Position numbers and translations under genes: made by a program
Origin: an uncultured Flavobacteriales bacterium
Lineage (GTDB): Bacteria; Bacteroidota; Bacteroidia; Flavobacteriales; BACL11
Assembly: GCA_905478555.1 (NCBI GenBank)
Contig: CAJQIZ010000017.1
Span: 1 to 64,000 of the forward strand
Length of the DNA: 64,000 nucleotides
Reading direction: 5' to 3'
The notes under the pieces: generated by a model
Database searches by the model: none
What the model was told of the DNA's origin: nothing
What the model saw: only the letters and a program-made list of their open reading frames with translations
Part shown: piece by piece, positions 1 through 64,000 of the stretch
Position numbering within the stretch: the stretch's first letter is position 1
Layout of the letters: each line of letters begins with the position of its first letter

Positions 1-1167
1 ACTCCAACCTTAAATCAATTTGGCTTAAGCACTATTCCTAATTCTATAGTTTACACAACTTTAGGAGATATTGATGGTGATGGAGATACTGACATGCTAG
101 GTTTTTCTCTTAATTATTCAAACTATGCTACAGACTTCTTATTTATAGAAAATATTGGCTCAGCTTCAACTCCAAACTACACAGCACCTCAACTAAATGT
201 TTTTGGGATCCCATCTGGAATAAATTACACATTAATAACTTTGGAAGATATTGATACTGATGGAGACTTAGATATAATGTTTTCTCAAGAAAATTATTAT
301 TCAACTGATTTTGGTTTTGTGGAAAATACTGGAACAGCAATAAATCCTCAATTTTCACCCCTACCAAATGTGAATTCATTTGGATTATCTTTAGCAAATT
401 GGCAAGGTGGGGGAATTCTAAATTTTAAGGATTTAGATGGTGATGGAGATAATGATCTTATTTTAGGAACTGATGACGACAGAAACTATTATTTCGAAAA
501 TGTTAGTGTGCCTCAGCCCGTTACTTATGAATGTATTAATTATTCATGCGTTGATCCAGGAACAGGATCAGGTAATTATACTACGCTTTCTGCTTGCCAA
601 ACTTCCTGTGCACCTCCAGTAACCTTTGAATGTGATTGGCCAGGAAATTGCTATGACCCAGGTGATGGTAGTGGATGGTATACTAATTATGCTGACTGTA
701 TGAATGATTGTATTTCTCAACCAACTTGGGATTGTGTATCTCCAGGTAATTGCCAAGATCCTGGTGATGAGACTGGAAATTATTGGTCATTACAAGATTG
801 TCAAAATGCCTGCCCTCTCACCCCAACATGGGATTGTGATGTAATTCTAGGATGTATTGATCCAGGATCAGGATCAGGATTATATACTTCTCTTACTGGG
901 TGTCAATCAAATTGTACTAGTACTTCAATTGAGAATACAGAGATAAATAATTTAAAAATATATCCTAATCCTGCAAATAAAACCCTAAATATTAGTTCAG
1001 ATAAGAAGATTAAGAAAATAGAAATTTATGATGCTATAGGTAGAGTCATTTATGCTGAAAGCAATCCTACAAACAGGATAAATGTAGAGAAATTACAAAG
1101 TGGACTTTACTCTATAAAGATTATCTTTAAAGATGAAAGTTCTATCATTCAAAAAATTATTAAATAA
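1..1167 (+). CDS. FG-GAP/VCBS-like repeat protein with Cys-rich repeats and T9SS type A sorting domain (5' partial at window edge)
   Basis: Frame 1 is open from base 1 (TPTLNQFGLSTIPNS...GDIDGDGDTDM), so the ATG at 94 is internal; DxDGDGDxD loops; four CxxxxxCxDPGxGxGxYxxLxxCxxxC modules; C-terminus IYPNPANKTLNIS...GLYSIKII..IIQKIIK. Confidence 0.85.
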   Translation, partial: TPTLNQFGLSTIPNSIVYTTLGDIDGDGDTDMLGFSLNYSNYATDFLFIENIGSASTPNYTAPQLNVFGIPSGINYTLITLEDIDTDGDLDIMFSQENYYSTDFGFVENTGTAINPQFSPLPNVNSFGLSLANWQGGGILNFKDLDGDGDNDLILGTDDDRNYYFENVSVPQPVTYECINYSCVDPGTGSGNYTTLSACQTSCAPPVTFECDWPGNCYDPGDGSGWYTNYADCMNDCISQPTWDCVSPGNCQDPGDETGNYWSLQDCQNACPLTPTWDCDVILGCIDPGSGSGLYTSLTGCQSNCTSTSIENTEINNLKIYPNPANKTLNISSDKKIKKIEIYDAIGRVIYAESNPTNRINVEKLQSGLYSIKIIFKDESSIIQKIIK

Positions 1168-1290
1168 TAAAAAGGGAATAATGGTACCAAGTACTACTTT
1201 TTGGAGGAAAGAAAAAACGAATAAAAATACAATATCAAACTAGTAACCATCATTTACTATGCTAAGCAAAGTATTTTAATTATTAATATC

Positions 1291-1298
1291 TATCTTTG
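1291..1298 (+). promoter_or_regulatory. Bacteroidota -7 promoter element (TATCTTTG)
   Basis: Exact TAnnTTTG match 26 bp upstream of ATG 1324. Confidence 0.5.
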
Positions 1299-1323
1299 AA
1301 ACATCAAAACAAATTAATACATT

Positions 1324-2973
1324 ATGAAAAATAAATATTATTCCAGACAACAGAGACAATTAAAGTATTTAGTTAAAAAACTAAATATTTTATTGCAAGA
1401 AACTGAAGGAAATTTAGAAACAGAAATAAGTAAACTTACTTCTAAAATTAAATTTTTAGTAATTAAACTAAACGGTATTCTATCAGGCAATAGAATGAAA
1501 AAAATATTAGGTGCAGTTGCTCTTTTTATTGGGATTTCTTTTAGCAATACAGCTACCGCACAATATTTTCAAGCTCCTGTTGTTAATCCTTTTGGAATTA
1601 CTCCAGGATCTAGTATTATCGCAAGTATTCCTTCTCTTGGAGATTTAGATGGAGATGGGGATTTAGATCTTCTTACACAAGAATATAACTATAGTATGGA
1701 TTTTAGATATTCCGAAAATATCGGAAATATAAATGTTCCACAATTCACGAACCCCTTAACAAATCCTTATAATTTAGTTGGAGACACTATTCCAAGGTTC
1801 CATAATTTAGTAGATTTGGATGGTGATGGTGATTTAGATATACTATCTTTAGATTCTGAAGAATTTAGTGATACAATAAATTACAATTATGGTTATTTAT
1901 CCAAGTTCAGATATTATGAAAATATAGGTAGTTCATCATTACCAGTTTTCGATACTGTTGAAACAAACCCTTTCGGACTGATTTCTGACTCTTCTTGGGG
2001 AATTACCGAGCTAGCAGATATTGATAATGATGGAGATTTAGACATACTAATGGCAAGTAACTCAATGGATTATTATAGTTACACCTACTATGGATATACA
2101 TACACTTATGGTACTCCACCCAAATTTAAGTTTATTGAAAATATAGGAGATGCAAATAATCCTATATTTAACGCTCCAGTTGATAATCTTTTTGGATTAA
2201 CAATCCCAGGTATGATATCTTCTCCTGCTTTTACCGATTATGACAATGATGGTGATTTTGATTTATTTGTTGGAGCTATGGATACAACCGCATCTTCATA
2301 CTATAATTCTGTTGCATCTATATTTTATTTTGAAAATACTGGAACAAATACAGTTCCTCAATTTTCGGGACCAATCACTAATCCATTTGGATTATCCACA
2401 GTTAGTGAGTTTGCTTTTTTAGAAATAGCCGATTTAGATGGAGATGGAGATGATGATATATTAGTAGGAGAGTACGGTGGTAATCTTATGTATTTTGAAA
2501 ACGACACTACGGCTCCAGCTCCATTGGAAAGTTGGGATTGCACTAATCCTGGAAATTGCCAAGACCCAGGGAATGGAAATGGACAATACACTACTCTATC
2601 TGATTGCCAAACTGCATGTATAACCCCAGTAAGTTGGGATTGTATTAACCCAGGGAATTGCCAAGACCCAGGGAATGGAAATGGACAATACATTACTCTA
2701 TCTGATTGCCAAACTGCATGTAATAATGTTTCGATAAATGATGCAGATTTAAATAGCTTCAATATTTATCCGAACCCTGTTACTAATGTGTTAAATATTA
2801 AATCTGTAAAGGAAATTATTAAAGTTGAAATTACTGATATATTAGGAAAGATTATTATTTCTGAAAACAATCCTACAAACAGGATAAATTTAGAGAAATT
2901 ACAAAGTGGACTTTACTCTATAAAAATTATCTTTAAAGATGAAAGTTCTATCATTCAAAAAATTATTAAGTAA
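1324..2973 (+). CDS. FG-GAP/VCBS-like repeat protein with two Cys-rich repeats, T9SS type A sorting domain and pre-signal-peptide extension
   Basis: Repeated DLDGDGDLDIL loops; signal peptide MKKILGAVALFIGISFSNTATAQ begins at internal Met (1495); C-terminal NIYPNPVTNVLNI...IIQKIIK. Confidence 0.88.
   Translation: MKNKYYSRQQRQLKYLVKKLNILLQETEGNLETEISKLTSKIKFLVIKLNGILSGNRMKKILGAVALFIGISFSNTATAQYFQAPVVNPFGITPGSSIIASIPSLGDLDGDGDLDLLTQEYNYSMDFRYSENIGNINVPQFTNPLTNPYNLVGDTIPRFHNLVDLDGDGDLDILSLDSEEFSDTINYNYGYLSKFRYYENIGSSSLPVFDTVETNPFGLISDSSWGITELADIDNDGDLDILMASNSMDYYSYTYYGYTYTYGTPPKFKFIENIGDANNPIFNAPVDNLFGLTIPGMISSPAFTDYDNDGDFDLFVGAMDTTASSYYNSVASIFYFENTGTNTVPQFSGPITNPFGLSTVSEFAFLEIADLDGDGDDDILVGEYGGNLMYFENDTTAPAPLESWDCTNPGNCQDPGNGNGQYTTLSDCQTACITPVSWDCINPGNCQDPGNGNGQYITLSDCQTACNNVSINDADLNSFNIYPNPVTNVLNIKSVKEIIKVEITDILGKIIISENNPTNRINLEKLQSGLYSIKIIFKDESSIIQKIIK
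2531..2722 (+). repeat. Tandem near-identical repeat (102-bp period, ~90-bp core) encoding Cys-rich modules
   Basis: gttgggattg...ccaagacccagggaatggaaatggacaatacA(c/t)tactctatctgattgccaaactgcatgta occurs twice. Confidence 0.9.
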
Positions 2974-3006
2974 AAAAAAGGGAATCGAAAGATTCCCTTT
3001 TTTTTT
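2974..3006. terminator. Bidirectional intrinsic terminator between convergent genes
   Basis: aaaaaagggaatc-gaaa-gattccctttttttt hairpin, A/T tracts on both sides. Confidence 0.85.
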
Positions 3007-3009
3007 ATT

Positions 3010-5880
3010 CTATTCTAAAACTATTTTTTTTGTTTCTATTATTTCACTGGAGTAAAATTCTAAATAATAGATTCCCTTAGGTTGGTTAGTTAAATCAATT
3101 TTAGATTTATTGGTAAGTAATTTTTTCTCTAAAATTAATTCTCCTAAAGTATTATACACCTTTAGTAAATAATCTTCTGAAGTGGTTACATATACAATTC
3201 CCTTAGTTGGGTTAGGAAATAACTCCATATTAATGGATGTATTTTCAATTGAATTTACAGAGTTTTCATCAAACAGATACACATCATCAATTGCAGCTTC
3301 TACCAAACTACCACCATCTAAATTTTGTCCTAACCTAATACTATCAGAAGCAATAAACTTTATACTAAAATTATCAGTAATATTCACATAATCCTTTACT
3401 CTAAAAGAAAACTTCCTCCATCTATTATCTGAAGTAATATTGTTTTCAATATACACCCAATTTGTTCCATCATCAGAAACTAACACTTGCCACCAATCTG
3501 CAGCAGGGTTTGCTCCTGTAGGAGGAGCATTAGTATACCATCTATAATAAGAAAAAGTAGGATTAGTATAATCCGTTAAATCATAGACAGGAGAAGTTAA
3601 AGTAGTATGGCCTGCATCTACATCATTAGCTCCTATACTTCCTCCAGTATTATCGTTGCCAGTAAAAGCACAGTATACCCCCTGAGGAGTATGTTGTGTT
3701 GATGTTTGTACCGCAACTGTTCCATCATAAAAACTACCTTCGGGAACGCCTATTTCCCAAAGACCAGTAGTAGCATTGTCATTTGCATCAGATGTACTCC
3801 AAAAACCGATATTGAAATCAAAATCCTGTTCTTCTTGTAATTCGTATCCCACTAAAATAAAGTAAGGCAAATTAGCATGTTTATTCAAATTAGCTGAAAA
3901 AGGAGTTATAGCAGCTTTTTTACCATAAGTATCTGTTATAGTAAGATAATAAGCAATTACTGTACCTTTTATTTGAGAAGGTAATTGAGCCGTAAAATCA
4001 GAACCTGAAACTAAAACTAAAGGAACACTATCCCAAATGGTCGCTTCATTTAATTTATAATAACAAAAAGCATCATCTAAAGCCCAAGGATAACTCATAG
4101 TAATATTTGCATCTACATCAATTGATGTTTGTTGTATAGACTCATCTAATTCTGTATGATTTAATACAGCATTAGAAAGTAATGTTATTCCATGTTTTGC
4201 AAAAGCATCAACAATAGCATTATCATTAGGAGTTCCATTAAATATATTACCATCATCATCATCAGAATATAGAAACTCTAATAATACATCAGTATAAATA
4301 ATACCTTCAGTACCATTAGGACCATCAGGACCAGCATCATATAAGTCAGTAAAAAGGTCCAAAGCTTGTTGCATATCACCTAAATTTAAATATGTATCCC
4401 AAAAAGCACCACAAATAATCTCTCCATCTGCATGAACTTCACCTACCAAATCTTGAGGATAAACTTTTGGTAAACCATTATAAGATCTAACATTTGAATT
4501 CGGATCATTTGTCTCCCATCCTTCTCCAAGTATAGGGTATTGAGTTAAAGATAAGGCCCATATATCAGCGGTCCCCTCATTTAAACCTCCATTCCACATT
4601 GAGGCTCCATTATTATACCTATAATCGTTTATTGCATGACCATACTCATGAAAACAAACGTCAGGGATATTAGCAGTTGCTTGACAACCTCCATCTTCTT
4701 CATAAAAATTAATAGTTCCTCCACTATAAAATGCATTACAACCTCCCTGTAAACCAATATCCACATTAGTCTCCATAGGGAAGTCTAAACCTGTATAATT
4801 TGGAAATTGAGCTTTAAAATGAGAGTGAATTTTATTAACTGACCAGAAAGCTGTTCTCTCCTGAATAGTAGAATTAGTATTGTCAAACAAAATATTATTA
4901 CTAGAATTTATAGATGTAGTAATCGTTGGAGTTACTGAATTAGTCATCACTTTAGAAAATCTACCTTCTAAACTTATTAACATACTGCCAGATGAAGATG
5001 GTAAGATAACATCTCCATTAAAATCAGTGAAAAAACTAGATGATGAGGAGATGTCATAAACCTTAAGGTCAACCATGTTCTCGACGGATGAAGCATTAAA
5101 AGGATTAGTAGAATATACCTCACCTTCTACATGAATATTCGATTGAAGAGATTCAAATTTTATTTCATTTCTTCTCATTAAAAGATCTCCACTATTAGCA
5201 TCTACATAACAAAGATATTGAGCAGGACCAATATTGTTTTGTGTCGTTAAGTTAACAACATAAACTAAATGAAACTCATACTTTCCGTTTACAGGAATTG
5301 GTAATATTTTAAGATTAGATTCTACTTTGCTTTTTGTAATATTAAAAGGTAAATTTTTACTCGCGCTAATCACAGCAGCATTCTTTTTAATAGTAGGATT
5401 TTCAGATAGTTTTAAATCAGGAAAAACATCCAAACCAAAAACAACTACCCCATTATTTACTGTCATTTTAATATAGATCCTACTATCTAAAACTTCTAAT
5501 CCTTTATAAAACTGTGTGTAAGAATAGTTTTTATATTTTTCATTCTCTGAGGAGGAAGTTAAAATTAATTCTGTTTTATTTACATTAAAAATATCTAGGT
5601 TATTTTGTATAAAATCTAATGGAGATGAAGTAGAAATAGAGGGACCAAAAGCCCTATGAGGTAAACTATTATTTTCATTAAAATAAACAAACCAATTAGG
5701 GTTTTCATTTAGAAATGCTTGCCATTGATTAGAGTTTCTTAATTGGTATTGAGTATTATTATTTAAATGAATTGCTTCTTTTATATATCTAATTTCGTAT
5801 TCATCTATAGAATGTCCATCATAAGAGAAAGAAGAAAATGAAAAGCAAAAAATAAGTAAAAATGTAAGTAGTTTTTTCAT
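3010..5880 (-). CDS. M36 (fungalysin)-like metallopeptidase with FTP-like propeptide and T9SS type A sorting domain
   Basis: HEYGHAINDY zinc motif, propeptide-like N-terminus, signal peptide, C-terminal NMELFPNPTKGIVYV...YYLEFYSSEIIETKKIVLE. Confidence 0.85.
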   Translation of the reverse strand: MKKLLTFLLIFCFSFSSFSYDGHSIDEYEIRYIKEAIHLNNNTQYQLRNSNQWQAFLNENPNWFVYFNENNSLPHRAFGPSISTSSPLDFIQNNLDIFNVNKTELILTSSSENEKYKNYSYTQFYKGLEVLDSRIYIKMTVNNGVVVFGLDVFPDLKLSENPTIKKNAAVISASKNLPFNITKSKVESNLKILPIPVNGKYEFHLVYVVNLTTQNNIGPAQYLCYVDANSGDLLMRRNEIKFESLQSNIHVEGEVYSTNPFNASSVENMVDLKVYDISSSSSFFTDFNGDVILPSSSGSMLISLEGRFSKVMTNSVTPTITTSINSSNNILFDNTNSTIQERTAFWSVNKIHSHFKAQFPNYTGLDFPMETNVDIGLQGGCNAFYSGGTINFYEEDGGCQATANIPDVCFHEYGHAINDYRYNNGASMWNGGLNEGTADIWALSLTQYPILGEGWETNDPNSNVRSYNGLPKVYPQDLVGEVHADGEIICGAFWDTYLNLGDMQQALDLFTDLYDAGPDGPNGTEGIIYTDVLLEFLYSDDDDGNIFNGTPNDNAIVDAFAKHGITLLSNAVLNHTELDESIQQTSIDVDANITMSYPWALDDAFCYYKLNEATIWDSVPLVLVSGSDFTAQLPSQIKGTVIAYYLTITDTYGKKAAITPFSANLNKHANLPYFILVGYELQEEQDFDFNIGFWSTSDANDNATTGLWEIGVPEGSFYDGTVAVQTSTQHTPQGVYCAFTGNDNTGGSIGANDVDAGHTTLTSPVYDLTDYTNPTFSYYRWYTNAPPTGANPAADWWQVLVSDDGTNWVYIENNITSDNRWRKFSFRVKDYVNITDNFSIKFIASDSIRLGQNLDGGSLVEAAIDDVYLFDENSVNSIENTSINMELFPNPTKGIVYVTTSEDYLLKVYNTLGELILEKKLLTNKSKIDLTNQPKGIYYLEFYSSEIIETKKIVLE

Positions 5881-5943
5881 AGTAATATTTTAATGATACA
5901 ATATTACACAATTACGTTAAAAAAAAGAAGAGAATTCTTGTTT

Positions 5944-6705
5944 TTACATAAATATTTTTTGTCCATCAAAAGCCAGTTGTACATTTTCTGGAAGTTCTTT
6001 CAACACATCTTCCTCTCTACCCATGAGATGGCTTATATGTGTAAGATACGATTTTTTAGGATTCACTTCATTAATTAAACTTAGGGATTGTTCTAAATTA
6101 AAATGGGAAAGATGTTCTTTCTTTCGTAGAGAATCAAGAATAAGTACATCCAGGTTTTTTAATTTTTCTTTTTCTTTTCCTGAAATAAAACTGACATCTG
6201 TAACATAAGCAAAGTTATTTATTCTGAAACCCAAAACAGATAGTTTATGATGCATTACCTCAATAGGAATAATTTCTGTTTTATTAATATAAAACGGCTG
6301 ATTTGAAATTATATTTATATTTATTTTAGGAATTCCTGGTAAATCATTTCCAGAAAACACATAATGAAACTCTCTTTTCAAGGCTTGTTTTACTCTTTCA
6401 GTTGAAAATACTTGCATATCCATTTTCCACTTATGATTAAATGCTCTTACATCATCTAGCCCAGCAATATGGTCTTTATGTTCATGAGTAAATAAAATAG
6501 CATCAACTTTTTTAACTTTTTCTCTCAGCATTTGAGTTCTGAAATCCGGACCTGTATCTACAACTAAAGTTTGATTATCTACTTCAATCATTATAGAAGA
6601 ACGCAAACGATTATCCTTAGGGTTTTCTGACATACAAACCTTACAATCACATGCTATTTGAGGTATTCCTTGTGAGGTTCCGGTTCCTAATAAAGTGATC
6701 TTCAT
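5944..6705 (-). CDS. MBL-fold metallohydrolase (PhnP-like)
   Basis: MKITLLGTGTSQGIPQIACDC; FTHEHKDHIAGLDD metal-binding motif. Confidence 0.85.
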   Translation of the reverse strand: MKITLLGTGTSQGIPQIACDCKVCMSENPKDNRLRSSIMIEVDNQTLVVDTGPDFRTQMLREKVKKVDAILFTHEHKDHIAGLDDVRAFNHKWKMDMQVFSTERVKQALKREFHYVFSGNDLPGIPKININIISNQPFYINKTEIIPIEVMHHKLSVLGFRINNFAYVTDVSFISGKEKEKLKNLDVLILDSLRKKEHLSHFNLEQSLSLINEVNPKKSYLTHISHLMGREEDVLKELPENVQLAFDGQKIFM

Positions 6706-6768
6706 TTACGTATATTTTACAAAATGTAAAAATATAGAATTTTAACTATTAAAATAAAAATAAGTACT

Positions 6769-6776
6769 TAAATTTG
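6769..6776 (+). promoter_or_regulatory. -7 promoter element TAAATTTG
   Basis: TAnnTTTG match ~25 bp upstream of ATG 6801. Confidence 0.45.
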
Positions 6777-6800
6777 CATTCTTTACAAAACTAGAAAAAA

Positions 6801-8219
6801 ATGAAGGAAGAAAAAGTAATTTTAACTCCAATACAAAAAGCACTTCGAATAAATTTAGACGACAATATCTACGGTTCAATGGTAGAAATAGGAGCTGGAC
6901 AGGAAGTTGCTCGTCAATTTTTCCGTGCTGGATCTGCTTCTGGAACAATAGCAAAAACTATGTCGGCATACGATAAAGATTTCTCAGATGCTATTTACGG
7001 AAAAGAGGAAGATGGAAGATATGTTTGTAAAGACAGGTTAATGAACATACTAGACCATGAATATGGACTCTTAGAAGAGAGACTAGACAGGAAATCTTTT
7101 CCTGACAGAAAGTATTTTGCTTTTGCAGATACGGTAACAACCTTAAACTATGATAAAACCAATCAAGGTCATGGGTGGATTGGTGTGCGTTTTCAAAAAG
7201 ATTCCAACAAAAAATGGAACGAAATTATAATTCATGTGAATTTACATGATCAGGATGCAAAATTACAACAAGAAACTGTTGGTATTTTAGGAGCTAATTT
7301 ATTACATGCTTGTTTTTATTTAATGGAACCAAAAGAAATATTAAAAGAATTATACGATAATTTATCGAGATCAAATCTGGATATTGATATGGTAAACTTT
7401 TTTGGGCCTGACTTTAAGGATGTCGATAACAGATTACTTAGTTTATCGTTAGTAAAAGAAGGAATGACTGACGGAGTAATTTTTACTCCTGACGGATTAA
7501 ATCATCAACCTTCTGAGATATTATACAAAAAAAACATACTTACTTTAAGAGGTAGTTTCAGACCTGTAACAAAAGTAAATATTGACATGTTAGAAAATGG
7601 TTTAAAGGAATTTAAAGCCGAAAAAAAAGTAAAGCAAGAAAACATACAGGTACTATTTGAAATAACATTAAGTAACCTTAAAGCTGCAGGAGAAGTAGAC
7701 GAACAAGATTTTTTAGATAGAGTAGATATATTATGTTCTTTAGGTTATACAGTAATGATTTCTAACTTCAGAAAATACTATAAAGTAATTGAATACTTGT
7801 CTCAATTTACCGCTAGCAGAATGGGCCTTATTATTGGAGTAGATAATTTAATAGAAATGTTTGAAGAAAAATATTACAGAAATTTAAATGGTGGTATAAT
7901 GGAAGCTTTTGGTATTATCTTTACAAGAGATATTAAAATATACCTCTACCCTTTTAAACCTTCGAATAATTCTGAGTTCTTAAATTCTACCAACATCCCT
8001 ATTCACCCAAGAGTAAAAGCTCTTTATCAGTATTTATTTGTCAATAAACGAATTATTGATTTAGATTACAATGATGAGGTATTAAGTATTTTTTCTAGAA
8101 AAGTATTACAACTTTTACACGAAAACAAACAAGGAGAATGGGAGCATATGGTACCAGAAGGTGTGGATGAAATAATAAAAGAAAAATGCCTATTTGGGTA
8201 CAATTGCGAAATAAACTAA
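6801..8219 (+). CDS. Conserved hypothetical protein (Bacteroidota family sometimes annotated nicotinate-nucleotide adenylyltransferase)
   Basis: Long intact ORF, MKEEKVILTPIQKALRINLDDNIYGSMVEIGAGQEVARQFFRAG; no nucleotidyltransferase motif recognised. Confidence 0.75.
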   Translation: MKEEKVILTPIQKALRINLDDNIYGSMVEIGAGQEVARQFFRAGSASGTIAKTMSAYDKDFSDAIYGKEEDGRYVCKDRLMNILDHEYGLLEERLDRKSFPDRKYFAFADTVTTLNYDKTNQGHGWIGVRFQKDSNKKWNEIIIHVNLHDQDAKLQQETVGILGANLLHACFYLMEPKEILKELYDNLSRSNLDIDMVNFFGPDFKDVDNRLLSLSLVKEGMTDGVIFTPDGLNHQPSEILYKKNILTLRGSFRPVTKVNIDMLENGLKEFKAEKKVKQENIQVLFEITLSNLKAAGEVDEQDFLDRVDILCSLGYTVMISNFRKYYKVIEYLSQFTASRMGLIIGVDNLIEMFEEKYYRNLNGGIMEAFGIIFTRDIKIYLYPFKPSNNSEFLNSTNIPIHPRVKALYQYLFVNKRIIDLDYNDEVLSIFSRKVLQLLHENKQGEWEHMVPEGVDEIIKEKCLFGYNCEIN

Positions 8220-8226
8220 GTAATAT

Positions 8227-10782
8227 ATGTATAAAAAAATAATCTTTACTGTTTTATTAATATCTCCAATGTTATTATTTGGACAAAAAACAGATGCCTC
8301 ATCAGGAGCAACATGGACTAAAACAGAAAAAAAGGGAACGATATCTGGAAGAATAGTTAATGCAAATAATAATCAAGATATTGAATATGCAAATGTCTCT
8401 ATTTTCAATGTATACAAGAATAAAATGGTCGAAGGAACTATTACTAATAAAAATGGAAAGTTCTCTTTCAAAGAAATATCCGTAGGTAAGTATAAACTAA
8501 GTATTAGTTTTATCGGATATCAAACTCAAGAAATTGAATTTACTACATCTATTTTGAGTCCGAATTATAAATTTAAGAAAATAACACTTATTCCATCTTC
8601 AAAACAAATTGCTGAAATTGAAATAAAAGAAACAAAAGCAATTTATGAAAACAAGATTGACAAGATAGTTTATAATCCAGGAAATGATATAAATCAGAGT
8701 TCAGATGATGCAACAGATGTATTAAGAAAAGCTCCTCTTCTATCTGTGGATTTAGATGGAAATGTTAGTTTAAGAGGAAGTAGTAATATTAAGTTTTTGG
8801 TTAATGGAAAAACCTCTACCTTTTTTGCCTCAGATGCAGCAACTGCTTTACAAATGATTCCGGCAGATCAAATAAAATCGGTAGAAGTAATTACGAGCCC
8901 AGGAGCTAAATATGATGGTGACGGAGATGCTGGAATAGTAAATATTATTACTAAAAAGAAAATTATTGATGGTTATAAAGGAACTCTTAGTGGTTCTTTT
9001 GGAAGTAGAATGAATAGACAATCCCTTAACTTAACAATAGGAAAAGGAAGCTTTGGAGTTGCTGTAAATGGAGGAGCACATTATAGCTGGCCAAGAATTG
9101 GAAAAACAGAATATAAAAGAGTAGATTGGAACTTAGATGACAGCAGTAATACCAGAAGTATTTTAGAGAGAAATGGAGAAACTTTTAGTCAATGGATAGG
9201 ATATAGAGCTGGAATGGATATGTTTTACGATATCAATGCATTTCAAAGTATTACTTCTAGTCTATCATTTGGGGGAAGAGATAAATTTAACAATGATTCT
9301 ACAGAAATTACATACACTGGATTTGATACATCTTATAATTATAAATCATTTCTTAATTCTACATCTGTTACTAATCAAGTAGAATTTACAACGGACTTCA
9401 CTAAAAAGTTTGCGAATAATGAAGATAGAGAGTTCTCTATAGCAATTCAAGTTAGTGGAGAGTTTGAAGATGATGACACTGATATCACAGAGAACAATAT
9501 AATAATTACCAATATAAGTGATGGTAGCGGATTGGAAAAAACTTTTCAGTTAGACTATTCCCATCCTTTTGGTAGTAATAAAAAGCAATTTTCTGGCAGC
9601 AGTAGTTCAGAAAAAATGCAACAGAAATCTGAAAGAAGAGGAATGTATGGAAAAAAAGGAAAAGGAGTATCTTCTAATGTAAGTTCCAATAAATTAGAAA
9701 TTGGAATAAAATATATAGACAGAGATAAAAACTTTATTTACTCAACTACTGGAGATACTATTAATGGGGGAGAGAGTTTTTCAATTCCAAAAGAGGATTT
9801 CAACTACAATCAGAAAGTTGTAAGTTCTTACCTATCCACTCAATTTAAACTACCTTATAATATGGGATTAGTATTAGGAGGGAGATACGAACTAACTAAA
9901 ATTAGTGGAGAGTGGCTTAATGATACAGAAGTGCCTTTTACTAATGATTATGGAAACTTTTTACCAAACATTGTTTTAAACAAAAAGATTTCAGAAACTA
10001 ACTCTATAAAACTATCTCTTAATAGAAGAATTAGTAGACCTAGTAGTTACTATATTAATCCTAATATAGGGAGAACAGATAATAAAAATATTATTATTGG
10101 TAATCCAAACTTAAAACCTTCTTTAAGTAATCAGTTAGAGTTTGGTTATACTAGCTTTAACAAAATGTATCAAGGAAGCTATTATGTTTATCTAAAACAA
10201 ACTACTGATGTCATAGAGTCTAACATTACTGTAGAGGAAGATGTTTCTACTACTAGATATCTTAATATAGGAGAAAATCAGAAATTAGGTTTCAACTATT
10301 ATGGTTCTATTATGGTTGGTGCTCTAAATTTAAGAGGTGGATTTAATATCTTTCAATATAAATCTGAAGATGTTAGAATTGGTTCTATAGAAGCAATTTT
10401 ATATAACTATAATTTTGGTGGTACACTTAACTTAGGTAACAGATTTAAACTAGAAACTTGGGGATGGTTCAGTTCACCTACACAGACTCTACAAGGAACT
10501 ACAGATAACTTCTCTATGATGAGTTTTGGAATAAAAAAAGACTTTAAAAATAAAAGAGGTTCTTTAGGACTAAGAGTAATTGAACCTTTTAATAAATATA
10601 AAAACTTCACTACCCAAATTGAAGGGGATGGTTTTACACAATATAGTAATAGACAACGCACATTCAGATCAATAGGTATAAGTTTTAGTTATACTTTTGG
10701 GAAACTGAATTTTAAATCAAAAAGAGCAAATTCTAAGATTAAAAATAACGACCAAAAAGAAGGTGGAAGTAACGAACAATAA
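8227..10782 (+). CDS. Outer membrane beta-barrel / TonB-dependent receptor-like protein with carboxypeptidase-regulatory-like N-terminal domain
   Basis: GTISGRIVNANNNQDIEYANVSIF plug-preceding domain; VLRKAPLLSVDLDGNVSLRGSSNIKFLVNGK plug; barrel ending in aromatic-rich strand. Confidence 0.85.
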   Translation: MYKKIIFTVLLISPMLLFGQKTDASSGATWTKTEKKGTISGRIVNANNNQDIEYANVSIFNVYKNKMVEGTITNKNGKFSFKEISVGKYKLSISFIGYQTQEIEFTTSILSPNYKFKKITLIPSSKQIAEIEIKETKAIYENKIDKIVYNPGNDINQSSDDATDVLRKAPLLSVDLDGNVSLRGSSNIKFLVNGKTSTFFASDAATALQMIPADQIKSVEVITSPGAKYDGDGDAGIVNIITKKKIIDGYKGTLSGSFGSRMNRQSLNLTIGKGSFGVAVNGGAHYSWPRIGKTEYKRVDWNLDDSSNTRSILERNGETFSQWIGYRAGMDMFYDINAFQSITSSLSFGGRDKFNNDSTEITYTGFDTSYNYKSFLNSTSVTNQVEFTTDFTKKFANNEDREFSIAIQVSGEFEDDDTDITENNIIITNISDGSGLEKTFQLDYSHPFGSNKKQFSGSSSSEKMQQKSERRGMYGKKGKGVSSNVSSNKLEIGIKYIDRDKNFIYSTTGDTINGGESFSIPKEDFNYNQKVVSSYLSTQFKLPYNMGLVLGGRYELTKISGEWLNDTEVPFTNDYGNFLPNIVLNKKISETNSIKLSLNRRISRPSSYYINPNIGRTDNKNIIIGNPNLKPSLSNQLEFGYTSFNKMYQGSYYVYLKQTTDVIESNITVEEDVSTTRYLNIGENQKLGFNYYGSIMVGALNLRGGFNIFQYKSEDVRIGSIEAILYNYNFGGTLNLGNRFKLETWGWFSSPTQTLQGTTDNFSMMSFGIKKDFKNKRGSLGLRVIEPFNKYKNFTTQIEGDGFTQYSNRQRTFRSIGISFSYTFGKLNFKSKRANSKIKNNDQKEGGSNEQ

Positions 10783-10783
10783 A

Positions 10784-10808
10784 ATAAAAAGGAGATCCTC
10801 CTTTTTAT
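10784..10808. terminator. Bidirectional intrinsic terminator
   Basis: ataaaaaggagatcctcctttttatt palindrome between convergent genes. Confidence 0.8.
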
Positions 10809-13234
10809 TACTTACTTCTCACCTCTGCACCTACTATAGTTTCGTAAGAACTGATTAATTTATTCATCACCTTATCAATATACTTATCGGTTAAAGTTTT
10901 TGTATTATCTTCTAATATAAAACTTAATGCGTAGGATTTTTTCCCTTCCGGAATTTTATCTCCTACATATACATCAAACAAATTAACCGATTTTAAAATC
11001 TTAGTTTCTGTTTGTATTGCTATTGCATTTAATTCTTTAAAAGTAACTACCTTATCTATTAATAAAGATAAATCTCTTTTTACAGATGGAAATTTTGATA
11101 CTTCCGAATATTTAATTTTAGTATTTAAAACTAAATTCAGAATTAAATCCCAGTTAAAATCTGCATAATACAGTTCTTGTTTTATACCAAAACTTTTTGT
11201 AATCTTTTTATCTAATTTTCCGAAACAAACCAATCTGTTTTTCTTGTATTTATACATTAATCCTTCAGAAAAACCATAACTAGATAACTCCTCCGACTTT
11301 ATTTTAGTAATACCCAAACGGAATAATATATGTTCTACTTTTTCTTTCATCACAAAAAAGTTTGTTTTATCCTTAGTTGTATTCCAATTTTCTGTATTTA
11401 CTTTTCCTGAAAGTAGCAACATTAAGTGTTCTTTCTCTTGACTCTCTCCCTCAACTTTATGGTATGTTTTCCCAAATTCGTATAGTTTTAAATCATGATT
11501 TTTTCTATTAATATTATAAGAAACATTTTCTAATCCAGAAAACAATAAGGACTGACGCATTACATTCAAGTCCAAACTTAAAGGATTTAAAATATTTATA
11601 TTCTCCTCCTCATTTAATTCGGATATTAAATGAATATAACTTTCTTTAGTAAGGGAATTATTCATTATTTCCGAAAAACCATTACTACTTAATAAATCAG
11701 ATATAATATTTCTTATTTTCTCCGGATTTACCTCATAAGAATGAGATATAGAAGTATTTAATTTAGAAGGGATTTTAACGGTATTAAATCCGTAAATTCT
11801 CAGTACTTCTTCAATTACATCAACCTCTCTTTGTACGTCTGCCCTAAATGGAGGAACTTTTAAAGAAATTCCAGTTTGGGTTTCCGAAACTATTTCAATT
11901 TCCAAATCTGTAAGAATAGATTTTACCGCTTCTCTTTCTATCTTCTCCCCTATCAAACTATCTAGTTTTTTGTAAGTAAGTTCTACCTCAAAATGTCGTA
12001 ACTCATTAGGATAAATATCTATAATTTCAGAAGATATTTCTCCTCCTGCAATTTCTTGTATTAGTAATGCTGCTCTTTTTAAGGCGTACAAAGTCATGTT
12101 GGGGTCGCAACCTCTTTCAAATCGGAAAGAAGAGTCGGTACTTAAGTGATGTCGTTTTGCAGTTTTACGGACAGAAACTGGATTAAAATAAGCACTCTCT
12201 AAAAAGATAGAATTGGTAGAGTCTGAAACTCCAGTATCTAGTCCTCCAAAAACTCCTGCCAAACACATTCCTTCCTTTTCGTTGCAAATCATCAAGTCCT
12301 CTGCAGAAAGATCTCTTTCTACCTCATCTAAGGTACTAAATTTTGTTTTTTCGCTTAAAGTTTTTACTACTATTTTTTTTCCTGTTATCTTTTTGGCATC
12401 AAAAGCATGTAGGGGCTGTCCTGTTTCATGTAGTACAAAATTTGTAACATCTACAATATTATTTTTTGACTCTATTCCAATAGATTTTAATCTGTTTTTA
12501 AGCCATTCCGGAGATGGTTCTATTTTAATTTCGCTAATAGAAACTCCTGAATACCTAGGGCAAAGTTCAGAGTTTTCTACTTCTACCGAAATAGATAAAT
12601 TATTATTGTCTGTTTTAAAGTGTTTTAAGTTAGGCAAACACATCTCTAATTCAGAACCATTATGATTCAATACGGTTTTCAAATCTCTTGCAACTCCAAA
12701 ATGTCCCATTGCATCCGATCGGTTGGGTGTCAATCCTATTTCAAAAACAGTATCATTTTCTATCTTAAAATAATCGGATGCTAATGTTCCTACTTCTACT
12801 TCATTCGGAAGAACCATAATTCCATCATGAGAGGCTCCCAATCCTAGTTCATCTTCTGCACAAATCATTCCCATAGAAACTTCCCCTCTTATCTTTCCTT
12901 TTTTTATCTTAAACGAATCTTCACCATCATATAAAATTGTACCAATAGTTGCTACCAATACTTTTTGTCCGCTTGCTACATTTGGTGCACCACAAACAAT
13001 ATACAATACCGATTCTCCAATATTTACGGTGCATATTTTTAATCTGTCTGCATTGGGGTGCTTCTCACAACTTAATACCTCTCCTATTACAATTCCTTTC
13101 AGTCCTCCTTTTATACTTTCTATTTCCTCTATCCCTTCTACTTCCAATCCGGTATCTGTTAATAGTTCAGAAATTTGTTGTACTTCCAAATCCAGCTTTA
13201 TATATTGTTGCAACCAATTAAGTGATATTTTCAT
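10808..13234 (-). CDS. pheT: Phenylalanine--tRNA ligase beta subunit
   Basis: MKISLNWLQQYIKLDL...; tRNA-binding domain, B3/B4 and B5 domains, C-terminal FDX-ACB (FPSVKRDLSLLIDK). Confidence 0.95.
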   Translation of the reverse strand: MKISLNWLQQYIKLDLEVQQISELLTDTGLEVEGIEEIESIKGGLKGIVIGEVLSCEKHPNADRLKICTVNIGESVLYIVCGAPNVASGQKVLVATIGTILYDGEDSFKIKKGKIRGEVSMGMICAEDELGLGASHDGIMVLPNEVEVGTLASDYFKIENDTVFEIGLTPNRSDAMGHFGVARDLKTVLNHNGSELEMCLPNLKHFKTDNNNLSISVEVENSELCPRYSGVSISEIKIEPSPEWLKNRLKSIGIESKNNIVDVTNFVLHETGQPLHAFDAKKITGKKIVVKTLSEKTKFSTLDEVERDLSAEDLMICNEKEGMCLAGVFGGLDTGVSDSTNSIFLESAYFNPVSVRKTAKRHHLSTDSSFRFERGCDPNMTLYALKRAALLIQEIAGGEISSEIIDIYPNELRHFEVELTYKKLDSLIGEKIEREAVKSILTDLEIEIVSETQTGISLKVPPFRADVQREVDVIEEVLRIYGFNTVKIPSKLNTSISHSYEVNPEKIRNIISDLLSSNGFSEIMNNSLTKESYIHLISELNEEENINILNPLSLDLNVMRQSLLFSGLENVSYNINRKNHDLKLYEFGKTYHKVEGESQEKEHLMLLLSGKVNTENWNTTKDKTNFFVMKEKVEHILFRLGITKIKSEELSSYGFSEGLMYKYKKNRLVCFGKLDKKITKSFGIKQELYYADFNWDLILNLVLNTKIKYSEVSKFPSVKRDLSLLIDKVVTFKELNAIAIQTETKILKSVNLFDVYVGDKIPEGKKSYALSFILEDNTKTLTDKYIDKVMNKLISSYETIVGAEVRSK

Positions 13235-13341
13235 CTTCTTGTTTTAATAACTGCTAAAATATAAATTGTTATCGAAATAAATACATTTCATAATTTTAAT
13301 AATAAGGGGAGTGATTTATCATTATTTTGTACTTTTAGCAA

Positions 13342-14613
13342 ATGCAAAACATCCCTTTAGCAGAGCGGCTACGCCCCACAAAAATATCGGAAGTAATAGG
13401 ACAAAAACATCTTATTGGAGAAAATGCAACCCTTACAAAGCAGTTAAACCAAAAGTTAATTCCGTCTATTATTTTTTGGGGACCACCAGGAGTGGGTAAA
13501 ACAACCATAGCCAACCTAATTGCTAAGGAATTAGACAGGCCCTTTTACACTTTATCCGCAATAAATTCTGGAGTAAAAGATGTACGAGAAGTAATACAAA
13601 AAGCATCTTCTTTAGGTCTGTTCGGAAAAGATATCCCCATCCTATTTATTGATGAGATACACCGATTTAGCAAATCTCAACAAGATTCTTTATTGGGTGC
13701 AGTAGAAAAAGGAGTAATCACCCTTATAGGAGCAACTACCGAAAACCCTTCTTTTGAAGTAATATCGGCCCTCCTCTCCCGCTCTCAAGTTTATGTGTTG
13801 GAACACTTAAAAAAGGAAGAACTTCTGGAAATGTTAGATAGAGCAATAAAGGAAGATATTCACCTAAAGGAAAAAAATATAACATTAACACAAACGGATG
13901 CATTATTACAAATTTCAGGAGGAGATGCCCGAAAACTGCTAAATATATTCGAACTAGTTATCGGATCGAAACAAGAAGACACCATTAGGATAACAGATGA
14001 AATAGTAATGGAAATATCTCAGCAAAAAATTGCCGCTTACGACAAAAATGGAGAACACCATTATGATATTATCTCTGCCCTCATAAAATCGATAAGAGGA
14101 AACGACCCAAACGGAGCCGTATATTGGCTGGCCCGAATGATAGAAGGTGGAGAAGATGTAAAGTTTATTGCCAGAAGATTACTTATTTCTGCTTCTGAAG
14201 ATATTGGTAACGCAAACCCTACCGCACTAGTTATTGCAAACAATTGTTTTCAATCTGTTTCTGTAATTGGTTTCCCCGAAAGTAGAATAATATTATCGCA
14301 AACCACAATTTATTTGGCTTGTAGCCCAAAAAGTAACGCTTCCTATATGGCCATAAACAAAGCACAAGAAAGCGTAAAACAAACAGGAAACTTATCTGTT
14401 CCTCTACATTTACGAAACGCACCCAGCAAACTGATGAAAGAATTAGGATATGGAAAAAACTATATCTATTCGCACAACAAACCAAATTCCGAACAAGAAT
14501 TTTTACCGGAACAAATAAAAGGAAGTGCTTTTTACAATCCTGGTAAAAATGCAAAAGAAAACTCCTTCCGAGAAAAACTGAAAACACTCTGGAAAGGGAA
14601 ATATAAATATTAA
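13342..14613 (+). CDS. rarA: Replication-associated recombination protein A (AAA ATPase, MgsA/RarA)
   Basis: PLAERLRPTKISEVIGQKHL; WGPPGVGKTT Walker A; ILFIDEIHRF Walker B. Confidence 0.93.
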   Translation: MQNIPLAERLRPTKISEVIGQKHLIGENATLTKQLNQKLIPSIIFWGPPGVGKTTIANLIAKELDRPFYTLSAINSGVKDVREVIQKASSLGLFGKDIPILFIDEIHRFSKSQQDSLLGAVEKGVITLIGATTENPSFEVISALLSRSQVYVLEHLKKEELLEMLDRAIKEDIHLKEKNITLTQTDALLQISGGDARKLLNIFELVIGSKQEDTIRITDEIVMEISQQKIAAYDKNGEHHYDIISALIKSIRGNDPNGAVYWLARMIEGGEDVKFIARRLLISASEDIGNANPTALVIANNCFQSVSVIGFPESRIILSQTTIYLACSPKSNASYMAINKAQESVKQTGNLSVPLHLRNAPSKLMKELGYGKNYIYSHNKPNSEQEFLPEQIKGSAFYNPGKNAKENSFREKLKTLWKGKYKY

Positions 14614-14614
14614 C

Positions 14615-14622
14615 TACATTTG
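14615..14622 (+). promoter_or_regulatory. -7 promoter element TACATTTG very close to start codon
   Basis: TAnnTTTG match, 5 bp gap to ATG 14628. Confidence 0.4.
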
Positions 14623-14627
14623 CTTTT

Positions 14628-16682
14628 ATGAAAAACCTACTTTACTTCAGTTTATGTACTATTCTATTCTTTTCGTGCAAACACGATTTGGAACAACCAA
14701 CTTGGGAAGTAGATATGATTGCTCCAATTGCACGTTCTGAAATGAGTATATCAGACTTAATAAACCAAAACGAAACTAACCTAAACACACAAATAGGAAC
14801 CGATAGCTTGGTATCCTTAGTATATAGTGCTGATTTATTAGAAACCAATTACGACAACCTACTGAATATTGAATCTACTTCAAACGAAAAAATGTTCCGG
14901 ATTGATTCCGTTAGATTTGATGATGTAGTAATAGAACATAATATTACTATTGGTAGTGTAATAGCCGAATTAGGACCACTAGGACCCGTACTATACCCAG
15001 ACGGACAAGATAGAGATATACCCGAAATGTTAGGAGTAGTACAAAACGATACTATAGATATTGATGCCAGTGAATATTTTGAAACAATGACCTTGTATAA
15101 TGGTATGATGAATTTAGAAATTACCAATGGATTCCCTACCAATATATCCAATATGGATTTTGTATTGTATAACTCTATTAACCTTAATTTAATAGCAACT
15201 TTCAACATCCCCTTAATTGAAAGCGGAGCTACTTACACCGAAAGTGTATCAGTAGCAGGAGAAACTTTAGATCAGATAATGCTGGGTATAATAAACAATA
15301 TGGATATAGAAGCCAGTGGAGGAATGGTACCAATAAATTACACAGACGCTATTAGCACCACAGTATCTATTACCAACATACAAATAATGGAAGCTACTGC
15401 TTATTTCCCTAATCAACTTTTACATGAAGAAATTGTAGAACAATCTTTCGATTTAGGAAACACAAAACTAACAGAAATAGGAATAAAAGAAGGTTACATT
15501 TCTATTATTGCAACAAGCAGCCTTCCAGATACCATAAGTATTTTGTATCTAATCCCTTCTCTAACTAAAGATGGAATTCCTTTTGAAGAATTAGTAAAAA
15601 TACCACCCAACATAAACACTACACCAACTTCCTTATATTTTAATTGTGACGATTACATTATGGACCTTAGAGGAAAAGAAGGAAGAACAGGAGGAGATAC
15701 CATAAATACAATCTACTCAGAAATGTATATTTATTTAGATTCTACAGGAGAGTTAGAGACCATAAACCGAGTTGATAGCTTTAATTTGTATAATGAGTTT
15801 AATATAACTCCCGAATATGCAAAAGGCTACATAGGTCAAGACACTTTAGTACTAAGCCCTGAAGTAAAAAACACTACTATTTTTGATAATATTACAAACG
15901 GAACTATAGATTTAAAACAGGCAAACTTAAACCTTAGTATAAAAAACTATGTAGGTGCTGATGCTAGTATTACCTTTAACCAGTTTAGTGCAGACAACAC
16001 AAACGACAACCAAACACCTACTTCTGTAACTACCGACCAAAACGGTAATAATATTATTGGTAATCCTTATTTTATAAACAGAGCAACTATAAATAATAAT
16101 GAACTAATAACTCCTACTATTACTAGTATTAATCTGGAGACTTCCGAAATGTTAGAGATTTTACCTAACCAAACTACAGTAGCAGCTACTTTTATGCTCA
16201 ACCCAAATGGAAAACAAGTTATAGAAGATTTTATATATATTGACTATCCTATTTCTGCAACATTAGATGCTAGTATTCCTCTTTCTTTTATTGCAAATAA
16301 TTTAACAATATCTAAAACTATAGAAACCGATTTAAGTTCTGACACAGAACTAGAGATAGAAGAACTATATATTAGTTTATCAAACGGATTACCATTGTCG
16401 GGCAAGGTAGATGTTATTCTTTTAGATGAGTACCAAAACATTATAGATACTTTAATAAAAAACACAGATATACTATCTGCAAATACAGATATAGAAAATA
16501 GAGTGATATCGGAAAGTAATAACCTTATTACCATAACAAATACCAATTTTGATAATGTGAGAAACATGAGGATTATTGCATCTTTTACCACTTCTTCTGT
16601 TACAGAACATATAGATATTTATAGTTATTATTCAATGAAAGTAAATCTTTCTGCTAGGTTTAAAAAAATAATTGGAGAATAA
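14628..16682 (+). CDS. Hypothetical lipoprotein
   Basis: Lipobox-type signal LYFSLCTILFFSC-K; long intact ORF. Confidence 0.8.
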   Translation: MKNLLYFSLCTILFFSCKHDLEQPTWEVDMIAPIARSEMSISDLINQNETNLNTQIGTDSLVSLVYSADLLETNYDNLLNIESTSNEKMFRIDSVRFDDVVIEHNITIGSVIAELGPLGPVLYPDGQDRDIPEMLGVVQNDTIDIDASEYFETMTLYNGMMNLEITNGFPTNISNMDFVLYNSINLNLIATFNIPLIESGATYTESVSVAGETLDQIMLGIINNMDIEASGGMVPINYTDAISTTVSITNIQIMEATAYFPNQLLHEEIVEQSFDLGNTKLTEIGIKEGYISIIATSSLPDTISILYLIPSLTKDGIPFEELVKIPPNINTTPTSLYFNCDDYIMDLRGKEGRTGGDTINTIYSEMYIYLDSTGELETINRVDSFNLYNEFNITPEYAKGYIGQDTLVLSPEVKNTTIFDNITNGTIDLKQANLNLSIKNYVGADASITFNQFSADNTNDNQTPTSVTTDQNGNNIIGNPYFINRATINNNELITPTITSINLETSEMLEILPNQTTVAATFMLNPNGKQVIEDFIYIDYPISATLDASIPLSFIANNLTISKTIETDLSSDTELEIEELYISLSNGLPLSGKVDVILLDEYQNIIDTLIKNTDILSANTDIENRVISESNNLITITNTNFDNVRNMRIIASFTTSSVTEHIDIYSYYSMKVNLSARFKKIIGE

Positions 16683-16683
16683 A

Positions 16684-17934
16684 ATGAAAAGAATAACCTT
16701 ATACATATTATTAAGCTTACCATTATTTACTTTTGGTCAGAACAGTACACCTGAATTTGGTCCTCATTATTTAAATGTAAATTCTTATATATCTATAGAA
16801 GCGGACGACCTAAATACTAACTTTTTAAACACCATGTTATACGGTGGTTTTATTACTGATGAAATGAAAAATAATTGGGTAAATTCGGGAGACAAAACTA
16901 ACCGAATAAATGCAGAATTGACAAATGGATTTGGATATCGTTATACTACCAAAAAATACAGTAACTACTACTTTCAGTTTTCTGATGTAAACCAAATTAA
17001 CTCCTCTTTTACAGATGATTTACTAAAACTTACTTTTCATGGAAACTATAATTATCAGGGAGATACTCTTGATTTTTCGAACACTGTGATAAGAGCAGAT
17101 AGATACCAGCAATATAAAGTCGGATACGGTTACACCAAATGGATACAAAATGATTATCTTAAAGTTAGCACTGCTCTCTCCTATTTAATTGGTAATCATC
17201 ATGCACAACTAAACATAAATAAAGGAAGCCTTTACACATCAGAAATGGGAACTTATTTAAATCTGAATTATGATATAAACGCTATGATGACCGACAGCTC
17301 TAATCTATCCCCCTTTTTAGGGAACGGAAAAGGTATGGCTGTTGATTTAGCTTTATCTTACACAAAAGATTACAATACATTTGAAATACGGATTAGAGAT
17401 ATAGGTTATATCAACTGGAATGAAAACTCAATTATTGCTAATACAGATAGTAGTTTTAATTTTACAGGAATAGAAGTAAACAACTTTAATAGTTTACCAG
17501 AGTTTAACGATTCTATATTAGATATTTCCTATAACCAAAACACTTCTTCTTTCCGTTCTTTTATCCCTGCCAGAATAACTTTAAGTTATAGTAAAACCTT
17601 ATATCATAAATATTTTAATAGTATTTCTATTTTTAGCCATAGTAGGTGGCAACCCTACCAAGTAAAAGGAGGACTGAATTGGGATTTATTCCACAGAGGA
17701 TTTAAAGAATCTGGATATACTACAAGTTTAGATGTAAGTTCGAATATTGATTTAAAATACATCAACTCTACTATCGGATTTAATATGGGAGGTTTTACAG
17801 ATGAAACTAAAATACTCCTTACTCTAAGCGATAAAAAAGGGATACTCACAATAGGAACTTATCATTTAAACGAATTATTTAAAAAAGATAAAACCTCCTT
17901 ATCTGCTTTTATTCAACTACAAACACGATTTTAA
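16684..17934 (+). CDS. Hypothetical outer-membrane barrel-like protein (DUF5723-like)
   Basis: Signal peptide MKRITLYILLSLPLFTFGQ; ORF track start at 16672 is a TTG, ATG at 16684 precedes the signal peptide. Confidence 0.75.
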   Translation: MKRITLYILLSLPLFTFGQNSTPEFGPHYLNVNSYISIEADDLNTNFLNTMLYGGFITDEMKNNWVNSGDKTNRINAELTNGFGYRYTTKKYSNYYFQFSDVNQINSSFTDDLLKLTFHGNYNYQGDTLDFSNTVIRADRYQQYKVGYGYTKWIQNDYLKVSTALSYLIGNHHAQLNINKGSLYTSEMGTYLNLNYDINAMMTDSSNLSPFLGNGKGMAVDLALSYTKDYNTFEIRIRDIGYINWNENSIIANTDSSFNFTGIEVNNFNSLPEFNDSILDISYNQNTSSFRSFIPARITLSYSKTLYHKYFNSISIFSHSRWQPYQVKGGLNWDLFHRGFKESGYTTSLDVSSNIDLKYINSTIGFNMGGFTDETKILLTLSDKKGILTIGTYHLNELFKKDKTSLSAFIQLQTRF

Positions 17935-17935
17935 T

Positions 17936-18745
17936 ATGCTAGCAAAAATAAACAACTTACAACACAAAAATAGTGGAAATTTCTTCCTTATGGCCGGTCC
18001 TTGCGCTATAGAGAGTGAAGAAATGGCAATGGAAATTGCAAAGAGAATACTCTACATTTGTAACAAATTAGAAATTCCATTTATCTTTAAAGGAAGTTAC
18101 CGAAAAGCAAACCGTAGCCGCTTGGATTCTTTTACAGGAATTGGAGATATAGAAGCACTATCTATCCTGAAAAAAGTAGGAGAAAAATTAAATATCCCTA
18201 CCGTAACCGATATACATTCTGCTGAAGAAGCCGCTATTGCAGCTAAGTTTGTAGAAGTACTACAAATTCCGGCTTTCCTTTGCAGACAAACTGATTTGTT
18301 AGTTGCAGCTGCCAAAACCGGAAAAGTAATAAATATTAAAAAAGGTCAATTCCTCTCTCCAGAAAGTATGATACATGCCGTAAAAAAAGTAAAAGAAAGT
18401 GGGAACAATACAATAATGCTAACCGATAGAGGAACTATGTTTGGATACCAAGATATGGTAGTAGATTTCAGAGGAATACCTACTATGAAAAAAATTGGAG
18501 TTCCTGTAATAATGGATATCACCCATTCCTTACAACAACCTAACCAAAGTAGTGGAGTTACGGGAGGAAACCCGGAAATGATAGAAACCATAGCAAAAGC
18601 AGCTGTTGCAACTGGTGTAGATGGTTTGTTTTTAGAAACTCACCCCAATCCTTCTCAGGCAAAATCGGATGGAGCAAATATGTTGGACCTAAACAAACTA
18701 GAAGACTTACTGATTAAATTGGTTAAAATCAGCAAAGCACTTTAA
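17936..18745 (+). CDS. kdsA: 3-deoxy-8-phosphooctulonate synthase
   Basis: FFLMAGPCAIESEEMA; FKGSYRKANRSRLDSFTGIG; DITHSLQQPN. Confidence 0.95.
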   Translation: MLAKINNLQHKNSGNFFLMAGPCAIESEEMAMEIAKRILYICNKLEIPFIFKGSYRKANRSRLDSFTGIGDIEALSILKKVGEKLNIPTVTDIHSAEEAAIAAKFVEVLQIPAFLCRQTDLLVAAAKTGKVINIKKGQFLSPESMIHAVKKVKESGNNTIMLTDRGTMFGYQDMVVDFRGIPTMKKIGVPVIMDITHSLQQPNQSSGVTGGNPEMIETIAKAAVATGVDGLFLETHPNPSQAKSDGANMLDLNKLEDLLIKLVKISKAL

Positions 18746-18760
18746 AAAATTTTCTTTTTC

Positions 18761-20074
18761 TTAGGAAACTACTTCTCCGTAAAGGTCGTAATGATCAGCT
18801 TTAGTAATTTTAATGTTGGAGAAATCTCCAATTCTAACATAAAAGTCTTTAGCGTTTATTATTACTTCATTATCTACATCTGGTGAGTCAAATTCTGTTC
18901 TACCAATAAAATAATCTCCCTCTTTTCTATCGAAAAGTACTTTGTAGGTTTTCCCTACTCTTTCTTGATTCATATCATAAGAAATAGAAGATTGTAAGTC
19001 CATTACATCTTCTGCTCTTTGATGTTTTACTTCTTGAGGAACATCATTTTCTAAATTGTAAGCATGAGTGTTTTCTTCATGGGAATAAGTAAACACTCCC
19101 AACCTATCAAACCTGCTTTCTTGTACAAAATCTAATAACTCTTGAAATTCCTTTTCCGTTTCACCAGGATAACCAACAATTAAAGAAGTTCGGATTGTAA
19201 TACCAGGAACATCATCTCTAAATTTTTGAATTAAATCTTTTGTTTTCTGCATAGTTGTTCCTCTACGCATAGACGATAATAAATTATCTGAAACATGTTG
19301 TAACGGAATATCCAAGTAAGTACAAACTTTAGGATTGTTTTTTATAACCTCTAATACATCTACCGGAAAAGCAGTTGGGAAAGCATAATGTATTCTTATC
19401 CACTCAATTCCTACTACTTCCGAAAGTTTAGTCATTAGTTCAGCAAGTCTTCTTTCCTTGTATAAATCTAATCCGTAATAAGTTAAATCTTGAGCAATTA
19501 GGATAAGTTCTTTCGTCCCTTTAGCTGCCAGTTTTTCTGCTTCTATTACTAAATCTTCAATAGGAGTAGTTTTATGTCCTCCCCTCATAAGTGGAATAGC
19601 ACAGAAAGAACATTTCCTATCGCAACCTTCCGATATTTTTAAATAAGCATAATGAGATGGAGTAGTTGTTAATCTCTCTCCTACTAATTCGTGTTTATAG
19701 TCTGCACCTAACGATTTCAATAATCTTGGTAAATCTCTAGTACCAAAAAACTCATCTACATCTGGCATTTCCATCTGTAAATCTGGCTTGTATCTTTCAG
19801 ATAAACATCCTGTAACAAATAGTTTTTCTATCTCTCCATTTTCCTTTCTTCTAATTTGTTCTAAAATAGTATTTACTGATTCCTCCTTTGCATTATCGAT
19901 AAATCCACAAGTATTGACTACCACAATATTAGAGTCCTCTTTATGGGATTGGTGTTCTACTGCAATCTTATTTGCCTTTAATTGCCCCATTAAAACTTCC
20001 GAATCGTACAGATTTTTGGAACATCCTAATGTAATTACATTAATCTTGTTTTTCTTATGACTTTTTGCTCTCAT
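18761..20074 (-). CDS. rimO: 30S ribosomal protein S12 methylthiotransferase
   Basis: INVITLGCSKNLYDSEVLMGQL; radical SAM SEGCDRKCSFCAIP; C-terminal TRAM. Confidence 0.95.
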   Translation of the reverse strand: MRAKSHKKNKINVITLGCSKNLYDSEVLMGQLKANKIAVEHQSHKEDSNIVVVNTCGFIDNAKEESVNTILEQIRRKENGEIEKLFVTGCLSERYKPDLQMEMPDVDEFFGTRDLPRLLKSLGADYKHELVGERLTTTPSHYAYLKISEGCDRKCSFCAIPLMRGGHKTTPIEDLVIEAEKLAAKGTKELILIAQDLTYYGLDLYKERRLAELMTKLSEVVGIEWIRIHYAFPTAFPVDVLEVIKNNPKVCTYLDIPLQHVSDNLLSSMRRGTTMQKTKDLIQKFRDDVPGITIRTSLIVGYPGETEKEFQELLDFVQESRFDRLGVFTYSHEENTHAYNLENDVPQEVKHQRAEDVMDLQSSISYDMNQERVGKTYKVLFDRKEGDYFIGRTEFDSPDVDNEVIINAKDFYVRIGDFSNIKITKADHYDLYGEVVS

Positions 20075-21007
20075 CTAGTTAAATAAAGAATCAATAAATT
20101 CTGTTTTGTTAAATTGTTGCAAGTCTTCTATCCCTTCTCCAACTCCAATATACCTTACAGGTACTTTAAATTGATCGGAAATGCCAATCACTACACCACC
20201 CTTTGCTGTACCGTCTAACTTAGTAAGTGCAATAGAATTTACTTCTGTAACAGCAGTAAATTGAGTAGCTTGTTCAATGGCATTTTGTCCGGTTGAAGCG
20301 TCTAAAACTAACATTACATCATGAGGAGTTTCTGGAATAACCTTTTGCATTACATTTCTTATTTTACCTAATTCCCTCATCAGATTTATATTATTGTGTA
20401 ATCTACCTGCAGTATCAATAATTACTACATCTGCATTATTTGCCTTTGCAGATTGTAAGGTATCAAAAGCGACAGATGCAGGATCAGAACCCATATCTTG
20501 TTTTACAATATCTACCCCTACCCTTTCTGACCAAATGATTAACTGATCTACAGCAGCCGCTCTAAAAGTGTCGGCAGCACCTAATACTACTTTTTTACCC
20601 TGTTGTTTAAACTGATGTGCTAATTTACCAATAGTTGTAGTTTTACCTACTCCATTTACTCCAACAACCATTATAACATAGGGTCCTTCTACATCAGGAA
20701 GTTCATTATATGAATCCTGCATTAATCCTGAAATCTCTTCTTTCAGAAATCCGTTTAACTCATCCGTATTAATATATTTATCTTTAGAGACTCTTTCTTC
20801 TAATTTTTCAATTATTTTTAAAGTAGTTTCTACTCCTATGTCAGAAGATATCAGAGCTTCCTCAATATCATCTAAGGCAAGCTCATCTATAGTAGATTTA
20901 CCCGCTACAGCTCTAGATATTTTACCAAAAACATTTTCTTTTGTTTTCTCTAATCCTTTGTCGAGTTTCTCCTTTTTATCTTTCGAAAAAAATCCGAATA
21001 TTCCCAT
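20075..21007 (-). CDS. ftsY: Signal recognition particle-docking protein FtsY
   Basis: GVNGVGKTTTIGKLA; DTFRAAAVDQL; DTAGRLHNN; TKLDGTAKGG. Confidence 0.96.
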   Translation of the reverse strand: MGIFGFFSKDKKEKLDKGLEKTKENVFGKISRAVAGKSTIDELALDDIEEALISSDIGVETTLKIIEKLEERVSKDKYINTDELNGFLKEEISGLMQDSYNELPDVEGPYVIMVVGVNGVGKTTTIGKLAHQFKQQGKKVVLGAADTFRAAAVDQLIIWSERVGVDIVKQDMGSDPASVAFDTLQSAKANNADVVIIDTAGRLHNNINLMRELGKIRNVMQKVIPETPHDVMLVLDASTGQNAIEQATQFTAVTEVNSIALTKLDGTAKGGVVIGISDQFKVPVRYIGVGEGIEDLQQFNKTEFIDSLFN

Positions 21008-21076
21008 AGTATATAAATAGATAAAGCTCCTTTCGTTTTAAGGAAAGAAGCTTTAAATTAAAAATTTATTAAAAGA

Positions 21077-21229
21077 TTATTTCTTAGCGAAAAAATCGTT
21101 TACTTTATCTTTAGGTACAATTTCAGATTTAAATGAGTAAGAACCATTTTCGTTCTTTACCATTTTCACCGCTTTTGTAAATGCTTTCGCTCCTTTCTTT
21201 TGTAATGATGCTACTGTCTTTTTTGCCAT
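21077..21229 (-). CDS. DUF4295 family small protein (50 aa; below the ORF-track cutoff)
   Basis: Reads MAKKTVASLQKKGAKAFTKAVKMVKNENGSYSFKSEIVPKDKVNDFFAKK*, between rpmG and ftsY as is typical for Bacteroidota. Confidence 0.9.
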   Translation of the reverse strand: MAKKTVASLQKKGAKAFTKAVKMVKNENGSYSFKSEIVPKDKVNDFFAKK

Positions 21230-21235
21230 TGTTTC

Positions 21236-21418
21236 TTATTTTATTTCTTTATGAACTGTTACTTTCTTCATAATAGAGTTGAATTTTTTCAATTCCATTC
21301 TATCTGGAGTGTTCTTTTTATTTTTTGTTGTAATGTACCTTGATGTACCTGGCATGCCTGAAGATTTATGCTCTGTACACTCTAAAATCACCTGAACTCT
21401 GTTTCCTTTTTTTGCCAT
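21236..21418 (-). CDS. rpmG: 50S ribosomal protein L33
   Basis: [46 protein letters not shown]. Confidence 0.95.
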
Positions 21419-21440
21419 TTTATCGTTATTTTTCGGACTG

Positions 21441-21448
21441 CAAATTTA
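21441..21448 (-). promoter_or_regulatory. -7 promoter element (TAAATTTG on minus strand) for rpmG
   Basis: caaattta on plus strand, ~23 bp upstream of rpmG start. Confidence 0.5.
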
Positions 21449-21472
21449 ATTAAATTATCTATAAAACAAAGT

Positions 21473-23161
21473 TTATTTTACTTTTTTAATATCTAATAAA
21501 AATAATTCTTCTTTCACCTTAAATTCACGAGTATCTATCTTTCCTAAACTCATCTCTTTCCACTCGCTATTTGGGTATATCCAAAAGTCCTTATTTCCCG
21601 CATTGACAATAAGTGGCATATCAAACATTTCAATTGTTTCCCACCTGTATTTTAAAGAAGTATGTCTTCCTTCTTTTATTAGTTGATACTGAAATTCAGG
21701 TAATTCAGAATGATTTAGATATTGCGAGAAAAACACATTCAAATCTTTATCTGTGCGTTCCATTATATAATTCATCACCTGTTTAGCATCAATTGTTTGG
21801 TATTTAAATTTATCTGAAATCTCTCCTATTATGGAAAACCATAACTCATCATCTTCAATTAATGACCTTAAGGTATGTAACATTACTGAACCCTTATGAT
21901 ACATATCTCCACTACCTTTGTCATTTACATGATAATGACCTACAATAGGACTATTATTTCTGATAAATCTTTTCTGATTATTTACATATTCTATCATCAT
22001 ATCATAACCGTATAAACATTCCACATACAACGCTTCCGAATAGGTGCAAAAACCTTCATGAATCCACATATCTGCAATGTCATTTGTAGTAATGGAATTT
22101 CCCCACCATTCGTGTCCTGTTTCATGAACTATAATGTAATCGAATTCCAAACCTCCAGAATATCCCAAACTACCATGATATCCTGGTAAATAATCATTTC
22201 CATAAGCGATTGCGGATTGATGTTCCATTCCTAAATAAGAAGTTTCTACCAAAGCATAACCATCCTCCCAAAAAGGATATTTACCAAAGTAGTTTTCGAA
22301 ACACTCTATCATTGGTTTTACTTGCTCAAAATGTTTTTTAGCCTTTTCTTCATTGTACGATAGAACATAATAACTTAAATCCAAAGTATCTTCTCCACTT
22401 ACATATTCATCCTGAAAATGAACATAATCTCCAATATTTAAAGTTACATTATAATTATTAATAGGATAAGAAACAAACCACTCTGAAGTATTTATAGAAT
22501 CCTGAAGATTACTATTCCAAGTGGTTTCTTCACTTCTTAGGTTTCCATTACAAATTATTTTTAAAGGATTTTTGGCAGACACTGTAATTGTCATACTATC
22601 TGGTTCATCTGATTGATGATCTTTATTTGGCCACCAAACACTTGATCCTAATCCTTGACAAGAAACACCAATCCATGGATTATTATTCTCATCTATCTCC
22701 CACGAAAAACCACCATCCCAAGGTGGATTTACCGCTTCTCTAGGATATCCGCTATACCAAACCCTAATAGAGGATTGTTCTCCTTTTTTAATTATTCTTG
22801 GAAACGTCACAAAAACAGCATCATGTTTTCTGGTAAATTCTAATTCAGTAGCTTCTAAATCATAACAAGCATTATCTAATTTCTTATCTGGAAATAGAAT
22901 AAGAAGTATTTCCATGTTTTTTGCTAAATCAATTTGAATGGTCTCAAAATCAGAAATAGAAGTAAAATGAATATCGTTAAAAGACCTTTCAATAGTCTGT
23001 TCTTTTACATCAATTGTAACATTTAAGTTATAATAAGTTACATCATAACAAGTTCTAAAGGCAGTAAGTTCCCCTCTTAAAGAATCTTTTCTTGTGAATT
23101 CTTGTGAAAAAACAGAAAAATTTACACAAAATAAAACTATTATAAGAATTGATTTTCTCAT
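21473..23161 (-). CDS. M1 family metallopeptidase
   Basis: GLEFDYIIVHETGHEWWGNSI and LGMEHQSAIAYGN motifs; signal peptide. Confidence 0.9.
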   Translation of the reverse strand: MRKSILIIVLFCVNFSVFSQEFTRKDSLRGELTAFRTCYDVTYYNLNVTIDVKEQTIERSFNDIHFTSISDFETIQIDLAKNMEILLILFPDKKLDNACYDLEATELEFTRKHDAVFVTFPRIIKKGEQSSIRVWYSGYPREAVNPPWDGGFSWEIDENNNPWIGVSCQGLGSSVWWPNKDHQSDEPDSMTITVSAKNPLKIICNGNLRSEETTWNSNLQDSINTSEWFVSYPINNYNVTLNIGDYVHFQDEYVSGEDTLDLSYYVLSYNEEKAKKHFEQVKPMIECFENYFGKYPFWEDGYALVETSYLGMEHQSAIAYGNDYLPGYHGSLGYSGGLEFDYIIVHETGHEWWGNSITTNDIADMWIHEGFCTYSEALYVECLYGYDMMIEYVNNQKRFIRNNSPIVGHYHVNDKGSGDMYHKGSVMLHTLRSLIEDDELWFSIIGEISDKFKYQTIDAKQVMNYIMERTDKDLNVFFSQYLNHSELPEFQYQLIKEGRHTSLKYRWETIEMFDMPLIVNAGNKDFWIYPNSEWKEMSLGKIDTREFKVKEELFLLDIKKVK

Positions 23162-23190
23162 AAAAAAAAATAGATATTTTTAAATGAAAA

Positions 23191-23709
23191 TTATTTACTT
23201 AATATAATTGCACAATCAACAGATTGACTACCAACAATAGGGATTTCAAAAGAATATGTTAAATCCATTACTCCAGTATTATCTAAAAAAACAGCACCAT
23301 CTCCTTCAATATCTACATCTAAAGGAACTCCTAAACCTGGATCAATTGAAATAGTTTGTTTTTCAACTGAGATATTTCCCGCAACATCAATTTCTCCAGT
23401 TACAACTGCTCCATCAATATCAATAAATAAAGTAGTGGCCCCTTCCCCAAGTATCTCAATTGATTCTGGCAATTGTTCGTCTAATGCAATAGTTTGACCT
23501 AAAACATTTAGTTCCTCACAATCTGGATTCATATTCCAGATACCAAGAGCTAAGCTATGAGAATAAACACAAGAACCATCCTCTTTTTGAGCTTCTAAGT
23601 TATAAGTCATAGCATCAGGATCCATACAACCAGGTTCTTTTTTACAAGAAGAAAAAGTTATAGAAAGAACAGATAATGATAATAATAGTAGATTTATTTT
23701 TGATTTCAT
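23191..23709 (-). CDS. Hypothetical lipoprotein with GC(M/T)DPxAxxYNxxAxxxDGSC motif
   Basis: Lipobox LSITFSSC-KK; GCMDPDAMTYNLEAQKEDGSCVYS. Confidence 0.8.
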   Translation of the reverse strand: MKSKINLLLLSLSVLSITFSSCKKEPGCMDPDAMTYNLEAQKEDGSCVYSHSLALGIWNMNPDCEELNVLGQTIALDEQLPESIEILGEGATTLFIDIDGAVVTGEIDVAGNISVEKQTISIDPGLGVPLDVDIEGDGAVFLDNTGVMDLTYSFEIPIVGSQSVDCAIILSK

Positions 23710-23737
23710 TTTGTTGATTTTAAAAAAGATTATAAAT

Positions 23738-23769
23738 AAAAAAAGTTATCATCAAAGATAACAACTTTT
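23738..23769 (-). terminator. Intrinsic terminator downstream of rpmB
   Basis: On minus strand: gttatc-tttgat-gataac-ttttttt. Confidence 0.75.
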
Positions 23770-23793
23770 TTAAAATATGATGTATAAAAAGAA

Positions 23794-24033
23794 TTAAACT
23801 AAGGTATTACCGTTTGCTTTAGCTTCTGATAATACTGCAGAAATTCCTTTTTTATTTATAGTCCTAAGTGCGTTTGCAGAAACCTTTAGTATAACCCACT
23901 CTCCAGTTTCTGGTACAAAGAATTTTTTAGTGTGTAAGTTAGGGTAAAATTTTCTTTTTGTATGGTTTTTTGCATGAGAAACATTATTCCCTACCATTAC
24001 TTTTTTTCCTGTTATTTCGCAAATTCTTGACAT
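23794..24033 (-). CDS. rpmB: 50S ribosomal protein L28
   Basis: MSRICEITGKKVMVGNNVSHAKNHTKRKFYPNLHTKKF. Confidence 0.96.
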   Translation of the reverse strand: MSRICEITGKKVMVGNNVSHAKNHTKRKFYPNLHTKKFFVPETGEWVILKVSANALRTINKKGISAVLSEAKANGNTLV

Positions 24034-24057
24034 AATTCTTTATTTATTTTGAGGTCG

Positions 24058-24065
24058 CAAATATA
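24058..24065 (-). promoter_or_regulatory. -7 promoter element (TATATTTG on minus strand) for rpmB
   Basis: caaatata on plus strand, ~25 bp upstream of rpmB start. Confidence 0.5.
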
Positions 24066-24076
24066 AATAGATTCTT

Positions 24077-24553
24077 TTATTTATCATTAGAAATATGCAA
24101 TTTTATTTCTGAAAATAAAAATTGAATACTTTCCTCTATTATTTTATCTGTTATTTCCTTTCTATCCCCTTCAAAAAAAAACTTTTTTACTTCTGTTTTA
24201 CTAGGTGTAGAAACAGAAATATAAACCTTCCCAACATCTTTTCCATTTGGGCCAGCATAACCAGTAGTAGAAAGAGAAAAATCAGTTAAAAATCTTTCTT
24301 TAATTCCTTCTGACATCTGAACAGCTACTTCCTCACTTACTTCAGTGAATTTTTTTATACTTATGTCATCTACATTTAAATCTCTCCTCTTACTTTTATT
24401 AGAGTAAGCAACAATACCACCCATAAAAAAGGAAGAACTTCCAGAAACACTACATATTTCAGAACTTATCCCTCCTGCAGAACAACTTTCAGCAATAGAT
24501 AAAGTTAAATTATTTTCACATAAAATATTTGATATAAGTAATTTAGTGCTCAT
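24077..24553 (-). CDS. CinA C-terminal-domain family protein (nicotinamide-nucleotide amidohydrolase-like)
   Basis: LTLSIAESCSAGGISSEICSVSGSSSFFMGGIVAYSNKSK; TGYAGPNG. Confidence 0.88.
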   Translation of the reverse strand: MSTKLLISNILCENNLTLSIAESCSAGGISSEICSVSGSSSFFMGGIVAYSNKSKRRDLNVDDISIKKFTEVSEEVAVQMSEGIKERFLTDFSLSTTGYAGPNGKDVGKVYISVSTPSKTEVKKFFFEGDRKEITDKIIEESIQFLFSEIKLHISNDK

Positions 24554-24554
24554 T

Positions 24555-25442
24555 TTAAAATGATGTAGATGACTTTGTTCTATGTATTCTAGCTTTTGGA
24601 TGAATACTCATAACCGGAATTTCAGAATTATAAATTAAAGTACGAGCAGTAACCGATAAACTATCAGAAAAAGATCCTTCCTTTTTAGTCATTATCATAA
24701 TCAAATCAGATTCAAACCTTTTTTCATACTCCAAAACTGCTTCTGATAAAGATATCTTTTTTTCAGCAACTAAAAGCTCTGCCGTACATTCTACACCAGC
24801 TTTTGTTATAAAAGTCTCAACTAATTTAAGATTATTCTGTAAATGATTTTTAATTTCTGTATTATCTTTTAAAACTACAGAAACAATACGAACAGTAGCA
24901 TTCCAATACCTAGCGTACTCCAAAGCATAGGACACTTTTTCTTTTGTTTCTTTCTCTAAATCTAAAGGTAAAATAATATTATCACAACCATCTTTATGGT
25001 TCTTACCTTTAATAGTAATTACAGGACATTTTGCAGACCTAACTACCTTTTCTGCATTTGATCCAATAAACTTTTTAGCAATTCCCTTAGGAGCTCCATT
25101 TGTACCCATCACAATTAAATCTACCGACATCATATCGGCAACTTCACAAATTTTATCGTAAACACTACCCTTTGCTACTAAAGTCTCCAACTCAACACCG
25201 TACTTTTCAGAATATTCAGATGCAATTTTATTTAGTTTTACTAAAACTCTATTCTTCATTTTCTCCTCCTCGATTTCGTTAGAAACAAAAATATCGAACA
25301 TAGAATTTCTCTCCTCTATTACAGATAAAAGAATTACTTCAGAATTTTTAATTTTAGCTAAATTCATAGCTTGTCCCATAGCAACCATTGATTGTTCAGA
25401 AAATCCAATAGGAACTAAAATTTTACCTGCTGTATTACTCAT
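24555..25442 (-). CDS. Universal stress protein (tandem Usp domains)
   Basis: ILVPIGFSEQSMVAMGQAMNLA; LIVMGTNGAPKG..IGSNAEKVVRSAKCPV; second Usp-like half. Confidence 0.9.
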   Translation of the reverse strand: MSNTAGKILVPIGFSEQSMVAMGQAMNLAKIKNSEVILLSVIEERNSMFDIFVSNEIEEEKMKNRVLVKLNKIASEYSEKYGVELETLVAKGSVYDKICEVADMMSVDLIVMGTNGAPKGIAKKFIGSNAEKVVRSAKCPVITIKGKNHKDGCDNIILPLDLEKETKEKVSYALEYARYWNATVRIVSVVLKDNTEIKNHLQNNLKLVETFITKAGVECTAELLVAEKKISLSEAVLEYEKRFESDLIMIMTKKEGSFSDSLSVTARTLIYNSEIPVMSIHPKARIHRTKSSTSF

Positions 25443-25450
25443 AATTTTAT

Positions 25451-25472
25451 TATATTTGAATTTACAAAATTA
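25451..25472. promoter_or_regulatory. Divergent promoter pair: TATATTTG (+, 25451-25458) and TAATTTTG (-, 25465-25472)
   Basis: Both match TAnnTTTG in the 41-bp gap between divergent genes. Confidence 0.5.
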
Positions 25473-25483
25473 CACATTATTAT

Positions 25484-26344
25484 ATGACTACCATCAAAGA
25501 CACTGAATTAATAATTACTAAAGATAATAAAATTTATCATTTAAATATTGATAAAAATCAGATTGCTAAAAACATCATCTTAGTAGGAGATCAAGATAGA
25601 GTTTTTCAGATAAGTAAATATTTTGATGAAATTTCAGAAAAAGTACAACACAGAGAGTTTGTAACTCATACTGGAGTTTATAAAGGAAAAAAAATAACCG
25701 CACTATCCACAGGTATTGGTTGCGACAATATTGATATTGTAATAAACGAACTAGACGCATTAGTAAACATTGATTTTGAAAACAGAACTATAAACTCTGA
25801 AAAGACACAATTAAACTTAATACGATTAGGTACTTCAGGATCACTTCAGGAAAATATAAAGATAGACAGTTTTTTAATGAGTAAATATGCCCTAGGGTTT
25901 GATGGACTCGCTCACTTTCACGAAAACAAAAAATGTATTGATAAAAATATTACTAAATCGTTTATAACACACTCTAACTGGCCTTCACAACTTTCAGAAC
26001 CCTATATTATAAAAGCTTCAGAATCTCTAATGAAAAGGTTTAATGGGATAACTGAAGGTATTACCGCTACCGCAAACGGATTTTACGCTCCTCAAGGTAG
26101 AGAGATAAGATTAAAATTAGCAATTCCAAACATGCACCACACACTCAATACATTTGAATTTAACGGAAACAAAATAACTAATTTTGAAATGGAAAGTTCT
26201 GCTTTATATTATTTAGGACAAAGTTTAGGTCATAATACCCTAACAATTTGCGCAATAATTGGAAATAGAATTAATCAAACACAATCCTCTGATTATAAAA
26301 AAATAGTAGAAAAACTTATAGTAAAAGTTTTAGATAAAATATAA
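25484..26344 (+). CDS. Nucleoside phosphorylase (uridine phosphorylase-like)
   Basis: ILVGDQDRVFQISKYFD; THTGVYKGKKITALSTGIGCDNIDIVINEL; NFEMESSALYYLG. Confidence 0.9.
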   Translation: MTTIKDTELIITKDNKIYHLNIDKNQIAKNIILVGDQDRVFQISKYFDEISEKVQHREFVTHTGVYKGKKITALSTGIGCDNIDIVINELDALVNIDFENRTINSEKTQLNLIRLGTSGSLQENIKIDSFLMSKYALGFDGLAHFHENKKCIDKNITKSFITHSNWPSQLSEPYIIKASESLMKRFNGITEGITATANGFYAPQGREIRLKLAIPNMHHTLNTFEFNGNKITNFEMESSALYYLGQSLGHNTLTICAIIGNRINQTQSSDYKKIVEKLIVKVLDKI

Positions 26345-26438
26345 AATTAACAATAATGAAAAGTTGTTTAATTTAAAACAATAAAATCTAATAAATAATT
26401 ATATTTATTTTAATTTTATCAGCACAAAAAACCTCTAA

Positions 26439-26891
26439 ATGAAATTAACACATATAAAAAATAGCGATAAATTAGATTTTTACTCTGTAGATGAAACTGC
26501 ATTTGAAAAAATACCATTATTTGAGGGAGGTGTACAAGCAGGAACCCCTACTTCTACAGATAACCAGCTAGATCTAGACTTAGACCTTCACGATCATTTA
26601 GTGAAAAATCCTTCTACTACATTTTGTGTAAAAGCAATTGGAGAAAGTATGAAAGATGCTGGAATACAAAGTGGAGATGTAATGATAGTAGATAAATCTT
26701 TAGAACCACAAAACAGAAGTATTGTAATTGCAGTAATAGATGGAGAATTTACAGTAAAGAGAGTTAATGTAAATGAAAGAGAATTATACCTAATGCCAGA
26801 AAATAGTAATTTTTCACCCATAAAAATAACTCAAGATATGAACTTTCAGATTTGGGGAGTAGTAACTTTTATTATACACAAAGCAATCTAA
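26439..26891 (+). CDS. umuD: UmuD-like S24 peptidase (translesion polymerase V autoproteolytic subunit)
   Basis: Ala-Gly cleavage site GVQAGTP, catalytic Ser in GESMKDAGI and Lys in DGEFTVKRV. Confidence 0.88.
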   Translation: MKLTHIKNSDKLDFYSVDETAFEKIPLFEGGVQAGTPTSTDNQLDLDLDLHDHLVKNPSTTFCVKAIGESMKDAGIQSGDVMIVDKSLEPQNRSIVIAVIDGEFTVKRVNVNERELYLMPENSNFSPIKITQDMNFQIWGVVTFIIHKAI

Positions 26892-26953
26892 AAAAATTCC
26901 TAAGATTACTCAAAGGGATAATTTAAAGAGATGATCTTTATTAATAAAATTTT

Positions 26954-29900
26954 CTACTGCACAATTAACTTCTTATTTATAATTCTATTTTTTGTTTCTA
27001 TCTCTAATAAGTAAATTCCTTTTGAAAATTTAGAGATATTAATTTGTTTTTCATTATCCCCTATCATCAATATTTCTGAATAAACTAACTCCCCAACAGA
27101 ATTCATAACTTTTAAAGTAGAGTTTTTATTTGTTGTATTATCCCACTTTATAGTGAAAATTCCAGTAGATGGATTTGGGTAAACAAAGATATTAGTAAAG
27201 AATAACTCATCTACTGATGTAGCACATGTGTCAACATACACCATAATATCTTCATTGGAAACACATCCATTAGAATCTATTGCTTTTAGTAAATATAAGA
27301 AATCTTGAGAAGGAGAAAGCTCTATTTGTTGATTTTGTCCAATTACTGCATTTTCAGAAAACCAATAATATTGATAAAAGCCTGTAGACCCCTCCAAAGT
27401 AATAGTATCACCTAAACAAATTTCTGCAGGACTAGATGAAGAACTAATGTTCAATGTTGGAGATTGAAAATAATTTAGAACAGTATTTACCAAACTATCA
27501 CAAGAGTTAGATGATATAAAAGTATTTAAATAACTTCCTGGAGTGACATATATATTAGAACCAACTACGATACTATCTCCTTCACAAATAAATTGACGAT
27601 TATAGGAAATAAAAGGCTGAATTTCTATATCATAATAGAAATAATAGTACTGATTACCAGCATTAGAAGATGTAATATTGACAGGTCCAATATTAAACGG
27701 ATATGCAATTGAGTTTCCACTTCCAGCATTGTTTCTGTATAATCCTGAATTCCCTCCGTTAATTCCTAACTCATAATCAACACCAACTGGAATAATAAAA
27801 TTAAAAACTAAATTTTGGGATCCTGGATAAACAGTATGAATAGATTCTTGTAACACTACTCCATTATCATCTCTCAACTCAAAGGTGACTATATTGGTAT
27901 CTGCAGAGTAAACTGTTGCAGATTTCAATAAACTTGTAACAGTTGCATCTAAAAGTAAATGGCCATTATAATTGCTATATGATCCAGTAATAGTATCTAT
28001 TAATCCACCACTAATTGTATTATAATTAGCTGAAATTATATTTAAATAAGTAGTCACCACACTATCACATCCATTTGAAGTTGCAAGTGTATCAGAATAA
28101 ACTCCTGAATTTAAATAAGTACTTATGCCAACAGTAATACTATCTCCAATACAAATAGTTTGTTGATTTGTTGAAGTAACAGTAAATATGTTAACTGAAG
28201 TTGTTACAATACTATCACATCCATTTATAGAGATTAATGTATCTGAATAATTTCCAGATGAATAATATGTACTTGTTCCAACCGAAACACTATCTCCTAA
28301 ACAGATAGTTTGGATATTAGAACTAGATCCTCCACTAATACTATCAACAATCAAAATAGTTGTAACTATACTATCGCATCCATGAATTGTAACTAAAGAA
28401 TCTGTATACATTCCAGTTGAGTCGTATATATTACCATTGAGAACATAAGTTTCTCCATTACAAATAGTTTGATTATTTGTATAAGAAGCATTCGGATAAA
28501 CTACCAAATTGGTAAACACTAAACTATCACATCCTATTGAGGAAATTAAGCTATCGGTATAAACCCCTGTTGTATTATATATATTCCCAGCAACTATAAT
28601 ATTTTCACCATCACAAATAGAATAGTTAGTTGGTTGTGAAGATTGTTTTACTTCAATATCATAAAAGAAATAATAATAATTTCCTCCAGCACTTGAAGAT
28701 GTTACTGCTGCTAATGAACTAAAATTATATGGATAAATTACTCCTGAATTATTTCTAAATAAGTTATTACTTGCACCATTTATTCCAATCTCATAATCCA
28801 ATCCAGCAGACATTAAATAATTAAAATATATTCTATGTCCTCCAGGAATAACATTAACAGTTGTATCATATAGTACATTTCCGTTATCATCTCTAATCTC
28901 AAAAGTTGATAAGGAAGTGTCAGCAGAATATATAACTGCAGAAACTAACTCTGATGGAATATAACAACTCAATTCTAAATTTTGCTGACCTGAATAGAAA
29001 CCACCACCTCCTAATATATTATTTGGAATACCTCCAAAAATTGCATTGAACTGAGAATAAATTGTTAAGTTAGTATGTACAATACTATCACATCCAATTG
29101 AACTTTGTATTGTATCGGAATAATTTCCATTAGAGTTATAAACTGAATTCCCTACAACAATACTATCTCCATCACAAATAGTTATATCCTGATAAGTTGG
29201 AGTCTGAACTGTAAGATTTGTAGTAATGATACTATCACAACCTGCAGAGTTGACTAAGGTGTCTATATATATTCCAGAAGTAGTATAATTATTAAATCCA
29301 ACAGCAACTAAATTCCCATCACAAATAGTCAGGTTATTAGTTACGTTAGATGCAGATACAGATAATACAGTTAAATTCGTAGAAATAATACTATCACAAC
29401 CGTTAAAAGCAAGTAAAGTATCAGAATAAAATCCTGTAGAATCATATGTGCTATTTCCCACTGTTATTGATAATCCGTTACAAATAGTATCTGTAATTGA
29501 TGTGTAGGAATTAGTAGCACTATCACAAACACAAGCATTGTGGAAACCAATATTTGTCCAATCATTTTGTGATAGAACTATCCATTGTGAATTAATAGGA
29601 TCAATTCCAGCAGCATTTGTCCAAGATGTATCTCCTTGAGATAGTGGACATTTCCTAACTAATGTATGGTTTCGTGTTGCAGCTCCAACCCCAGCAACAT
29701 CCCATCCTTGTCCTGGATCTGCATCCCAATCACCAATCCAATCCAAAATGACATATCCACCAGCTATTGGCCCAACAGGAGTTGTTGGTTCTGTACCGTA
29801 AACTAAAGCCATTCCATCATCACCATTACTTAAAGATCCATAATCCATATCAGCCTCCGCTATTATAAACGGATCAGCAGATGGATGAACAACAATATAA

Positions 29901-30532
29901 ACATCATGAGGCAATACTACAGATCCAGTATCAAAATCTACCCAAAACTCAAATACACCATTATAATTTGTTGAAGAACTATTTACCCTAGCAAAAGCAT
30001 AATTAGTTAAATCTACAGTATCAGAAGTTGGATTATATATTTCAAAATATTTATTATTTGAACTACCCTCCGCATATTCAGAAAAGTAAAGATTTTCAGA
30101 TGGAGGTAGTGGATATATACAACTTCCATCATCTATATTTGCCAAAAGATTATAATTTGTAGCTGTTGAATCTGTACATCCATATGTAGCAACAGAATTA
30201 ACAATAATTACTCCTTTCATTCCAGAATCAGCATGTGGCTGACATACATAATAATATGTTCTAGCAGAGTCTGCAATAAAATATCCACCAGGCGATCCAA
30301 GAGCAAAATAAAATCCTCCATTATAAGTTGTATCATTAGCACTCCATATAGATTCATCTACCTCAACAGCATTATGATATCCAAGAGATCCAAATTCAAC
30401 AGTATCTCCAAGATTAATAGTTACAGTATCTGGATCAAAAGTCATTCCAGCAGTATTAATTGTATGTACTTGTGAAAATAAAGTGAAGCAAGCAAATAAT
30501 AAAATAGATAAAAAATGTAATCGTAATTTCAT
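26954..30532 (-). CDS. 1193-aa secreted multidomain protein: plastocyanin-like cupredoxin, lamin-tail-like domain, eight CDSI-type repeats, two copies of an ~135-aa domain, PKD-like segment, T9SS type A sorting domain
   Basis: ORF track starts at 30577 but Met at 30532 precedes the signal peptide MKLRLHFLSILLFACFTLFSQ; ..GYHNAVEV..YYYVCQPHADSGM; LYFSEYAEGSSNNKYFEIYNPTSDTVDLTNY; FVYPNPSTGIFTIKW. Confidence 0.88.
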   Translation of the reverse strand: MKLRLHFLSILLFACFTLFSQVHTINTAGMTFDPDTVTINLGDTVEFGSLGYHNAVEVDESIWSANDTTYNGGFYFALGSPGGYFIADSARTYYYVCQPHADSGMKGVIIVNSVATYGCTDSTATNYNLLANIDDGSCIYPLPPSENLYFSEYAEGSSNNKYFEIYNPTSDTVDLTNYAFARVNSSSTNYNGVFEFWVDFDTGSVVLPHDVYIVVHPSADPFIIAEADMDYGSLSNGDDGMALVYGTEPTTPVGPIAGGYVILDWIGDWDADPGQGWDVAGVGAATRNHTLVRKCPLSQGDTSWTNAAGIDPINSQWIVLSQNDWTNIGFHNACVCDSATNSYTSITDTICNGLSITVGNSTYDSTGFYSDTLLAFNGCDSIISTNLTVLSVSASNVTNNLTICDGNLVAVGFNNYTTSGIYIDTLVNSAGCDSIITTNLTVQTPTYQDITICDGDSIVVGNSVYNSNGNYSDTIQSSIGCDSIVHTNLTIYSQFNAIFGGIPNNILGGGGFYSGQQNLELSCYIPSELVSAVIYSADTSLSTFEIRDDNGNVLYDTTVNVIPGGHRIYFNYLMSAGLDYEIGINGASNNLFRNNSGVIYPYNFSSLAAVTSSSAGGNYYYFFYDIEVKQSSQPTNYSICDGENIIVAGNIYNTTGVYTDSLISSIGCDSLVFTNLVVYPNASYTNNQTICNGETYVLNGNIYDSTGMYTDSLVTIHGCDSIVTTILIVDSISGGSSSNIQTICLGDSVSVGTSTYYSSGNYSDTLISINGCDSIVTTSVNIFTVTSTNQQTICIGDSITVGISTYLNSGVYSDTLATSNGCDSVVTTYLNIISANYNTISGGLIDTITGSYSNYNGHLLLDATVTSLLKSATVYSADTNIVTFELRDDNGVVLQESIHTVYPGSQNLVFNFIIPVGVDYELGINGGNSGLYRNNAGSGNSIAYPFNIGPVNITSSNAGNQYYYFYYDIEIQPFISYNRQFICEGDSIVVGSNIYVTPGSYLNTFISSNSCDSLVNTVLNYFQSPTLNISSSSSPAEICLGDTITLEGSTGFYQYYWFSENAVIGQNQQIELSPSQDFLYLLKAIDSNGCVSNEDIMVYVDTCATSVDELFFTNIFVYPNPSTGIFTIKWDNTTNKNSTLKVMNSVGELVYSEILMIGDNEKQINISKFSKGIYLLEIETKNRIINKKLIVQ

Positions 30533-30563
30533 AATATTAAGTTTTTTAGAGATGTAAAAGTAC

Positions 30564-30598
30564 AAAAAAAATCCCAATGATTTCTCAAAGGGATTTCT
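30564..30598 (-). terminator. Intrinsic terminator downstream of rny
   Basis: On minus strand: aaatccc-tttgagaaatcatt-gggattttttttt. Confidence 0.7.
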
Positions 30599-30626
30599 TT
30601 AACTAATAATTAAAACAAAGAACAAT

Positions 30627-32162
30627 TTACTTAGCGTATGATATCGCCCTAGTTTCTCTAATAACAGTAACCTTAACCTGTCCAGGATAAGTCATGTCAT
30701 TTTGTATTTTTTCAGATATCTGGAACGATAATTTTCCAGCATCTGCATCTGTAACTTTTTCACTTTCAACCACTACCCTAAGTTCTCTACCAGCTTGTAT
30801 TGCATAAGATTTTACAACCCCAGGAAATTCTAATGCAGTATCTTCTAATTCTTTAATTCTACTAATGTACGAATCTAATATTTGTCTCCTAGCACCTGGT
30901 CTAGCACCAGAAACCGCATCACAAACCTGAATAAGTGGAGAAATTAAAGAAGTCATTTCAATCTCATCATGGTGAGCTCCAATAGCATTACAAACATCTG
31001 CTTTTTCGCCATATTTTTCAGCCAATTGCATTCCTAAAATTGCGTGAGGAGTCTCTGCATTATCTTCAGGAACCTTACCAATATCGTGTAACAAACCTGC
31101 TCTCTTAGCCGCTTTACTATCTAAACCTAATTCGGCAGCCATTGTAGCACAAAGGTTTGCTGTTTCTCTACTATGTTGTAATAAATTTTGACCGTAAGAA
31201 GATCTGTATCTCATTCTACCAACCATTCTGATTAATTCAGGGTGTAAACCATGAATTCCTAAATCGATAGTAGTTTTCTTACCTATTTCAATAATTTCAT
31301 CCTCTATCTCTTTTCTGGTTTTTTTAACTACTTCTTCAATTCTAGCAGGATGAATTCTACCATCTGTAACCAACTTATGAAGTGCAAGACGCGCAATTTC
31401 TCTTCTTACAGAATCAAAACAAGAAATAATAATTGCTTCTGGAGTATCGTCTACGATAACATCTACACCAGTAGCCTCTTCAAAAGCACGAATATTCCTT
31501 CCCTCTCTTCCGATAATCATACCTTTTATTGCATCTGATTCAATATTAAATACTGAAACTGCATTTTCAACAGCATGTTCAGTAGCAGTTCTTTGTATAG
31601 TTTGTATAACAATCTTTTTTGCTTCCTGATTAGCTGTCAATTTCGCCTCTTCAATTGTATCCTGAATAATAGATAAAGCCTCAGTTTTAGCTTCATCTTT
31701 CAAGGTATCTACTAATTCTTTTTTAGCTTGTTCGGCACTTAGGTTTGAAATAACCTCTAACTGTTGAATCTGTCTTTGTTTAGCAGAATCTACTTCTTCT
31801 TGTTTTTTATGAAGAATTTCTTTTTGTTTCCCCACAACTATTTTTTCATCCGAAAGTTCTTTGTCCTTACGGTTCATTTCTCCTAGTCTTTGGTTTAACT
31901 TTGTCTCTTTCTCCTTTACTCTAGCAGAAGCTTTATTTATATCTTTATTTTTTTCGTTTATTGATTTTTCATGTGCTGATTTTAATTCGATAAACTTTTC
32001 TTTTGCTTGTAGTATCTTTTCTTTTTTTATTCTTTCGGCTTCTTTCTTTGCATCTTCAATAATAGTATTGTTTTTTGAAGAATTAATATTTTTTAACACA
32101 AAGAATGAAATTAAAGCACCTGCTAAAAGTGCAATTATTCCAATAATTATTGTTGCTTCCAT
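30627..32162 (-). CDS. rny: Ribonuclease Y
   Basis: N-terminal TM + coiled coil; KH domain [33 protein letters not shown] domain [10 protein letters not shown]. Confidence 0.96.
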
Positions 32163-32194
32163 TTTTTTTATTTTAAATTGGTTAATAAAAAACC

Positions 32195-32350
32195 CACACT
32201 AGTTCTGTTAAATTCCTAATAAAATAGGGATAAAGATGCCGAACAATCTCAAAAGTCCACTGTCCTCCAATAGGAGAAACCCAAAGGGTTGAGGCCTGTT
32301 TTTAAAAATTCGAGTCATACTCTAATTTCTTAACTGTTGAATTTAACAAT
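32195..32350 (-). ncRNA. ssrS: 6S RNA, 6S-Flavo type (candidate)
   Basis: 228-nt gap between zapA and rny; minus-strand closing stem GTTAAATTC (32339-32347) / GAATTTAAC (32207-32215); internal hairpins ctcaa...ttgag and ctcc-tatt-ggag; poly-U run ~32185-32190. Confidence 0.75.
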
Positions 32351-32389
32351 TATAACTAATGCGGGTAATTAATTTTTTATGTAAAAGAA

Positions 32390-32671
32390 CTATATAATTT
32401 TTGATAAAGCAGATTCGATACTATCTAGTTTCAACTGAACATCTTTATTGTCTTTACTAGTGGAATTACTTACAGATTCAAATTTAGTAGCTATCTCTAT
32501 TAAACACATAGCAAGTAAATCTTGCCTATCTTTAATAGCATAATTTTTCTCATAAAACTTTAGTCGTTCTTCAATCTTTTTAACAGATTTACGAATATTT
32601 TCTTCCGCATCTCTATTTATGGTCATAGGATAAGTCCTATTTGCAATATTTATTTTAATGTTTAACGACAT
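32390..32671 (-). CDS. zapA: Cell division protein ZapA
   Basis: MSLNIKINIANRTYPMTINRDAEENIRKSVKKIEERLKFYEKNYAIKDRQDLLAMCLIE. Confidence 0.88.
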   Translation of the reverse strand: MSLNIKINIANRTYPMTINRDAEENIRKSVKKIEERLKFYEKNYAIKDRQDLLAMCLIEIATKFESVSNSTSKDNKDVQLKLDSIESALSKII

Positions 32672-32693
32672 AATCTAATATTATCTTCTGTAT

Positions 32694-32978
32694 CTACTTG
32701 TTCAAAAGTGCAATGCACTTGTCTATCTCCCGCACGTACTCATTTATTTTTTGTCGACTTTCTTTATTTTTCTCTACATCCTGAGTAACTATCGACTTTG
32801 TTATTCTTAATAAATTTATTTTTTCTTCTAACCTTTTAATTTCCTCTTTTCTTTCAGATAAATCTGATTTTAAAACTAAATTCTGACTCAGAATTTCCTC
32901 TTTTTCTTTCCTAACAGAATCGTACAATGATATAATTTTCAGTACTTTTTTCTCTATATTTATTACTACTTTATTCAT
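32694..32978 (-). CDS. Small coiled-coil protein upstream of zapA (unknown function)
   Basis: 94 aa, heptad-rich: SEEKEEILSQNLVLKSDLSERKEEIKRLEEKINLLR-like sequence; conserved position next to zapA. Confidence 0.75.
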   Translation of the reverse strand: MNKVVINIEKKVLKIISLYDSVRKEKEEILSQNLVLKSDLSERKEEIKRLEEKINLLRITKSIVTQDVEKNKESRQKINEYVREIDKCIALLNK

Positions 32979-32993
32979 AAACTTTAATTGTTA

Positions 32994-33044
32994 CAAACTT
33001 ATATATTTTAAGTCAATTTTTAACACTTATTGATGTTATATTTG
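32994..33044. promoter_or_regulatory. Divergent promoter pair: TAAGTTTG (-, 32994-33001) and TATATTTG (+, 33037-33044)
   Basis: TAnnTTTG matches facing outward between divergent genes 32978(-) and 33067(+). Confidence 0.5.
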
Positions 33045-33066
33045 TAAATCTTTTAATAAAATATTG

Positions 33067-34764
33067 ATGAAAAAACTTTTAGCACTTCTATTCACCCTTA
33101 TATCAGTAAGTTCGTTCTCTCAGAATTACATTTCTCCATTTGACTTTCCACTATACCTTTCAGGTACATTTGGAGAATTAAGAAGTAATCATTTTCATTC
33201 AGGAATTGATATAAAAACAGAAAGTGTAGAAGGAAAGAAAATTTACGCAATTGAAGATGGATACATTAGCAGAATTAAAATATCTACTTGGGGATATGGA
33301 AGAGTACTGTATATAGTTCATCCTAAAACAGGACACACATCAGTATATGCGCATATGCAACAATTTAATAATGAAATTGAAAAAATCATTAAGAAAGAAC
33401 AATACAGAAAAGAAAGTTTTGAAGTGAACTTCTATCCTATCAAAAACACTATCTTAGTAAGTCAAGGGGAGGTAATCGGATTGTCAGGAAATTCAGGAGG
33501 TAGCGGTGGACCTCATCTACATTTTGAAATAAGAGATACTAAAACAGAACACGCTTTAAATCCTCTAGAATATGGATTTGAGGTACTGGACAATATAAAT
33601 CCTATACTCTCTGAAATAAAAATATATCCTCATAAAAACTCCTCTGTAAATAACAAAAGTATAGGACTAAAAATACCACTAATTAAAAAAGATGGAAACT
33701 ATCAACTCCAGTCAGAATCAACCATTAAAGTAAATGGAGATGTTTCTTTTGGAATAAGTACTTTTGATAGACAAAATGGAGCTCCTTATAATAAAAATGG
33801 AGTTTATTCTATAAAAATGTATTCTGATGATCAGTTAATACACCATTTTGAAGTAGACGAGCTTAGTTTTTCAGAAAAAAAATTCATAAATTCTCATATA
33901 GATTATAAAGAATACTCCGATAACAATATTCGATTTAATAGATGTTTTTCGCTTCCCTACAATAAACTATCCAACTATAAACTAAATTTAAACAAAGGTA
34001 TTTTAAGTTTTAAGGATACTTTAATTCATCAAATTAAATTTGAAGTAAGTGATATTGAAGGAAATACTTCTGTAATTCAATTTGAAGTTCAGTCGCAAAC
34101 ATCTTCCCCTAATTTTGAACAGATTGATAATGGAGACATCTGCTTATATGATGAAGCTATGGTGTTTGAACGAATTGATTTTAAAGCTCATATACCCGCT
34201 TATTCCTTATATGAAGATTGTTATTTAAATTATTCTGTAGGATTAAAAACAGATAATACATTATCTAGAATCTATCATTTTATGAATAAAAATATCCCTT
34301 TACATAAAGAGATTGTAATAACTATAAAAGATAGGGTTCCTGAAAGAATAAGAGAAAAAAGTTATATTGCAATAGAAAGAGAAGATGGAAGTTTTAAATA
34401 CAAAGGGAAAACCTGGAAAGATGGGGATATACTGGCAAAAACTATAGAATTTGGTGCATTTGCTATTGTAGCTGACACTTTAAACCCTATTATCTCTAAT
34501 TATAATTACAATTTCACATATAATATAACTGATAATTACTGGGGAAATATTTCAGTAAAAATAGCAGATAATGAAAGTGGAATTTCTTTTTATAGAGGTG
34601 AAGTAGATGGAAAATGGGTTTTAATGGAATATGACTATAAGTCTGATCTGTTGATTTATTATATAGAAAGAGAGAAAATGAAAAAAGGAGAACACACTTT
34701 AAGAGTAGTGGTAAAAGATAAACTAAATAATAAAACTACTTTTACTAAAAAGTTTAATTACTAA
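33067..34764 (+). CDS. M23 family metallopeptidase
   Basis: LRSNHFHSGIDIKT; HTSVYAHMQ; GPHLHFEIRD; ORF track start 33064 is a TTG directly preceding the ATG. Confidence 0.9.
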   Translation: MKKLLALLFTLISVSSFSQNYISPFDFPLYLSGTFGELRSNHFHSGIDIKTESVEGKKIYAIEDGYISRIKISTWGYGRVLYIVHPKTGHTSVYAHMQQFNNEIEKIIKKEQYRKESFEVNFYPIKNTILVSQGEVIGLSGNSGGSGGPHLHFEIRDTKTEHALNPLEYGFEVLDNINPILSEIKIYPHKNSSVNNKSIGLKIPLIKKDGNYQLQSESTIKVNGDVSFGISTFDRQNGAPYNKNGVYSIKMYSDDQLIHHFEVDELSFSEKKFINSHIDYKEYSDNNIRFNRCFSLPYNKLSNYKLNLNKGILSFKDTLIHQIKFEVSDIEGNTSVIQFEVQSQTSSPNFEQIDNGDICLYDEAMVFERIDFKAHIPAYSLYEDCYLNYSVGLKTDNTLSRIYHFMNKNIPLHKEIVITIKDRVPERIREKSYIAIEREDGSFKYKGKTWKDGDILAKTIEFGAFAIVADTLNPIISNYNYNFTYNITDNYWGNISVKIADNESGISFYRGEVDGKWVLMEYDYKSDLLIYYIEREKMKKGEHTLRVVVKDKLNNKTTFTKKFNY

Positions 34765-34851
34765 TATTTAGACCAAATTGCTAATGTTTTTCCTTTCATA
34801 TCACAAAGATTAATATAATACACTATCTCTATTAACATGCAAGATTAAAAT

Positions 34852-35451
34852 CTATTTATTTTTTAAATTATCCTTTGCAAATTGCTCCATAAATTTCTTT
34901 AAATCGAAACTAACTTCAGAATATACTTTTATCAATTCCTCTTCTGTTCCTTTTGCTTTTGCAGGGTCAGGGAAACTATTGTGTATCATTTTTGCAGAAG
35001 AAGGGAAAACAGGACAAATTTCCTTTGCATTGTCGCAAACCGTAATTACAAAATTGAATTCAATGTCTTTGTATTCATCTATATTATTAGATGTATTTGA
35101 TGAGATATCTATTCCTTCCAAAGCCATCACCTTTACCGAATAAGGATTTACTTTTTCTGGTTTTGTACCTGCAGAGTAGACCTCAATATTGTTAGATGTA
35201 AAATGTTTTAACCAGGCATCTGCTATTTGTGATCGGCAAGAATTCCCTGTACATAATATCAATACTTTTTTCGTCTGTTTTTTCTTTTTCACAAACTTCA
35301 TAAAGTCTCTATCTTTATCATTACTCATACCTGCGACTAAAAATGATTTATCATCTTCTTCAGAAAAAGTACCTGGTGCATCTGCTCTTTCTAAAAAGTC
35401 TTCTATATCAGGATCTTCTTGCCACTTATTTTCTTTTTTTTCTTTAGTCAT
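34852..35451 (-). CDS. Arsenate reductase/low-molecular-weight phosphatase-like protein with ~60-aa N-terminal extension
   Basis: KKVLILCTGNSCRSQIADAWLKHF P-loop; VITVCDNAKEICPVFP; extension MTKEKKENKWQEDPDIEDFLERADAPG... Confidence 0.85.
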   Translation of the reverse strand: MTKEKKENKWQEDPDIEDFLERADAPGTFSEEDDKSFLVAGMSNDKDRDFMKFVKKKKQTKKVLILCTGNSCRSQIADAWLKHFTSNNIEVYSAGTKPEKVNPYSVKVMALEGIDISSNTSNNIDEYKDIEFNFVITVCDNAKEICPVFPSSAKMIHNSFPDPAKAKGTEEELIKVYSEVSFDLKKFMEQFAKDNLKNK

Positions 35452-35487
35452 TTGTTTCTATTCTAATTTAGATATTTACTAAATAAA

Positions 35488-37236
35488 TTACTCTACTATT
35501 ATTTTCTTTTCTACAGTTCCATCATCATAAATAAAGAAAAGAGTGGCATTAAAATCAATGTTAACCTCTCTCCCTAATACATCACAAACCTTTATTAGTT
35601 TTTTATTTATAGAAGTTGGTGAATCTATAATTCCAGAAATAGTAGAATATTCGTAAAATTCATATTCTGCTCTTTCAGGAGAAAGCATCATAGCATCATT
35701 ATTCTGAGACTTAATATAAAACTTTACATTTGTATTTCCTACAAAAGGCATTACAATAGAATAAACTCCATCATTTGCATTAACATCTCCATTTATTCCA
35801 TCATCATTCATTATAAAAGATTGAAACTTAGAATTGTACTGTGATGTAGTAGCCATCAATTCTACTACAGAAGCATTAAAAACGGAAGTAGTCAATAAAT
35901 TATTACTTACATTTACTGAAGAAACTAAAGGAGGAGTCAATGAAATTTCTGGATGAGATAACAAATATTGTTTTCTGGCATCAATGGTAGACATAATTCC
36001 TCCAAACCCCCAAGATGTAAATATAGAAGATTCTACATTGTTATAATAATCATTCATATTAAATCCTTTATTAACATCTGTAGATGCAGCATTAGAAACT
36101 AAAGATTGTAAATTATTTATTTTCATTCTGACATCTGCCGTGTCTAGAGATTCATTAATAACCGTTCTCATATGAGCTGTATACTGCTTTCTGTATTGTG
36201 AGTTAGAAAACAAAAGTTCTGTTAAAGGTCTTCCATCTGAAGAGTTCTCTCCAAAATAAGGATTATATTCGTAAACTGATGAGGGATTAAAATAGGAGAA
36301 ACCCATAATAGCTCCAACAAAACTTTCACTCAAGTCCCATGGAATCATATTAAATAAACCATCTTTAGTTTGATATAAATAATAATTATGAATATAATAT
36401 CCATTGTAAGTATCTAAGTTAGAGACAACCTGATTTACAGCAAATGCCCAAAGAGTTCTATCAACATTTAGTATACTATCAATATCTTGAGGAGTTAGGT
36501 TTATGGCTTTAATTAGATCCATTAACTCTTCCCAACCATTATCACTTTTTATGGTATAACTGTTATAATAAGATGTGCTGTCTTCTCCTAACCATTTTAA
36601 GTTTGGTTCTCCACTAGGTGGAGATCCTGCTGTATCACAAAACATACCACTAGGGTCGCATTTAAAGAGTACCCCAGATTTTTCATCAAAATGTTTTTTA
36701 ACAAACTGCTTATTAATAGATTCAGTATTTACATACAAGCCTAAATAATTTCCCTGTACATATAATTTATTCAAGTTTATCTCAGGTGTAGGTAAGTAAT
36801 TTTTATAAATTTGAGAAGCAGAAAATTCCTTTACAAAAGTTGGATCCATCCAAGCATTTGCTAGTTTCACTTTCTTTTTTCCTACTAATTTTTGTCCCGC
36901 AATCCAATAGTTGAAATCTAAATTATAAGGTACTTTTGGATTACTATTATCGTTTGGTAAACAGAAAGTAGAGTTTCCTTTATACCTAACACCTACACTA
37001 TCATAAGAAATCCCATTCAAGGTAAGTGTGGCTGGAATCCTGTAAGAAGGGTCTGTAAAAAAAGCATCTACTAGAATACTATGATAATTTGAATCTTGAA
37101 AATCAACATATATAGATCTCAGAGAATCTTTATCGAATAAACCCCCAGGAGATTCGTATGCAACTTGAGGATTATAAAGGGTTTGTCCAAAAATTGAAAA
37201 TAATAAAAAACTTAAAAATATTATTTTCCAATTCAT
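35488..37236 (-). CDS. CotH kinase family protein, C-terminal FIYDDGTVEKKIIVE tail (T9SS-like variant)
   Basis: Signal peptide; GLYVNTESINKQFVKKHF; IPWDLSESFVG; CotH-like organisation. Confidence 0.85.
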   Translation of the reverse strand: MNWKIIFLSFLLFSIFGQTLYNPQVAYESPGGLFDKDSLRSIYVDFQDSNYHSILVDAFFTDPSYRIPATLTLNGISYDSVGVRYKGNSTFCLPNDNSNPKVPYNLDFNYWIAGQKLVGKKKVKLANAWMDPTFVKEFSASQIYKNYLPTPEINLNKLYVQGNYLGLYVNTESINKQFVKKHFDEKSGVLFKCDPSGMFCDTAGSPPSGEPNLKWLGEDSTSYYNSYTIKSDNGWEELMDLIKAINLTPQDIDSILNVDRTLWAFAVNQVVSNLDTYNGYYIHNYYLYQTKDGLFNMIPWDLSESFVGAIMGFSYFNPSSVYEYNPYFGENSSDGRPLTELLFSNSQYRKQYTAHMRTVINESLDTADVRMKINNLQSLVSNAASTDVNKGFNMNDYYNNVESSIFTSWGFGGIMSTIDARKQYLLSHPEISLTPPLVSSVNVSNNLLTTSVFNASVVELMATTSQYNSKFQSFIMNDDGINGDVNANDGVYSIVMPFVGNTNVKFYIKSQNNDAMMLSPERAEYEFYEYSTISGIIDSPTSINKKLIKVCDVLGREVNIDFNATLFFIYDDGTVEKKIIVE

Positions 37237-37239
37237 AAT

Positions 37240-37608
37240 TTATTGTTTACTCTCCCAAAGATAAATAAAAGCAAAAGCAATATTTATAACTGAAGTAATT
37301 AAAAGTTGTGGAGGATTAGTAGGTAATAAAAAATACATCATTGGGCCAACGACAGCTAATAACAACATTGTAACTATAAATGTAGAATTCATTAAACGAT
37401 ATACACTTTTTGATAGGGAATGAATTCTCCAAATTAAGATTCCGATAATAATAAACAGAACACCTATTTCTCTAGTAAAAGTTATAGCTAGAAAATTATT
37501 ATTATTAAAAGAAATATCTAAATGTGGTATTTCAGGAAAGAACAGAAATATTAACCCAATCATCAAATAAAAAGGAGGAATAATTTTAGATGAAGGAAAT
37601 GATTTCAT
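37240..37608 (-). CDS. Small integral membrane protein, unknown function
   Basis: 122 aa, four hydrophobic segments. Confidence 0.7.
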   Translation of the reverse strand: MKSFPSSKIIPPFYLMIGLIFLFFPEIPHLDISFNNNNFLAITFTREIGVLFIIIGILIWRIHSLSKSVYRLMNSTFIVTMLLLAVVGPMMYFLLPTNPPQLLITSVINIAFAFIYLWESKQ

Positions 37609-37630
37609 AATTGTTAAATTTTATATGTTG

Positions 37631-37691
37631 CAAATATAATAAACAAAAATTGTTTATGTTTAATAGTAGCTCAACAATATTTATATTTTTG
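37631..37691. promoter_or_regulatory. Divergent promoter pair: TATATTTG (-, 37631-37638) and TATTTTTG (+, 37684-37691)
   Basis: TAnnTTTG matches on each strand between divergent genes. Confidence 0.45.
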
Positions 37692-37697
37692 CAACTT

Positions 37698-40148
37698 ATG
37701 TATAAACAAATTTACATTTTATTTTTCACTTTAATTAGCGTTTCTATTTACGGGCAAACACTAAGCGGAATAATAATTGATAATGATAAAGAGTTATTAG
37801 TAGGAACTCACATAATAATTAAAGGAGAAAATACAGGAGTTACTTCTGATAATAACGGAAAATATTTTCTGAACTTAAAAGCAAACAGATCAGTAGTTAT
37901 TGAAGTTTCATTTATTGGATACGCAAATAAAATTATTCGTATTCCAATGCTAAAAAAAGGACAAACCTACACTTTAGATATTCAACTTTTTCCTGAAGGT
38001 AAATTAATCAATGATATAATTGTAAGGGATAAAAAAAGTAGAAAACAAGCATTAAGTAAAATAAAAACTCAACATGTAAGTATCATTCCTAATTCTGTAG
38101 GAGGAATAGAATCAATATTAAAAACACATGCAGGAGTCAGTTCAGCTAACGACCTAAGTTCACAATATTCTGTTAGAGGTGGAAACTTTGATGAAAACAT
38201 GGTGTATGTTAATGGAATTGAAGTATACAGACCCTTTTTAATACACTCCGGACAACAAGAAGGACTTACTTTTGTAAACTCAGATATGGTGGACAACATT
38301 CTGTTTTCTGCTGGAGGATTTGAAGCTAAGTATGGAGATAAAATGTCATCTGTATTGGATATTACTTACAGAACACCAAAAGAAAATAAAGCATCTATAA
38401 ACATGAGTTTATTAGGAGGTTCAGCACATTTTGAAGGATTAACCTTAAACAATAAGTTCTCTTATATAGTAGGGTTTAGAAATAAGAGTAATCAGTACTT
38501 ACTTAATGCAATGGATACCAAAGCAGAATACAAACCTAACTTTTCTGATTTACAGACTTATCTGAAATATCAAATTAAAGATAATTGGACTATTAGTTTT
38601 TTAGCTAATGTTTCTAAGAACAGATACAGAATGGTACCCGAAACAAGAGATACAGAATTTGGAAACCTAAATGAAGCCCTAAAACTAAGAATATTTTTTG
38701 AAGGTCAAGAATCAGATAAATACAACACCTATTTTGGAGCATTTAACACTAGCTTCTCCCCTAACCTGAAAACAAAAATAAACCTAACAACATCTGCATT
38801 TAAAACTATGGAGTCAGAAAGTTTTGATATTTTAGGAGAATACTGGTTATACCAATTAGACAACAACTTAGGTTCAGATGATTTTGGAGATATAAAGTTT
38901 GACAGAGGAGTAGGGAAATTTATAAATCATGCCAGAAATAACTTAGAAGCAACAGTAATAAACACATCTGCAAACGGACACTATATAAGTAACGAGAACA
39001 CAAAGTGGGAATGGGGATTTAGAATACAAAAAGAAGATATAGAAGATCATATAAAAGAATGGACTTTAATTGACTCTGCAGGATTTACCCTACCTCACCC
39101 TAATGACAATATTGGTGGCATATCAGATACTAATCAAACAGTAGGAATGACAAGTTATTTAAAGTCAGATTTAACCCTTTCTTCTTTAAGAAAATCAGGA
39201 TACATACAAATAAATAAAGAGGCAGGAAACTTTACTATAAACGCAGGAAGTAGATTTTCTACATGGAGTTTCAACAAAGAACAACTCTTTTCTCCTAGAG
39301 TAAACATTGCATACATTCCATTATGGGAAAAAGATTTTGTGTTTCGTGCCGCAACTGGTATTTATTATCAATCTCCATTCTACAAAGAATTAAGAAAATT
39401 GGATGGGACTTTAAACTTAAATATTGAAAGTCAGAAATCAACACACTTTGTAGTAGGATCAGATTATCTGTTTTATAGTTGGGGACGACCATTTAAACTA
39501 GTAACAGAAGTATATTATAAAAAGTTAGAAAACCTAATACCGTACAAAGTAGATAATGTTAGAATTCAGTACTTAGCAGAAAACAATTCTAACGGATATG
39601 CTACAGGTATTGACCTAAAAATAAATGGAGAGTTTGTACCGGGAGTAGAAAGTTGGGCTTCTATTTCGGTAATGCAAACCATGGAAGATATTGAAGATGA
39701 TTTTTATATTGATTCTGAATCAGCAGAAACTATATACCCAGGCTTTATCCCAAGACCAACCGATCAGAGAGTAAACTTTTCTATGTTTTTTCAGGATTAC
39801 ATACCTAATAACCCAAACTACAAAATGCACCTTAGTATGATGTACGGAACAGGACTTCCGTTCGGACCTCCAAAATCAAATAAATACCAAGATGTACTTA
39901 CCATGCCGGATTACAGAAGAGTAGATATTGGTTTTTCGGCCGTGATAAAAGCAGAAGACAAAAAAAGTAAAATTAAATTTTTAAATAAATTGAACTCTAT
40001 GTGGGTTTCTGCAGAAGTATTTAATCTGTTAGATATTGACAATACAGTATCTTATCTTTGGGTGTCAGATGTTAGTGGTAGACAATATGCCGTTCCTAAC
40101 TATCTTACCCCAAGACAATTAAACTTTAAACTTATTGTTAGTTTTTAA
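37698..40148 (+). CDS. TonB-dependent receptor (carboxypeptidase-like regulatory domain + plug + barrel)
   Basis: Signal peptide MYKQIYILFFTLISVSIYGQ begins at 37698 (ORF track start 37611 is upstream); SGIIIDNDKELLVGTHIIIKGENTGVTSDNNGKYFL; NDLSSQYSVRGGNFDENMVYVNGIEVYRP. Confidence 0.88.
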   Translation: MYKQIYILFFTLISVSIYGQTLSGIIIDNDKELLVGTHIIIKGENTGVTSDNNGKYFLNLKANRSVVIEVSFIGYANKIIRIPMLKKGQTYTLDIQLFPEGKLINDIIVRDKKSRKQALSKIKTQHVSIIPNSVGGIESILKTHAGVSSANDLSSQYSVRGGNFDENMVYVNGIEVYRPFLIHSGQQEGLTFVNSDMVDNILFSAGGFEAKYGDKMSSVLDITYRTPKENKASINMSLLGGSAHFEGLTLNNKFSYIVGFRNKSNQYLLNAMDTKAEYKPNFSDLQTYLKYQIKDNWTISFLANVSKNRYRMVPETRDTEFGNLNEALKLRIFFEGQESDKYNTYFGAFNTSFSPNLKTKINLTTSAFKTMESESFDILGEYWLYQLDNNLGSDDFGDIKFDRGVGKFINHARNNLEATVINTSANGHYISNENTKWEWGFRIQKEDIEDHIKEWTLIDSAGFTLPHPNDNIGGISDTNQTVGMTSYLKSDLTLSSLRKSGYIQINKEAGNFTINAGSRFSTWSFNKEQLFSPRVNIAYIPLWEKDFVFRAATGIYYQSPFYKELRKLDGTLNLNIESQKSTHFVVGSDYLFYSWGRPFKLVTEVYYKKLENLIPYKVDNVRIQYLAENNSNGYATGIDLKINGEFVPGVESWASISVMQTMEDIEDDFYIDSESAETIYPGFIPRPTDQRVNFSMFFQDYIPNNPNYKMHLSMMYGTGLPFGPPKSNKYQDVLTMPDYRRVDIGFSAVIKAEDKKSKIKFLNKLNSMWVSAEVFNLLDIDNTVSYLWVSDVSGRQYAVPNYLTPRQLNFKLIVSF

Positions 40149-40608
40149 CATAACTAGCACACCATCCCTCGCTAATCGGTTTTAGGTAAGTGTTCAAATC
40201 TCTTTTTGCAAGTATAGTAAGGTCGTAAAAAAGGGTGTTAGCATTCGCTACACTTCCTAACTTAAAAGAAGGTACAGAATGTATCTCCTGTTCTATTTTA
40301 CAAAATACATTCAATCGATTCATTAAAGAAACAGAGAATTCTTTTTCAATCTCTTGTATTTTTTGTTGTAAGGTATCAATAGAACAACCACTAGCCCCAT
40401 TCTTATTCTCATCCAAAGCAACTACAATAAAATGGTTTTCTAAAATAGTAACACCAGCAGTTAAAGGTACTTTATGTGCATTCCATCCTTCAAGGTGATC
40501 AGAAAGAATATTAATTATTTCCTTCTGTTGATTAGAATTTAAAATAGTTTTTGATGCATAAATCCAAATTCGTGCATCTTCCGGGAGATTATTAAAATCA
40601 GTTAACAT
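40138..40608 (-). CDS. Conserved Bacteroidota hypothetical (often annotated 'ABC transporter ATPase')
   Basis: 156 aa; LPEDARIWIYASKTILN; no Walker motifs seen. Confidence 0.7.
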   Translation of the reverse strand: MLTDFNNLPEDARIWIYASKTILNSNQQKEIINILSDHLEGWNAHKVPLTAGVTILENHFIVVALDENKNGASGCSIDTLQQKIQEIEKEFSVSLMNRLNVFCKIEQEIHSVPSFKLGSVANANTLFYDLTILAKRDLNTYLKPISEGWCASYVKN

Positions 40609-41384
40609 TATATATTCTCTGCTATTAGTTCCGCAATATCTTTCACCTGTGCAGCCCCTTCATTTACAGATTTCACACCATCCGTCATCATTGTATTACA
40701 AAACGGACATCCAGTAGCAATAATATCGGGTTTTAAGGCAAGAGCTTCTTCTGTTCTGTTTATATTAATATCTTGCTGTCCTTTTTCTGGGTCTTTAAAC
40801 ATTTGAGCTCCACCAGCACCACAACAAAAAGATTTCCTTTTACTTCTTTTCATTTCTGCTAACTCCACTCCTAAAGATTTGATCAATTCTCTAGGTATTT
40901 CGTATACATTATTTGCTCTTCCTAAATAACAAGGATCATGATAAGTAATCTTTTTTCCGGATAAATCTCCTGTAACCTTCAGTTTCCCCTCACTTAAAAG
41001 TTCTGCAATAAATTCAGTATGGTGCTGCACTTTATAATCACCTCCTAAGCCTTTATATTCATTTTTTAGGGTATTGTATGAATGCGGGCAAGTAGTGACA
41101 ATACGCTTAACATTATAAGCGTTCATCACCTCAATATTCATCATGGCTTGCATTTGAAATAAAAATTCATTTCCTGATCTTTTAGCCGCATCTCCTGATG
41201 AGGATTCTTCAGAACCTAAAACCCCAAAATTTACTCCTGCTTTATTCATAATTTCAACAAAAGATCTAGTTATCTTCTTTGCTCTATCGTCAAAACTACC
41301 GGCACTTCCTACCCAGAAAAGAATATCTGCTTCTTTTCCTTCTGCCATAAATTCGGCCATTGTTTTTACTTTTAATTCACTCAT
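40608..41384 (-). CDS. (Fe-S)-binding protein with CCG domains (HdrB-like)
   Basis: ITYHDPCYLGRANNVYEIPRELIKSLG; KSFCCGAGGAQMF; ATGCPFCNTMM. Confidence 0.88.
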   Translation of the reverse strand: MSELKVKTMAEFMAEGKEADILFWVGSAGSFDDRAKKITRSFVEIMNKAGVNFGVLGSEESSSGDAAKRSGNEFLFQMQAMMNIEVMNAYNVKRIVTTCPHSYNTLKNEYKGLGGDYKVQHHTEFIAELLSEGKLKVTGDLSGKKITYHDPCYLGRANNVYEIPRELIKSLGVELAEMKRSKRKSFCCGAGGAQMFKDPEKGQQDININRTEEALALKPDIIATGCPFCNTMMTDGVKSVNEGAAQVKDIAELIAENI

Positions 41385-41388
41385 AATA

Positions 41389-41805
41389 TTAAGATTTAAA
41401 AACTTGTATAGTTACCTCTTTATCTATTAAATCAGTAAATTTACCATCAAAACGAGTAGCACGAACAATATGATTATCTACCCAATGGTAATTTCCACCT
41501 CTAGGTTTCCCCATTAATAGGCAATGGTAATTAAAACCATTTTCTTTTAACCAAACTTCCGTCACCTCTCTATGCTCTTCCAATCTAGAGGTGAAAAAAG
41601 TTATATAATGACCTTGATCATACCACTTATTTAAAGTATCTAAAGCATCTGGATATAACTTTGCGGTTGCCATTCTTTCTGGCTCTTCATTCGGAATATC
41701 ATCACAAATAGTGCCATCAATATCAATCAGATAATTTTTAAGATCATCTGGTAATACTGGAGAAATTAATTTTCCATCTACTATCTTATCTACTAATTTA
41801 TTCAT
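41389..41805 (-). CDS. HAD-like phosphatase-family protein (capsule/heptose-type annotation)
   Basis: YLIDIDGTICDDIPNEEPERM; HYITFFTSRLEEHREVTEVWLKENGF. Confidence 0.75.
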   Translation of the reverse strand: MNKLVDKIVDGKLISPVLPDDLKNYLIDIDGTICDDIPNEEPERMATAKLYPDALDTLNKWYDQGHYITFFTSRLEEHREVTEVWLKENGFNYHCLLMGKPRGGNYHWVDNHIVRATRFDGKFTDLIDKEVTIQVFKS

Positions 41806-43132
41806 CTTTCCAATTTAATCTATCCGCTGCAGGGAATTGCCATGGAGCTCCATTGTTTTCAACATTTGTAAACATCATATTTAATTCGGTAGGTGCTGCC
41901 GATTGTTCCATAACCAAATATCTTCTCATATCTAAAATAATAGATAATGGATCTAACTCAATAGGACAAGCGTCTGTACATGCATTACAAGATGTACAAG
42001 CCCATAACTCTTCTGTAGTAATATAATCTCCTAAAAGTGATTTTGTATCTTCTGTTCCTTTTCTTTTATTATCTACATACTCTGTAATTCTATCTCTAGT
42101 ATCCATTAGGATCTTTCTAGGAGAAAGTAATTTACCCGTATGATTTGCAGGACAATTATCTGTACACCTTCCACATTCTGTACAACTATAAGCATTTAAT
42201 AATTGCACCCAATTTAAGTCCGTTACATCTTTAGCACCAAAAGATTGTGGAGGTGTTGATCCCTCAGGAGCTGCTGCAAACGGATCTGAATTAGGGTCCA
42301 TCATCAATTTAACTTCTTTTGTAACAGACTCTAAATTATCAAACTGACCTAAATTATTTAAATTTGCAAAGTAAGTACTTGGAAAAGCAAAGAAGATATG
42401 TAAGTGTTTTGATATCAAGACATAATTCATGAAAATAAGAATTCCGACAATATGAAACCACCAAGCAAACCGTTCTACTAATATTAAAGTAGAATTTTCC
42501 ATTCCATTAAATAAAAAATGAAAATACTGACTTACAGGATCAGAGAAAGAAATCGTATAATGATCGGCACTATTAGCCACTAACATAGCATCTGTTGCAT
42601 TCATAATTAAAAATGCAGACATTAGTAATATTTCGAAAATAAGAATAAGGTTTGCATCTGTTCTTGGCCAAGAAGTCATCTCTTTATTCCAGAATCGGTT
42701 AATTCTAATTAGATTTCTTCTAACAAGAAAAATAACACAAGCCACTAAAACTAAAATAGCTAAAACTTCAAAAGAACCAATAAGAAAAGTGTACAATCCT
42801 TCTGATAAAATAGTCGAAAGAAACCTATGAGTACCAAAAATACCATCTATAATAATCTCAATCATTTCTATATTAATGATTAGAAATCCTACATAAACAA
42901 TAATATGTAGAATTCCAGCAACTGGTCTTCTTGTCATTTTAGATTGTCCCATTGCAACACGAAACATATTCTTCCATCTATCCGCTTTTCTATCTGATCT
43001 ATCAATATCTCTACCTAGTTTTATGTTTGAAATGATCCTACTAAAATTTCTAACAAATACACTTATAAAAACTACAAATACAATTAAAAATATAATATTA
43101 CTTAATTCCATCATCCTCTTTTTTAGGTTCAA
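41798..43132 (-). CDS. Membrane 4Fe-4S dicluster protein (HdrE/HdrC-like fusion)
   Basis: N-terminal TM segments; CTECGRCTDNCP and CTSCNACTDACPIELDP ferredoxin motifs; start may be internal because of overlap with 43098. Confidence 0.88.
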   Translation of the reverse strand: MNLKKRMMELSNIIFLIVFVVFISVFVRNFSRIISNIKLGRDIDRSDRKADRWKNMFRVAMGQSKMTRRPVAGILHIIVYVGFLIINIEMIEIIIDGIFGTHRFLSTILSEGLYTFLIGSFEVLAILVLVACVIFLVRRNLIRINRFWNKEMTSWPRTDANLILIFEILLMSAFLIMNATDAMLVANSADHYTISFSDPVSQYFHFLFNGMENSTLILVERFAWWFHIVGILIFMNYVLISKHLHIFFAFPSTYFANLNNLGQFDNLESVTKEVKLMMDPNSDPFAAAPEGSTPPQSFGAKDVTDLNWVQLLNAYSCTECGRCTDNCPANHTGKLLSPRKILMDTRDRITEYVDNKRKGTEDTKSLLGDYITTEELWACTSCNACTDACPIELDPLSIILDMRRYLVMEQSAAPTELNMMFTNVENNGAPWQFPAADRLNWKDE

Positions 43133-44078
43133 TATATGGTTTTGATGTACTTAAAATAGAAAAAGTAAGGTATCTTTCAGGATGCAATTTCATATCTGCA
43201 ATTAACTCATCTAATTCTTGTGAAGCGTCTTTCAGATTATTATACAATTCTGTATCATTTACCAATTGACCTAAACTACCCTCACTATTATTTATCTTAG
43301 AAGTTATTTTATCAATACTACTTAATGTAGATAAAATATCTGCTTTTGACAAACTATCAGAAATAGAAGAAAAATTAGATATAATATTTTTAATCTCTTC
43401 ATTTGAGGCATTTAAATTGGATGAAATAGAAGTGAAATTAGTCATAATCGTACTAATATTTTTTTCATTTTCATTCACCATTTTATCGACTACTAACATA
43501 GTTTCTGAAAGAGTGCTAAAAGTACGATCTAAACTAACTAATGATTTTGTCAAACTCTCTCTGGCATCTTTATTTAATACTGAAGTAATAACAGTCATAA
43601 CAGAGTCAATAGAACCAATTAATTGTTCAGTTTTATTTTTAAGAGGTAAAATTTGAGCATTTACTTCATCTTGCAGACTAGATTCTATAGAGGAAGCTAA
43701 CTCAGAACCTGAAACCGACATTACAGAGGTATCTCCTAAAGAAAGTGATATCCCCTTAGTTCCCATTAAATCAGTACTCATGATTTTAGCAATTGTATTA
43801 AGTGGAATATTAATTCCGTTTTCTATATGAAGAGTTACTTTTAATAGATTTTCTTTTTCTAAATCAAAATTGATTTTCGTGACAGTACCTATTTTATAGC
43901 CCTTTACTGTCACTGAATTCCCTTCTGTTAATCCAGAAACATTATCGTAATAAGCATAAAACAACCTACCATTATTCATTACATTTATTCCTTTCAGAAA
44001 ATTAATTCCGAAATATAAAAGGAAGATAGTTAATAAGGATAATACCCCAACTTTTACTGATTTTAATTTATTACTCAT
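43098..44078 (-). CDS. MlaD/MCE family protein
   Basis: LLYFGINFLKGINVMNNGRLFYAYYDNVSGLTEGNSVTVKGYKIGTVTKINF. Confidence 0.88.
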   Translation of the reverse strand: MSNKLKSVKVGVLSLLTIFLLYFGINFLKGINVMNNGRLFYAYYDNVSGLTEGNSVTVKGYKIGTVTKINFDLEKENLLKVTLHIENGINIPLNTIAKIMSTDLMGTKGISLSLGDTSVMSVSGSELASSIESSLQDEVNAQILPLKNKTEQLIGSIDSVMTVITSVLNKDARESLTKSLVSLDRTFSTLSETMLVVDKMVNENEKNISTIMTNFTSISSNLNASNEEIKNIISNFSSISDSLSKADILSTLSSIDKITSKINNSEGSLGQLVNDTELYNNLKDASQELDELIADMKLHPERYLTFSILSTSKPYIEPKKEDDGIK

Positions 44079-44082
44079 AATA

Positions 44083-45228
44083 TTATTTGTTTTGCAAATC
44101 TAAGGCTTCTTTTACACTTATCTGTTTGCCTTTTGAAAATGCTATTATAAATGCACCCGGAAATTTTCCGGATCTATATTTTATTTTCAATCTATCTGCT
44201 TCTTTCTTATCAGAACTAGCGAAAACAAAGTATTTAAAAGTACCATTCTTAATTACTTCCTCCACTATAATCCCTTCAAATAATGAGGATAATTTCATAG
44301 ATTTAAGATAGGTTCCTAACTGAACTTTAAAAATCACCTCATCTTTCTTTTTTATCTCTACTTTAGTTTCTTTTTCTTCTATTTTATCAGAATTGTCAAC
44401 CTCCCCTTTCCCATCCATACTTTCCTTGTACTCTTCAAAAGCTCTAAAAATAGCAGAGGCCATATAAATTTGTCCCTCATCAGAATGAAGAAAATCTTCC
44501 TCATCAGGGTTAGTCAAAAAACCTAACTCCACTAAAACAGAAGGCATGTTCACACTTGATGTTACCCAAAGTGGAGTTTGCTTTACTCCTCTATTTCTTC
44601 TTTTCACTCTATTTTCAAATTGTTTTTGCACCATATTAGCCATCAGAATACTTTGGTTCATATATATGTTAGAAGTTAATGAAAATATAATGTAACTCTC
44701 ATTTGTATTAGGGTCAAATCCATCATAATTTTCTTTATAATTATCTTCTAAATAAATCACTGAATTCTCTTTTTTAGCTACCCTCATACTTCTCTCAGAA
44801 TAATTTAACCCCATAACATGGCAAGAAGTACCATGGGCTGAAGATGTTGTAAAAGCATCACAATGAATAGAGAGAAATAAATCTGCATTATTATTATTTG
44901 CAAAATCTGTTCTTTCTCTTAAAGTAGGATACGAATCATCTTTTCTGGTATATAGAACACTTATATCCGGAAAAGCTTCCTCAATATATTTACCTAGCAT
45001 TAAAGTTACTGTTAAAACTATTTCTTTTTCATTCTGTTTATACCTGCCTGTTCCTAAATTACCAGGATCTTTCCCTCCATGTCCCGCATCTAATACAATT
45101 GTTTTTATAGAATTATCTACAGATTGAGAATATACTAAATTATTTGCAATAAAAATTATCAGAAAACACAAAAAAATGCGTTTACCAAATGGATTAGAAG
45201 AATCATAGATTTTACTTAGTTTTGCCAA
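44083..45228 (-). CDS. N-acetylmuramoyl-L-alanine amidase (Amidase_3)
   Basis: IVLDAGHGGKDPGNLG; FLSIHCDAF; PSVLVELGFLTN; start uncertain: ORF track opens at 45453, likely TTG near 45228 or Met at 45306. Confidence 0.82.
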   Translation of the reverse strand: MAKLSKIYDSSNPFGKRIFLCFLIIFIANNLVYSQSVDNSIKTIVLDAGHGGKDPGNLGTGRYKQNEKEIVLTVTLMLGKYIEEAFPDISVLYTRKDDSYPTLRERTDFANNNNADLFLSIHCDAFTTSSAHGTSCHVMGLNYSERSMRVAKKENSVIYLEDNYKENYDGFDPNTNESYIIFSLTSNIYMNQSILMANMVQKQFENRVKRRNRGVKQTPLWVTSSVNMPSVLVELGFLTNPDEEDFLHSDEGQIYMASAIFRAFEEYKESMDGKGEVDNSDKIEEKETKVEIKKKDEVIFKVQLGTYLKSMKLSSLFEGIIVEEVIKNGTFKYFVFASSDKKEADRLKIKYRSGKFPGAFIIAFSKGKQISVKEALDLQNK

Positions 45229-45271
45229 TCTAGAATTAATATTAGTTCTAAATACAAAAATAATACTTAGA

Positions 45272-47749
45272 TTGAATAAAAAAATATTTATACTCGTTTC
45301 ATTCATTATCTTATTAACAGGATTTTTCAACAATTCGTATGCTACTATTTTCATATTTTCTTCTGACACATTACCAGACAACAACATAATAGAGCACAAT
45401 ATTGAACGAGAATGTAAAGATTCTATTAGACAAGACATAAAAAATGAAACCATTTACCTCTATGGTACTGCAAAAATTAAATATGGAAATATAATTATAA
45501 CAGCAAATCAGATAATTATTGATTGGAAAGAAAATACAATATTAGCCAAAGGAGGGGAAGATAGCAGTGGAAAAAAAATAGGAAATCCCATTTTTTCTGA
45601 GGGAAAAGAAAGTTTTAAAGCTACCGAAATACTTTATAATTTAAAAAGTAAAAAATGTATTATAAAGAAAATAATAACCCAAGAGGGAGAAGGATACATA
45701 CATGGACTAAAAGTGAAGAAGTTAGAAAATGATGTTCTGTATTTAAAAAGAGGAGAATACACTACCTGTGATGCAGAAAAACCACATTATTCAATAAGAG
45801 CAAATAAAATAAAATTAGTACCTAAAAAACAAATTATTACAGGTCCTGCCTACTTTACATTTTTCAATATACCTACCCCATTATTTTTACCTTTTGTTTA
45901 TTTTCCAAATACAGATAAGCAAAGTTCGGGAGTTATTATTCCATCTTATGGAGAGAGTGCTAATTTAGGTTTTTTCTTAAAAGAAGCAGGATATTATTTT
46001 TCTTTAAATGACTATATGGATCTCAGTATAAAAGGAGATATATACACAAAAGGAAGTTGGAAAGCAAAAACTAATTTACGGTATAAAAAAAGATATAAAT
46101 ATAATGGAAACCTAAACCTAAGCTTAGGTAATATAGTTAATAGTGAGGTTGGTTTTCCAGACTATAGAGTACAAAGAGATTTCTTTGTTAGGTGGAGTCA
46201 CAGACAAGATCAAAAAGCAAATCCTAATCTAAGTTTTTCTGCAAATGTAAATGCTGGTAGCAGTAGCTATCATAAAAACAATACTACTAACAACACTACA
46301 GATTATTTAACTAACACCTTTACATCCAGCATAAATTTAAGTAAAAGTTGGGACGGAAAACCATTTAACTTTTCTTCAAGCTTAGGACACAATCAGAACA
46401 CTAAAACACATAAAGTAAACTTAACCTTACCAGATATTAATTTTAGTGTAAATAAAATATATCCTTTTAAAAGTATCGGAAATAAGGGAACAAAAAATTG
46501 GTATGATAATATCGGTATTCGATATAATATGAATACCAAAAATCAGCTATCAACCACTGACTCTTTACTTTTTCATAGGAGTAATTTAAGCACTTTCCAG
46601 TCAGGAATGAGACATAAGATTCCTATTAGTTCTTCCTTCAAATTATTAAAATATTTTACTGCAACACAGAGTTTAAATATTTCTGAAAGATGGTATCTAA
46701 ATCAGATAGAGAAACAATGGAATGGTAGTGAGATAATAACAGATACAATAAATAAATTTACTAGAGGAGGAGAATACAATTTTTCTAGTTCAGTGAATAC
46801 TAAAATATATGGAATATCTCAGTTTAAAAAAGGTAAAATAGCAGCATTCCGACATGTACTAACCCCTAATTTATCTTTCACCTATAACCCGAGTTTTGAA
46901 GATGAAAAATATGGATTTTATAAATCTGTAAATTCAGATAGCTTAGGAAATACTACTATTTATTCTGTAATGGAAAATGGTATTTATGGCAGTCCCAGAA
47001 GAAATGAATCTGGAAATATATCTTTAGGTTTTGGTAATATATTTGGTTTGAAAATACGAAATAACAAAGACACCATTGAAAAGATTACAAAAATAAACCT
47101 TATAGAGAGTTTAAACATAAACTCCTCTTACAACATATTTGCTGACTCCTTAAATTTCAGCACTATAAAATTAAGTTTAAGAACAAAACTATTCAATAAA
47201 ATAAACATCAGTTACAGTAGTGTTTTTGACCCTTATATTACAACTGAAAAAGGTAGAATAAATAAATTTGAACTTTTTGAAAATAAAAAGTTAGCAAGAT
47301 TTAAGAATTCTAATCTCTCTGCAAGCTTCAGTATAAACGATAAATCATTCTCGAAAAAGAAAACCAAAACAGAAGAAAACAAAGAGGTAACAAGAGGGTT
47401 TTATCAGATACCTTGGAACCTTAATCTGAACTATTCACAATCTACAAATCTAGGAAACACTATTATTTCAGAAACTATAAAGACTAAAACACTCGGTTTT
47501 TCAGGAAATATAAAAGTAACCAAAAAATGGAAAATAGGGTTTCACTCTGGATATGATTTTACAGATAAAGATTTTTCATACACTTCCTTAGATTTATACC
47601 GAGATTTACATTGTTGGGAAATGTTATTCCATTGGATACCAACCGGATATCAAAGAAGTTACACCCTTACAGTTAGAGTAAAAGCTGATATGTTAAAAGA
47701 TTTGAAATTAGAAAGAAAGAAAGATTGGATAGCTCCAAGTTTCAATTAA
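45272..47749 (+). CDS. lptD: LptD/OstA-like LPS assembly outer membrane protein
   Basis: LptA-like YGTAKIKYGNIIITANQIIIDWKENTILAKG; GPAYFTFFNIPTPLFLPFVYFPN; long beta-barrel. Confidence 0.85.
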   Translation: MNKKIFILVSFIILLTGFFNNSYATIFIFSSDTLPDNNIIEHNIERECKDSIRQDIKNETIYLYGTAKIKYGNIIITANQIIIDWKENTILAKGGEDSSGKKIGNPIFSEGKESFKATEILYNLKSKKCIIKKIITQEGEGYIHGLKVKKLENDVLYLKRGEYTTCDAEKPHYSIRANKIKLVPKKQIITGPAYFTFFNIPTPLFLPFVYFPNTDKQSSGVIIPSYGESANLGFFLKEAGYYFSLNDYMDLSIKGDIYTKGSWKAKTNLRYKKRYKYNGNLNLSLGNIVNSEVGFPDYRVQRDFFVRWSHRQDQKANPNLSFSANVNAGSSSYHKNNTTNNTTDYLTNTFTSSINLSKSWDGKPFNFSSSLGHNQNTKTHKVNLTLPDINFSVNKIYPFKSIGNKGTKNWYDNIGIRYNMNTKNQLSTTDSLLFHRSNLSTFQSGMRHKIPISSSFKLLKYFTATQSLNISERWYLNQIEKQWNGSEIITDTINKFTRGGEYNFSSSVNTKIYGISQFKKGKIAAFRHVLTPNLSFTYNPSFEDEKYGFYKSVNSDSLGNTTIYSVMENGIYGSPRRNESGNISLGFGNIFGLKIRNNKDTIEKITKINLIESLNINSSYNIFADSLNFSTIKLSLRTKLFNKINISYSSVFDPYITTEKGRINKFELFENKKLARFKNSNLSASFSINDKSFSKKKTKTEENKEVTRGFYQIPWNLNLNYSQSTNLGNTIISETIKTKTLGFSGNIKVTKKWKIGFHSGYDFTDKDFSYTSLDLYRDLHCWEMLFHWIPTGYQRSYTLTVRVKADMLKDLKLERKKDWIAPSFN

Positions 47750-48309
47750 GAATTTATCCAGTTTTCAATTATCTTTTTACCGTAATTGGTAAGAATAGAT
47801 TCTGGATGAAACTGTACACCCTTAACATCATATTTATTATGCCGGAACGACATAATTAAACCCTCCTTATTTTCAGAAGTAACGCTTAAGGAATCAGGAA
47901 AACTAATTTTATCAACTACCCAAGAATGATAATGTGCTACTAAGAATTTATTTGGAATTTCTTGAAACAAACTATCTTCTATCTTTATTATGTTTTCAGA
48001 AGTAACCCCATGTTTTACCTTATTAAGGTTTAATAAACTCCCTCCACAAAACTCTGCAATAGCCTGATGACCTAAACAAATTCCTAAAATAGATTTAGAT
48101 GAAATATACTTATCAAGAAACTTAAATATTATTGGATAATCCTTAGGTAAGGAAGGTCCTGGAGAAAGAATAATTTTATCAAAGTCATCTATTTCTAATG
48201 AAGAAATTTCATCTAATCTAACTACAACAGAAGTATCTACAAACTCACTCACATAATGATGTAAATTATAAGTAAACGAATCAAAGTTGTCAATAATTAG
48301 GACTTTCAA
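47746..48309 (-). CDS. Anthranilate/aminodeoxychorismate synthase component II (glutamine amidotransferase)
   Basis: LIIDNFDSFTYNLHHYV; LSPGPSLPKD; LGICLGHQAIAE; GVQFHPES. Confidence 0.9.
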   Translation of the reverse strand: MKVLIIDNFDSFTYNLHHYVSEFVDTSVVVRLDEISSLEIDDFDKIILSPGPSLPKDYPIIFKFLDKYISSKSILGICLGHQAIAEFCGGSLLNLNKVKHGVTSENIIKIEDSLFQEIPNKFLVAHYHSWVVDKISFPDSLSVTSENKEGLIMSFRHNKYDVKGVQFHPESILTNYGKKIIENWINS

Positions 48310-48326
48310 TTAAATATATTTTCTAA

Positions 48327-48512
48327 TTACTCAGAAAGGTTTTCTAATACCATATCAATTCCATCTTCAAAAGAAATATCATGTTTCCAACCTAAATCAT
48401 TAGAAGACTTAACTATAATATTTCTGAACCCTTCTGATTTTAACAAATTTAAAATAACAGAACCTACCATACTATTGTGCGCAGCAATATATATTTTACT
48501 GTTTTTATCCAT
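48327..48512 (-). pseudogene. GDP-L-fucose synthase remnant with in-frame internal deletion (61 aa)
   Basis: N-terminus KIYIAAHNSMVGSVILNLLKSEGFRNIIV resembles Fcl N-terminus; C-terminus NDLGWKHDISFEDGIDMVLENLSE resembles Fcl C-terminus; the central several hundred residues are absent. Confidence 0.75.
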
Positions 48513-49281
48513 TTTTTTTTGGTCTTCTGAAAAATTGACTGATTTTTGAAAGAGGTTTTATAAATCGTAAAAGAAATGGAGGATTAATACCATTAATTTT
48601 CCATGACACATAATCCTCATGGTTCGCTCTCCATCTATTTCTAATTGAAGTATTACTAATACCACCATTTCTCATATTTACAAGAACTCTAGGAATATAT
48701 TTAACCGAAATAGTGTTTTTAAACAACAATCTCACCATCATTTCATAATCTGCAGCACTCTTTAATCTAATAGAATACAAACCGAATTTGTTATATATTT
48801 CTTTTTTAATAAAAAATGTTGGGTGAGGTAACATCCACCCTCTTCGAATCTTACATCTCTTAAATGGTTTTGACTCCCAATACCTTAAAATTATATCTGT
48901 ATTATCTTTTGCTACATAAATTAAATCTCCATAAACAGAATCTAGATCATCATCTTCAAAAACTTTTACTACATCTGAAATCACATCAAAACAAGCATAA
49001 AAATCATCTGAATTTAATATCCCAATAACATCACCTGTAGCAGCTCTAATACCTTTATTCATTGCATCATAAATACCATCATCTTTTTCTGAAATAAAAT
49101 ATGATATCTTATCCCCATAAGACCTTACTATTTCAATAGTATTGTCTTTAGAATCCCCATCAATAATAACATGCTCAATATTATCATAATCTTGAGAAAG
49201 AACACTCTCAATGGTATCTCTAATAGTTTTTTCACTATTAAAAGTAACTGTAATTATTGATATTTTTATTTTGTTAGTCAA
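48505..49281 (-). CDS. Glycosyltransferase family 2
   Basis: ISIITVTFNSEKTIRDTIESVLSQDYDNIEHVIIDGDSKDNT; GILNSDDFY. Confidence 0.92.
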   Translation of the reverse strand: MTNKIKISIITVTFNSEKTIRDTIESVLSQDYDNIEHVIIDGDSKDNTIEIVRSYGDKISYFISEKDDGIYDAMNKGIRAATGDVIGILNSDDFYACFDVISDVVKVFEDDDLDSVYGDLIYVAKDNTDIILRYWESKPFKRCKIRRGWMLPHPTFFIKKEIYNKFGLYSIRLKSAADYEMMVRLLFKNTISVKYIPRVLVNMRNGGISNTSIRNRWRANHEDYVSWKINGINPPFLLRFIKPLSKISQFFRRPKKNG

Positions 49282-49285
49282 CTTT

Positions 49286-49426
49286 CTAAATTATAAAAAC
49301 ATGGCAATTACCATTAGTTCTGTCGTATTTTACTAAACTACAATTGTTATTATCTATCCAATTTTGAACTTCTTTTGAAGAATATCTATATTCAAATAGA
49401 GTGCTATAAAAAAATGTTTTTTCCAT
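49286..49426 (-). CDS. 46-aa small ORF translationally coupled (TAATG) to the carbamoyltransferase gene
   Basis: MEKTFFYSTLFEYRYSSKEVQNWIDNNNCSLVKYDRTNGNCHVFII*; start overlaps the upstream stop codon and stop lies 4 bp before the next gene. Confidence 0.55.
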   Translation of the reverse strand: MEKTFFYSTLFEYRYSSKEVQNWIDNNNCSLVKYDRTNGNCHVFII

Positions 49427-51150
49427 TACCTTTCAATAATTATATTTTCCATTACTAACATATCCATTTTAGTTCTAAGAAAACAGTTCAACGCCTCTTC
49501 TGGATTGTTTACAATGGGTTCATTTTCGTTAAAAGAAGTGTTTAATAAAATAGGGATTCCTGTTTTTTTATGAAATTCTGATATTAACCTATGGTACCTA
49601 GGAGAAATCTCTTTATTTACAGACTGTAATCTACCAGTTCCATCAACATGAGTTACCGCAGGTATAATAGAATATTTCTCCTTTTTTATATCAATCACTT
49701 TCTCCATAAAAGGTACTTCTTCATTTTGAATAAAATACTCTTTCACATATTCTTCTAAAATGGAGGGAGAAAATGGCCTAAAACTCTCTCTCCTTTTTAT
49801 CTTTTCATTTAATAAATCTTTCGCATCTTTCCTACTAGGATCAACCAAAATAGATCTATTACCTAACGCTCTAGGACCAAATTCTGCTCTTCCTTGAAAC
49901 CAACCAATCACCCCACCTTCTTTCAGTCTTGTCGAAACTCTATCAAATAAAATATCATCCTCTACTTTTTCATATTTAACTCTCTCTTTTTCCAAGCAAG
50001 AAATTATCTCTTTTTCAGTAACTTTTCTTCCAAAATATGCAGTTTTTATTTCTGGCATTCTTTTCTTACCTAAAATATGATTATACAAATACAATGCTGA
50101 CCCAATAGATGTACCCGCATCATGTCCTGCCGAAGGAATATACATGTTCTTAAAAGGAGTATTGGCTAATATTTTTCCATTTGCAACGGAGTTTTGAGCC
50201 ACCCCACCAGTTATACAAATAGTATCTAATCCTGTTTTTTCATGTAATTTTGTTAGCATATGAAAAATTAAATCTTCAGTTAACTTTTGTACGGAAGTTG
50301 CTAAATCAATATGAAACTGTTCTAAGGTATCCCCTTTTTTTCTTGATTTCCAGAACAACTCCTCCCATGATTTAGTATAGAGAGAGTCAACAGTTGGCTC
50401 CCCATTCTCCCAATCCATAGCGACCCCCTCTTTAAAATGTTTAAAATATTTTTCATTTAACACAAAAAAACCATCTGCTGTTTTTTCAATAATTGATGAA
50501 AGTTCTTTCAGATATTTAGCTTCACCATAAGGGGCTAACCCCATCACCTTATATTCATCACCATAATTAGGAAAGCCCAAAAACTGAGTAACAGTAGTAT
50601 AAAAAACTCCCAAAGAATGAGGATAGTTCACACTATCCAATACTTCAATTTTATTATCTGAACCAATAGCAGTCATAGTTGATGTAAAATCACCAAATCC
50701 GTCAATAGATAAAATAGCAGATTTCTTAAATTTTGATGCAAAAAAGGAAGAAGCAATATGACTTCTATGGTGCTCAATATTATATATTTTTGCTCTTATA
50801 TCAGATTCAGAAACATTAAACATTGTAGCTAACTGACCTTTTACAGAACTTACTTTTTTAGAATTCATTAACCTATCAAAAATATATTTTAATCCTAACC
50901 TATTTTTCAGAGTATGTAGAACTTTTTTAGAAAAATTCGCATTCGGATTTCTCGAAATTGTCACATAATCTAAATCATCAATTGAAATACCTGCATCTTC
51001 TAAACAAAACTTTATTGCATGAGAAGGAAATCCTGCCCAATGTTTTATTCTTCTAAATCTTTCTTCTTCATTAGCACAAATAACCCTTCCATCTTTTAGT
51101 AAGCAAGCAGAAGAGTCACCATGAAAGGCGTTTATTCCTAAAATATACAT
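49426..51150 (-). CDS. Carbamoyltransferase (NodU/CmcH family)
   Basis: MYILGINAFHGDSSACLLKDGRVICANEEERFRRIKHWAGFP; FQGRAEFGPRALGNRSIL. Confidence 0.93.
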   Translation of the reverse strand: MYILGINAFHGDSSACLLKDGRVICANEEERFRRIKHWAGFPSHAIKFCLEDAGISIDDLDYVTISRNPNANFSKKVLHTLKNRLGLKYIFDRLMNSKKVSSVKGQLATMFNVSESDIRAKIYNIEHHRSHIASSFFASKFKKSAILSIDGFGDFTSTMTAIGSDNKIEVLDSVNYPHSLGVFYTTVTQFLGFPNYGDEYKVMGLAPYGEAKYLKELSSIIEKTADGFFVLNEKYFKHFKEGVAMDWENGEPTVDSLYTKSWEELFWKSRKKGDTLEQFHIDLATSVQKLTEDLIFHMLTKLHEKTGLDTICITGGVAQNSVANGKILANTPFKNMYIPSAGHDAGTSIGSALYLYNHILGKKRMPEIKTAYFGRKVTEKEIISCLEKERVKYEKVEDDILFDRVSTRLKEGGVIGWFQGRAEFGPRALGNRSILVDPSRKDAKDLLNEKIKRRESFRPFSPSILEEYVKEYFIQNEEVPFMEKVIDIKKEKYSIIPAVTHVDGTGRLQSVNKEISPRYHRLISEFHKKTGIPILLNTSFNENEPIVNNPEEALNCFLRTKMDMLVMENIIIER

Positions 51151-52310
51151 TATTTTTTCGTTATAAGGTTTAAGAATTTTTGAGAAATAACTTCAAAATC
51201 AAAATTTTCTTTCACATAATTCTTACAATCTTCAGAGGTGAAATTTTCCTTTTTAATTTCATGAAAAGCATCACAAAATTCTTGTTTCTGGTTTTTAGCA
51301 AATATACCACAATTATTTTTATTTAAGTCTCTCCAAGCAGTTTTATCAGAAACCACAACTGGAGTTCCACATGAAAGAGATTCGGTAATTACAATACCAA
51401 AACTCTCAAAATCAGACGCTAAAGCGAAAAAACTACAACTACTAAGTAGTTCTTTTTTCTGGTTGAAATCAATTAAACCTATAAGAAAAACAGATTCCTC
51501 TAATTCCATTTTAGTTATCTGAAGGATAAGGTTTTCTCTTTCCCCGTCATCACCCCCAGCAATTATTAATTTAGCATGTTTATTATCTTTTAAATACAAA
51601 TCAAACGAGTTAATAAGAATATTAAAACCTTTAATCTTATGCAATCTACCCATTGAAAATATCACATCTGAAACCTCACTAAACTTAGTATCCGTATATT
51701 TTTCAACTAATGGAATAAAACTGATCTTCTCCTGATCTTGAAATTCATTAAAATTTACTCCATCTGAGATTACTTCTACACTAGCATTAATTAGAGATTT
51801 CAAAATATCTTCTTTTTCTAAATAGGAAGAGGCTTGCCAAATAACTTTTTTACTGAATGGTTTTATTAAAATCTGTAACCATAATTTTTTAAAATATATT
51901 TTATTGTTTTCTAACGTAAATGAGGAGAAACTACCTCTAGGGCAAATAATTACTTTTTTCTTTAAAACCCAAGCAAGAAACAAAGATAATACTACCGTAT
52001 AATGAAATAAATACTGAACATAAATTACTTCAGATTTCTTTATATCCGAATGAATATTTAATAAAAATGATAGAGAGAAAAAATTAATAATTTGTTCGTG
52101 ATAATATCTCACATAAATATTCTTAGCAAGTCTATCATGATTCTTAGTGTCTGTATTTTTTAATCTTTCTCTACCATTTGCATTAGTAGTAGAAACATAA
52201 ATTTCAATCCCTTTTTCAGCTAGTTTCTTAGATAAATCCCAAGTAGCAGAGATGGGACCACCATAAAAAATAGCAGGATAAAAATGAGAAGAGACTAAAC
52301 AGATTCTCAT
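51150..52310 (-). CDS. Glycosyltransferase family 4
   Basis: MRICLVSSHFYPAIFYGGPISATWDLSKKLAEKG; FSMGRLHKIKGFNILI; E-rich SFGIVITESLSCGTPVV. Confidence 0.9.
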   Translation of the reverse strand: MRICLVSSHFYPAIFYGGPISATWDLSKKLAEKGIEIYVSTTNANGRERLKNTDTKNHDRLAKNIYVRYYHEQIINFFSLSFLLNIHSDIKKSEVIYVQYLFHYTVVLSLFLAWVLKKKVIICPRGSFSSFTLENNKIYFKKLWLQILIKPFSKKVIWQASSYLEKEDILKSLINASVEVISDGVNFNEFQDQEKISFIPLVEKYTDTKFSEVSDVIFSMGRLHKIKGFNILINSFDLYLKDNKHAKLIIAGGDDGERENLILQITKMELEESVFLIGLIDFNQKKELLSSCSFFALASDFESFGIVITESLSCGTPVVVSDKTAWRDLNKNNCGIFAKNQKQEFCDAFHEIKKENFTSEDCKNYVKENFDFEVISQKFLNLITKK

Positions 52311-53041
52311 TTTGTAAAATATTTTTTAGTGTACCAATAATTTAAAAAATCATCTCCTCCTTTTAATATATTTTTAAACTGATTTACATTTAAAAACTGA
52401 ACCAAACTTCTTCTTTTTACTTCAGGGAATACTTCATTTTCATAAATTCCAGGTAGTGAAGAATACTGCCTTTTATAACCAATTTCTTTTGATTTTGAAA
52501 CGACATTTTCAGAAAACATACCCATTGGGTAGCAAAGTGACACTATCTCTTTTTCACATATATCTTCTAATATTGTTTTAGAATTAGATAGTTCTGAAAT
52601 TAGTATCTCTACAGATAAATTCGATAAGTCTTTGTGAGAAAAAGTATGACTTTGAATATTAATTAATGGATTTTTAGACATAGTTACTAGTTGCTTTTTG
52701 GTTAAAAAATTATCTTCTCCTAAAAAAGAGGGAATTATAAAAAGAGTAATTGGTATTTTTAATCTATTAATAATATCAATGTTCTCAAAAATCCCTACAA
52801 AACCATCATCAAAAGAAATTTCAATTTGATTTTTCTCTTCCGTAATTTCAGGAACAATTTCAAATCCCATTTCCCGAATAATTTTAATATGTTTCTCAAA
52901 CATCTCTAATGGAGTAGACATATTTGTGAATAACTTTGAAGAATGAATATCGTGATAAAATATAGCTTTACTATTCCTGGAATTCTTCAAATATCCAAAG
53001 ATATTTACTATACTATTTTTAATCATAGTTGTCAGACTCAT
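52307..53041 (-). CDS. Polysaccharide deacetylase family protein
   Basis: IEISFDDGFVGIFENIDIINRLKIPITLFIIPSFL; SHTFSHKDLS. Confidence 0.88.
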   Translation of the reverse strand: MSLTTMIKNSIVNIFGYLKNSRNSKAIFYHDIHSSKLFTNMSTPLEMFEKHIKIIREMGFEIVPEITEEKNQIEISFDDGFVGIFENIDIINRLKIPITLFIIPSFLGEDNFLTKKQLVTMSKNPLINIQSHTFSHKDLSNLSVEILISELSNSKTILEDICEKEIVSLCYPMGMFSENVVSKSKEIGYKRQYSSLPGIYENEVFPEVKRRSLVQFLNVNQFKNILKGGDDFLNYWYTKKYFTK

Positions 53042-54090
53042 ATTCCAATAAATTTAAATGATTCTAATAAATTTTTTTTGTACATTTCATAATTCCATTT
53101 CTCTTTCATTAACAGTGTTGCATTTTCAGAAAACTGTTTACACAATTCAGAATTATTATATAATTCTAACATTTTATCCTCTAATTCAGTCCAACTTTCA
53201 ATCACAAATCCTGTTTCCTTTCCTTTTATTAAATCAAAAACAGATCCTACTTCTTTATGTGCAATAACAGGTAATGAAGAAGCTAGAGCTTCATTTACTA
53301 CCAATCCCCATTGTTCTAAAGTGGAAGGAAATACAAAAGAGGAAGAATTATGATATAATTTTAACAACTCATCTCCATAAACACTACCCTTAAATAGTAT
53401 TCTTTCATTTTTATATTTCGTTTTATAAACCTCTAGATTTAATCCTCCACCAACTATTATTAACTCTGAATATTTGTTAGAAAAAGAAGACAAAAACCTT
53501 TCACACAGAACATCAACATTTTTTGTATCTAATAACCTGCCAACAAACAAAAAAGTAAACTTATCTGGAAAGATCTTGTTTTCATGATAATACTTTTTAT
53601 TATTCACCATCATAGGAATCATGAAAATTCTTTCTTCTTTCATTCCATAATGAATGAATAAATCCTTATGTGTATAAGTTCCTCCAGCAAAACCTAAAAC
53701 ATATTTATTTCTAAAGATTATATTCAGATAAATGTATTTAATTATTCTTTTAATTATATTATTTGGAATCTTTAATTGAGTGTCTGATTCAGTAGCAATA
53801 TATTTCTTATTAACAGAAAAAATGTTAAATAAAAAGGTCAGGACAAATACATAATTATTATATCCGTTTATAATAACAAAATCATATTCCTTCCTTCTAG
53901 ACCGAATAAATTTTATTTTCTGAATCAATGAGAAATGCGATAAAAAAGTTGATGATGAAAGAGATACTTTAGTCATTGCTTCAGATTTGTTGTTTATAAA
54001 AGCATATTCTATACCTTGTTTTAAATGTACATTAACAATTAAATCAATTGTATAAGAAGCTGGTTCTACAAAATAACAAAACACTCTCAT
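53038..54090 (-). CDS. Glycosyltransferase (GT4-like)
   Basis: FLFVGRLLDTKNVDVL; VFPSTLEQWGLVVNEALASSLPVI. Confidence 0.88.
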   Translation of the reverse strand: MRVFCYFVEPASYTIDLIVNVHLKQGIEYAFINNKSEAMTKVSLSSSTFLSHFSLIQKIKFIRSRRKEYDFVIINGYNNYVFVLTFLFNIFSVNKKYIATESDTQLKIPNNIIKRIIKYIYLNIIFRNKYVLGFAGGTYTHKDLFIHYGMKEERIFMIPMMVNNKKYYHENKIFPDKFTFLFVGRLLDTKNVDVLCERFLSSFSNKYSELIIVGGGLNLEVYKTKYKNERILFKGSVYGDELLKLYHNSSSFVFPSTLEQWGLVVNEALASSLPVIAHKEVGSVFDLIKGKETGFVIESWTELEDKMLELYNNSELCKQFSENATLLMKEKWNYEMYKKNLLESFKFIGI

Positions 54091-55115
54091 TTCTTAAATT
54101 TTTCATAAACAATTCTTAAAAATTGAATGATATTTCGTTCAATATTACACTTTAACCCCTGCCATTTTGATGAAAATATTTGTAAAGAAAATAAATCTAA
54201 TGACTGGGGTAAAAAGTTTAATAATTTATATCTATAAACTCCCCTACCAAAATTTACTTTTACAGATTCTTCTGAACTTAGAACAGTAATTAATGTAATA
54301 TAATTAAATATATTAATCATCTTTGATTCATCAAACATATCAATCCAAGTTAAATATTGAGTGGAATCTTTTATGACAAATGAAATAGCATGTATCTTAT
54401 TATTAGTTTTAACAATACTCAGAATAATTTTTCCTTTATTGTAAAGTTCCTCAATTAATAATAACTGAACGGAGGGTAAGAAATTTTTATCTCTTAACCC
54501 TAATTTAATCATCTCACATCTTAATATCTGTATGTCAGAAACGGGGAAAACTGAAATATTACAATCTATTATCTCATGTTTTTTATCCTTATTTATTTTC
54601 TTTATTCTTCTAAATACTGTTTTTTGCTTAGACCTATATTTAGAAAAGTTATCTGGGAAAACACCTTTTTCTAATTGTAGTATTGAATATTCAGAAGAAG
54701 GTATAGGTTTGCAATAATTAGGCAATTTATTTTCTAAAATACACGAATTAGTTCTTAGGTTTATAAGATTAAAATATCTTATTGTAAACTTAGATTTCAA
54801 CTCTTTAACTACTTCATCAAAATCAATTTCAATATCCGTAAGATAATCACAGAAATCAGCATGTAAATCATTAATAAATCTTAATATTAATCTTTTATCA
54901 ATATAAAAAGGCAGTATTGATTTAATAGTATTACCTTCATGAAGAACTACTATTGATAATATATTTTTTGACTTACTTAAATCGTATTTCCATGAAAAAT
55001 AATTAAACTCAAAAGATTGGAAAGTAGAATAATTATTTTTTGAACTAAAAAGTGTATTCCAGTCCTCTTCTAGATATTTAAAATCTGATATGTTACTAAT
55101 TATTTTAATCTGCAT
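54087..55115 (-). CDS. GNAT/FemAB/CelD-like acyltransferase
   Basis: MQIKIISNISDFKYLEEDWNTLFSS; C-terminal SVKVNFGRGVYRYK. Confidence 0.75.
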   Translation of the reverse strand: MQIKIISNISDFKYLEEDWNTLFSSKNNYSTFQSFEFNYFSWKYDLSKSKNILSIVVLHEGNTIKSILPFYIDKRLILRFINDLHADFCDYLTDIEIDFDEVVKELKSKFTIRYFNLINLRTNSCILENKLPNYCKPIPSSEYSILQLEKGVFPDNFSKYRSKQKTVFRRIKKINKDKKHEIIDCNISVFPVSDIQILRCEMIKLGLRDKNFLPSVQLLLIEELYNKGKIILSIVKTNNKIHAISFVIKDSTQYLTWIDMFDESKMINIFNYITLITVLSSEESVKVNFGRGVYRYKLLNFLPQSLDLFSLQIFSSKWQGLKCNIERNIIQFLRIVYEKFKK

Positions 55116-56244
55116 AATCTTCTAAGAATTTTGAGTGAGATAAATACGCTAAACTAAACCAGAATAAGATAGTATGAAACTCATTAATGCCTGTAATTAA
55201 ACTTTCAACATTAGCTGAAATTAATGTATAAATTACTAAAAATAAATAAAATTTAATATGACCCTCATATAGTTTAAAAAAATTGAAAACTTCAAAACTT
55301 TTCCATAATATTATAAATAATACAAAAGTTCCGAAAATAATCCCATATTGAATAAATAATGAAAGGTAACCATTATGAGCGGGAACAATTATCCCATCAT
55401 ACTCTTCTCCTAATACAATTTCTGGAATTCCAGAATAATTACTTAAACCATGACCTTTAATTAACTTGTCATTTATACTTTCTAATGCTAATTGAAACTG
55501 TAAAGTTCTATCGTTAAAAATAGATTGTGAGGAAATCCTATTTATACTAGTATTTAAATCTGTAGAAACCACAAATAAGACCAAAAATAATGCAAATATA
55601 GAATACATAAAATTCCTCAAAGAAAATCCGAATTTAAAAATAAACGATAGTACAATACCAATAATAACAAGCCTGGAACCAGTAGATATGGCTATTATGA
55701 AAAGTAATATTAGTAAGAAATAGTCCATATTGGATTTACTAGAATTTTTAATCAGGAGATACGAAAACGCTATTACAGAAATAGATGCTAGCATATTAGG
55801 ATTCCATAAGATACCTGAATATCTATCATCAAAAATAAAAGGATTAAAAATTAAACTAAATATAACAACAAAAACTATTATCCTAATTAATAAATCTTGG
55901 AAATCTGTTTTAAAATAATTAAAATTATAATAAACTGAAAATGATATAAGTGAATATTGACCAAATCTGGCAAGTAGATACTCTAATGAATTTTGATTTT
56001 TAATATCATCAAAAAATAAGAAATATACTAAATTTAAACAATTAATTAGTAAAATAAATAAGAATGATCTATGAAATAATACCTCTTTCAAGTGATGAGG
56101 ATTTATTAACAAAAATAAAATAGTAAGAAACATTAGAACATAAAAAATAGATGGAGCAATAGTATGCATAGTCTCAGGTATAGAATACAAAATTGTATTT
56201 AATAACAAAACTACAAGACCATATTTATAAATCCATTTTATCAT
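55105..56244 (-). CDS. O-antigen ligase/polymerase family membrane protein
   Basis: Multiple TM segments; PAHNGYLSLFIQYGIIFG large-loop motif. Confidence 0.8.
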   Translation of the reverse strand: MIKWIYKYGLVVLLLNTILYSIPETMHTIAPSIFYVLMFLTILFLLINPHHLKEVLFHRSFLFILLINCLNLVYFLFFDDIKNQNSLEYLLARFGQYSLISFSVYYNFNYFKTDFQDLLIRIIVFVVIFSLIFNPFIFDDRYSGILWNPNMLASISVIAFSYLLIKNSSKSNMDYFLLILLFIIAISTGSRLVIIGIVLSFIFKFGFSLRNFMYSIFALFLVLFVVSTDLNTSINRISSQSIFNDRTLQFQLALESINDKLIKGHGLSNYSGIPEIVLGEEYDGIIVPAHNGYLSLFIQYGIIFGTFVLFIILWKSFEVFNFFKLYEGHIKFYLFLVIYTLISANVESLITGINEFHTILFWFSLAYLSHSKFLEDYAD

Positions 56245-57692
56245 CTTAATTCTTTATATAGGTTAAATATTGATTTGTAAAATACAAAAAAATACATCAA
56301 ATAGACAACAATTGGTATTATAATAAAATGACATAACTGAAAGGTATGCTCTTGAATAATTGCAAAATAAAGAAATGGAACTGAAAAAATAATTAACAAC
56401 AATAATTCTTTACTAAATGGTGAAATATTAATATCTTTTTTTATTGAAATTAGTTGAGCAACACCAACATAAATGGTGAAAACAATAAATAATGTAACTA
56501 CAGCAACTAACTCATATTTTCTTATCAGAACCAGAGCTAGGACAAAACTTAAAATACCTCTAATTAGTTGAATAGAGAGTTCCTTTTTCTCCATTCCCGC
56601 CATAATCATAAATGTTTTCGAATTACCAGAAAGTAAACAAATCATGTTTCCAATAATTAATACAAATAAATAATTTTTATAAACCGATAAGGAAGAATCT
56701 GAAGCAAATAATTTAAGTATCTCGTCAGAGAAAAAACAAACAAGAATTGCAAAAGGAATAGTAAGAAGATTAATAATAAAGGTAGTGTTTTTGTACAAAC
56801 TATTTAGTTCTAAAAATTTATTTTCTGCAAATAGTTTTGACACAGCTGGAGCGAATACTTGCCTTAAATTCTTATCTAAAAACATAGACAAAGCACTTAT
56901 TGACAGTAAAACACTATACACCCCCATTTTATCAGGAGAAAGCATAACTCCTAAAATAAAACTTAAGGATTGTGTAGACAAGAGTGAAACTAAAGAATTT
57001 GCATACATGTTTTTACCATAAGAAACCACTTCATTATTAATTAAGAAATTAGGATCTTTCTTAATCCTAAATATTCTAAACTCATTTTTATTGAAAAAAT
57101 AATACAACAAAAACAAAGTTAGAATTTGAGTAAAAATCTCAACAACAACAAAATACATAATATTATTTGTGTATTGAAATACAATAAATGTAAGTATTGC
57201 TCTGATAGGGACACTCACAAAAGTACCATAAATTATTATTTCCTTAATTTTTAAAACGGACCTATACAAAGAAGTAATTACTCCCATAAAAATAGAAATA
57301 GGTACATGTATTGAAATTACCAATAATAGATAAGAAAAATCATCCGTTTTTACATAGAAATATTTATCTAAAATAGGAGATAAAAAAAACATAAGAAGTA
57401 AAAATATAGCACTAGCCGAAAAAGCATAGATAAAGATCTTTCTTATTAGTTGTGATGCAACATCTTTAGATCTATTTATGAAATCAGGAAAAAACTTTAA
57501 AATAATAAATGGGATGCTGATAGAAAAGAAAGTGTCTGCAATAATAGCAAATGTATGAGCTGTTGCATATTTCCCCCATTCTAATGTACCAACCTCTCTA
57601 ACAACATAAGTTTTTACAAAAAATCCAATAGCAAAAGCAAATACTGAACCCAGTATTCCCCAATTTGCTTGTCTAATTATTAACTTTAACAT
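56241..57692 (-). CDS. Oligosaccharide flippase family protein (Wzx-like)
   Basis: LIIRQANWGILGSVFAFAIGFFVKTYVVREVGTLEWGKYATAHTF; ~12 TM. Confidence 0.87.
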   Translation of the reverse strand: MLKLIIRQANWGILGSVFAFAIGFFVKTYVVREVGTLEWGKYATAHTFAIIADTFFSISIPFIILKFFPDFINRSKDVASQLIRKIFIYAFSASAIFLLLMFFLSPILDKYFYVKTDDFSYLLLVISIHVPISIFMGVITSLYRSVLKIKEIIIYGTFVSVPIRAILTFIVFQYTNNIMYFVVVEIFTQILTLFLLYYFFNKNEFRIFRIKKDPNFLINNEVVSYGKNMYANSLVSLLSTQSLSFILGVMLSPDKMGVYSVLLSISALSMFLDKNLRQVFAPAVSKLFAENKFLELNSLYKNTTFIINLLTIPFAILVCFFSDEILKLFASDSSLSVYKNYLFVLIIGNMICLLSGNSKTFMIMAGMEKKELSIQLIRGILSFVLALVLIRKYELVAVVTLFIVFTIYVGVAQLISIKKDINISPFSKELLLLIIFSVPFLYFAIIQEHTFQLCHFIIIPIVVYLMYFFVFYKSIFNLYKELR

Positions 57693-57694
57693 AT

Positions 57695-58375
57695 TTATTT
57701 AAAACAATATTCAAAGATATCAATATCTTTTTTGTAAATCCTTTTTACAACTTCTATCATTTCTGGACTGTAAATTTCAGTATAACTTTTCTTTATATTC
57801 ATATTATGATATTCTAATTTTACTTTTGTTTTCATAATTGAATTTAACTCTAAAATTTCATTTTCAATATCCTCAAATTTAGCAATATAATCTACTAAAA
57901 TAGTACCATTTTTATCGCACACAAATTTATATTGAGGAATAAAATGTGTTATTTCAAAAAGGATTTTCTCATTTAATCCATTGAGTACAAAATTTTCAAA
58001 ATCATTATATTCTGAAAGGTGCATATCAAAAGCATTTTTATCGTGAATATTAATCCCACCCTTTTGTAAAAACTTATATGCAGAATACAACCTATCCCAA
58101 GGATTTCTAACAAATGTAAAGGTGAAAAAATTAGATAAATCCTGTCCAAAAACTTGTTTATAAAAGTAAACCGATCTATGTCCTTCTAAAGTAACATCAC
58201 CAAAAAATGCTTTCGTAACAGAAATACCTGCTGTTTTAGGAATATGAATAAAAATTTGTTTCTTTTCTAAAAAAACATGCAGTAAAGTCCCCTTTTTAGT
58301 AAGGTTTTTCTTTTGATCCTTTGCAAATTTTAATTTCTTAAAATACTGTTTTATATTCTTTAAAATTTTAATCAT
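57695..58375 (-). CDS. Sulfotransferase family 2-like protein
   Basis: KKQIFIHIPKTAGISVTKAFFG; FTFVRNPWDRLYSAYKFLQKGG. Confidence 0.9.
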   Translation of the reverse strand: MIKILKNIKQYFKKLKFAKDQKKNLTKKGTLLHVFLEKKQIFIHIPKTAGISVTKAFFGDVTLEGHRSVYFYKQVFGQDLSNFFTFTFVRNPWDRLYSAYKFLQKGGINIHDKNAFDMHLSEYNDFENFVLNGLNEKILFEITHFIPQYKFVCDKNGTILVDYIAKFEDIENEILELNSIMKTKVKLEYHNMNIKKSYTEIYSPEMIEVVKRIYKKDIDIFEYCFK

Positions 58376-59501
58376 GGAATATTTTATTTTTTAAGAAATG
58401 GGTAATGGTATTTTTTATATCGAATGAAGTGTTAAATTTAAACTCTATTTTATTATTAATAAAATAGAGAATCTTTTCTGAGAGTTCAATTTCATTCCAA
58501 GGTGACACTAACATTTTATCCTTTAATTCAGATGGAATAAGTTCACTTATACCTTGGCGTTTTACAGCAACAAAACAAGTATTTGTAGCCCAACTTTCCA
58601 AATATACACATCCTAAAGCTTCATAGTAAGAAGGGAGTACAAACAAATTTATCTGATTGAAAAAACTGTTTAATTCCTCATGTTTTATTTCCTTTACAAA
58701 TACTATATTTTGTGATAGATTATTTTCTGAAACAAAATCTTTACACATCTTTAAAGTTGGTCCTGTACCAATTAATTTTAATAGAATTTTTATTCCTTTT
58801 TCGTGCAGTATTTTCACTGATTTTATCAAAGTTATTTGATCTTTTGTATGCCAAAAATTTGCTACGCAACCAATCGTAAAAACATTATTTTCATTTATTT
58901 TTTCTGGATAAAACTTAGTAGTATCTACTCCGTTATACAAAACATATTCCTCTTTAGGATGGTAAGTAATAAACTCAGATAATTTCTGTAAAACCAATCT
59001 TGAAACTCCAATATTTAAGTCTGATTTATTAAGTTGTTTTAGGGTGTTCTTTTTCAGATAATTCTTTTGTAATTTTTTCAGAAAATCACTTCTTCCATTT
59101 AATAATTGTAATACATCTAAACCATGGTGTTGCACAATCTTTTTGCAATTTAAATCCTCTACCAAATAAGCAGCAGGATAAGAAACATGAGAATGAGAAT
59201 ATTTAATGTTTTCAATATTTTTTCTGTAAAAAAAACTCTTAAATCTTATTTTATTTAATCTATTAAATAACCCTGGGAAAATGAAAAATGGAATATCAAT
59301 AAGTTTAAAAACTCTTACCTTAAAACCTTTAAATTCATAATCCTTTTCAAAAGAAAATGCAGAGACAACTTTTATTATTTCAATATTAAAATTAGTTTGA
59401 TTTCTAATTTCATTTACTTGATCAAAAATATAATTTCCAATAAAACAATTATCTGATGGGAAAAATGGTGTAATCACTAAATATGTTTTCTTATTTCTCA
59501 T
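58368..59501 (-). CDS. Glycosyltransferase family 4
   Basis: TIGCVANFWHTKDQITLIKSVKIL; VLPSYYEALGCVYLESWATNTCFVAV. Confidence 0.9.
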   Translation of the reverse strand: MRNKKTYLVITPFFPSDNCFIGNYIFDQVNEIRNQTNFNIEIIKVVSAFSFEKDYEFKGFKVRVFKLIDIPFFIFPGLFNRLNKIRFKSFFYRKNIENIKYSHSHVSYPAAYLVEDLNCKKIVQHHGLDVLQLLNGRSDFLKKLQKNYLKKNTLKQLNKSDLNIGVSRLVLQKLSEFITYHPKEEYVLYNGVDTTKFYPEKINENNVFTIGCVANFWHTKDQITLIKSVKILHEKGIKILLKLIGTGPTLKMCKDFVSENNLSQNIVFVKEIKHEELNSFFNQINLFVLPSYYEALGCVYLESWATNTCFVAVKRQGISELIPSELKDKMLVSPWNEIELSEKILYFINNKIEFKFNTSFDIKNTITHFLKNKIFHD

Positions 59502-60607
59502 TTTAGTAAAGATATAAATTTTTGTTCATCAAAAATAGAATAATACTCTGATTCCCACTTTTTAACTAAATCTGAGCATTCTAAGTAATGTTGTACTATG
59601 TAGTTTAAATCATTTTTAAGAGGATAACAAAAATCTGTTTCAAACATATTGAAATCTTCTTTTAAAGTATTTAAAAATATTGTTGGAATACCAAAATTAG
59701 CACATTCGAAAGCAGTTGTAGAATAGGCTGTAATATGTATAGAACACATCTTAAAACAATCTGACAAAAGTAATGGAGCTAACTCTGTATTTTCTTTTTT
59801 AAACAATACTGATAAATCCACCTCATTGTTAAATCTAGGGTGATTTCTCAAATAAAAAGTAAAATCCTTATGTTTGTCTGTAAAAACTGATAACTCTTTT
59901 AACAAACTATTATTCTGACTCTGAGTATGATCTTCTGTAAACTGAAGACTAACTAATATATTTATATTTGGAAAATCATGATAGATGAGTTTCTCTTTAT
60001 TTACTCCTATTACACTTGCATAATTTTTGATAAAATCACAGTCACTATTTTTAAGAAGTAAGTTTTTAAAACCTATACCACTTAATAATAAGGACACTTT
60101 ATTTTTTGTAAGATGCGGAGAAATTATATTATCAATAAAATAATCTGATTTATTTGTATGGATTATTCCATGTTGTAAGTCAAATAATTTAGCATCTTTA
60201 TTGATGGAAGAAAAAACTGAAATCATACTTTTAGAAAGAACTATATAGTTTTTATATTTAAAATTACAGAAAAATGTTTTAGAAAAAAATATCCCAATTT
60301 TATTTTCAATAACAATAATATCCTTCTCATTTCTAAATAATTTTCGGGATAGGACAATAAGATAGTACATAAAATCAAATGGAATATATTTGTTATTTCT
60401 TGATTGATTTGAAGAGGAGGTCGGTTCTTCAAAAACAATAAAACTAATATCATTATTTCTACAGGCATTAAATAAGGGTTCGAACAATAAATTTTCGTTC
60501 TTCTCACCTCTATTAAAATGTGTTGGAGCATAAAACACAATATCAACTGAAACTCTCCTAAAAGGAAGAGTAATAAAATAAATAAAGGAATGTAAGAAAT
60601 TCAACAT
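59498..60607 (-). CDS. Putative capsule-type glycosyltransferase / polysaccharide biosynthesis protein (distant)
   Basis: AKLFDLQHGIIHTNKSDYF; FYLRNHPRF; YSTTAFECANFGIPTIFL (GT-B-like). Confidence 0.6.
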   Translation of the reverse strand: MLNFLHSFIYFITLPFRRVSVDIVFYAPTHFNRGEKNENLLFEPLFNACRNNDISFIVFEEPTSSSNQSRNNKYIPFDFMYYLIVLSRKLFRNEKDIIVIENKIGIFFSKTFFCNFKYKNYIVLSKSMISVFSSINKDAKLFDLQHGIIHTNKSDYFIDNIISPHLTKNKVSLLLSGIGFKNLLLKNSDCDFIKNYASVIGVNKEKLIYHDFPNINILVSLQFTEDHTQSQNNSLLKELSVFTDKHKDFTFYLRNHPRFNNEVDLSVLFKKENTELAPLLLSDCFKMCSIHITAYSTTAFECANFGIPTIFLNTLKEDFNMFETDFCYPLKNDLNYIVQHYLECSDLVKKWESEYYSIFDEQKFISLLK

Positions 60608-61587
60608 TAAAATATATGTTTTATAAAATAATAAAAACCTGAAAGGTGAGCATTTATTAAATACTTATTCTCAGTATTTGGAAATGAAAATCTTTGTATG
60701 GAGTAAGGATTTTTTTCAATTTTCCAATTCCATTTATTGATAAAACATTTCTGAAATAATGAATCTTTAAATGCATTAATAACCTTGTCATTTACTTCTA
60801 TATCACTACCAAAAGGATAACTAAAATAGTTACAGTTATATAATGATGAAATTAATTTTTCACATTTCAAAATCTCATCCGAAAGTTCAATAGCTTCTAA
60901 TTTAGATAAAATATCATGAGATGTAGAATGACATGCAATAAGATGTCCATTTTTCTTCATCTCTTCTATTTCAGAGATACTTAAGGCATTAAATCGAGAG
61001 AAATACAAATCCGAACCTATTTTCAATGATGAAAAAGGGTACAACTCCTTCATCTCCTGAATAAATATATATTTGTCTTTATAATTTTCTAAAATATATC
61101 GATAGGATTCAATATATAAAATTCCTCTATTTTTTTCAGAAACACAAAAAGAAAAACCACAAATATTATAACTACCTACCGGAACGTACGAAAACCAAAA
61201 TAACATTTTATCAACCCATAAAATATCTTGATTTTCAATTAAATCTGAAGTTATAAAAAAAACTGCTGATAAATTTTTCTCGTTTAAAATTTTATTTGCA
61301 ATCTCAAAATTATTTGAATATCCATCATCAAAAGTAACAACACAGGAATTTGGAACTCCAATTTCAGTTGTAATTTTATACTGTTTTAATATTTCACTAA
61401 TCTGAGTTTTAAAGACACTTTCTGTACAAGAAACTCCTAAATGAATACTATTATCAAAACAATGATCAGGAATCACATTATGGAAAGTTATTACCCTTTG
61501 CCTAGAATTTGAAAAATAGTAGAACAACTTATTAATTCCAGAATAATAAGAGAAAATAAAAAGTAAGTTTAATAGACTTTTCTTCAT
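60607..61587 (-). CDS. Polysaccharide deacetylase family protein
   Basis: CVVTFDDGYSNNFEIANKILNEKNLSAVFFITSDLI; ACHSTSHDILSKL. Confidence 0.9.
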   Translation of the reverse strand: MKKSLLNLLFIFSYYSGINKLFYYFSNSRQRVITFHNVIPDHCFDNSIHLGVSCTESVFKTQISEILKQYKITTEIGVPNSCVVTFDDGYSNNFEIANKILNEKNLSAVFFITSDLIENQDILWVDKMLFWFSYVPVGSYNICGFSFCVSEKNRGILYIESYRYILENYKDKYIFIQEMKELYPFSSLKIGSDLYFSRFNALSISEIEEMKKNGHLIACHSTSHDILSKLEAIELSDEILKCEKLISSLYNCNYFSYPFGSDIEVNDKVINAFKDSLFQKCFINKWNWKIEKNPYSIQRFSFPNTENKYLINAHLSGFYYFIKHIF

Positions 61588-63080
61588 TCGAAACTATAGA
61601 TATTAGTTTTTTCAAATCCAACATTTTGTATCGCTATATTAGATGCTTTATTCGATTTTAAGGTATAAATATAAGCATCCGATTGAAGATGAAACAAAAT
61701 ATTTTGTAGAATTAATTTATAATTACCTTTGTTTCTGAATTCAACAGGAGTGAAAAAATCATACAAAACATAATTACCCTCAATATTCAATATCTTCTCT
61801 ATCTCAGAAAGGTGTAGATTTCTACTAGAAGACCATCCCGAACAAACCATGTGATTTTCAGAAGACAAACAGTAGTAAACATCACCACTCATTAACCTTT
61901 TATAATGATGTCTTTTTACAGATTTTTTCATTTCTCTAAAATAATTTACTAGAACTGAGTAATCAGAAATAACATGGAATTTTACTTTATGTTTTGGAGA
62001 TTTCAACTTATCTATTTCTTTACATTCTGCCTTATAAATATTTACAGAATTTGAAATAACACTTAATTTTCGGTAAATTATTTTTAGAAAATTAAGAAAA
62101 CTATTTACACCAATATCTCTTAAGAAAACGGAAAAAACAACTTTTATTTTCTGTATAAAACCAATAGGAAAATAGGAACTGTAAATAGTTTTATTCTGAT
62201 TTGAAAATCTGACTTTATATGTTTCATCTCCCAAACCAAAATCTAGAAATCGGATGTTATTTTCATTACAAAAAATTGATGTTTCTAACAATAAAATTTC
62301 AATTGGTGAAAATTCGTAAAACTTTATATTTAAAACGGGAGAATGCCATATCAGAGTTTCATTATAAATCATTCCAAAATGCATTGCCAATATTTCATTA
62401 TTAACTTTTATCATGGTTAATAATTTATTAGATGTTGATTGCAGATAATTTATTTTTCTTTTCTCAGATTCAAATGCACTTTCAATATTATCAAAATTCC
62501 AACGCTCTATATGTAAGTCTGAAAACTGAGAAATTAAATCATCTGTAATCTCATTTCCTCTGAAATGGCAAACAGAATAATCATTATTTATCAGCTTTTT
62601 TTTATGTCTTTTTAAGCTCTTTTTATTTATTATAAAATCAAAATTATTTTTAGAAATATTTTTGTCAAAAAAACTAATTTCCTGAAATTCTTTCACCGAA
62701 TTTAGGGAGTTGAAAGAATGTAAAATATTTTCAAGTATTAAAAGTTCAATATTATTTTCGGAAGCATATTTTTTCACAAAATTAATATATTGTTTTTCAA
62801 AACCTCTTTGAATAAAAATAGGATTGTAATCAAAAAAATCAAATCCGTATAAAAATAAGGAATTGTATTTTAAAGCAGATAGCTGACGAACAGATTGAGA
62901 AAAAAAAGCTAAAGCAACAATTTCACTTTCCAATTTTAAAGAAAGTAAAACTATATTTTCTTCATGAGATTGAGCAATATTTATAATCTCTTTAAAAGAA
63001 GGTACAGAATCTACAGGGAAGATTTCATCTTTTATAAAAAGATGCATTTCCTCATAACTTCTGATTTCTATTTTTTTCAT
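61584..63080 (-). CDS. Two-domain acyltransferase: FemAB/CelD-like + GNAT
   Basis: First half NEILAMHFGMIYNETLIWHSPVLN...FLDFGLGDETYKVRFSN; second half TPVEFRNKGNYKLILQNIL...ASNIAIQNVGFEKTNIYSF. Confidence 0.72.
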   Translation of the reverse strand: MKKIEIRSYEEMHLFIKDEIFPVDSVPSFKEIINIAQSHEENIVLLSLKLESEIVALAFFSQSVRQLSALKYNSLFLYGFDFFDYNPIFIQRGFEKQYINFVKKYASENNIELLILENILHSFNSLNSVKEFQEISFFDKNISKNNFDFIINKKSLKRHKKKLINNDYSVCHFRGNEITDDLISQFSDLHIERWNFDNIESAFESEKRKINYLQSTSNKLLTMIKVNNEILAMHFGMIYNETLIWHSPVLNIKFYEFSPIEILLLETSIFCNENNIRFLDFGLGDETYKVRFSNQNKTIYSSYFPIGFIQKIKVVFSVFLRDIGVNSFLNFLKIIYRKLSVISNSVNIYKAECKEIDKLKSPKHKVKFHVISDYSVLVNYFREMKKSVKRHHYKRLMSGDVYYCLSSENHMVCSGWSSSRNLHLSEIEKILNIEGNYVLYDFFTPVEFRNKGNYKLILQNILFHLQSDAYIYTLKSNKASNIAIQNVGFEKTNIYSFE

Positions 63081-63137
63081 TTAATTAATGGTATAATAAA
63101 ATATTTACTGTAGATTTATAATTAAAATATTAATTGA

Positions 63138-64000
63138 TTATCTGTCTTTAAATAATTTTTGCTTGGAAGATTTCCAAAATTCATTTTTACAAATAATTTC
63201 TAAAAATTGTTGATCACTTTTTCCAGAACCAAAACTTTTCTGTGATTTAAAACTACCCAGATTTATAGCATTTTTAATTGCTCTATTTATTTCTTCTCTA
63301 TTATAATTACAATTAATAATCTCTGAATGAAGAGCTCTACTTTGCTGTCTAGTTCCAATATTTATAGTTGGCACCCCATAATATGGTGCTTCCCTAATAC
63401 CTGTACTAGAATTACCAATAATAAATTGAGAATATTTTAATAGCACTAAAAAATATTCGAATCTAATAGATGGATAAATTCTAAAATTATCTTTATTCTC
63501 CAGCCTTATAAATTCATTAAAAATAGAACTAGAACCTAAATCATTATTAGGCAGAATGACTATGTAATTTAAATCTGAACTCAACACCTCATCTACAAGA
63601 TCTGATGCATATTTCTTTATTTTTTCTACTTCAGTAGTTACAGGGTGAAACATCAAAATAGAGAATTTTTCAAAAGAGATTTCATAATGTTTTTTCACAA
63701 ATTCTATACTCCTCAATTTATTAGAAAACATAATATCAACATCTGGAGATCCAATTACAAAAACTGATTCCTCCCGCTCTCCCATTTGTAGCAACCTAGA
63801 CCTTGCTTTATCATTTGCAACGAAATGAAAATGACTTAATTTTGAAACAGAATGACGAATTAACTCATCAATCGTTCCTGAAACTTCACCACCCTCAATA
63901 TGAGATACAAAAATATTATTTAATGAACCAACAATAGCAGATGCTAAGGCTTCCACCCTATCACCATGAACAATAATCAAATCAGGATTTATCTCTTTAG
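63138..64000 (-). CDS. UDP-N-acetylglucosamine 2-epimerase (hydrolysing), NeuC-like (5' partial, continues past window end)
   Basis: Frame open to window edge (KEINPDLIIVHGDRVEALASAIVGSLNNIFVSHIEGGEVSGTIDELIRHSVSKLSHFHFVAN); GNSSTGIREAPYYGVPTINIGTRQQSR. Confidence 0.88.
   Translation of the reverse strand, partial: KEINPDLIIVHGDRVEALASAIVGSLNNIFVSHIEGGEVSGTIDELIRHSVSKLSHFHFVANDKARSRLLQMGEREESVFVIGSPDVDIMFSNKLRSIEFVKKHYEISFEKFSILMFHPVTTEVEKIKKYASDLVDEVLSSDLNYIVILPNNDLGSSSIFNEFIRLENKDNFRIYPSIRFEYFLVLLKYSQFIIGNSSTGIREAPYYGVPTINIGTRQQSRALHSEIINCNYNREEINRAIKNAINLGSFKSQKSFGSGKSDQQFLEIICKNEFWKSSKQKLFKDR

Follow-up and report, generated by a model that had tools for sequence, protein, structure and literature searches.

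A 46-codon ORF at positions 49286–49426 (minus strand) of the window, i.e. the whole 64,000-nucleotide stretch analysed here, is very probably an ordinary scar of gene loss, left where an in-frame deletion removed the middle of a class I SAM-dependent methyltransferase (MT) gene and joined its two ends. On sequence comparison, chance does not account for this ORF: each of its ends aligns, in register, with an intact gene for a 243–245-aa protein that occupies the same operon slot in 13 related genomes of the family.

The ORF translates to exactly MEKTFFYSTLFEYRYSSKEVQNWIDNNNCSLVKYDRTNGNCHVFII (46 residues) followed by a stop codon. Its ATG overlaps the stop codon of the upstream carbamoyltransferase gene (49426–51150, minus strand; Carbam_trans_N and Carbam_trans_C domains) by 1 nt, the shared A of TAATG. 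On the 3' side, the 4 nt AAAG separate its TAG from the TTG start, at 49281, of a glycosyltransferase family 2 (GT2) gene (48505–49281, minus strand). Translation and coordinates thus agree with a sequence-only reading of this DNA, which had described the ORF as coupled by TAATG to the carbamoyltransferase gene and as ending just before the GT2 start. That reading also recognized no family in the 46 residues, and Pfam, NCBIfam, and PDB searches with them likewise returned no usable match. A weak match to TusA (E 0.21) was dismissed, and a tblastn search of plasmids yielded chance-level matches only.

The origin of the ORF became apparent when 52 genomes of the family were searched with the 46 residues, which gave two matches inside one open frame of ~246 codons: a C-terminal match covering ORF residues ~12–46 and a weaker N-terminal match covering residues 1–34, located ~620 bp upstream. 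Both matches are present in five congeners and in G028, and weakly in G039 and G050. Two-piece tblastn and DNA alignment confirmed both ends against the intact MT, in the same genomes and in the same frame. The intact gene, which encodes a 243–245-aa class I SAM-dependent MT, fills the slot in five congeneric genomes and in eight more from the family (G006, G007, G011, G012, G013, G014, G015, G025, G028, G031, G032, G039, and G050), the order being carbamoyltransferase–MT–GT2 in all 13. Its product matches Methyltransf_11 (E 3.6e-19) over residues 43–135, a part that is absent from the 46-aa ORF. The ORF lacks residues ~20–213, including any MT domain with a SAM-binding motif, and has no Pfam match above the cut-off. 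No other close copy of the MT was found in the genome, where the best match shares 29% identity. In relatives without a short form, either a full MT occupies the slot or the carbamoyltransferase gene is followed directly by the GT2 gene; in neither G044 nor G045 was any vestige of the MT found, and the GTG start of GT2 lies directly 3' of the carbamoyltransferase stop. Weak matches with internal stops in six family genomes (G017, G043, G051, G003, G023, and G047) were judged from their low scores to be due to chance, and the three of these loci that were inspected lie opposite or across long ORFs.

The operon holding the scar is a sugar-polymer operon. Its genes belong to a conserved run of polymerase-like, GNAT-like, GT4, deacetylase-like, GT4, carbamoyltransferase, MT, GT2, in some genomes GDP-L-fucose-synthase-like, and class I glutamine amidotransferase genes (the last at 47746–48309, minus strand), and the run ends at a convergent LptD-like gene. 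Apart from the names obtained by family searches, the gene names in this run are our own reading. At 45272–45453, the LptD-like (plus strand) and amidase-like (minus strand) genes, which are divergent, overlap by ~180 nt when each is taken as its longest frame, and their true starts probably lie further in. In G013 (L023, ~6980), the carbamoyltransferase gene contains one in-frame TAA near codon 475, reflecting either an error in sequencing or recent pseudogene formation.

The remnant retains the first ~19 and the last ~27–30 residues of the MT. In the DNA alignment, it tracks the N-terminal part of its relatives up to TCTTCAAAAGAAG and the C-terminal part thereafter. The N-terminal piece comprises 19 codons (49370–49426, minus strand), and the C-terminal piece comprises 27 codons plus a premature TAG at 49286–49288 (49286–49369, minus strand). 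From the lengths of the intact gene (244 codons) and of the remnant (46 codons plus 4 ancestral codons past the premature stop), 194 codons, or 582 nt, are missing; the raw value of 588 nt given by the two-piece scan for this genome (G000) includes codon-sized alignment gaps, and both values are in frame. At the joint (49369–49381, minus strand), the N- and C-terminal stretches resemble each other: TCTTCAAAAGAAG has an imperfectly matching counterpart, TCTAAAAAGGATG, in the C-terminal region of the relatives. This resemblance, seen in relatives, suggests that the deletion occurred between short imperfect direct repeats.

Both pieces have also been altered by point mutations. Among the five N-terminal columns that are invariant in the 13 intact MTs, three have changed in the remnant (Y6F, D7Y, and P10L), while the invariant columns of the C-terminal part are kept, one of them lying beyond the new stop. 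The TAG stands at the ancestral fourth-last codon, which is AAG in G012 and G013, so that the last four ancestral codons are cut off. Homology to the MT runs through the TAG to 49283, and the ancestral codons and stop past it (AAA GTT GAC TAA; 49274–49285, minus strand) overlap the GT2 start. Over 46 codons, the remnant differs from G012 by 12 synonymous and 7 nonsynonymous changes (small counts), of which 7 and 3, respectively, fall in the C-terminal part and 5 and 4 in the N-terminal part. The N-terminal parts of G012, G013, and G014 show no nonsynonymous differences among themselves. The simplest reading of these comparisons is that the deletion took place late on this branch and that decay is at an early stage. 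The synonymous excess would fit a recent deletion, and a retained small product or residual constraint would also be compatible with it.

We propose the following course of events. In the ancestor, carbamoyltransferase, MT, GT2, fucose synthase, and amidotransferase genes would have followed one another in this order, each stop overlapping or abutting the next start. A single deletion of ~582 nt (194 codons) would then have joined MT codon ~19 to codon ~214. It took out the SAM-binding core entirely but, since its length is divisible by three, left a frame of 46 codons. The product of the remnant cannot be a methyltransferase and is most likely functionless. Since its start overlaps the carbamoyltransferase stop, the remnant is probably still translated, and it may passively deliver ribosomes to GT2, whose start lies 4 nt further on. 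With both ends and the links to both neighbouring genes preserved, the scar is unusually neat.

A second remnant of the same kind lies on the other side of GT2. In the 61-aa ORF at 48327–48512 (minus strand), the start and the end of a GDP-L-fucose-synthase-like gene are joined at ~48393–48407, 735 nt having been lost in frame; the first 40 residues of the ORF match NF047922 (E 1e-5). The intact gene occupies the same slot in G011, G012, G013, G015, and G031, and the best other matches to it in the genome share 28% identity. In this scar, GHNGMVGS has become AHNSMVGS, and a premature TAA cuts off the ancestral C-terminus, the stop now being located 17 nt from the TTG start of the amidotransferase gene.

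In a two-piece tblastn scan of 463 proteins against regions retrieved from this genome and from 21 relatives, both scars described above and two more were identified, namely a remnant of the MT in G002 (L027, 7699–7848; 50 codons, 585 nt lost, with other breakpoints) and one of the fucose synthase in G014 (L024, 8827–8916; 30 codons from the ATG, 846 nt lost). For the latter, the raw value of 825 nt includes codon-sized alignment gaps and 846 nt is derived from the lengths; the loss is in frame either way. The G002 remnant has no family match. Further candidates from the scan, with one piece at E 2–10 and 24–35% identity, were not accepted. The four remnants are separate events, since their breakpoints differ, and all four two-ended remnants are in frame. 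Deletions blind to frame would give this outcome by chance with a probability of ~0.012. Repeats inside these genes at comparable distances, however, are in phase in 53% of cases at 7 bp and in 60–67% at 8 bp (counts pooled across sequences of relatives and therefore not independent), which raises the chance of four in-frame remnants out of four to roughly 0.06–0.2. Against this repeat-phase null the pattern is not significant; hence, selection for frame is not demonstrated, and the argument that four in-frame remnants out of four prove such selection for the sake of coupling was rejected.

The in-frame pattern bears on the idea that selection keeps the remnant in frame, termination–reinitiation through it feeding ribosomes to GT2, and that genes of this operon are lost by in-frame deletions which preserve the coupling. 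All four remnants being in frame, the survival of both links of the present one, and the direct abutment of GT2 on the carbamoyltransferase gene in G044 and G045 are in line with this idea. Published work makes such a relay plausible, and the spacing of the remnant is compatible with it: genes must overlap or lie very close together to be coupled, and the final 15 nt of the upstream gene are enough (PMC10666635), and Shine-Dalgarno motifs are hardly used in Bacteroidetes (PMC6728339). However, in addition to the chance expected from repeat phase, both scars in the window have gained premature stops, and the fucose-synthase scar stops 17 nt short of the following start; over such a gap, coupling is strongly reduced in published work. 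We therefore consider selection for a relay unlikely. Similarly doubtful is its general form, according to which small-genome marine Bacteroidota that hardly use Shine-Dalgarno motifs would lose genes of coupled operons mainly by in-frame internal deletions, and mini-ORFs, this one included, would be kept for a while as ribosome relays. Among titles and abstracts searched, no claim of coupling-preserving internal deletions was found, and nothing on remnants together with repeats.

A functional small protein, whether it acts as a carbamoyltransferase partner or the fused ends have taken on a new role, is highly improbable. The frame is open, its spacing in the operon is normal, and the changes in its C-terminal part are mostly synonymous; however, short forms occur in only 2 of the 52 family genomes, with different breakpoints, invariant N-terminal residues are lost and the C-terminus is cut off, and no family or PDB match was obtained. 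No relative of the ORF ends was detected after the carbamoyltransferase gene in loci of Pedobacter, Chitinophagaceae, and other Bacteroidota, and among these loci and the 52 family genomes a homologous small ORF does not recur beside carbamoyltransferase genes. Of the two possibilities raised by the sequence-only reading, the carbamoyltransferase partner is accordingly disfavoured, the other relatives having a full MT or nothing between the carbamoyltransferase and GT2 genes, whereas the decayed gene fragment is borne out, although the alignment reveals an internal deletion and not the frameshift that had been envisaged. An assembly artefact, in which an intact gene was mis-joined across a short repeat, is just as improbable: the genome is a draft of 44 contigs and a short repeat appears to span the joint, but mis-joining an intact gene would neither change residues that never vary among the intact copies nor introduce a premature stop, and the same argument holds for the fucose-synthase remnant.

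These results remove a false small-protein candidate and indicate that a mini-ORF exactly filling an operon gap can be a scar. Annotation of small ORFs should include a check whether relatives carry an intact gene whose two ends are fused in such an ORF. The relay, if true, would explain in-frame stumps after gene loss in coupled operons.

Gene remnants generated by internal deletion between short direct repeats are known in bacterial gene loss, and the present one resembles them in that both ends are kept, the middle is lost, a short imperfect repeat probably lies at the joint, and what remains shows signs of point decay. It differs in that the loss is a multiple of three, so that the frame stays cleanly open and connected to its neighbours on both sides. 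Compared with class I SAM-dependent MTs (PF08241 Methyltransf_11/PF13649 Methyltransf_25), the 46 aa correspond to the N- and C-terminal ends and share the operon slot, whereas the MT domain (residues ~41–138 of the intact protein) is absent. With regard to termination–reinitiation coupling (PMC6728339, PMC10666635), the 1-nt upstream overlap and the 4-nt downstream gap of the ORF are within the reported range, whereas the putative coupling element here is a gene remnant.
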